Part shown: positions 1-33,805 of the stretch, one piece after another
Numbering within the stretch: position 1 is the first letter of the stretch
How the letters are laid out: each line of letters begins with the position of its first letter
DNA from: Crocinitomicaceae bacterium
GTDB taxonomy: Bacteria > Bacteroidota > Bacteroidia > Flavobacteriales_D > Parvicellaceae
Reading direction: 5' to 3'
Length of the DNA: 33,805 nt
Assembly (NCBI GenBank): GCA_018663635.1
Contig: JABJPZ010000265.1
Coordinates: 1 to 33,805 of the forward strand
Program-made: the position numbers and the translations under genes
Notes under the pieces: generated by a model
The model's input: only the letters and a program-made list of their open reading frames with translations
Told to the model about the DNA's origin: nothing
Database searches by the model: none

Positions 1-120
1 AAAGAGAACGAATACAATTAAAAGAATATGTTAATATTAAGGTTAAAATAAGAATGATTACGAGATCAATAATTGGCAATATTTTTTTTGCTAAAGAGTT
101 AATTGAATAGGTTTGCTACA

Positions 121-2154
121 ATGCCAATAATCTTGAATTATACTAGTATAATTATTCGTATCCTTTTTGTGGGTATACTAATCAGTATGTACAGTGTTCA
201 AGCGCAACAGGATGCAGTCATTAGTGCGTCTCAAAGAGTGCCGTTTAGTAAATCAAGAAATGCAGCTAAGCTGGCGAAAGAGCTAACGGGGCACCTAACA
301 AAAGAGGAAGACAAGGCACTGGCAGTTTATACTTGGGTAATCCATAATATTAAGTACGACATTAAACAAATGACTTTGAGTAAAGTCAAAGAACAATCCA
401 TTCAAAAAACACTAAGAAGAAGAAAAGGTGTTTGTATGCATTATGCTCAACTATTGAATGAACTGTATCAAGAAGCAGGTCTAAAATGTGAAAAAATTGA
501 TGGCAATGTAGATAGACAATTATGGACTTATGTGCATTCTAGTGCGTATCACGTTTCTGATCATTCATGGAATGGAATCCGAATAAATGGAGTTTGGCAG
601 TTAGTAGATGCTACTTTTGATGCGGGTTATGTCACGACTAGAGAGCGGAAGTTGGCTGCTCTTTTAAAACGAGTTCTTGGGATTCCGTATGTACGATATA
701 AGTTAGCCTTTATTCAAGAACCGACTTACCATAGATACAATATGGTTCCAGATGAAATGATCATAGATCATTTGCCAGATGCTCCATTTTGGCAGCTACT
801 GAATGTTCCGATGTCAATAGACACATTCAGATTGACTATGACAGAAAAAAAACGGTATATGCGATCAAGACCGAAGACCAGGAGTTTCTTCAATTTTGAA
901 GAAAAGATAAATCAATATCGTTTTGATGAATATAGCGCTCAATTATTAGGACTTTCTAATCTTGAATTTAGCGATACTAACTATTTTTCATTTGGTTTTG
1001 GTCAAGAGAATTATGTCCAACTTAATTTAAATAAGTATAACGATACCAAAGTAGAAGACCTTGAAGATTGCCTGATTCGATATGACGAATACGACACATT
1101 ATTTTATTTTATTGATACTTCAAAATCTGCATTTAAAAGGCAAAGTAAGGTTGAAAAAATCGTTCATAACGATTTAAACAAGCAAGAAAAAAGGCGGTAT
1201 AAATTGATTTTTAAACAAAACACCGATGTAATCAACCGCACGAACGCGTTCATACAAAAGGATACCAAGTATATTTTAAAACATAAAAGAGCCCGGAAAA
1301 AGACGATTGATAAAATTGAAAAGCTGACGGCAACGTGTGAAAAGTTAAAAGCGATGCAATTGAGGACAAAAACTTCTGAAGAAATATTGTCCAGGGCTGT
1401 AGTTGATATTGCTTTGAATTCATTTGCTGATAATGAAAAAAAATTGCAACAATTGTTTACTGCTAATGATAGTATCTACAGTTTTTTATTTGCAATTGAA
1501 AAGAAACTGTTTCCACTTTCTTCAAGAGTTCAAGATGCACTCATTGAACAAGCTAATAATACTGCTGAAGCAGAATTATGGCTTATTCAATTTTATGCTA
1601 AGTTCGATTCTATTTACTTCGAAACACGAAAAAGAGCAAAAATTTTTGATACAATACATCGAATCCAGCGAGATAGTCTTTTCCGGTTATTCAGTAAAAA
1701 TAGAAATGAATGTATTAACAGAGGTTACCGGAATATTGTTGAGATGAAAAAATTAATAAAGGCTAATCAGACAGTTTACACTGAGATGAGTCCATTTGTT
1801 GATGTTGATAATATGGGAGAATCTATACAGGTATTTAATCAACAAATTATCGAACAGTACCTGGCTCAAATCGATTGGTATAAAAAGATTGTAAACCAGA
1901 ACACCACTATTAATTGGTGGCTTAAAACAGACATAAAGAACCAAAAACAGCTCAAGGTAAATTACATTTGGGAAAAGAGAACAGAGTCGGCAAGAAGAAA
2001 AGCAAACCACCGTTTTGAGCGGTCCAGACATTTATACCGAATCCGAGAATTACATAAACATCAAACTATCCTGTCTGGGTATAAATTACTAATTCGAAAT
2101 AAATTAAAAGAAATTAAAATGGAGGTTAAAAAAAGAGAGAAACTAGAGAAATAA
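121..2154 (+). CDS. exported transglutaminase-like protein with long basic C-terminal tail
   Basis: The N-terminal third carries a transglutaminase/protease-like fold. In ORF-track numbering the likely catalytic Cys is C111 in RKGVCMHYAQLL, the His is H154 in SDHSWNG, and the Asp is D169 in LVDATFDAG, so the triad looks intact. The family contains cysteine peptidases and cross-linking enzymes, and the substrate cannot be read from sequence. A hydrophobic stretch ending in YSVQAQQ looks like a signal peptide, so the protein should act in the periplasm or at the surface. From about residue 240 to the end it is rich in Lys, Arg, Glu and long polar helices with no domain I recognise. The ORF track begins at a TTG (103); I prefer the ATG at 121, which gives 677 aa with a clean signal peptide. 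It converges on the next gene with only 11 bases between the two stop codons. Confidence 0.75.
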   Translation: MPIILNYTSIIIRILFVGILISMYSVQAQQDAVISASQRVPFSKSRNAAKLAKELTGHLTKEEDKALAVYTWVIHNIKYDIKQMTLSKVKEQSIQKTLRRRKGVCMHYAQLLNELYQEAGLKCEKIDGNVDRQLWTYVHSSAYHVSDHSWNGIRINGVWQLVDATFDAGYVTTRERKLAALLKRVLGIPYVRYKLAFIQEPTYHRYNMVPDEMIIDHLPDAPFWQLLNVPMSIDTFRLTMTEKKRYMRSRPKTRSFFNFEEKINQYRFDEYSAQLLGLSNLEFSDTNYFSFGFGQENYVQLNLNKYNDTKVEDLEDCLIRYDEYDTLFYFIDTSKSAFKRQSKVEKIVHNDLNKQEKRRYKLIFKQNTDVINRTNAFIQKDTKYILKHKRARKKTIDKIEKLTATCEKLKAMQLRTKTSEEILSRAVVDIALNSFADNEKKLQQLFTANDSIYSFLFAIEKKLFPLSSRVQDALIEQANNTAEAELWLIQFYAKFDSIYFETRKRAKIFDTIHRIQRDSLFRLFSKNRNECINRGYRNIVEMKKLIKANQTVYTEMSPFVDVDNMGESIQVFNQQIIEQYLAQIDWYKKIVNQNTTINWWLKTDIKNQKQLKVNYIWEKRTESARRKANHRFERSRHLYRIRELHKHQTILSGYKLLIRNKLKEIKMEVKKREKLEK

Positions 2155-2165
2155 AGCGATACTGG

Positions 2166-2474
2166 CTAGCAACCTTCGCCATATTCCACTTCTTTAACTT
2201 TGAAGTCTTCACCATACTTCACGACCTTAATTTTGTATTTTTCTCCGTAATCGACGACTTTCCATTTTCCAACTTTGTCTTCACCGTATTCAACGTACTT
2301 GATTTTTAAATTTTCTCCGTACTCAACAAACTTCACTTTATAGTCCTCACCGTATTCAACGAATTTTATTTTACCATAAACATGGCAGCCTTTATTTTCC
2401 GCATCACTTTTAAATGAAAAAAGGAGTATTGCACTAAAAAATAAAATAGCAATCGAGGGTAGAAGTTTTTTCAA
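2166..2474 (-). CDS. small secreted VEYGED-repeat protein, probable 7(1) septoil knot family
   Basis: This 102-residue protein has an N-terminal signal peptide (about residues 1-25), then six tandem copies of a roughly 11-residue unit of the form K-[VI]-K-x-V-[ED]-Y-G-E-[DNK]. The third and fourth units are separated by a short KVGKW insertion. One Cys lies just before the repeats (C30) and one is the last residue (C102), so a disulphide joining the ends is possible in an exported protein. From memory the repeat pattern fits the family annotated as '7(1) septoil knot domain' (formerly DUF6150, PF19647), whose members are predicted or shown to form a deeply knotted beta structure. Function is unknown. 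Codons differ between the repeats, so they are not a recent duplication. A candidate promoter (TTG-N20-TAACTTTC) lies just upstream, in the 80-base gap after icd. Confidence 0.75.
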   Translation of the reverse strand: MKKLLPSIAILFFSAILLFSFKSDAENKGCHVYGKIKFVEYGEDYKVKFVEYGENLKIKYVEYGEDKVGKWKVVDYGEKYKIKVVKYGEDFKVKEVEYGEGC

Positions 2475-2498
2475 GGAAGAAAATTTAATAATGAAAAG

Positions 2499-2529
2499 GA
2501 AAGTTACTAAAAAAGCTAGAACGAGTCAA
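2499..2529 (-). promoter_or_regulatory. candidate Bacteroidota promoter for the septoil-knot gene
   Basis: On the minus strand TTG (2527-2529) is followed after 20 bases by TAACTTTC (2499-2506), a seven-of-eight match to TAnnTTTG. The predicted transcript start lies about 18 bases before the ATG at 2474. This suggests the gene can be transcribed separately from icd upstream. Confidence 0.4.
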
Positions 2530-2554
2530 TTCAATATAAAAAGAATGCTTTGGC

Positions 2555-4882
<2,328 letters not shown>

Positions 4883-5615
4883 CTAATAATCTAAATCAAG
4901 TTTTAATAAATCTTTTAGCTTATTTAGGGCTGGATTTTTTTCAGCTAATTTTTCGTATTTGTCACGAGTTGTGTATAGACTTTTACCAGTATGATCGCTG
5001 ATAATGATCGTTTCGATTTGAATTTCGTAGTTATTAAGCTCTTTTCGCAAGTAATTCAAAAAATGCAATTTTTCTCCTTGTAAAAGTTCTTCCTGAACCG
5101 AATTGTTGATTTTCAGCTCAATTATAAAATTTGGTTTAAGCACGGGTAAATGGCTCGTAATCGTTGCATGTAGGTTTGTTTTTCCTCCATTTTTTATTTT
5201 GTTGGCATAGCTGTTCCATTTAACCATGAGGTCATCAAAAGCAAATTTTTCTACAGGCTTATTTGTGTGCTCTTCTTTTTTTTCTTTCGCTTTTTCTGTG
5301 TCATTGTTATTTAACAAAGAAGTGATGGAGACAGAAGATCGATTTTTGCCAGATTTTTGTTTAAAAGAAGCAGAAGGGTTTACTTTTTTACTTCGATTTT
5401 CGTCAATTGTAATCCTGCGAGATATTTTTTTTGACTCATTAGGGTTTTCTTGATTGATAGCCAAAGTATTTTCTGACTCACTTTTGGATGATTCTTGTGT
5501 GGAAGCAGTTTCTTGATTGGTAGATTCGAGACTTTCGGTTGAAACTAGCTTGGATAAATCCGGAGGTAGAAGTGGAATTATTTTTGACCAGCTAAAGGTT
5601 GATCCTTTTTTTTTT
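4883..5615 (-). CDS. dnaX: DNA polymerase III tau-specific C-terminal part, in the -1 frame of dnaX
   Basis: This reading frame continues dnaX after the A10 tract. The ORF track starts it at an ATG (5638), but the eleven residues before the tract are an out-of-frame read of the gamma coding region. The true content begins GSTFSWSKIIP and runs 240 residues. First comes a Ser/Thr/Glu/Lys-rich linker, then a folded end domain from about KFAFDDLMVKW to KLKDLLKLDLDY, which resembles the C-terminal domain of Bacteroidota DnaX (conserved W, a NxxQ segment, NPAL, final LDLDY). Joined to the 5' part by one added nucleotide or a -1 shift, it gives about 596 aa, the size I expect for DnaX in this phylum. 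It almost certainly has no start of its own. Either slippage at the tract makes tau, or a base is missing from the assembly. Confidence 0.85.
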
Positions 5616-6672
5616 CGTCCACCGAAGTGATTGAGCATAACTGCATCAAAGCAAGTTCGACTAATAACCGTTTATTTTTACTTGCTTTATAACTAAGGTC
5701 AGTCTTGTTTAGTAACTCAATTCCTTTCAATAAAAATCCATTAGGTGTTAGTGTGGATTGATCGAGGTATTGTTGTTTTAAATCTTCTGCAGCATCGAGT
5801 AAAGTAATCGTTGATTGGTCTTTGCTAACTAACAAATCTCTGAAATGCGCAGCTAATCCATTGATAAAATGTCGGCCATCAAAACCTTTGTTCAGCACTT
5901 CGTTTAACGACATTAGCGCCGAAGGAATTTGGTTTTCGATACAAATATCTGTTATCTTAAAGTAGTAGTCGTAATCTAAAATGTTGAGACTTTCAAGAAC
6001 GGAAGCGTAGGTAAGGTTTTTACCGGTAAAGGAGGCCAATTGATCAAACATAGATAATGCATCGCGCAGAGCACCATCCGCTTTCTGAGCAATAAGTGCC
6101 AGCGCTTTTGGTTCAGTACTAATTTCCTCTTTCTCTGCAATCGATTGTAAATGATTGGCGATGTCACTTGCCTGAATTCTGTTAAAGTCAAAAATTTGAC
6201 ATCGAGAAAGAATGGTAGGAATGATTTTATGTTTCTCAGTTGTCGCTAGAATGAAAATGGCATGAGGAGGAGGTTCTTCTAGGGTTTTAAGGAAAGCGTT
6301 AAATGCATTAGATGAAAGCATGTGAACTTCATCTATAATGTACACTTTGTAAGTGCCGTGCTGAGGTGGAATCCTAACCTGATCCGTTAATTGACGAATA
6401 TCATCAACCGAATTATTGGAAGCCGCATCCAATTCAAAAACATTGAATGCATGCTCGTTTAATTCTTTACCATCTTCCATGTTGATGGTTTTTGCAAAAA
6501 TCCTTGCACAAGTCGTTTTCCCAACACCTCTTGGCCCACAAAATAAATAAGCATGAGCTAATTTATTGGTGTTGATTGCATTAACGAGTGTTTCAGTAAT
6601 TGCACGTTGCCCAATTACACTCTCCCAAGCAGTTGGTCTGTATTTTCGTGCTGATACTATAAATTCACTCAT
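5578..6672 (-). CDS. dnaX: DNA polymerase III gamma (frame-0 product of dnaX), clamp-loader ATPase
   Basis: This is the ATPase motor of the sliding-clamp loader. Walker A is GPRGVGKTT (46-54), Walker B is IIDEVH (112-117), and the SRC motif is at 156-158 (SRCQIFDF). The collar domain follows to about residue 350. The four-Cys zinc module found after Walker A in E. coli DnaX is absent: KTINMEDGKELNEHAF has no Cys. The frame stops at residue 364 after EKKKDQPLAGQK, at the end of the collar domain, so the product could work as gamma. The 3' continuation lies in the -1 frame and overlaps this ORF. A TATCTTTG -7 element just upstream supports the ATG at 6672. Confidence 0.93.
   Translation of the reverse strand: MSEFIVSARKYRPTAWESVIGQRAITETLVNAINTNKLAHAYLFCGPRGVGKTTCARIFAKTINMEDGKELNEHAFNVFELDAASNNSVDDIRQLTDQVRIPPQHGTYKVYIIDEVHMLSSNAFNAFLKTLEEPPPHAIFILATTEKHKIIPTILSRCQIFDFNRIQASDIANHLQSIAEKEEISTEPKALALIAQKADGALRDALSMFDQLASFTGKNLTYASVLESLNILDYDYYFKITDICIENQIPSALMSLNEVLNKGFDGRHFINGLAAHFRDLLVSKDQSTITLLDAAEDLKQQYLDQSTLTPNGFLLKGIELLNKTDLSYKASKNKRLLVELALMQLCSITSVDEKKKDQPLAGQK
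5606..5615 (-). promoter_or_regulatory. A10 slippery tract in dnaX, probable frameshift or transcriptional slippage site
   Basis: The coding strand reads GAC-G followed by ten A and GGATCAACC. Frame 0 reads E-K-K-K-D-Q and ends 25 bases later at TAA. A -1 shift, or one inserted A in the mRNA, reads E-K-K-K-G-S-T and enters the 240-residue tau tail. I see no strong downstream hairpin. The upstream GGTGG is only weakly SD-like and very close to the tract. Confidence 0.65.
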
Positions 6673-6693
6673 TGATTAATGCAATGCTTTGTA

Positions 6694-6701
6694 CAAAGAT
6701 A
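6694..6701 (-). promoter_or_regulatory. dnaX -7 element TATCTTTG
   Basis: TATCTTTG on the minus strand matches TAnnTTTG exactly and lies 21 bases before the dnaX ATG. The nearest upstream TTG is 27 bases away, longer than usual, so only the -7 element is called. Confidence 0.45.
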
Positions 6702-6977
6702 GAAATCTACTTTGCTAATGCTTGCTGCCAACAAAAGAAAAATCAACGAATTTTCAACCATGTTAATAACTGTGTAAAACAGACTATATAACCGAGGATT
6801 TTTGCCTTTTATAAAACACCATTACCGTTTTAACACAATATTTCGATCGAATAAATATTAAGTTAAAAGGTTTAGCTATTAATTGCCATTATTAAGTGAA
6901 ATCGGGACTTAGTTTTGCCTTGATTTGTGCCTGTTTTAGGTAGATTCGAGCGCTTCTGAAATAATTATGCTGTTGAA
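6702..6977. other. intergenic region between divergent dnaX and rpsF
   Basis: The gap between dnaX and rpsF is 364 bases, the longest in the window. Besides the two promoters it holds the palindrome TTCGATCGAA (6842-6851), which lies between two AATATT blocks. I see no ORF with coding character, tRNA or terminator here. Confidence 0.5.
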
Positions 6978-7011
6978 TTGCAGAAATGAACAGGAAAAAG
7001 CCTTATATTTG
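6978..7011 (+). promoter_or_regulatory. promoter of the rpsF-rpsR-rplI operon
   Basis: TTG (6978-6980) is followed after 23 bases by TATATTTG (7004-7011), an exact TAnnTTTG match. Transcription would begin near 7017, about 20 bases before the ATG at 7037. This excludes the longer rpsF start in the ORF track (6986), which lies inside the promoter. Confidence 0.65.
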
Positions 7012-7036
7012 CCGCCAATTTCAATTATTTAAAATT

Positions 7037-7375
7037 ATGAATCGATACGAAACTGTTTTCATTTTAACTCCCGTTTTGTCTGAAGCTCAGACAAAGGAAG
7101 CAGCTGGTAAATTCGAAAAGATTTTGAAGGATGGAAAGGCAAAAATCAAGAACTCTGAATTTTGGGGTATGAGAAAATTGGCTTATCCAATACAGAAAAA
7201 GTCTACCGGATTCTATCAACTTGTGGAATTTGAAGCTTCGGGCGACGTGATAGAAAAACTAGAACTAGCCTTTAGAAGAGACGAAAGAATCTTAAGGTTC
7301 TTAACTGTAAAATTAGATAAGCACGCGATTACTTATGCGGCGAAGCGAATCAAAAGACTTGCTGAAAGCGCATAA
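7037..7375 (+). CDS. rpsF: 30S ribosomal protein bS6
   Basis: The 112-residue product starts [12 protein letters not shown], the usual bS6 N-terminus, and contains [14 protein letters not shown] and a basic [14 protein letters not shown] segment, both typical. bS6 pairs with bS18 on the platform of the small subunit. The ORF-track start at 6986 adds 17 residues that overlap the promoter, so I use the ATG at 7037. It is the first gene of rpsF-rpsR-rplI, 22 bases before rpsR. The leader is short (about 20 bases) and A/T-rich, with no Shine-Dalgarno. Confidence 0.95.
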
Positions 7376-7397
7376 CTAACCATTTAAAAATCTCATT

Positions 7398-7667
7398 ATG
7401 TCAGACAAACAATCAGAAATAAGGTACTTAACACCAATTAATATAGAAATTAAGAAGGATAAGTACTGTAGATTCCAGAAGTCGGGTATCAAATACATTG
7501 ATTTTAAAGACCCGAATTTCCTTTTAAAATTTGTTAATGAACAAGGAAAAATTCTTCCTAGAAGAGTTACAGGAACTTCATTAAAGTATCAACGAAAAGT
7601 GACTCAAGCTGTTAAAAGAGCGAGACACTTGGCATTAATGCCTTATGTAGGCGATATGTTGAAATAA
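7398..7667 (+). CDS. rpsR: 30S ribosomal protein bS18
   Basis: This 89-residue protein has the bS18 core: [17 protein letters not shown], the [12 protein letters not shown] segment, and the basic [18 protein letters not shown] helix. In Bacteroidota, bS18 together with bS6 and bS21 is known to help hold the 3' end of 16S rRNA so that the anti-Shine-Dalgarno is hidden; this fits the general lack of SD sequences in this window. It lies between rpsF and rplI. Its own start (AAAAATCTCATTATG) has no SD. Confidence 0.96.
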
Positions 7668-7681
7668 GAAGGAGAGAAATC

Positions 7682-8128
7682 ATGGACGTAATTCTTAAAA
7701 CAAATGTCGATTCTCTTGGAGAGAAAGACGAATTAGTATCAGTAAAGGCTGGCTATGGTAGAAACTATTTGATTCCTCAGGGAAAGGCGATTTTGGCAAC
7801 GGCTTCGGCAAGAAAAATGCACGAAGAAACGTTGAGACAGCGATCTCATAAGGCTTCAAAAATGTTAGAAGAAGCGAATGCGTTAGCAGAAAAGCTTCAA
7901 AACGTTACCATTAAAATTGGCGCTAAAGTAGGCGAAGCCGGTAAAATATTCGGTTCGGTTAATACAGTGCAATTGGCTGAAGCTCTCAAGGCTGAAGGTT
8001 TTCAAGTAGATAGAAAATCAATCAAGATGGAGAATGAATCAATTAAAGAAGTTGGTTCTTACAAAGCAACGGTTAAGCTTCAAAAAAATGTGTCAGTTGA
8101 CATCAGTTTTGAAGTTGTTGAAGAATAA
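7682..8128 (+). CDS. rplI: 50S ribosomal protein bL9
   Basis: The 148-residue product has the N-terminal L9 signature (GYGRNYLIPQGKAI), a long central helix and a C-terminal domain containing AKVGEAGKIFGSV. It binds 23S rRNA at the base of the L1 stalk. It is the last gene of the operon, 14 bases after rpsR, and a hairpin terminator follows. Its start has an unusually strong Shine-Dalgarno, AAGGAG at 7669-7674 with a 7-base spacer, unlike its two operon partners. Confidence 0.97.
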   Translation: MDVILKTNVDSLGEKDELVSVKAGYGRNYLIPQGKAILATASARKMHEETLRQRSHKASKMLEEANALAEKLQNVTIKIGAKVGEAGKIFGSVNTVQLAEALKAEGFQVDRKSIKMENESIKEVGSYKATVKLQKNVSVDISFEVVEE

Positions 8129-8152
8129 ATTTTTAACGCTCTTAATATTTTT

Positions 8153-8180
8153 AAAGCATCCAAAAGGATGCTTTTTTTTT
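8153..8180 (+). terminator. rho-independent terminator after rplI
   Basis: AAAGCATCC, a four-base AAAA loop, then GGATGCTTT running into nine T residues. This is a perfect GC-containing stem directly after the ribosomal protein operon. Confidence 0.88.
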
Positions 8181-8354
8181 GCAATAACATTTAGCATAAG
8201 ATCATTCTTGAAAAGAAATATTATACAAATGTTCATCTTCCTAGTTAAAGGATTACCAATACTCAAGTCAATTTCTTAAATTCGTTACCCCAAATTCGGC
8301 AAAGAGCTACAAATTTGGTTTTGAAAATATTGTAATTAAAGTAATACAAAGTCT

Positions 8355-10628
8355 ATGGCGTTTGATATTGACATGATTAAGGAGGTATATGAAAAATTAC
8401 CGGTTAAAATTAATGCTGCGAGAGCAGTCTTGAATAAACCGTTAACGCTTGCCGAAAAAATATTGTATTCTCATTTGTGGGATGGTGCCGCAAAAAATGC
8501 TTTTCAGCGCGGAGAGTCTTATGTTGATTTTGCTCCTGATCGAGTGGCGATGCAAGATGCTACTGCGCAAATGGCGCTGCTTCAATTTATGCAAGCGGGG
8601 AAAAGTAAAGTAGCCGTTCCATCCACGGCTCATGCCGATCACCTCATTCAAGCCAGAATAGGGGCATCTAAAGATTTGCAAGAAGGCATCAATAAAAACA
8701 ATGAGGTGTTTAATTTCTTGAGTACAGTATGCAATAAATACGGTATTGGATTTTGGAAGCCGGGTGCAGGAATAATTCATCAAGTGGTTCTTGAAAATTA
8801 TGCATTTCCTGGAGGAATGATGATAGGTACGGATTCGCATACAGTAAATGCCGGAGGATTAGGAATGGTTGCCATTGGTGTCGGTGGAGCAGATGCAGTT
8901 GATGTAATGGCTGGAATGCCGTGGGAATTAAAGTTTCCAAAACTAATAGGTGTTAAATTAATTGGGAAATTAAACGGTTGGACAGCGCCAAAAGATGTGA
9001 TACTGAAAGTTGCTGGAATTTTAACTGTAAAAGGTGGTACTGGTTGTATTGTAGAGTATTTTGGTGAAGGAGCAGAATCGATGTCTTGCACTGGTAAGGG
9101 AACCATATGTAATATGGGTGCAGAAATTGGAGCAACTACTTCTACATTTGGATATGATGACTCGATGCGCAGGTATTTAAAAGCAACAGGTCGAAAAGAC
9201 GTCGTTGACTTAGCAGACACTGTTGCCGAGCACCTAACTGGTGATGAAGCCGTTTATGCTGACCCTGAGCAATATTTTGACCAAGTAATCGAAATAAATT
9301 TATCGGAATTAACGCCTCATGTTAACGGTCCATTTACACCAGATCTCGCTACTCCTGTGGCTGAAATGAAGACAAAAGCAAAAGAGAATGATTGGCCTGT
9401 TGATATTGAGTGGGCATTGATTGGTTCATGCACCAATTCTTCTTACGAGGATTTAACTAGAGCTGCTTCGATTGTAGATGATGCCGTAAGTAAAGGAGTA
9501 AAGCCAAAAGCTATATTGGGAATTAATCCGGGGTCTGAACAGGTTCGTTATACTGCAGAAAGAGATGGCTTGATGGACACCTTTAATAAGTTTGAATCAA
9601 CCAGAATATTTACCAATGCCTGTGGTCCTTGCATTGGTCAGTGGGATCGTGCTGGCGCAGATAAACAAGAAAAAAATTCTATTATCCACTCTTTCAATAG
9701 GAATTTTGCGAAACGCGCAGATGGCAACCCGAATACACATGCGTTTGTTGCTTCTCCAGAAATGGTGGCGGCTGTAGCAATTTCAGGCAGATTAGACTTT
9801 AATCCGTTAACCGATTCGTTAATTAATGAATCTGGAGAAGAAGTAATGCTAAAGGAACCGAATGGCTCTGAACTGCCTTCAGCAGGATTTGAAGTAGAGG
9901 ACAATGGTTATCAGGAACCGGCTCGAGATGGTAGCGGGATTGAAGTAACCGTTAATCCAAATTCAGAACGACTGCAACTTTTAACTCCTTTTGCAAAATG
10001 GGACGGGCAGAATATTGTTGGAATGAAGTTGTTGATTAAAGCTTTTGGCAAATGCACTACTGATCACATCTCAATGGCGGGCCCATGGTTGAGATACCGG
10101 GGCCATCTAGATAACATATCTAATAATTGTTTAATTGGGGCTGTAAATGCCTTTAACGATAAAACGAACAGTGTAAAAAATCAATTAACAGGAGATTATG
10201 GTGAAGTTCCAGCTACAGCAAGAGCGTACAAGGCTGCAGGAATTCCTTCTATTGTATTTGGTGATCACAACTATGGAGAAGGTTCATCCAGAGAACATGC
10301 AGCTATGGAGCCAAGACATCTTGGAGTGATGGCGGTAGTAGTAAAATCATTTGCCCGAATTCATGAAACTAATTTGAAGAAGCAAGGGATGCTCGGGTTG
10401 ACTTTTGACAACGAATCTGACTATGACAAAGTACAAGAAAATGATACTTTTAATTTTGTTGATCTAGATCAGTTTGCTGAAGGAAAACAACTCAATTTGG
10501 AACTGTCACATGCCAATGGAGATACAGAACGTATCGTGTTAAATCACACCTACAATTCTGCGCAAATCGAATGGTTTCGATTTGGATCAGCTCTCAATCA
10601 AATAAAACACGAATCAGGTGTTAATTAA
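8355..10628 (+). CDS. acn: aconitate hydratase, mitochondrial-type
   Basis: The product (757 aa) interconverts citrate and isocitrate in the TCA cycle. The [4Fe-4S] ligands are visible as C359 in GSCTNS and C423/C426 in ACGPCIGQW, close to the positions in mammalian mitochondrial aconitase. TDSHT (159-163) and [17 protein letters not shown] near the C-terminus are substrate-binding motifs. The domain order and length match the mitochondrial-like form found in Bacteroidota, not E. coli AcnB. The start [16 protein letters not shown] is plausible and has no SD. It is flanked upstream by the rplI terminator, so it has its own promoter. I see only a weak candidate (CAAATTTG near 8310). Confidence 0.96.
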
Positions 10629-10761
10629 TAATTTTTAAAATAATTACTCAGTGTGTTAGTTACAATCTTATCGGCTGACATGAATAATAGTTGATTTGAA
10701 AATAGGTATTTGTGGCACGAAATGTGATATTTGCGACTTATCTATTAACAAAAATAAAAAA

Positions 10762-11376
10762 ATGAAAAAATTATTACTTTGTTTTATCGCTTCGGGGATG
10801 CTATTCTCGAGTTCTATAAACGCACAACGAGAACAAAATCAAGTTGTTGTTTCTGCTGGAATGGGATATTCGATTGGTCAATCAGTACTAAAGGCTCTTC
10901 TGAACGCTACTTTAGAAGCTTCAGGAACCAATACAGTTTCGTCTATTCCGATTATTAATGTAATGGCAGATTATGGAATTACAGAAAATTTCAGTTTAGG
11001 AGTTGCGTATTCGTTTAATAAGTTTTCTTGGTCTGATTCTAGTATTGATACTTCAGGAGTGATTTCATCAGTGGACTTATCGGCTGCAAGACACAATATT
11101 GGAGTACGACCTCTTTTCCACTTTGGAAATAACGAAAAAGTGGATTTATATACAGGGGCAAGGTTGGGCACCTCGATTTGGGCACTTTCGGGGTCAGCAA
11201 CAGATTCTCAAGGGAACTCTACTGGAGCATCCACAGATATTCCTACTGGAGTTGTGACCGTGCAAGCTTTATTTGGCGTAAGAACGTATTTTACAGACGT
11301 AATTGGAGCCAATTTTGAAGTAGGCATTGGTAATGCGCCCTATTTTGTTGCAGGTGGGTTATCGTTCAAATTTTAA
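10762..11376 (+). CDS. small outer-membrane beta-barrel protein
   Basis: The 204-residue product starts MKKLLLCFIASGML and has a signal peptide ending near SINAQ. The mature part alternates hydrophobic and polar residues with Gly and aromatics (VVVSAGMGYSIG, FSLGVAYSFNKFSW) and ends in Phe (AGGLSFKF), the usual C-terminal signal of outer-membrane barrels. It resembles the 'outer membrane beta-barrel protein' group of Bacteroidota, and the specific role is unknown. The ORF-track start is a TTG (10696) that adds a Cys-rich leader without a signal sequence, so I use the ATG at 10762. It is a single gene, about 130 bases after aconitase, ending at a strong terminator. Confidence 0.8.
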   Translation: MKKLLLCFIASGMLFSSSINAQREQNQVVVSAGMGYSIGQSVLKALLNATLEASGTNTVSSIPIINVMADYGITENFSLGVAYSFNKFSWSDSSIDTSGVISSVDLSAARHNIGVRPLFHFGNNEKVDLYTGARLGTSIWALSGSATDSQGNSTGASTDIPTGVVTVQALFGVRTYFTDVIGANFEVGIGNAPYFVAGGLSFKF

Positions 11377-11431
11377 TATTTCTAAGGATAAGTTATCTTC
11401 ACTATTAAGACTTAACAAAATTTCAATTAAG

Positions 11432-11457
11432 AACCCGTGCTTGCACGGGTTTTTTTT
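11432..11457 (+). terminator. rho-independent terminator after the barrel gene
   Basis: AACCCGTGC-TT-GCACGGGTT followed by T residues: a nine-pair perfect stem and a U tract on the plus strand. It separates the barrel gene from the converging unknown gene. The minus-strand side lacks a good T run, so it is probably one-directional. Confidence 0.9.
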
Positions 11458-11472
11458 GTTTAATGGGTAATG

Positions 11473-12021
11473 TCAGGGAGTAACCAACTTGATTTTGGCT
11501 AAATAAGCATCCCAGTCCCAAACATAATTGCGCATGATGTCATCCAGTCGTTTCAATAAAATGGGATTTGGCGCTTTCATTTCACGAAAATATTCATCCT
11601 GAAATTGTGCAAGATTGTATTTGTAAAATACCGTTTTGGACATGCCATACAACACATTATTAGAGGGGTGATTTATGCGCCACATAAAATCTTCGTAGTT
11701 TTCTATGTGACCTTTAAACTCGTCGTATGTGGTGCCAAATACCTTAGCTAATTTTCGAACGATACATTTTCTTAGTAGCTGTTCTTCAGCAGTGCTGAAA
11801 TATCTGGAAAGAAAATTCAGATTTCCAACGATGACAACCATGAGGAAACGATCTGAATCAGTTGATGAAAAATTAGGTTTAGTCTCAAACTCAGGATCAG
11901 ATTTTAACAAGTCAGCAACGTCTTCGAAACTTGCGTCAACGGAATTAATTAGATTATTGACAAACACATTGGCCAAAGTATCTTCCGTGTACTTTTTTTT
12001 CCTGAACAATGTTTGTAACAT
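11473..12021 (-). CDS. hypothetical protein, 182 aa, function unknown
   Basis: I do not recognise this protein with certainty. It looks soluble and mostly helical, with no signal peptide or membrane segment. Notable segments are TEDTLANVFVNNLINSVD near the start, DRFLMVVIVGNLNFLSRYF in the middle and YVWDWDAYLAKIKLV at the end. I use the ATG at 12021 (MLQTLFRKKKYTEDTL) in place of the ORF-track start at 12063, because the extra 14 residues are poor in coding character. It stands alone, facing the barrel gene and divergent from the efflux operon. A -7 element (TAACTTTG) lies about 80 bases upstream inside an inverted repeat, suggesting regulated expression. Confidence 0.7.
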   Translation of the reverse strand: MLQTLFRKKKYTEDTLANVFVNNLINSVDASFEDVADLLKSDPEFETKPNFSSTDSDRFLMVVIVGNLNFLSRYFSTAEEQLLRKCIVRKLAKVFGTTYDEFKGHIENYEDFMWRINHPSNNVLYGMSKTVFYKYNLAQFQDEYFREMKAPNPILLKRLDDIMRNYVWDWDAYLAKIKLVTP

Positions 12022-12084
12022 GGTAGATGTTAAGTGTATGTCATCAAAAATAAAAACTGACAAGGTATTAACAGCCGTGCTTCA

Positions 12085-12102
12085 TTTGTGATTATTCACA
12101 AA
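12085..12102. promoter_or_regulatory. inverted repeat TTTGTGA-N4-TCACAAA, candidate operator
   Basis: Perfect seven-base arms with a four-base TTAT spacer. The half-sites resemble those of Crp/Fnr-family regulators. The repeat overlaps the minus-strand -7 box of the 182-aa gene and lies about 150 bases before the efflux operon start. Confidence 0.4.
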
Positions 12103-12106
12103 GTTA
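12099..12106 (-). promoter_or_regulatory. candidate -7 element TAACTTTG for the 182-aa gene
   Basis: Exact TAnnTTTG match on the minus strand. No TTG is found at the expected upstream distance, which would fit a promoter needing an activator, or a chance match. Confidence 0.35.
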
Positions 12107-12250
12107 TTAACCGTTACTCGGATAATTTGATCATTCGTACCAATTCGAATTCATAGAAAAATACCATTCAAAGAAAAAATACGCCACAGGTGTATTGTGC
12201 CTGTATAATTCTATTTGAACTAGTACATTAGATTAAAATTAACGAGCCTT

Positions 12251-13411
12251 ATGAAATGGAGACCTTATCTCTTAGTGTTTCTCTTTTTACTAATTCTTAT
12301 TGTAATTGGGATTGCCTATTATTCTGGAAAATCGCAAGGTTTAGCAACAGAAAGAGAAAATGTAAATGTAGATACTACCGCTATTACATCAACAAATGCT
12401 CAAGAAAAACTCAAATTTGTCAATACGGAAACAGTAGAATTACAAACTTATGCTATTGAGATTGAGGCATTAGGTAGGGTTAGCTCTACGCAGGCAATCA
12501 GTGTTATGGCTGAAGTACAAGGTGCACTTTTAGCTGGCAACGTTCCGATTAAAAAAGGTACCTCATTTACAAAGGGGCAGGTTTTATTTAGTATCAATAG
12601 CAATGATGCATCGCTCCTAATTGCCGCAAGGAAGAGTAATTTCCTTACGCTTCTAGCGAATATACTCCCTGACATAAAAGTGGATTATCCCGCTCATTAT
12701 GAAGTGTGGAATATGTTTTTTGATAATATCGATATGGACAGGCCGTTGCCACCTATTCCACCATTGGTAAGTTCAAAGTTAAAAACACTGTTAGCTTCGA
12801 GGAGTGTTTTGAGCGAATATTACAGCATTAAAGCGGATCAAGTGCGGTTATCAAAGTATACGATAACTGCCCCTTTTAATGGAACTATTGTAGATGCATT
12901 TACAGATGTCGGTGCAGTTGTCAATCCAGGTAGTCCTGTAATAAATATTATAAATAGTGATGCATTAGAAGTTGAATGTCAGGTAAAGATGGACGAGGCC
13001 AAATGGGTTCAAATAGGGGCGAAATCAGTTTTAACAGATGATCAAGATAATTCATGGTTGGGAAAAGTGAGAAGAAAAGGGCAGTATCTGAATCCGAATA
13101 CGCAATCTGTCCCCATTTTTGTTGAGCTCTTGAGTAGTGAAAAAAAGGTTTTTAATGGGATGTATTTATTATCAACTATTGAAGCTGATTCAATTTCTAA
13201 CGTATTCGAAATACCAAGAAGTGCGTTGCTAGGAAATATCGCGAAGGTTTATGTGGTTAGAGACTCAATTTTAACCAAACAAAGTGTAGATGTAGTCTTA
13301 TTGAGAGATGAAATGGCTTTAATCGGTGGACTGGACAGTGGTGAAGTTGTTGTTGTTGAACCATTAGTAAACCCCAAAGACAACATGAAAGTAGCTACAA
13401 TAGAGAAATAA
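12251..13411 (+). CDS. RND efflux periplasmic adaptor (membrane fusion protein)
   Basis: The 386-residue product has one N-terminal membrane anchor (YLLVFLFLLILIVIGIAYY). Then come a lipoyl-like half (VMAEVQGALLAGNVPIKKGT), a helical segment, the second half (APFNGTIVDAFTDVGAVVNPG), and beta-barrel and membrane-proximal domains ending KVATIEK. This is the adaptor layout that joins an inner-membrane RND pump to TolC. The segment between the lipoyl halves is not a classic heptad hairpin; it is Pro-rich (PLPPIPPL), a variant I associate with Bacteroidota adaptors. It is the first gene of a tight operon, with the pump starting 2 bases after its stop. The cargo cannot be inferred. Confidence 0.92.
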   Translation: MKWRPYLLVFLFLLILIVIGIAYYSGKSQGLATERENVNVDTTAITSTNAQEKLKFVNTETVELQTYAIEIEALGRVSSTQAISVMAEVQGALLAGNVPIKKGTSFTKGQVLFSINSNDASLLIAARKSNFLTLLANILPDIKVDYPAHYEVWNMFFDNIDMDRPLPPIPPLVSSKLKTLLASRSVLSEYYSIKADQVRLSKYTITAPFNGTIVDAFTDVGAVVNPGSPVINIINSDALEVECQVKMDEAKWVQIGAKSVLTDDQDNSWLGKVRRKGQYLNPNTQSVPIFVELLSSEKKVFNGMYLLSTIEADSISNVFEIPRSALLGNIAKVYVVRDSILTKQSVDVVLLRDEMALIGGLDSGEVVVVEPLVNPKDNMKVATIEK

Positions 13412-13413
13412 GG

Positions 13414-16400
13414 ATGAGAAAATTCATTTCATTTTTTATTAAATATCCGATTTGGTCGAATGCAATCATAATCGTTATTCTTGGTTTTGGCTTATTAAGC
13501 ATGTTTACGATGCGCCATTCCTTCTTCCCTGAAATGGAAAGTAATCGGTTGAATATTATGGTAGCTTATCCAGGTGCTTCCCCACAAGAGATGGAAGAGG
13601 GTGTTACCACTAAGCTAGAAGAAGCATTAAAGACAATTTCGGGAATAGAAGAAATCACATCAACTTCTGCCGAAAATTTTTCTACCATTTATGTCGAATG
13701 TTATACAGACGAAGACATCGATGAAATGCTCACTAAAGTTAAAAATGCGGTAGACGGTGTTAATGGATTACCAATCGCATCGGAGCAACCACTAGTTGTT
13801 AAAAATGAAGCGGGAAGAATGAGTATGGCTTCGTTTATCTCTCTCTCAGGGCCAGATGATTTGGATGTTTTGAAGGAAGTAGGGGATAAAGTGGAAAGAG
13901 ACTTTCTGAACTCAAGTGCCATCTCTGATCTTCAAAAATTTGGCTATCCAGATAAAGAAATTGTCGTTGAAATAAGGGAATCTGATTTGCAACGGTATAA
14001 TTTATCATTCAATCAGGTTGTCCTTGCTATTAATTCAAATAACCTAGATTTCTCTGGAGGTACGATAAAAACGGATGCTGAGGAGTTATTTATTCGTTCA
14101 ATGAATCGTTCTGCAGATCCGAAGGATATTGAAGACATTGTGATATTCGCGCAGCCTGATGGAAATAAGGTTAAGATTCGAGATGTGGCAAATGTATCAT
14201 TAGATTTCTCGGAGGTGGCTGTTAAGTCTTATGTAAATAGTAAAAGAAGTGTTACTTACTTAGTTAATAAACTACCAAATGATGATCTTTCAAAAATTGC
14301 TGAATTTACCGAGAAATATGTTAATGATTTTAACATAAATAATGAAGGATTTGAAATGAAAATCATGTTCCAGTTTTCGGACATGTTAGATGATCGAATT
14401 GACTTGCTCGGCGTTAATTTGTTTTTTGGATTACTTTTAGTGGTTTTCGTTTTAAGCTTGTTTTTAAGAATACGATTGTCACTTTGGGTTGCTTTTGGAA
14501 TTCCTTTCTCCTTTATTGGAATGTTTGCTTTTGGTGCAATATACGGTATGACGATTAACATGATTTCTCTTTTTGGAATGATTATGGTGATTGGAATTCT
14601 TGTTGATGACGGGATTGTAATAGCTGAAAATATTTATGCTCATTATGAGCGCGGAAAAACACCGATGAAAGCGGCATTAGATGGAACATTAGAGGTGATG
14701 TCTTCCGTTTTTACTTCAGTAATAACCACCATTGTTGCATTTGGATTTTTGTTCTTTGTTGAAGGCCGCATGGCATTTATGGCTGAAATGGCATTTGCTG
14801 TTGTTGCCTGTTTACTACTTTCTCTGGTTGAAGCATTTTTAATATTGCCTGCACACCTTTCGCATAACTGGGTATTAAGTGACAAGTCCAGAAAAAAGAA
14901 TAAAGGAATTCGATTTAGGCTAGAAAAAGGGATTGATTGGTTAAGAGATGGTTACGCCTATTTGTTGAGAGGCATTATAAAGCGCTACAGAGCATGGGTA
15001 TTTTTCCCTTTAGTATTTATTCTGTTTACTGTCTTTCTTCAGGCGAAAGGGTATATCGGTTGGACATGGTTTGAAAACCCTCCTTTTGACTCCATAACGC
15101 TTGCTGCTGCCTTCAAACCTGGAGAGACGGCAACTCAAACTGAGGAATTTTTATGGTATGCGCAAGAAAAAATAGACTCTTTAGGAGTTTTATTAGAGCA
15201 AGAGCTCGGTGAAAAAGTGATTACTTATGTTTCTCTTACAGTAGGAAATGCATCAAGTTTGGGAGAAATAGGACCGCATGCAGGATTGATTCGTGTATCT
15301 ACGGAATCTTCGGATAATATTGATACCAGAGCAATCGCTAATAGGATAAAAGCATGCATTTCTAAAGATTGGCAAAACAGATTAGAAAAGTTTTCTGTAG
15401 GTGGAGAAGAGCAATTTGGAAAACCGATATCCATTTCCATTACTTCTGAAGATGCATTTGTTTTGACTGATTGCGCGAGGTGGTTAACGAATGAGTTAGA
15501 AAATATAGATGGATTAAATGACGTAATTGATAATTCTGGTATAGGAAATAGGGAGCTTCAAATCTCGCTAAAACCTAAAGCCAGATTGTTAGGCCTAACG
15601 CTAAACGACGTTTTGGGACAAATCCGGCAAGGGTTTTTTGGCGCGGAAGCACAACGGTTAATTCTTGGTCGAGATGAGATTAAAGTATGGGTTCGTTATC
15701 CAAAGTCAGGAAGGAGTTCGCTCTCTAATATTGACAATGTGCGTATTAAAACAAATACTGGGCAAAGTTTTCCTTTTTATGAATTGGCAGAATATACGAT
15801 TAAACGAGGTAAAGTAGAAATCAACCATTTAGACGGGCGTCAAGAAATTGAAATATCTGCTGATGTAACAGATATGACTAAAGTGGGTGAATATAGTAGT
15901 CAAATATATGCTGAAATTGTTCCACAGATTGCAGAAAAATTTCCAGAGGTGCAAGTAGGTATGCGCGGACAGTCAGAAGAAGGAATGGAAAGTGTCTATT
16001 GGTTTATGATTGCATTTATTGCAGCAATAGTTATGATGATGATTATCTTATCCTTGAATTTCAAGTCCTTTTATCAGGCTCGGCTTATTCTTATGGTAAT
16101 TCCGATTGGTTTTTATGGGGCGATTATGGGACATGGGATAGAAGGATTTAATTTTTCAACTTTAGGACTGTTTGGAGTCATTGCACTTGCAGGTGTTTTG
16201 GTAAATGATTCAGTGGTGATGTTAGATACATATAATCGATTCTTACGACAGGGAATGGATGTTAAAAAAGCGGCTTATGAATGTGGGAAACAACGTTTCA
16301 GACCAGTGATATTAACCACCATAACTACTGTTGCAGGTTTATATCCATTGATTTTGGAAAGCAGTTTTCAAGCTCAGTTTTTGGTGCCGATGGCAATTAC

Positions 16401-16641
16401 AATTGCTTACGGAGTACTTTTTGGGACACTAATTTTAATCTTCTTTTTTCCCGCACTCATTTTGTTTTTTGCAGACATGAAAAGGTCGAGATGGTGGTTG
16501 TGGCGAGGAGGTAAATACCCACCTGCAAGAATTGAGGTGGAGCCCGTGACGAAAATCATGAAAAGAGAACAGCTAATGGCAGATTTTGATGTCGTCAATC
16601 CGAGAATTTCTCAAATGGAAAAAACAATAAATATAGAATGA
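13414..16641 (+). CDS. RND efflux transporter permease
   Basis: This 1075-residue inner-membrane proton antiporter has the twelve-helix RND layout: one helix at the start, two large periplasmic loops, and two blocks of helices. The GILVDDGIVIAENIYAHYERG segment (near residue 395) carries the paired Asp residues expected for proton relay. VLVNDSVVMLDTYNRF (near 930) is the corresponding part of the second half. Porter-domain segments such as MVAYPGASPQEMEEGVTTKLEE place it in the AcrB/HAE1-like hydrophobe/amphiphile group, not the heavy-metal group. The C-terminal tail is soluble and charged. It is the middle gene of adaptor-pump-TolC; the TolC gene begins 1 base after the stop. Confidence 0.94.
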   Translation: MRKFISFFIKYPIWSNAIIIVILGFGLLSMFTMRHSFFPEMESNRLNIMVAYPGASPQEMEEGVTTKLEEALKTISGIEEITSTSAENFSTIYVECYTDEDIDEMLTKVKNAVDGVNGLPIASEQPLVVKNEAGRMSMASFISLSGPDDLDVLKEVGDKVERDFLNSSAISDLQKFGYPDKEIVVEIRESDLQRYNLSFNQVVLAINSNNLDFSGGTIKTDAEELFIRSMNRSADPKDIEDIVIFAQPDGNKVKIRDVANVSLDFSEVAVKSYVNSKRSVTYLVNKLPNDDLSKIAEFTEKYVNDFNINNEGFEMKIMFQFSDMLDDRIDLLGVNLFFGLLLVVFVLSLFLRIRLSLWVAFGIPFSFIGMFAFGAIYGMTINMISLFGMIMVIGILVDDGIVIAENIYAHYERGKTPMKAALDGTLEVMSSVFTSVITTIVAFGFLFFVEGRMAFMAEMAFAVVACLLLSLVEAFLILPAHLSHNWVLSDKSRKKNKGIRFRLEKGIDWLRDGYAYLLRGIIKRYRAWVFFPLVFILFTVFLQAKGYIGWTWFENPPFDSITLAAAFKPGETATQTEEFLWYAQEKIDSLGVLLEQELGEKVITYVSLTVGNASSLGEIGPHAGLIRVSTESSDNIDTRAIANRIKACISKDWQNRLEKFSVGGEEQFGKPISISITSEDAFVLTDCARWLTNELENIDGLNDVIDNSGIGNRELQISLKPKARLLGLTLNDVLGQIRQGFFGAEAQRLILGRDEIKVWVRYPKSGRSSLSNIDNVRIKTNTGQSFPFYELAEYTIKRGKVEINHLDGRQEIEISADVTDMTKVGEYSSQIYAEIVPQIAEKFPEVQVGMRGQSEEGMESVYWFMIAFIAAIVMMMIILSLNFKSFYQARLILMVIPIGFYGAIMGHGIEGFNFSTLGLFGVIALAGVLVNDSVVMLDTYNRFLRQGMDVKKAAYECGKQRFRPVILTTITTVAGLYPLILESSFQAQFLVPMAITIAYGVLFGTLILIFFFPALILFFADMKRSRWWLWRGGKYPPARIEVEPVTKIMKREQLMADFDVVNPRISQMEKTINIE

Positions 16642-16642
16642 C

Positions 16643-17959
16643 ATGCTTAAATTAATGGTAACTATTTTTTTATTGTCTTCGGGTATTTTAGCTTTTGGAC
16701 AAAATAGTTTGACGCTCAAAAACGCCATTGAAGTTGCTTTACAAAATAATTTTCAAATTCAGATTATCCAACTGCAATCTGCTCAGGCAAAAATTAACAA
16801 CACCTGGGGACAAGCTGGAAGATATCCGTCCGTATCATTGTCTATGTCCCAAGGGAATAATATCTCAGATCAAAGTAAAAATCCGACATCGTTCATTCAA
16901 GCTTTATTAATTTCAAACTCTCTGCAGGGTGGCCTAGATCTTAATTGGACTTTATTTAACGGCTTTGCGGTTAAAGCGAATAAGAATCGACTTGCCCAAG
17001 TGCAAGAGCAATCAGAGGGGAATGCAGCAGTTGTTATTGAAAATACGATACAGGCACTTATCTTAAGTTACCATAACGTTCAAATTCAGGAATCCAAATT
17101 AGAATTGCTTCGAGATGTACTGCAAACGTCAAAGAATAAATATGATTACAATAAGCTCAAAACAGAAATTGGCACTAATGTTTCTACGGATTTACTGCAA
17201 TTTCAAAACCAAGTTTTAATTGATTCTGCTAATTTGATGTTACAAGAAATAGCTTTTAGAAATGCTCGAAGAAACTTAAATATCATTATGGGAGCAGAAT
17301 CTGAAAGTAATTATAAGTTAGCAGATGTATTGATGAATGACTTCCCAACTTATGATTATGCAGATTTAAAAAGTAAAATGGAGTCTAATAATCAAAACTT
17401 AAAGAACCAATTTATTAATGAGGAAATTTTTAGACAAGATGTACTGATTGCCAAGTCTAGCATGTTCCCTGTTATTTCCTTTAATGCTGGTGCTTCAGGA
17501 AATTCAAGCTCTTACCGCATTGCTGATTTCCCATCACAGCAAGGAGCGAATCTTAATTATTACGGTAATTTTTCTTTATCCTTCAACTTGTTTAATGGTG
17601 GTAAAGTAAAAAGAGCCATTCAAAGTGCGGATATTCAAACCAAAATAAATGGTCTACAGGTTACAGAATTAAAACAAACCTTGAATCGAGATCTAATTCG
17701 GGCGCACGAACTCTATGAAATGAGAAAAAAAGTCTATTCTCTTAATGTTGAATCGGCCAGTATCGCACTGAAAAACCTAGAAATTGCTCAAGAAAAATAC
17801 GAAAGGGGAATTATTAACTCTTTTAATTTCCGCGATATCAATATTACCTACTTGAATACAGGTATTTCTAGTCTGGAATCTTTGTATAATCTTGTTGATG
17901 CGAAAACAGATTTGATTAGACTCACCGGTGGTCTTTTGCAAGAGTCGTCATCAAAGTGA
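16643..17959 (+). CDS. TolC-family outer-membrane efflux channel
   Basis: The 438-residue product has a signal peptide (to about GILAFGQ), then LTLKNAIEVALQNNFQIQI, the usual start of TolC-family proteins. Two repeats of long helices with FNGFAVKANKNRL and FNLFNGGKVKRAIQ beta-strand segments follow, as in outer-membrane efflux proteins. It would form the exit duct of the pump encoded immediately upstream. It is the last gene of the operon, 1 base after the permease. No hairpin terminator is seen in the following 124 bases. Confidence 0.93.
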   Translation: MLKLMVTIFLLSSGILAFGQNSLTLKNAIEVALQNNFQIQIIQLQSAQAKINNTWGQAGRYPSVSLSMSQGNNISDQSKNPTSFIQALLISNSLQGGLDLNWTLFNGFAVKANKNRLAQVQEQSEGNAAVVIENTIQALILSYHNVQIQESKLELLRDVLQTSKNKYDYNKLKTEIGTNVSTDLLQFQNQVLIDSANLMLQEIAFRNARRNLNIIMGAESESNYKLADVLMNDFPTYDYADLKSKMESNNQNLKNQFINEEIFRQDVLIAKSSMFPVISFNAGASGNSSSYRIADFPSQQGANLNYYGNFSLSFNLFNGGKVKRAIQSADIQTKINGLQVTELKQTLNRDLIRAHELYEMRKKVYSLNVESASIALKNLEIAQEKYERGIINSFNFRDINITYLNTGISSLESLYNLVDAKTDLIRLTGGLLQESSSK

Positions 17960-18054
17960 TGATGTGCAAATCTTTGCATTCTTTCTTGCTCGGCAGTAAA
18001 CAGGTTAGTTGATAATTCTGTCCGGAAATCAATCTGAAATAAATCAAAAAAAGG

Positions 18055-18066
18055 TATGCATGCATA
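18055..18066. promoter_or_regulatory. palindrome TATGCATGCATA, candidate MarR operator
   Basis: A perfect 12-base palindrome 11 bases before the -7 element of the MarR-fadNAE promoter, covering the place where the -33 element should be. MarR proteins commonly bind such sites to repress their own operon. Confidence 0.5.
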
Positions 18067-18077
18067 ACAAATATTTA

Positions 18078-18085
18078 TATATTTG
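18078..18085 (+). promoter_or_regulatory. -7 element TATATTTG of the marR-fadNAE operon
   Basis: Exact TAnnTTTG match. It includes the TTG (18083) used as start in the ORF track, so that TTG is probably promoter and not a start codon. No TTG lies at the usual -33 spacing; the palindrome occupies that place. Confidence 0.55.
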
Positions 18086-18109
18086 GTTGAGTTAGAAAAA
18101 GAACAATTA

Positions 18110-18559
18110 GTGGAAAAGACGATTAAATTAGATGAGGCAATCGATTTTCAGGTGCGTTGGGCTTGGTATAAGATTATCAAAATGTACAACACTGAAGCTA
18201 GCAATTACGGACTTTCTATGGCTATAGGCCAAGTTCTATTAAATATTGATAAGGATGGTACTCCCTCTACAAAGTTAGGCCCGAAGATGGGAATGGAGCC
18301 TAGGAGTCTGACTAGGATGCTTAAATCACTTGAAGGTAAAGGGCTAATTGTGAAAAGAGCGGATAAACTTGATAAACGAATGGTTAGGGTTTTTCTGACC
18401 AAAGAGGGAGAAGTAAAACGAAAATTATCGAGAGATACGGTTTTACATTTTAACAAATTCATGCGAGAAAATATTTCAAAAACAAAAATGAAAAACTTTT
18501 TTGAAGTCCTGTCAAAAATGAATGAGTTGATTGATAATAACGATATATACAAGAAGTAA
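18110..18559 (+). CDS. MarR-family transcriptional regulator of the fad operon
   Basis: The 149-residue product is a winged-helix regulator. Helix-turn-helix residues are in TPSTKLGPKMGMEPRSLTRMLKSLEGKGLI and the wing in RADKLDKRMVRVFLTKEG, with dimerisation helices at both ends. It starts the fatty-acid oxidation operon, with fadN 11 bases later, so it likely senses an acyl-CoA or fatty acid and controls the operon; this is inferred from position. No ATG exists before the conserved core. The TTG at 18083 overlaps the -7 box, so I choose the GTG at 18110. A palindrome upstream is the probable operator. Confidence 0.85.
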   Translation: MEKTIKLDEAIDFQVRWAWYKIIKMYNTEASNYGLSMAIGQVLLNIDKDGTPSTKLGPKMGMEPRSLTRMLKSLEGKGLIVKRADKLDKRMVRVFLTKEGEVKRKLSRDTVLHFNKFMRENISKTKMKNFFEVLSKMNELIDNNDIYKK

Positions 18560-18570
18560 CAGATTAAGGA

Positions 18571-20955
18571 ATGAAAAGAAACATTAGAAAAGTAGCCGTT
18601 TTAGGTTCTGGAGTTATGGGCTCAGGAATCGCTTGCCACATGGCCAATGTAGGATGTGAAGTATTACTGCTTGATATTGTGCCTAAAGGTGCGGAAGATT
18701 CTGACAAAAAAAGCGAAAGAAACGCGTTGGTAGACGGTGCCTTAAAAGCGGCAATGAAATCAAGACCTGCGCCTCTTTACACCAAAAAATTTGCATCTAG
18801 AATTGTTACGGGAAACATGACCGACGACATGCACAAAATTGCAGATTGCGATTGGATAATTGAAGTCGTTGTAGAGCGATTGGACATCAAGAAAATCGTT
18901 TTTGATAATGTGGAAAAATACAGGAAAGAGGGCACTTTAATTACTTCTAACACCTCAGGAATTCCAATTCATATGATGCTTGAAGGACGTAGCGCTGATT
19001 TTCAAAAGCACTTTTGTGGCACTCATTTTTTTAATCCTCCTCGCTATTTAAAGTTGTTGGAAATCATACCAACACCTCAGACAGATCCAAGTGTTATCGA
19101 CTTTTTTATGGATTACGGAGCAAGAATATTGGGCAAGACAATGGTTCTGTGTAAGGATACACCTGCATTTATTGCTAATCGGGTTGGAGTATATGCGATA
19201 CAAGATCTTTTTCATACGGTAGGTGAAATGGGCCTTACCGTTGAGGAGGTGGATAAATTAACGGGTCCGGTCATGGGTAGGCCAAAGTCCGCAACATTTA
19301 GAACTTGTGATGTTGTTGGTTTGGATACGCTTGTACATGTAGCTTCTGGAGTGAGGGATAATTGCCCTGATGATGAACGTAGAGAAGTTTTTGAAATTCC
19401 TACTTACGTTTCGAAAATGGTCGAGAACGGCTGGCTGGGTTCTAAAACCAAGCAAGGATTTTTTAAAAAATCCGTCAATGCTGAGGGTAAAAAAGAAATT
19501 CAGGTTTTGGATTTGGAAACTCTGGAGTATAGAGCTCAGAATCGAGTGAGCTTTGCGACACTCAAGACCGCAAAATTGGAAGATGATTTAGGAAAAAGAA
19601 CGCAGATTCTATTTGGTGGAAAAGACAAAGCTGGCAAGTTTTATCAATCAGTTTTTTCAGGAGTGTTTCAATATGTGACGAATCGAATTCCCGAAATTTC
19701 AGACGAATTATACCGAATTGACGATGCTTTAAAAGCGGGCTTTGGTTGGCAAATGGGTCCTTTTGAAACTTGGGATTGCATAGGTTTGGAAAAGGCACTT
19801 AAGGTAATGGAAGAATTAGATCGGAAACCTGCTCAGTTCGTTTACGATATGATTGCTGATGGCGTTACTTCTTTCTATAAGTTGGAAGATGGTGCCAGAA
19901 AATACTACGATGTTGCTGAAAAATGTTATAAAGTGATTCCAGGAACGGAAGAAATTTTATCCTTGGCTAATGTAAGAGAAACAGAAACCATTTGGAGCAA
20001 TGCAGATGCCCACATCATTCATTTAGGGGACGGGATTATTAATGTAGAATTCCATACCAAAATGAATACAATTGGCGGTGGAGTCTTGCAAGCACTAAAT
20101 AAAGCAATTGATTTGGCAGAAACTGGCGAATGGAAAGGTGTTGTCATTTCAAATGAAGGTGAAAACTTTTCTGCTGGTGCAAATGTTGGAATGATTTTCA
20201 TGATGGCTGTTGAGCAAGAATTCGATGAGTTAGATTTTTCGGTTCGTGCATTCCAAAATACAATGATGCGTTTGAGGTATTCTGCTATTCCTGTGATTGC
20301 AGCTCCACATGGACTTGCATTGGGTGGTGGATGCGAAATTTGTTTGCATGCAGATAAGGTAATTGCACATGCCGAAACCTACACGGGCTTAGTAGAATTT
20401 GGTGTTGGTTTAATTCCTGGAGGTGGCGGAACGAAGGAGTTTGCATTAAGAAATGCAGATGAATTAAAGGAAGGAGACATGCGCATTAACAACCTCCGTA
20501 ATCGATTTTTGACTGTTGGTCAGGCAAAAGTTGCGACTTCAGCGCATGAAGGATTCGAACTGGGTTATTATCGACCAGGAGTAGATGAGGTAATCGTATC
20601 TAGAGCACATCAACTAATTTATGCTAAAGAGGTTTGCTTAGAAATGGCAAATAAAGGATACCAGCAACCGGCTCGAAGAAAAGATGTGAAAGTTTTTGGC
20701 CAGGAAGGACTCGGTATTGTATACGTAGGTGCCGATGCGATGCATGCAGGTAAATATATTTCAGACCATGATAAATTAATATCGGAAAAATTGGGATTTG
20801 TGTTATGTGGTGGAGATTTGTCCTCACCAACAGAAGTATCGGAACAGTATTTACTAGACATGGAGCGTAAAGCCTTTTTGGAATTATGTGCTGAGAAGAA
20901 AACATTGGAAAGGCTGCAGAGCTTACTTCAAACGGGTAAAATTTTAAGAAACTAA
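18571..20955 (+). CDS. fadN: 3-hydroxyacyl-CoA dehydrogenase / enoyl-CoA hydratase fusion
   Basis: This 794-residue bifunctional enzyme carries out the hydration and NAD-dependent oxidation steps of beta-oxidation. The dehydrogenase comes first: NAD-binding LGSGVMGSGIACHMA (11-25), SNTSG, and HFFNPP near residue 150 with the catalytic His. The hydratase domain is C-terminal (about 480-680): GENFSAGANVG, HGLALGGGCE and GLVEFGVGLIPGGGGT form the acyl-CoA pocket and the oxyanion hole. This order is the reverse of E. coli FadB and matches Bacillus subtilis FadN, which has almost the same length. The gene order fadN-fadA-fadE also matches. It follows the MarR gene by 11 bases and precedes fadA by a few bases. 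Confidence 0.93.
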   Translation: MKRNIRKVAVLGSGVMGSGIACHMANVGCEVLLLDIVPKGAEDSDKKSERNALVDGALKAAMKSRPAPLYTKKFASRIVTGNMTDDMHKIADCDWIIEVVVERLDIKKIVFDNVEKYRKEGTLITSNTSGIPIHMMLEGRSADFQKHFCGTHFFNPPRYLKLLEIIPTPQTDPSVIDFFMDYGARILGKTMVLCKDTPAFIANRVGVYAIQDLFHTVGEMGLTVEEVDKLTGPVMGRPKSATFRTCDVVGLDTLVHVASGVRDNCPDDERREVFEIPTYVSKMVENGWLGSKTKQGFFKKSVNAEGKKEIQVLDLETLEYRAQNRVSFATLKTAKLEDDLGKRTQILFGGKDKAGKFYQSVFSGVFQYVTNRIPEISDELYRIDDALKAGFGWQMGPFETWDCIGLEKALKVMEELDRKPAQFVYDMIADGVTSFYKLEDGARKYYDVAEKCYKVIPGTEEILSLANVRETETIWSNADAHIIHLGDGIINVEFHTKMNTIGGGVLQALNKAIDLAETGEWKGVVISNEGENFSAGANVGMIFMMAVEQEFDELDFSVRAFQNTMMRLRYSAIPVIAAPHGLALGGGCEICLHADKVIAHAETYTGLVEFGVGLIPGGGGTKEFALRNADELKEGDMRINNLRNRFLTVGQAKVATSAHEGFELGYYRPGVDEVIVSRAHQLIYAKEVCLEMANKGYQQPARRKDVKVFGQEGLGIVYVGADAMHAGKYISDHDKLISEKLGFVLCGGDLSSPTEVSEQYLLDMERKAFLELCAEKKTLERLQSLLQTGKILRN

Positions 20956-20960
20956 TTGTG

Positions 20961-22148
20961 ATGAAAATGAAAACAGCATATATAGTAGGTGGATACAGAA
21001 CAGCAGTAGGTAAAGCACCTCGTGGGAAGTTTAAATTTACTCGACCGGATGATTTAGCAGCTGACGTAGTTAGAAAATTAATGTCAGATTTCCCACAACT
21101 AGATCCATTAAGAATCAATGATGTAATTGTAGGAAATGCGACTCCTGAGGCGGAACAAGGTTTGAATATTGGCCGAATGATTTCATTAATGGGATTGGAT
21201 ACCGATAAGGTTCCGGGAATGACTGTGAACCGATACTGTTCATCCGGATTACAGACCATTGCTCTTGCATCTTACCAAATCATGGCAGGAGCTGCGGATT
21301 GTATCATTGCGGGTGGTGTAGAAACAATGTCTCCAATTCCGTTTGGAGGATGGAGAGTTGTGCCCAATGCACGGGTAGGCAAAAATCAACCGGATTGGTA
21401 TTGGGGAATGGGGCTAACTGCAGAAGCAGTGGCAAATCAGTTCAATGTGTCCAGAGAAGATCAAGACAAGTTTGCGATGGGTTCACACCAAAAAGCACTT
21501 GATGCTATTGCTAATGGCCGATTTAAAGAAGACATTGTGCCAATAACAGTTAATGAAGTGTATTTAGATGAAAATGAAAAGAGGCAAGAACGAAATTACG
21601 TTGTCGATACGGATGAGGGACCACGTGCTGGATCCACTTTGGAAGCGCTTGCCAGATTAAGACCGGTTTTTGCTCAGGGAGGATCAGTTACAGCAGGTAA
21701 TTCCTCTCAAACATCTGATGGAGCTGCATTCGTAATGGTGATGTCTGAAGATATGGTGAAAGAACTGGGTGTACAACCTATCGCAAGAATGGTAGACTTT
21801 ACGGTTGTTGGCCTTGAACCTAAAATAATGGGAATGGGACCACTACATGCCATTCCGGCATCGTTGAAAAATGCAGGAATGAAGCTGAATCAATTAGAAC
21901 AAATAGAATTAAATGAGGCTTTTGCATCGCAAGCCGTTGCATGTGTTAGAGAGCTTGGTGTTGATTCGGAACTTGTTAACGTCAACGGTGGAGCGATTGC
22001 ATTAGGACACCCATTGGGGTGTACTGGAGCAAAACTAACGGTGCAATTGTTTAATGAAATGAGAAGAAGAAAACAACAATATGGTGCAGTGTCGATGTGT
22101 GTTGGAACAGGTCAGGGTGCATGCGGTATTTTTGAACTTTTGAATTAA
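20961..22148 (+). CDS. fadA: acetyl-CoA C-acyltransferase (3-ketoacyl-CoA thiolase)
   Basis: The 395-residue product cleaves 3-ketoacyl-CoA to acetyl-CoA and a shortened acyl-CoA. The nucleophilic Cys is in NRYCSSGLQT (near residue 93), the His is in GGAIALGHPLGCTGAKL, and the second active-site Cys is in CVGTGQGACGIFE. All thiolase signatures are intact and the length is normal. The ORF track starts at a GTG (20958); I use the adjacent ATG at 20961, and the ATG at 20967 is equally possible. It begins 5 bases after the fadN stop, so the two are surely co-transcribed. Confidence 0.94.
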   Translation: MKMKTAYIVGGYRTAVGKAPRGKFKFTRPDDLAADVVRKLMSDFPQLDPLRINDVIVGNATPEAEQGLNIGRMISLMGLDTDKVPGMTVNRYCSSGLQTIALASYQIMAGAADCIIAGGVETMSPIPFGGWRVVPNARVGKNQPDWYWGMGLTAEAVANQFNVSREDQDKFAMGSHQKALDAIANGRFKEDIVPITVNEVYLDENEKRQERNYVVDTDEGPRAGSTLEALARLRPVFAQGGSVTAGNSSQTSDGAAFVMVMSEDMVKELGVQPIARMVDFTVVGLEPKIMGMGPLHAIPASLKNAGMKLNQLEQIELNEAFASQAVACVRELGVDSELVNVNGGAIALGHPLGCTGAKLTVQLFNEMRRRKQQYGAVSMCVGTGQGACGIFELLN

Positions 22149-22167
22149 GATTATATAAAGGATTACA

Positions 22168-23964
22168 ATGGAAACAGCAGATAAGAAAACAGAAGCAATT
22201 AAAGGAGGAGAATTCCTGATTAGAGATACGAAGGCACAAGAAATATTCATTCCAGAAGAATGGACCGAAGAGCAGCAGATGATTGCTCAAATGTGCCGTG
22301 ATTTTCTAGCAACAGAAGTACATCCGAATTTGGATCGAATTGATGCTATGGAAGAGGGATTAATGGTTTCGCTGATGGAAAAGGCCGGAGCACTAGGGAT
22401 GCTTGGTCTTTCCGTACCCGAAGACCTAGGTGGTATGGGTGTCGATTTTAAAACTTCGATGCTCGCAACTGAAGCACTGGGTACTGGATTTTCGTTTTCA
22501 GTTGCTTACGGGGCGCATACAGGAATTGGGACTTTACCATTACTATATTATGGGACACAAGAGCAGAAGGCCAAGTACATTCCAAAATTGGCTTCTGGAG
22601 AATGGAAGGCATCGTATTGCCTTACTGAGCCTAGCTCGGGTTCGGATGCAAATTCGGGAAAAACGAAAGCTGTTTTAAGCGAAGACGGAAAACATTACAG
22701 TATTACAGGACAAAAGATGTGGATTACCAATGGTGGATTTGCGAACCTGCATACAGTTTTTGCTAAAATCGAAGATGATAAGAACTTAACTGCGTTCTTA
22801 ATTGAGGCGGATTCAGAAGGAATTACCCTGAATGCAGAAGAGAAAAAAATGGGCATTAAAGGATCTTCGACACGACAGGTATTTTACAATAATGTAAAAA
22901 TACCTGTGGAGAATTTGCTTGGAGAAAGAGAAGGAGGATTTAAGATCGCTGTAAATATTTTAAATATTGGAAGAATAAAATTAGCTGGAGGTGTTATGGG
23001 TGGCGCAAAAGGTGCCTTCGTCGATTCTATCAATTATGCGAATGAACGTGAACAATTTGGAAGATCGATTTCAAAATATGGAGCAATCAGACATAAATTA
23101 GCAGAACAAATTATCAAAATATTTACTGTTGAATCAGCTACATATAGGGCTTCTCAGAATATTGATGACGCAATCAATTCCCTAATAGAAAGTGGGATGG
23201 ATAAGGGGAAAGCCACTTTAAAAGGAATAGAACAGTTTGCACCTGAATGTGCTATTCTTAAAGTTGTTGGCTCGGAATGCTTGGATTATGTGGTAGACGA
23301 AGGTGTTCAAATTCATGGTGGAATGGGGTTTTCGGCTGAAACTCAGATTGAACGATCTTACAGAGATGCTCGAATAAATAGAATATTTGAAGGTACAAAC
23401 GAAATCAATAGAATGCTTACAGTTGGTATGATTATGAAAAAAGCCATGAAGGGTGAGCTAGATCTTATGGGGCCAGCGATGGCGGTAGCCAATGAATTGA
23501 TGGGAATTCCAGATTTTACCGAAGGAAGCGATGCGCTCTTTGATGCTGAAAAAGTATATGTAAAGAATTTCAAAAAGGCCGTATTGATGATAGCGGGTGC
23601 TTCTGCTAAGAAATATGCAGATAAGATGGCCAAGGAGCAAGAAGTAATGATGAATATTGCGGATATGGTAAATGAGGTTTATTTAGCCGAATCTACCTTA
23701 TTACGTGTTGAAAAAATGGTAAGTATTCGAGGTGAAGAATCATGTCAAGAACAAATTGATATCATGAGGGTGTTTATTTACGATGCTGCAGATGCAATTA
23801 ATAAATCAGGGAAAGATGCATTGAACGCTTTTGCAGAAGGTGATGAAATGCGAATGATGTTAATGGGTTTAAAACGATTTACGAAGCATGCTCCTTTTAA
23901 TGCAAAGGAAGCTAGACAACGTATCGCATTGAAAGCAATTGATGCGAATGATTATTGCTACTAA
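22168..23964 (+). CDS. fadE: acyl-CoA dehydrogenase
   Basis: The 598-residue FAD enzyme introduces the trans-2 double bond, the first oxidation of the cycle. Visible motifs are YCLTEPSSGSDANSGKTKA and KMWITNGGFANL (flavin and substrate binding), GGMGFSAETQIERSYRDAR and FEGTNEINR with the likely catalytic Glu. It is longer than the 380-residue short-chain type; an extra helical C-terminal domain of about 150 residues makes it like the long-chain/ACAD9-type enzymes and B. subtilis FadE (about 594 aa). It begins 19 bases after fadA, with AAAGGA upstream as a possible ribosome-binding site. It is the last recognised member of the beta-oxidation operon. Confidence 0.94.
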   Translation: METADKKTEAIKGGEFLIRDTKAQEIFIPEEWTEEQQMIAQMCRDFLATEVHPNLDRIDAMEEGLMVSLMEKAGALGMLGLSVPEDLGGMGVDFKTSMLATEALGTGFSFSVAYGAHTGIGTLPLLYYGTQEQKAKYIPKLASGEWKASYCLTEPSSGSDANSGKTKAVLSEDGKHYSITGQKMWITNGGFANLHTVFAKIEDDKNLTAFLIEADSEGITLNAEEKKMGIKGSSTRQVFYNNVKIPVENLLGEREGGFKIAVNILNIGRIKLAGGVMGGAKGAFVDSINYANEREQFGRSISKYGAIRHKLAEQIIKIFTVESATYRASQNIDDAINSLIESGMDKGKATLKGIEQFAPECAILKVVGSECLDYVVDEGVQIHGGMGFSAETQIERSYRDARINRIFEGTNEINRMLTVGMIMKKAMKGELDLMGPAMAVANELMGIPDFTEGSDALFDAEKVYVKNFKKAVLMIAGASAKKYADKMAKEQEVMMNIADMVNEVYLAESTLLRVEKMVSIRGEESCQEQIDIMRVFIYDAADAINKSGKDALNAFAEGDEMRMMLMGLKRFTKHAPFNAKEARQRIALKAIDANDYCY

Positions 23965-24038
23965 AATTGATTGATATTTTTTGCAATTGAATGTATAACA
24001 GAGAATAAAAAGAACTTCTAAAGCTGATTTAGTAATTA

Positions 24039-24461
24039 ATGGATTTAAGAGAAAAACTGATAAGTCAGATCAGTGAGGGTATAGATAAAAAGCAGAGCAA
24101 TGATAACTCTAATAAGAGTATTTTAGCAAGAGGCTGTGACCCAAGAATGGCTCAACGTGCGATTGAATTAATACCTCCTTTGATAGGTAACCCCGAAATG
24201 GTTGCGGTTACAAATGACGATGATTTTATTAAAGAATTACAGAGGAAAAAGTGGTCAATTATTCAATTTGCACCAGGAGCATGTAGATACGATGCATCAA
24301 AATTACCGATTCCAGGCAGTCGCATGATCACAAATGGATGGGGGTTAGAAAAGTACCGGGAACTTGTGCGCAAATATCAAGGAGAGGAAATAAAAATTAT
24401 TGAAACAACGGATGAACGTCAAATCGTTAATCTGCTTCGCAAAGCATTGGATGCTATTTGA
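24039..24461 (+). CDS. hypothetical protein, 140 aa, downstream of fadE
   Basis: I do not recognise this family. The protein has no signal peptide or membrane segment. After a polar N-terminus it carries a compact alpha/beta-looking core with SILARGCDPRMAQRAIELIP, KKWSIIQFAPGACRYDASKLP, TNGWGLEKYRELVRKY and IKIIETTDERQIVNLLRKAL. Two Cys residues (in RGCDP and PGACRY) and the FAPGAC motif would be the first candidates for functional residues. It lies 75 bases after fadE on the same strand with no visible terminator between, so it may belong to the fad transcript. Its stop codon overlaps the palindrome TTTGATCGATCAAA. Confidence 0.75.
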   Translation: MDLREKLISQISEGIDKKQSNDNSNKSILARGCDPRMAQRAIELIPPLIGNPEMVAVTNDDDFIKELQRKKWSIIQFAPGACRYDASKLPIPGSRMITNGWGLEKYRELVRKYQGEEIKIIETTDERQIVNLLRKALDAI

Positions 24462-24532
24462 TCGATCAAAAACTACGAAAAGCGCTTAATTCAATTAAAT
24501 GTAGTTGAGCAAAACGTTAAAATCATCCTGAA

Positions 24533-25168
24533 CTAATGGCTCTTTTTAAGGAGCTTTGGAAATAAACGTTGAAATTTTTGTAGCCTAGGTATAGATACAG
24601 ATTTAACGTAAGTCTCATTCGGATGTAATTTTTCGTAATTCTGATGGTACTCTTCTGCTTTCCAAAATTTTTCAAATGCCATTACTTCCGTAATAACAGG
24701 ATTGTCGTATTTTTTAGAATCGTCTAGCATTGCTTTGTAGTTCTCAGCAAATTGTTTTTCAATATTATTTTGGTAAAAAATAATGGAACGATAATGTGAA
24801 CCGAAATCAGGTTTTTGACCAATAGTTGTAGGGTTTTGTGAACCGTAATACACTTTTAACAGGGTTGGAAAATCTACGACATTGGAATCGTAAAGGACCA
24901 TAACTGTTTCAGCATGAGAACCTAAATTTTGATAAGTTGGATTCTTTTCGGTTCCACCGGAATACCCTGAGACAGCTTCTGTAACGCCCTCAACACGCTC
25001 GAAAATGGCTTCGACACACCAAAAGCAACCACTCGAAAAATATGCATAACTCGACGGTCTTAATTCGCTACTATTTTTGGTAGTACTTTCTTGATCCTTT
25101 TTGCTTTGGCAACTGCCAATAAACACGGATATTGAGAGCAATGAGATGGTAAATACGGTCTTAATCAT
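24533..25168 (-). CDS. msrA: peptide-methionine (S)-S-oxide reductase, lipoprotein form
   Basis: The 211-residue product reduces S-sulfoxides of methionine in proteins. The active-site motif is GCFWCVEAIFERVEGV with the nucleophilic Cys first. GYSGGTEKNPTY, the HAETV Glu and DFGSHYRS supply the other conserved residues. A signal peptide with a lipobox ending IGSC (Cys20) predicts a lipoprotein in the envelope, where it would repair oxidised surface or periplasmic proteins. There is no C-terminal resolving Cys; the second Cys of CFWC is the only other one in the mature domain. The usual HDPTT segment reads QNPTT. It lies 64 bases downstream of the Omp28-like gene on the same strand. Confidence 0.93.
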   Translation of the reverse strand: MIKTVFTISLLSISVFIGSCQSKKDQESTTKNSSELRPSSYAYFSSGCFWCVEAIFERVEGVTEAVSGYSGGTEKNPTYQNLGSHAETVMVLYDSNVVDFPTLLKVYYGSQNPTTIGQKPDFGSHYRSIIFYQNNIEKQFAENYKAMLDDSKKYDNPVITEVMAFEKFWKAEEYHQNYEKLHPNETYVKSVSIPRLQKFQRLFPKLLKKSH

Positions 25169-25232
25169 GGCCTAGGTTTACATCTACAACGCTTGATACC
25201 GACTTATGTTTTAGAGACAGCCAAAATTGTGA

Positions 25233-27278
25233 TTATTTAACTATCAGCTTTTTCGTGATTATTGTGCCACTTTCGCTGGTGCAAGAAATTAAATACAAAC
25301 CGGCGCTCATGTCTGTTAAATCTATCATCCAGCGATTATTTAGTAGCTGTTCCTCTTTGATAATTTTGCCAGTCATGTCTTTCATACTGCAAGACGTTTC
25401 AAGAAAATTGTCATCGGTAATGAGGACCTCAACAAAGTCTGTTGCCGGATTAGGGAAAAGATTTAGAAATCGATTGTTAGTAGATTCATCAATTCCAACA
25501 AATGACGTGGGCGTAACTTCTGCTACATCTAAAATTGATCTGGATCCTATTTCTGTGCTATAATAAGCAACAAAGCCAATTACTTTAATTTTGTTTTCAT
25601 TTATAGAAGTTGGTACGTTTATCGTAAAAGATTCGCTTACACTTGTACCTGGCATAACAGGAGAAGAAATTACCCCGGAGTTTCCAAATGCACCACCGGG
25701 AACAGCACGCAATACATGATTGTGCACATAGCCAATTATGGGTGTCGGATCATTATAATTCGGGTGTCCAGAGCCACCAACACCACCACTGGAATGACCA
25801 GAGCTGTAATAATTTACCTGGTCATACCCCGAACCTGTTCCAGTTACCGAATCTTCAACTAGCATGGCAACAAATCGTAAATCACCGCTAGCAAAATCCA
25901 CAAAATCAGCTGATACAGTTATATTTAATTCTCGGTTGGTTATGTTGTAAGTTGAAGTCAACGATACATCAACAGGTGTATAAGAACCTATTTGGTCGGT
26001 TACTTCTGCTTCCCACAGGCTTCTGGTGAAAGGCTCTTTTGCTTGCCCGCTAACCAGCGTTCTGTTAATCATTCCACTGGGATACGAAGTAACATTAAAA
26101 CCAGTTTGTATCCCATCAGAAAATGTCATGCCATCACCATTATGAATGGACACACCAACAACGTTTCCTGGATAGTTTGCAATTAAGTTATCTAGCTTTA
26201 ATGCTCCGTCAGGACAATAACCGCACCAGGAGCCTGTGAACTCTTCCAGCAGAATAGTTCGGGTACCCGAAATGCCATTATTGGCAAAAAGGTCTTCACA
26301 AAAAGTATCATTACAATTCCTTTCGTCTGCATTACCGTTTAAATTGTCCGCCCATATACAAAGTGTATGTGTCGCGCCACCTGCAGCAACGTTCCATGGA
26401 ATCGAGTGACTGAAATTATAATTGCCACCATTTGCCGCAACTGAAGTGGAAACAGGCATTGTTTGTGCTGGTCCCGCATCAACAGTGTAGTGTAAGTCAA
26501 AAGAAGTAATATCTAGAGATCCAGTATTTATCAGACTTCCAGTAACGTTGTTTGAGCCAACGGAAACAAAATCGTTAAAACCTGAGCTGGACACACTCAA
26601 GTCGTACTGAATTTGATCCCAATAAAAAGAATATACTTCATCATCAGAAGGATCGCTTCCCAACGCTGAAAAAGGTAGTGAAGGACTACCTGTAATTTGC
26701 GTGCCATTCGCACCCGTTGCATCTTCGCAGCCCACAGTGCCCGATACGCCAGTTGCTGTTGCGTAGTTGTGAACAATATCAAAATCGCCACATTCGTACA
26801 ATCGAATTGCCGCGTACAGATAAGAAGTTTGACCAAACGGAGTAACCGAATACCACTGGATTACGTGTACTCGTTTCGGTGCTGTACCGTAAGTAAAAGA
26901 CCTTACTTCATCATCTGTTCCTGTGAGTGTTAGTTCCATATCGTCCCAAAAAGCATAAATAGCATTATTCGGTCCGTTAGTGTCTGGGATTGAAACATTG
27001 GCCGGATCACTAACTGTTGATCCTGTATCAAACGTAATGTAGCCGTTGTCACTCGCTAAATATTGTGAAACCGGTACACCGTAAAAATTAAAAGTAAAGG
27101 GTATGGTTTGCGGTGCACTTAATGTATCTGCAGATGTATTTTCTAATAAAGTAATCGCCGACCCATCTGCGAATTGATACGGAGAACTTGTTCCTATGGT
27201 TTGTGTGCTGTTGTAGTTTTGACTAATACTAATGGAACTCAACAAAATAAATAGGAATAGAAGCTGTACTGTTTTCAT
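25233..27278 (-). CDS. Omp28-like T9SS-secreted protein with thioredoxin-type CxxC
   Basis: This 681-residue exported protein has a signal peptide (to about SSISISQ) and an N-terminal beta-rich region. Near residue 350 is LLEEFTGSWCGYCPDGALKL, the thioredoxin-like start of the Omp28-related domain, with GVSIHNGDGMTF following. The C-terminus (LNLFPNPATDF, DMTGKII, DMSAGLYLI, KKLIVK) is a standard type A T9SS sorting domain, so the protein is moved across the outer membrane and attached or released. The CGYC pair suggests a thiol-disulphide role, but Omp28 proteins are poorly characterised. It follows purB by 43 bases and may be co-transcribed. Few Cys outside the motif are visible, mostly as pairs (CEDATG, CIWADN, CNDTFC). 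Confidence 0.88.
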   Translation of the reverse strand: MKTVQLLFLFILLSSISISQNYNSTQTIGTSSPYQFADGSAITLLENTSADTLSAPQTIPFTFNFYGVPVSQYLASDNGYITFDTGSTVSDPANVSIPDTNGPNNAIYAFWDDMELTLTGTDDEVRSFTYGTAPKRVHVIQWYSVTPFGQTSYLYAAIRLYECGDFDIVHNYATATGVSGTVGCEDATGANGTQITGSPSLPFSALGSDPSDDEVYSFYWDQIQYDLSVSSSGFNDFVSVGSNNVTGSLINTGSLDITSFDLHYTVDAGPAQTMPVSTSVAANGGNYNFSHSIPWNVAAGGATHTLCIWADNLNGNADERNCNDTFCEDLFANNGISGTRTILLEEFTGSWCGYCPDGALKLDNLIANYPGNVVGVSIHNGDGMTFSDGIQTGFNVTSYPSGMINRTLVSGQAKEPFTRSLWEAEVTDQIGSYTPVDVSLTSTYNITNRELNITVSADFVDFASGDLRFVAMLVEDSVTGTGSGYDQVNYYSSGHSSGGVGGSGHPNYNDPTPIIGYVHNHVLRAVPGGAFGNSGVISSPVMPGTSVSESFTINVPTSINENKIKVIGFVAYYSTEIGSRSILDVAEVTPTSFVGIDESTNNRFLNLFPNPATDFVEVLITDDNFLETSCSMKDMTGKIIKEEQLLNNRWMIDLTDMSAGLYLISCTSESGTIITKKLIVK

Positions 27279-27321
27279 ATTGTGTTTTGCTTTTGTCTAA
27301 GTTATTAAAAAAGGGTTTATT

Positions 27322-28674
27322 CTAGACCAACTTTACACCCGTATAATTATGTGGAGAAAATAAGCGGAGCTCTGATTTTATCTCTTCACTTATGTCAAGC
27401 TGATTAATAAAATTAGCAATACTGTTTTCTGTTATTTTCTCATTGGTACGAGTGAGCTCTTTCAATGCTTCATATGGGTTTGGGTAGCCTTCACGCCTCA
27501 AAACAGTTTGAATGGCTTCCGCAACTACTGCCCAGTTATCTTCTAAATCGATCTTTAATTGACCTTCATTCAGCACGAGTTTATTCAGTCCTTTTATGGT
27601 TGAAATGAATGCGAGAATACTGTGGCCAATAGGAACACCTATATTTCTTAAAACTGTAGAATCGGTCAAATCTCTTTGCAACCTGGAAATTGGCAATTTT
27701 GCTGATAAGTGTTCAAATAATGCATTGGCGATACCGAGGTTTCCTTCAGAATTCTCAAAATCAATGGGGTTTACTTTGTGAGGCATGGCAGAGGATCCAA
27801 TTTCCCCGGCTTTTATTTTTTGTTTGAAGTAATCCATAGAGACATAGCTCCAAATATCCCTGTCAAGATCAATAAGTATGGTGTTGATGCGTTTCATACA
27901 ATCGCAAAGCGCAGCTATATTGTCATAATGTTCTATTTGCGTTGTCGTTTGTGTCCTGGTCAGACCTAAAGGACCTGCAATAAATTTGTTTGCGAAGGCA
28001 ACCCAATCAAATTCCGGATAGGCGGCATGGTGCGCATTGAAATTTCCGGTAGCACCGCCAAATTTAGCAGAGAAATGAATTTGACCCAGTTGATCGAGTT
28101 GTTTGTTTAATCGTTCGACGAAGACAAAGATTTCTTTACCCAACTTAGTTGGAGATGCTGGTTGTCCATGCGTTCGGGCAAGCATTGAAACATCTTGCCA
28201 TTCAACGGCTAATTGAGTTAATAATTCAATTAAGCTTTCCAGCTGCGGCGAAAATACCTGAGCAATTGCCTCTTTAATAGAAAGTGGTACGGCTGTATTG
28301 TTAATGTCTTGAGAGGTGAGCCCAAAATGGATAAATTCCTTGTTGCCTTTAAAATTCATTGTATCCAGCTCTTCCTTAATAAAGTACTCTACGGCTTTCA
28401 CATCGTGATTGGTTGTTTTCTCAATTTCTTTTATCCTAGATGCATCCGCTAATGAGAAATCTAAATAGATTTTTCTTAAGCGGTCGTACTCAGTGTCGTT
28501 AACATTTTTTAATTGTGGCAGCGGTAATTCGCAAAGCGCAATGAAATATTCAATTTCTACCTGCACCCTGTATCTAATCAATGCAAATTCAGAGAAATAA
28601 GGAGCTACTAATTTTCCTACTCTTCTATATCTACCATCTATTGGAGATATTGCTGTTAAATCGTTTAAATCCAT
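27322..28674 (-). CDS. purB: adenylosuccinate lyase
   Basis: The 450-residue enzyme catalyses two fumarate-releasing steps of purine synthesis (SAICAR to AICAR, adenylosuccinate to AMP). Hallmarks are the start MDLNDLTAISPIDGRY, LTSQDINNTA, the catalytic-His region MLARTHGQPASPTKLGKE and the flexible signature loop GSSAMPHKVNPIDFENSEGN. The sequence is of the E. coli PurB type. The ORF track begins at a TTG (28695) that overlaps a TACCTTTG -7 element; the ATG at 28674 is the correct start. It is divergent from the EI24-type gene. Confidence 0.96.
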   Translation of the reverse strand: MDLNDLTAISPIDGRYRRVGKLVAPYFSEFALIRYRVQVEIEYFIALCELPLPQLKNVNDTEYDRLRKIYLDFSLADASRIKEIEKTTNHDVKAVEYFIKEELDTMNFKGNKEFIHFGLTSQDINNTAVPLSIKEAIAQVFSPQLESLIELLTQLAVEWQDVSMLARTHGQPASPTKLGKEIFVFVERLNKQLDQLGQIHFSAKFGGATGNFNAHHAAYPEFDWVAFANKFIAGPLGLTRTQTTTQIEHYDNIAALCDCMKRINTILIDLDRDIWSYVSMDYFKQKIKAGEIGSSAMPHKVNPIDFENSEGNLGIANALFEHLSAKLPISRLQRDLTDSTVLRNIGVPIGHSILAFISTIKGLNKLVLNEGQLKIDLEDNWAVVAEAIQTVLRREGYPNPYEALKELTRTNEKITENSIANFINQLDISEEIKSELRLFSPHNYTGVKLV

Positions 28675-28692
28675 CCATTTAAATTGTGGCCA

Positions 28693-28700
28693 CAAAGGTA
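28693..28700 (-). promoter_or_regulatory. purB -7 element TACCTTTG
   Basis: Exact TAnnTTTG match on the minus strand, placing transcription start about 12 bases before the ATG at 28674. No TTG lies at the usual -33 spacing. Confidence 0.45.
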
Positions 28701-28780
28701 GGAAATGTAGGGAGTATTATGAAAAATTGTGCCAAGTCCTTCACGCTGATACTTCTATTTCTTTATTTTTACTTAAATAC

Positions 28781-29701
28781 ATGGGATTATTTAAAGATAT
28801 AAGTCTTGGTTTACGAAGCTACTCGGCTGCCATAAGATTTGTTGTTAATCATAAAATGTGGCCATACTTTGTCATTCCGATAATTGTGTTTGGTGGAATC
28901 ATATATCTGGGATTTCAGATGGAAGCTGGAGAGAAGGAGGCTAAAGCGGCTTTAGCAGACTCCAATTTTTTTTACATGATCTGGGGTTGGATTAAAATAG
29001 CTTTCTATTTTGTAATGAGTTATTTGTTTTTGCAATTAACTCGATATGTGATGTTAACGGCGTTGTCTCCACTATTGGCTATTGTCTCTGAAAAAGTAGA
29101 AAAGATTTTAACGGGGAACACGTATAAGTTTAATTTGAAGCAATTAGCTAAGGATGTTAAACGGGCATTGTTAATTGCAAGTCGAAACTTAATCATTGAA
29201 ATATCAATTGTAATCGGACTGTATATCGTAATCTATTTTTCTTTTTGGCTGCTGGGAATTAGGAACTTACATCTTCCTTATTCAGAAACATTTCGATTCA
29301 ACGATTTAATTTATTTTTTGGCTACGACTGCAGTGGCTTTTTATTTTTACGGTTTTTCTTTTCTTGATTACGTAATGGAACGGCGTAGATTAACCATTAA
29401 AGAATCGATTAAATTTGTAAGAAAACATAAAGGTGTTGCTATTGCCTTAGGATCCTTATTTGTTGGGCTTTTCCACAGCATTGAAATTGTGAAGGAGTTT
29501 GATGCGGGTATTGGACGAACAATTTTTATGTGGGTAACGGCTCTGCTTGCCGCATCAATACCCATTTTCACCGCTATAGCAGCAACCTTATCAATGCACG
29601 AGCTTCTAGATCTTAGCTCCAATGAATTTGCCGAAAAGAATACAGAGGTAATTAGTCAGGGCCGAACTAATACGGATGATGTGGAATCATTAAACGGATG
29701 A
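28781..29701 (+). CDS. EI24 domain-containing (CysZ-like) inner-membrane protein
   Basis: The 306-residue protein begins MGLFKDISLGLRSYSAAIRFV and has several hydrophobic helices (YFVIPIIVFGGIIYLGF; IKIAFYFVMSYLFLQL; IIEISIVIGLYIVIYFSFWLL; LATTAVAFYFYGFSFLDY; a pair near the C-terminus). The segment GFSFLDYVMERRRLTIKESIKFVRKHKGVAIALG is typical of the EI24/CysZ family. CysZ imports sulphate, but the Bacteroidota members are not proven to do so, and no cysteine-synthesis genes are nearby. The ORF-track start is a TTG (28727); I use the ATG at 28781. It is divergent from purB, and the next gene follows after 76 bases. Confidence 0.82.
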   Translation: MGLFKDISLGLRSYSAAIRFVVNHKMWPYFVIPIIVFGGIIYLGFQMEAGEKEAKAALADSNFFYMIWGWIKIAFYFVMSYLFLQLTRYVMLTALSPLLAIVSEKVEKILTGNTYKFNLKQLAKDVKRALLIASRNLIIEISIVIGLYIVIYFSFWLLGIRNLHLPYSETFRFNDLIYFLATTAVAFYFYGFSFLDYVMERRRLTIKESIKFVRKHKGVAIALGSLFVGLFHSIEIVKEFDAGIGRTIFMWVTALLAASIPIFTAIAATLSMHELLDLSSNEFAEKNTEVISQGRTNTDDVESLNG

Positions 29702-29777
29702 GCTCTGTACTCATCGCTTTACAAAAAGGGGAAATAAGCATTAATTTTTTTACTTTAGAGCAAAACAAATTATTCGT

Positions 29778-31133
29778 ATGAAATTCCTGAAGTACTGTTT
29801 TCTTTTACTTTTCTTTTTTTCTGGCCTCAATATTTTTAGTCAAGAGCGCGATACCACACTGAATATTATTGAAAAGGGTAAAATCAAGTACCGATTGGAA
29901 GACGGAAAAAACAAGTTGTATACGTATGATTATCGTGGTGCACTTCAGGCTTTTAGGGAGGTTTTACAAGCAGAGCCTAGCAATGTCCTGGCGAAATTTA
30001 GAATTGCACAATGTTATTACGAATTGAAGAGATTTGATTTATCAAAAAAATACATTGATCAAGTGACTGACGGGGGGCTGAAAAAAAAAATGAGGAAAGA
30101 ATTTATCTTTTTAAAGGGTAAAATTTATCATAGGAATGAACAGCTGCCTGAGGCGATTAGTTACTTAGAACAGTACAAAGGAAAAGCAAAGAAAAAGGAA
30201 GTTTTAGATTCGGAAGTGGATCGTTTTATACTACAGTGCAATTACGCGGAAGACGCTATTAAAAGAGAAAGAGCCATTGAAATAGTTAATTTCGGTGACC
30301 ACGTGAATACGGTTAACCCAGAGTATTCTCCTTCGATTACTGCCGATGGTAAAACCATGATTTTCACATCAAGAAGGCCAGATACAAAAGGGGGAGGGGT
30401 AGATTTAGATTTTGATCATAAATATTATGAAGATATCTACGTCACGACTTGGGATGATGAAGATGAAGAGTGGAGTGCATCAAAAGGTATCCCAGGTAGT
30501 TTGAATACAGAATTTCACGATGCTTGTTTGAATATTTCAGCAGACGGTAAATACATATATATTTATAGAAATATCCTAAATGTTACCCGAACGGGAGACA
30601 TTTATGTTAGTAAAAAAAGTAAGTCTGGAAAATGGGGAACGCCAAAACCGGTTGCTGATAATAACAAAGAGATTAACTCTACTTATTTTGAGTCCTCAGC
30701 ATCTTTAACAGCTGAAGGTAATGAAATGTATTTTGTTTCAGACCGTCCAGGGGGCAATGGTCTGGCAGACATATACTACATAAAGAAAACGGGTAGCACC
30801 TGGGGTGAGGCGGTTAATTTAGGTTCTGAAATTAATTCGAAATATGACGAAAAATTTGTTTATGTGCATCCGCAAGGAAATCTTTTATTCTTTTCTTCTG
30901 ACGGAGTTAATAGCATGGGAGGATATGATATTTTTTATTGTAAAAAGAATGGCGAAGGTAAATGGGGAATTCCTCAGAATATGGGCTCTCCTATAAATAC
31001 GGTTTTGGATGAGAAGACATTTACCATTACAGCGGATGGTAAAACGGGTTATATTGGCGCGTATTATGAAGGGTCAAAAGGGGAATCTGATATTTTCAAA
31101 ATCGATTGTTCTAGTCTTAAATTAATAGAATAG
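29778..31133 (+). CDS. exported TPR / PD40 beta-propeller protein
   Basis: The 451-residue product has a signal peptide (to about GLNIFSQ) and a TPR region (YDYRGALQAFREVLQAEPSNVLAKFRIAQCYYELKRFDLSKKYI and beyond). From about residue 185 it has repeated PD40/WD40-like blades such as YSPSITADGKTMIFTSRRP, DACLNISADGKYIYIY, SSASLTAEGNEMYFVSDRPGG and KTFTITADGKTGYIGAYYEG. This is the TPR-propeller layout of Bacteroidota envelope proteins such as PorE, but the C-terminal OmpA-like peptidoglycan-binding domain is missing and the ORF ends cleanly. It is probably a periplasmic scaffold. An in-frame A10 tract (30081-30090) lies in the TPR part (GGLKKKMRKE). Confidence 0.85.
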   Translation: MKFLKYCFLLLFFFSGLNIFSQERDTTLNIIEKGKIKYRLEDGKNKLYTYDYRGALQAFREVLQAEPSNVLAKFRIAQCYYELKRFDLSKKYIDQVTDGGLKKKMRKEFIFLKGKIYHRNEQLPEAISYLEQYKGKAKKKEVLDSEVDRFILQCNYAEDAIKRERAIEIVNFGDHVNTVNPEYSPSITADGKTMIFTSRRPDTKGGGVDLDFDHKYYEDIYVTTWDDEDEEWSASKGIPGSLNTEFHDACLNISADGKYIYIYRNILNVTRTGDIYVSKKSKSGKWGTPKPVADNNKEINSTYFESSASLTAEGNEMYFVSDRPGGNGLADIYYIKKTGSTWGEAVNLGSEINSKYDEKFVYVHPQGNLLFFSSDGVNSMGGYDIFYCKKNGEGKWGIPQNMGSPINTVLDEKTFTITADGKTGYIGAYYEGSKGESDIFKIDCSSLKLIE

Positions 31134-31164
31134 TCGAAGTCAAAAGAAATTATCACGAAGTAAT

Positions 31165-31764
31165 TTATTCGTTGGGGACTGTGATGGTTGTCCAGGTTTT
31201 CGATTTGATGAGTTCCTCTAAGAAATTTCTATAGTGTCGCAGTGATTCAGGATATCCATAACGCATTTTAATTGTTTTTAGCTCCCCATTTATCGTTGTT
31301 CCAATATAAGTAGTTGGAAGGTCTGTTACTCTGGGTTGGTCGTAGCTTAAAGCCATAGTATCCAGACCGAATTCAATACCTTTCAGCGCAATGTCAGCTA
31401 ATTCCTTTTCAGAAAACTGTGATTGATAGAGTCCTATCTGATCTACAAAATTAACTCCTTCATAGCTCGCATAGCCACTAGAGTAGATTTTTACTTTATA
31501 GATTGGGCATCGTCCAAAGCAAGCCCCTCTTTCTAAAACGGTTACTACTTCACCCATTTCAAATACACCAGAATCTGTAGCAGTTTCGGAGAAATCGAAG
31601 TCATCTTCTAAGTCAGAAAATGCATCATTTACAATTGTGGAATCAGCATTTTCTGTAGAAAGTGATTCCATTTCTGCTTCGGCCTGAGCAATTTTATGTT
31701 TGTTCTTGCACGATCCAAAGAGTAAAAACAAGGAAGTGATTATGAGTAATGTTACTTTCATCAT
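31165..31764 (-). CDS. DUF6438 domain lipoprotein
   Basis: The 199-residue product has a signal peptide with lipobox LFGSC (Cys19), then an acidic Ser/Asp/Glu-rich linker to about residue 70. The DUF6438 domain follows: LERGACFGRCPIYKVKIYSSGYASYEG is its signature, with a paired C-x3-C. The function of DUF6438 is unknown. The lipobox and linker suggest it is tethered in the envelope. It begins 27 bases after the yidC stop on the same strand, so it may be co-transcribed, and it converges with the TPR/PD40 gene 31 bases away. Confidence 0.82.
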   Translation of the reverse strand: MMKVTLLIITSLFLLFGSCKNKHKIAQAEAEMESLSTENADSTIVNDAFSDLEDDFDFSETATDSGVFEMGEVVTVLERGACFGRCPIYKVKIYSSGYASYEGVNFVDQIGLYQSQFSEKELADIALKGIEFGLDTMALSYDQPRVTDLPTTYIGTTINGELKTIKMRYGYPESLRHYRNFLEELIKSKTWTTITVPNE

Positions 31765-31791
31765 ATTATTGAAACTGCAAATGTCTTGCCA

Positions 31792-33805
31792 TTATCTTCT
31801 TGACTGCTGTTTGGCTTGTTGTTGTTTCGCCATTTCATTTAATCTTTGCTGAAATTTTGACTGTTTTTTGGGCTTTTTAGATTTAGATGCCATTTGTGCT
31901 TGTAGCTTGTCTTCGTCAATAAAATATTTCTTCACACCCCACATTAGGCCCATATTCATGACGTTTCCGCACAAGTAATATAAAGACAATCCAGAAGCAA
32001 ATTTATTAAAGAAAAAGAGCATCATTACGGGGAAAATATACATAATGACCTTCATGTTGGGCATTCCCGGTTGACCTGCTTGCATTTGACCGCTATTCAT
32101 TTTCGTGTAAAAAATGGTGGAAACACACATGAGCAATGTGAATAAACTAACGTGATTCCCATAGATATCGCTTAATAAAGGGATGTATGCATCCCAAGTG
32201 ATAATGGCATCGTAGGCAGAAAGGTCTTCAGCCCATAAAAAAGACTCTTGTCTTAAGTCCATACTCGAAGGGAAAAATCGAAAAGCTGCAAAAAGTATGG
32301 GCATCTGAATCAGCATTGGTATACATCCTGCCATTGGGCTAGCACCTGATTTTTTGTATAGGCTCATGGTTTCCTGCTGCTTTTTCATGGCATCTGCTTT
32401 GTCCGGATACTTCTCGTTAATCTTGGTGATTTCCGGTTTTAGAATGCGCATTTTCGCACTTGATTTGTAATTCTTATAGGTAAGGGGAAGAATTACTATT
32501 TTAATGATTAAGGTCATCAAAATGATGATCATTCCATAGCCCATTCCTGTACTTTGCAGAAGCTTGAAAATGGGAATGATAAACCATTCGTTGACGGTTC
32601 TAAAAATAGAAGGTCCCAAATTGATAATTCCATTGGCTTCAATATCTAAAGCGGATAATTGTTCAAAGTCATTTGGACCGAAGTACATTTTCAATGGAAT
32701 CTGGGTGTTGGATCCTAGCTGGGTTGCAATACTAACATCCGCTAAATATTGTTTAGTATACTTGCTGCTTGAGGCGTCAATTCGTACTTCAATCTCTGAA
32801 TTATTTTTATCAAAGCCCTCTTCCATAAAAAACATAGATGAAAAATAATTGTGTTTAAATGCAACCCATTCTATATCGGTACCGAACTCATTTTCAGAGT
32901 CAGGTCCGGTTTCTCCCAGATAATCACGAGAGTCTCCCTTGCATTTGTAAAAAATACCACAAATGGTTCTTTCTTGCGAGACTAATTTTTCTGTCGAAAG
33001 ACCTTTCATGTCCCAATTGAAGTCTATTTTATTTCCATCAATATCTTGATCCAATCCAACAAAATTAATGTCATAATTAACTACATAATTGGTGTCCAAG
33101 TGATAGTGAAATTCCAAATACTTGTCAGGGTTTGCGGTAATGGCCCTTAATTTAATACTGGTTTCATTGATTTCTGATGCAACAAAATTAAGATCGATTG
33201 TATTCAAAAATTCAGTTGTTCCATTAGGGGATAGTAGTAAATTTTGAAATGTTGAATCCTCATCGAACAATTGAATACTGGTAGATTCTGAGGCAGAATC
33301 CATGTAGCTGCTATAGGTCTTGTACCCTTTCACATGAGCTTCTACAATTTGTCCGCCTTTCGAAGATAATTTCAGTTTTATCTTGTCATTTTCTATAAAA
33401 TAATGAGCTTCTTCTTGTTGAGCGTTTGCTGGAGCGAATACGCCATATTTTCGATTTGCTTTGGCGGCTATTTTTTGATTTTGATTATAGACATACAGAG
33501 AGTCGTAGATGGACCAAAAGTAGGCACTATCGGAATTTGGGTCGACATTTTGATTGGTCGCGATAGCTAATTTATATACTGTGGAATCTACCGTTGTTCT
33601 AGATGGCATGACCGCCGAATCTATTGTTTCTAAGCGGGTTGTAGTATTACCCTCACTTGGGGAATTATTTGGCGAAATGTCATTGGTTGTTTCGACTGAA
33701 GAATTGCTTTCTAATCGAGCCAATGAATCTTGAACGAAGGCTTCTCGTTCCATTTCAACACGTGCTTTGAATTCTTCTTCAGTTTCTTTATTTAACCAAG
33801 TACCT
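31792..33805 (-). CDS. yidC: membrane protein insertase YidC (5' end outside the window)
   Basis: This is the inner-membrane insertase that works with or without SecYEG. The frame stays open past the ORF-track ATG (33753) to the window edge, reading GTWLNKETEEEFKARVE upstream, so the N-terminus, including the first membrane helix, lies outside. The visible part has a Ser/Thr-rich linker and the periplasmic beta domain (about residues 110-380 of the ORF). The conserved insertase core follows: MIIILMTLIIKIVILPLTYKNY, AGCIPMLIQMPILFAAFRFFP and the last helices. The tail is basic and Gln-rich (KKPKKQSKFQQRL), fitting ribosome contact. The groove carries Lys (LIIKIV) where E. coli has Arg, as I expect in Bacteroidota. 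Confidence 0.96.
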   Translation of the reverse strand, partial: GTWLNKETEEEFKARVEMEREAFVQDSLARLESNSSVETTNDISPNNSPSEGNTTTRLETIDSAVMPSRTTVDSTVYKLAIATNQNVDPNSDSAYFWSIYDSLYVYNQNQKIAAKANRKYGVFAPANAQQEEAHYFIENDKIKLKLSSKGGQIVEAHVKGYKTYSSYMDSASESTSIQLFDEDSTFQNLLLSPNGTTEFLNTIDLNFVASEINETSIKLRAITANPDKYLEFHYHLDTNYVVNYDINFVGLDQDIDGNKIDFNWDMKGLSTEKLVSQERTICGIFYKCKGDSRDYLGETGPDSENEFGTDIEWVAFKHNYFSSMFFMEEGFDKNNSEIEVRIDASSSKYTKQYLADVSIATQLGSNTQIPLKMYFGPNDFEQLSALDIEANGIINLGPSIFRTVNEWFIIPIFKLLQSTGMGYGMIIILMTLIIKIVILPLTYKNYKSSAKMRILKPEITKINEKYPDKADAMKKQQETMSLYKKSGASPMAGCIPMLIQMPILFAAFRFFPSSMDLRQESFLWAEDLSAYDAIITWDAYIPLLSDIYGNHVSLFTLLMCVSTIFYTKMNSGQMQAGQPGMPNMKVIMYIFPVMMLFFFNKFASGLSLYYLCGNVMNMGLMWGVKKYFIDEDKLQAQMASKSKKPKKQSKFQQRLNEMAKQQQAKQQSRR

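Follow-up and report, generated by a model that had tools for sequence, protein, structure and literature searches.

The window analyzed here, a stretch of 33,805 nucleotides from a Crocinitomicaceae bacterium (contig JABJPZ010000265.1), carries a dnaX gene in which a run of ten A's divides the coding sequence between two reading frames, and this raises the question of how one gene could yield both DnaX products, gamma and tau. The existence of a separate role for gamma is a matter of long debate. On the comparative evidence presented below, the gamma and tau output of this gene is most likely set by slippage of RNA polymerase on the A10 run.

The gene lies on the minus strand (6672..5578), and direct reading of the sequence gave its junction as GTG GAC GAA AAA AAA AAG GAT CAA CCT TTA GCT GGT CAA AAA TAA. 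The A run is exactly 10 nt long and has a G on either side (5616 and 5605; Table 1). The 364-aa frame-0 product was identified as the N-terminus of DnaX by TIGR02397 (1.5e-118); it covers positions 1-371 of PRK14971, the Bacteroidota gamma/tau model, and contains the Pfam domains DNA_pol3_delta2 and DNAX_ATPase_lid. Past the tract, stops are met after 25 nt in frame 0, 11 nt in the +1 frame, and 720 nt in the -1 frame. The -1 frame, read from the tract to 4883, matches PRK14971 positions 403-614 (E 1.1e-25), the portion absent from frame 0, and therefore encodes the real C-terminus of tau. Compared with a congeneric genome (G001), the region gave a dN of 0.119 and a dS of 0.549 and is therefore under purifying selection in that frame. 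A -1 shift, or an mRNA with one additional A, would fuse the two parts into a tau of 596 aa; at the junction, gamma would end in KKKDQPLAGQK and tau would contain KKKGSTFSWSK. A first-pass annotation made from the sequence alone had already described the A10 run, the frame-0 stop 25 nt later with its 364-aa gamma form, and the 596-aa tau obtained with one extra A, and had read the gene as a split gamma/tau pair; the sequence and ORF, the translation, and the TIGR02397 and PRK14971 matches, respectively, bear out these points.

Table 1. Features of the dnaX locus in the window and the basis of each assignment
Feature	Coordinates	Strand	Basis
dnaX frame 0, gamma-like product, 364 aa (AAA+ ATPase, lid, collar)	5578..6672	-	ORF
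A10 tract (candidate slippage site) at the collar/tau junction, codons GAA AAA AAA AAG	5606..5615	-	Sequence; A9-A11 common to 237/272 relatives
TAG closing the +1 frame, 11 nt past the tract	5592..5594	-	Stop distances
TAA, gamma stop, frame 0, 25 nt past the tract	5578..5580	-	Sequence
tau-specific C-terminal region, -1 frame	4883..5617	-	PRK14971 match, dN/dS, translation

For comparison, dnaX was gathered from genomes across the phylum, and 272 distinct loci were classified. A run of A9 to A11 was found at the collar/tau junction in 237 of them (A10 in 198, A11 in 24, and A9 in 15) and in 134 of 154 genus labels, a set with overlap between GTDB codes and NCBI names. The run falls in different codon phases (0, 1, or 2), the encoded residues vary (E/Q, K/N), and the run is retained even in GC-rich genes that otherwise prefer AAG. 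Since all three codon phases occur and GC-rich genes keep the run, it is the nucleotide run and not the peptide that is conserved. The tau frame of the 237 tract-bearing loci is 0 in 122 cases, -1 in 89, and +1 in 26. An alignment of dnaX from relatives, searched for an A run followed by a frame change, had been proposed as a check in the first-pass annotation, and its outcome was positive, with the tau frame shifted in 115 of the 237 loci that carry A9 to A11.

For the count of frame changes, a tree was built with FastTree from the first 350 residues. The tract-bearing lineages required a minimum of 34 changes, 24 when branches with support below 95 were collapsed and 10 when those below 99 were collapsed, and the count depends on the FastTree topology. 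The presence of the tract changes only 8 times on the tree, or 4 times with branches below 99 collapsed. In the family to which the window belongs, genera g1, g6, and g7 have tau in the -1 frame, g2, g3, and g8 in the +1 frame, and g4 and g5 in frame 0. The frame is fixed in some genera, for example g16 of family f8, where it is -1 in 11/11 loci.

A natural single-base series was found in Lacinutrix, Olleya, and relatives, in which the tract has near-identical flanks (GATGGAG-An-TAGYAG). Within this clade, the loci with A9 (L232 and L335) have tau in the -1 frame, the more than 30 loci with A10 have it in frame 0, and L269, with A11, has it in the +1 frame; across the series (L232, L269, L335, and L278), ten A's in the mRNA would restore tau each time. 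Two of these loci, L232 and L269, both from Lacinutrix, share 98.6% of their gamma residues. Examples of the classes among cultured Flavobacteriaceae are Lacinutrix mariniflava (A9, -1 frame), Olleya namhaensis (A10, frame 0), and Flavobacterium soli (A10, -1 frame). A run of A13 in the Flavobacteriaceae locus L381 leaves tau in frame 0, i.e., ten plus three A's. Another Flavobacteriaceae dnaX, L253, ends in a run of A13 at which its contig breaks. Among the genomes listed for family f8, nearly all have the short frame-0 product, and read-through was seen in two (G848 and G755); both of these have A11, and their tract-bearing siblings mostly combine A10 with the -1 frame.

Species with tau in frame 0 have no inherent need for stops in the remaining two frames. 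Both of these frames were nevertheless found to stop within 25 nt of the tract in 109 of the 122 frame-0 tract loci (89%). Random positions in the same genes gave 22%, and 20 frame-0 relatives without the tract gave 10%. Counted by genus, closure was observed in 77/90 with the tract and 2/18 without (Fisher p about 1.5e-9, with genera not fully independent). These closed frames indicate that frame-0 species have a use for gamma; the presence of the tract in most sampled genera, together with alternative frames that are shut despite possible read-through, is comparative evidence that both products are wanted.

In the proposed mechanism, transcripts that have not slipped, or whose length is off by the wrong amount, would reach a stop within 25 nt and yield gamma, the clamp-loader ATPase. 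Transcripts with one A more (or two fewer) would continue in the -1 frame and yield tau, that is, gamma plus the C-terminal part contacting polymerase and helicase, and the ratio of the two products would likewise be set by slippage. As slippage would supply all three downstream frames, single-base insertions or deletions in or near the tract would merely swap the class of transcript that makes tau. The downstream frame would have wandered among 0, +1, and -1 in the evolution of the Bacteroidota because of this exchange, with the run held at 9 to 11 A's and both non-tau frames kept closed just past the tract throughout. We consider it probable, if less firmly than slippage in the window itself, that the poly-A run made Bacteroidota dnaX indifferent to the frame of its second half, that selection keeps the run length (9 to 11) and the closed non-tau frames, and that one subclade replaced the run by A_AAA_AAG and then by another device. 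As part of that reading, the closed alternative frames of frame-0 species imply that gamma itself would be selected across the phylum.

Several observations point to the polymerase. The direction of shift required differs among close relatives (-1, 0, or +1) at a constant A9 to A11, and differing directions among orthologues are, for Antonov et al. 2013 (PMC3711429), a criterion that marks transcriptional realignment. The RNA:DNA hybrid of RNA polymerase spans 9 to 10 bp (PMC5009743), and the floor of nine A's fits this hybrid better than a seven-base ribosomal slip site. Long A runs are also rare in the genome of the window: in its 2.88 Mb, 14 A10 runs were observed, where a second-order Markov model of a genome sample predicts about 83. 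In the genome sample (G000, L286-L305), 4 A9 runs were observed against 16 expected, and A6 and A7 runs occurred at the expected frequency, which puts the depletion of A9 and A10 runs in genome G000 at about 4- to 6-fold. Depletion from A9 upward but not of A6 and A7 is as expected if the polymerase of this genome slips on such runs, and it suggests selection against polymerase-slippery runs; Baranov et al. 2005 (PMC1088944) reasoned in this way for genomes whose polymerase slips on them. Because A10 runs are so few genome-wide and the run recurs at the same position in 237/272 relatives, the A10 of dnaX is beyond chance.

The main competitor of polymerase slippage is a programmed -1 ribosomal frameshift on the A_AAA_AAG within A10, which would make tau in a mirror image of E. 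coli dnaX. E. coli makes gamma by a -1 ribosomal frameshift at A_AAA_AAG, which is accompanied by a hairpin and a Shine-Dalgarno-like signal. The two genes are alike in producing gamma and tau from one gene at the same domain boundary and in having A-rich Lys codons at the shift site; the window differs in its longer run, in lacking such conserved stimulators, and in having gamma as the unshifted product. The heptamer, which any A10 contains, is present in GAA AAA AAA AAG, and the window's tau needs exactly -1, so that ribosomes could also use it in this one gene. One subclade (L355, L359, and L362) has its run shrunk to A_AAA_AAG and keeps the -1 frame. Orthologues do not share one direction of shift, with 0, +1, and -1 all occurring with the same tract, and a -1 shift is of no use to the 26 relatives whose tau frame is +1 or to the 122 loci with tau in frame 0. 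It also leaves the nine-A floor unexplained and would oblige the near-identical flanks of close relatives to shift opposite ways. No conserved downstream hairpin was found among the relatives (window z, -0.4), although the -1 group had a mean z of -0.72 versus -0.29, with 17% below -2. Shine-Dalgarno-like 4-mers upstream of the tract gave no strong signal, being present in 11 to 19% versus 7% at control sites (13/89 in the -1 group). Given the weak excess of both features, ribosomes may contribute in some lineages, and as the source of tau in the window the ribosomal shift is judged unlikely. The first-pass annotation had likewise favored polymerase slippage over a ribosomal shift, a preference supported by the mixed directions at constant A9 to A11, the lack of a conserved hairpin, and a Shine-Dalgarno excess that is slight.

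Three further explanations carry much lower probabilities than the ribosomal shift. Separate translation of the second ORF from an internal start, giving a free tau C-terminal protein, would draw on an ATG that the window has in the -1 frame just before the tract (ORF 5638..4883); among the 115 shifted-frame relatives, however, 85 have no ATG, GTG, or TTG between the preceding stop and 30 nt past the tract, and ATG in that interval occurs in only 13, so that this reading is very improbable for the window. As a general explanation, internal initiation was rejected, since those 85 of 115 have no start codon in the tau frame. The chance that the tract is a phase-variation switch at the DNA level, with replication slippage turning tau on and off, appears slighter still. 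Homopolymers this long do mutate often, and A9, A10, and A11 alleles occur among close species, but DnaX belongs to the core replisome, where a population would gain nothing evident from losing tau in some of its members, and the run length stays at 9 to 11 phylum-wide with frames fixed within genera such as g16. Equally implausible is a base missing from the assembly of an ordinary, continuous tau ORF, which the first-pass annotation had named as its main alternative. Errors do arise readily in homopolymers, and the draft genome comprises 288 contigs; against this, the independently assembled genomes of relatives refute the claim, with the identical tract and frame in two congeneric genomes (L002 and L019). 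Split dnaX genes are also found in single-contig genomes (e.g., L026 and L081), and a tau frame shifted in 115/237 tract-bearing loci is likewise at odds with a local error. Five further A10 runs of the same genome fall within long uninterrupted frames, one of them being the A10 at 30081-30090 (+) of the window, inside the intact ORF 29778..31133; with its coding A10 runs in intact ORFs, the assembly is therefore not generally wrong at A10. Slippage at 30081-30090 would truncate the product of that ORF, and this run offers a natural internal control for transcript measurements.

Polymerase slippage in dnaX has a precedent in Thermus thermophilus, where a nine-A run, slippage, and mRNAs of several lengths were reported (Larsen et al. 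2000, as described in PMC1088944 and PMC5009743). The window resembles Thermus in having an A run late in dnaX (at least nine; A10 here) and nearby stops in the non-tau frames that yield gamma. It differs in that Thermus tau is in frame 0 and its slippage was measured, whereas tau of the window is in the -1 frame and we infer the slippage. About half of the Bacteroidota relatives do have tau in frame 0 as in Thermus, and their closed non-tau frames reproduce the Thermus arrangement. The -1/A10 organization is itself already known: Antonov et al. 2013 (PMC3711429) describe split dnaX genes with two overlapping ORFs and tau made via recoding, comprising 17 genes from 12 genera that all need a -1 shift, nine of them with ten A's, and propose slippage by analogy with Thermus. 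The reversal of roles between gamma and tau is repeated by Atkins et al. 2016. The window's dnaX is exactly of this split type, with overlapping ORFs, a -1 change, about ten A's, and tau by recoding, and it belongs to a group-wide pattern. Antonov et al. 2013 reported the -1 direction alone; the present loci add genes that combine an identical A10 with tau in the +1 frame or frame 0, and closely related species between which the frame has switched repeatedly. A search of the open-licence literature found no report of a +1-type or frame-drifting dnaX. Within that literature, no account was met of tau in the +1 frame, of frame-0 species with an equal tract, or of a frame that switches repeatedly between close relatives. 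Poly-A runs also bridge broken frames by polymerase slippage in the insect endosymbionts Buchnera and Blochmannia (cited in PMC5009743 and PMC3971599). Slippage there rescues decaying genes of reduced genomes, whereas here a core gene in genomes of ordinary size keeps the run along with closed alternative frames.

Some lineages have lost the run. In genera g31, g49, g52, and g388 of family f8 (L110, L111, L193-L205, and L350-L362), the poly-A is gone and tau is still in the -1 frame. Loci L355, L359, and L362 keep A_AAA_AAG, and the remainder have no slip site; in most of these the gamma stop follows a Ser codon (TC[TCA] TA[AG]), and tau picks up at that point as ATC TTA AGT. Overlaps as in translational coupling were seen in L357 (ATGA) and L356 (GTGA). 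The subclade may have switched from slippage to ribosomal shifting or termination-reinitiation. The run has also been lost in Bacteroidaceae and a relative (L211, L213, L216, L222, L227, L237, L244, and L261), with tau in frame 0, and the alternative frames in these loci are mostly no longer closed nearby. Where the tract used to be, most of them have a conserved stretch resembling GGGCGTAGCCC (peptide GRSP), which is possibly a candidate hairpin stimulator.

The drift of the frame provides a natural series, A9, A10, and A11 between near-identical flanks, for direct measurement of slippage. It also carries a warning for annotation, as many dnaX calls in Flavobacteriales are likely to be gamma only, with the C-terminus of tau left as a stray ORF or taken for a frameshift error. 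Elsewhere in the window, positions 2166-2474 (-) encode a secreted-looking protein of 102 aa with near-repeats of a motif around (K)VxYGE(D/N).

Follow-up and report, generated by a model that had tools for sequence, protein, structure and literature searches.

The window, by which we mean the whole 33,805-nucleotide stretch of DNA analyzed here, comes from a Crocinitomicaceae bacterium and carries a marR-fadNAE operon in which a MarR-type regulator gene leads genes of fatty acid beta-oxidation. A 12-bp palindrome lies in the operon's promoter, and the features of the locus are as follows:

18055..18066, no strand assigned: putative operator palindrome TATGCATGCATA, consensus TATGCNNGCATA, with the centre mostly AT, GT, AC, TT or AA
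18055..18058, + strand: first half-site TATG, 19 nt before the -7 element, in the place expected for a TTTG -33 element, which it would overlap
18078..18085, + strand: -7 element TATATTTG (TAnnTTTG), read from the sequence, with a conserved spacing of 10-12 nt
18110..18559, + strand: marR, putative autoregulator, GTG start, Pfam MarR (PF01047), AlphaFold model at pLDDT 89
18571..20955, + strand: fadN-like 3-hydroxyacyl-CoA dehydrogenase/enoyl-CoA hydratase, directly 3' of marR in 76 of 80 named loci
20958..22148, + strand: fadA-like acetyl-CoA acyltransferase (thiolase)
22168..23964, + strand: fadE acyl-CoA dehydrogenase, above the cut-off of NF058590

The mechanical list of open reading frames gives marR a TTG start at 18083, which falls within the -7 element. 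Because an in-frame stop separates the equivalents of TTG 18083 and GTG 18110 in a relative that is 97% identical (L006), we take GTG 18110 as the most likely start codon, which would place the -7 element outside the coding sequence and give an expected 5' UTR of about 20 nt. Upstream, window 12251-18054 contains an RND efflux operon whose end is 95 bp from the palindrome; in several relatives (e.g. L008, L011 and L012), marR seems to be preceded by a gene end of the same type. As a scan for terminators between these genes and marR detected none, transcriptional read-through into marR-fad is possible. On the other side of the operon, a 140-aa open reading frame after fadE (window 24039-24461) has no Pfam or NCBIfam match.

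Promoters in Bacteroidota follow the consensus TTTG (-33) and TAnnTTTG (-7), with the -33 element required for full but not basal activity (PMC6847099, PMC2483708). TATATTTG matches the sigma-A -7 consensus at a conserved position, and the original prediction had placed the palindrome 11 bases ahead of it in a promoter lacking an ordinary -33 TTG. Our coordinates agree on both points: exactly 11 nt (ACAAATATTTA) separate TATGCATGCATA from TATATTTG, and neither TTTG nor TTG occurs within 18031-18078, where the half-site TATG stands instead. As TATG is one base from TTTG, it could retain a degenerate or residual -33 function. A sigma-70 promoter scan returned no match, as expected for the phylum. 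Aligning 133 promoters on the site proximal to the gene, we counted 73 TAnnTTYG hits, 52 of them with a 10-12 nt spacer, against a chance expectation of about 4 over the whole scanned stretch; in these alignments the motif is fixed and the flanking columns are near random.

Palindromes of this length are common in the AT-rich window. The original prediction had rightly called a 12-base palindrome not rare, although its figure of about eight expected was too low: we computed 11.7 and found 13 perfect ones. The palindrome alone is thus no evidence. For TATGCATGCATA itself, allowing up to one mismatch, 0.06 occurrences are expected in the window and one is found.

We found the motif conserved in three sets that overlap and share ancestry, so that their counts are not independent: exact TATGCNNGCATA stands upstream of all 28 marR orthologues examined in the GTDB family, within 300 nt in 76 of 80 named GTDB loci (mostly Flavobacteriales), and, at the order and class level, within 160 nt in 58 of 79 loci, with one mismatch in 12 more. 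Dinucleotide shuffles of 77 named regions gave a mean of 0.03 regions with TATGCNNGCATA, compared to 73 observed. At least one exact site is present in 35 of the 41 families of class Bacteroidia examined; no exact site was found in the other 6 or in about half of family f8, some of which have variants with one or two mismatches. The original prediction had been staked on conservation in relatives, and this is strongly present. Twelve of the 28 family promoters contain a second TATGCNNGCATA copy 28-29 bp upstream. Upstream of marR in the genus mate G037 (L007), such a second copy lies 29 bp from the first; the window's own species and the nearest relative (L005 and L006) lack it.

Further copies of the site, whose presence near acyl-CoA genes the original prediction had proposed as a check, were found in the window's own genome, in genus mates and across the family. 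The own genome contains five TATGCNNGCATA copies and none of the reversed control. Four are in promoters, namely those of marR-fadNAE, etfB(A) (divergent from pdhB), an acyl-CoA dehydrogenase and an aldehyde dehydrogenase, and the fifth lies inside gapA. Of these sites, genus mate G037 retains those of marR, etfB and the acyl-CoA dehydrogenase and has a further one at a FadH-like FMN reductase. Genus mate G038 retains those of marR, the acyl-CoA dehydrogenase and the aldehyde dehydrogenase; in the aldehyde dehydrogenase site the centre differs, suggesting that selection acts on the palindrome arms. The etfB/pdhB site recurs across the family. Additional site-bearing genes in relatives encode a 4HBT thioesterase, pyruvate carboxylase biotin-carboxylase subunits and an iron-sulfur membrane protein, for which Pfam gives 4Fe-4S domains only and which is possibly an ETF:quinone oxidoreductase.

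At the class level, an etfB site is present in 6 of 20 MarR-bearing genomes (five exact and one near match) compared to none of 20 MarR-lacking genomes (one-sided p = 0.01). As this is a minority of the MarR-bearing genomes, it counts against a class-wide beta-oxidation regulon, as does the own-genome aldehyde dehydrogenase, whose place in beta-oxidation is not evident. At the class level we also compared TATGCNNGCATA with the reversed control over whole genomes, but the contrast, diluted by chance copies that have other centres, was too weak to tell genomes with MarR from those without it.

The marR product scores 36.9 bits against PF01047 (cut-off 24.6), and Foldseek searches with its AlphaFold model returned SarZ, SlyA, MepR and MexR structures as top PDB matches, with FabT (6jbx) also among the top hits and CouR (6c2s) among the hits. 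In SlyA, the reported base-contacting positions are S62, V64 and R65 (PMC4737184). These align with S66, T68 and R69 in the recognition helix of our protein, which are invariant in 19 orthologues. The resemblance to SlyA/MarR-type operators extends from the short palindrome to the matching helix positions. Differences lie in the outer bases of the site, in the regulon and in the score against the SlyA NCBIfam model, which is far below its cut-off. The GC-NN-GC core of the palindrome resembles the SlyA box.

The window's genome encodes a second MarR protein (G000:C205:18919-19408, L278) that is about 42% identical to the marR product and adjoins a second set of thiolase and acyl-CoA dehydrogenase genes. 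TATGCNNGCATA is absent from the promoter of this paralogue. A sister palindrome, CAATGCNNGCATTG, is found instead, both in the promoter region and at the opposite end of the gene cluster. Not only in the window's genus but also in several others of the family, CAATGCNNGCATTG is found at the paralogue locus, often as two copies; some copies are located away from it, and one paralogue locus carries a TATGC site in its place. That each of the two MarR paralogues has a palindrome of related sequence is best explained if the palindromes are MarR operators.

Together our results suggest, with high confidence for a reading drawn from comparative sequence evidence, that the palindrome is the operator of a MarR autorepressor controlling a class-wide beta-oxidation regulon. 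The autoregulation that the original prediction had considered plausible is well supported by the conservation of the site and by its further copies. From the computed motif, position, conservation and regulon membership, we infer the binding, repression and ligand release that make up the proposed mechanism. A MarR dimer would bind TATGCNNGCATA with one recognition helix per half-site, at the -33 position of a sigma-A promoter and 11 nt before TAnnTTTG. Since the site occupies this position, bound MarR should exclude RNA polymerase, and repression of marR-fadNAE, including autorepression, is the simplest mechanism. The same repressor would act on the other site-bearing promoters, which are those of etfBA, the acyl-CoA dehydrogenase and the aldehyde dehydrogenase in the own genome, and of the FadH-like reductase, thioesterase, pyruvate carboxylase and iron-sulfur membrane protein in relatives. 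On the arrival of fatty acids, MarR would most likely bind an acyl-CoA and be released, and beta-oxidation would be switched on along with its electron-transfer partners.

Release by an acyl-CoA, which the original prediction had also put forward, is the part of this proposal that we hold with less assurance, considering it somewhat favored on the strength of the regulon content, the usual logic of catabolic MarR proteins and the analogy to CouR. CouR of Rhodococcus jostii RHA1 is a MarR repressor whose DNA binding is abolished by p-coumaroyl-CoA (PMC4737184). It shares with our regulator the MarR fold, a catabolic regulon, an inverted-repeat operator and, as proposed here, a CoA thioester ligand, and differs in governing a p-hydroxycinnamate pathway instead of fatty acids. 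Its CoA-contacting Arg36 and Arg38 are S36 and A38 in our protein by a hand alignment made via SlyA Thr30 and Thr32, so the detailed release mechanism would differ from that of CouR. This substitution leaves room for a MarR repressor that answers another effector, such as a free fatty acid or acyl-ACP, or whose ligand strengthens binding, a reading that we consider rather unlikely. A precedent for it is FabT of Streptococcus and Enterococcus, which shares the MarR fold, a palindromic site, lipid gene targets and, as proposed here, autoregulation with our regulator, but which governs fatty acid synthesis and binds DNA better with acyl-ACP (PMC9083066), whereas the regulon here is catabolic. Our protein also falls outside the FabT family as defined by NCBIfam, scoring 23.4 bits against NF050133 compared to a cut-off of 200. 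For catabolic MarR repressors, the usual releasing signal is an intermediate from early in the pathway (PMC5487221), and most members of the regulon here act on acyl-CoAs or on the electrons drawn from them. Moreover, the R. palustris CouR protein, without those arginines, still answers a CoA thioester (PMC4737184).

The same promoter geometry could be read as that of an activator, with MarR at the palindrome supplying the RNA polymerase contact that is missing without a -33 element. The site does replace the -33 element at conserved spacing and without TTTG, and MarR-family activators are known, although most characterized MarR proteins are repressors (PMC5487221). Activation appears improbable to us, as the site lies only 16-20 nt before the start codon at the aldehyde dehydrogenase and pyruvate carboxylase genes, an arrangement that suits blocking more than activating, and as TATG may keep some -33 function. 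A chance palindrome, or the site of an unrelated global DNA-binding protein, would fit the abundance of 12-bp palindromes in the window but is scarcely credible: the site is conserved across the class at one set place in the promoter, accompanies the marR gene, recurs at acyl-CoA genes and has a variant counterpart at the paralogue.

Autorepression by a MarR protein through a palindromic operator is ordinary; the regulon and motif described here appear to be new and class-wide. Our search of the open literature, with subscription papers and regulon databases (RegPrecise) outside its scope, turned up neither this motif or regulon nor any regulator of fatty acid degradation in Bacteroidota. In Proteobacteria, the functional analogues are FadR, PsrA and FadP, where one repressor presides over beta-oxidation and ETF genes. 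FadR is a GntR-type protein and PsrA and FadP are TetR-type, whereas the regulator here is a MarR protein with an unrelated motif. Inducible control of beta-oxidation in the phylum is consistent with work in Flavobacterium psychrophilum, in which fish mucus and plasma strongly induce fatty acid oxidation genes (PMC9723704). With one short motif and its regulator present in at least 35 families, the regulon can be read directly from genomes.

A broader picture, which we put forward tentatively as possible though doubtful, is that this MarR protein is an ancient, class-wide master regulator of fatty acid catabolism in Bacteroidia, FadR-like in role and unrelated to FadR, whose operator replaces the -33 element such that sigma factor and repressor share one TATG half-site. 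The duplicated MarR would then have diverged to CAATGCNNGCATTG, with residues 65 and 68 setting operator preference, and the two paralogous regulators with sister motifs form a natural pair for studying the evolution of MarR specificity. Covariation between these residues and the operator is confounded by phylogeny: 14 of the 15 proteins with R65/T68 have the exact core, and the remaining one is at a short contig end, compared to 13 of the 26 with T65/S68, the rest of which mostly have near-matches. We rejected a strict specificity code, in which R65 would specify TATGC and N65 would specify AATGC, on the counterexample of the paralogue in genome G005, which has N65 and a nearby TATGCGTGCATA. 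As a separate observation, family f8 (L181-L201 and L210) has the recognition helix TSLSR instead of RSLTR, and about half of its genomes have looser or degenerate operators.
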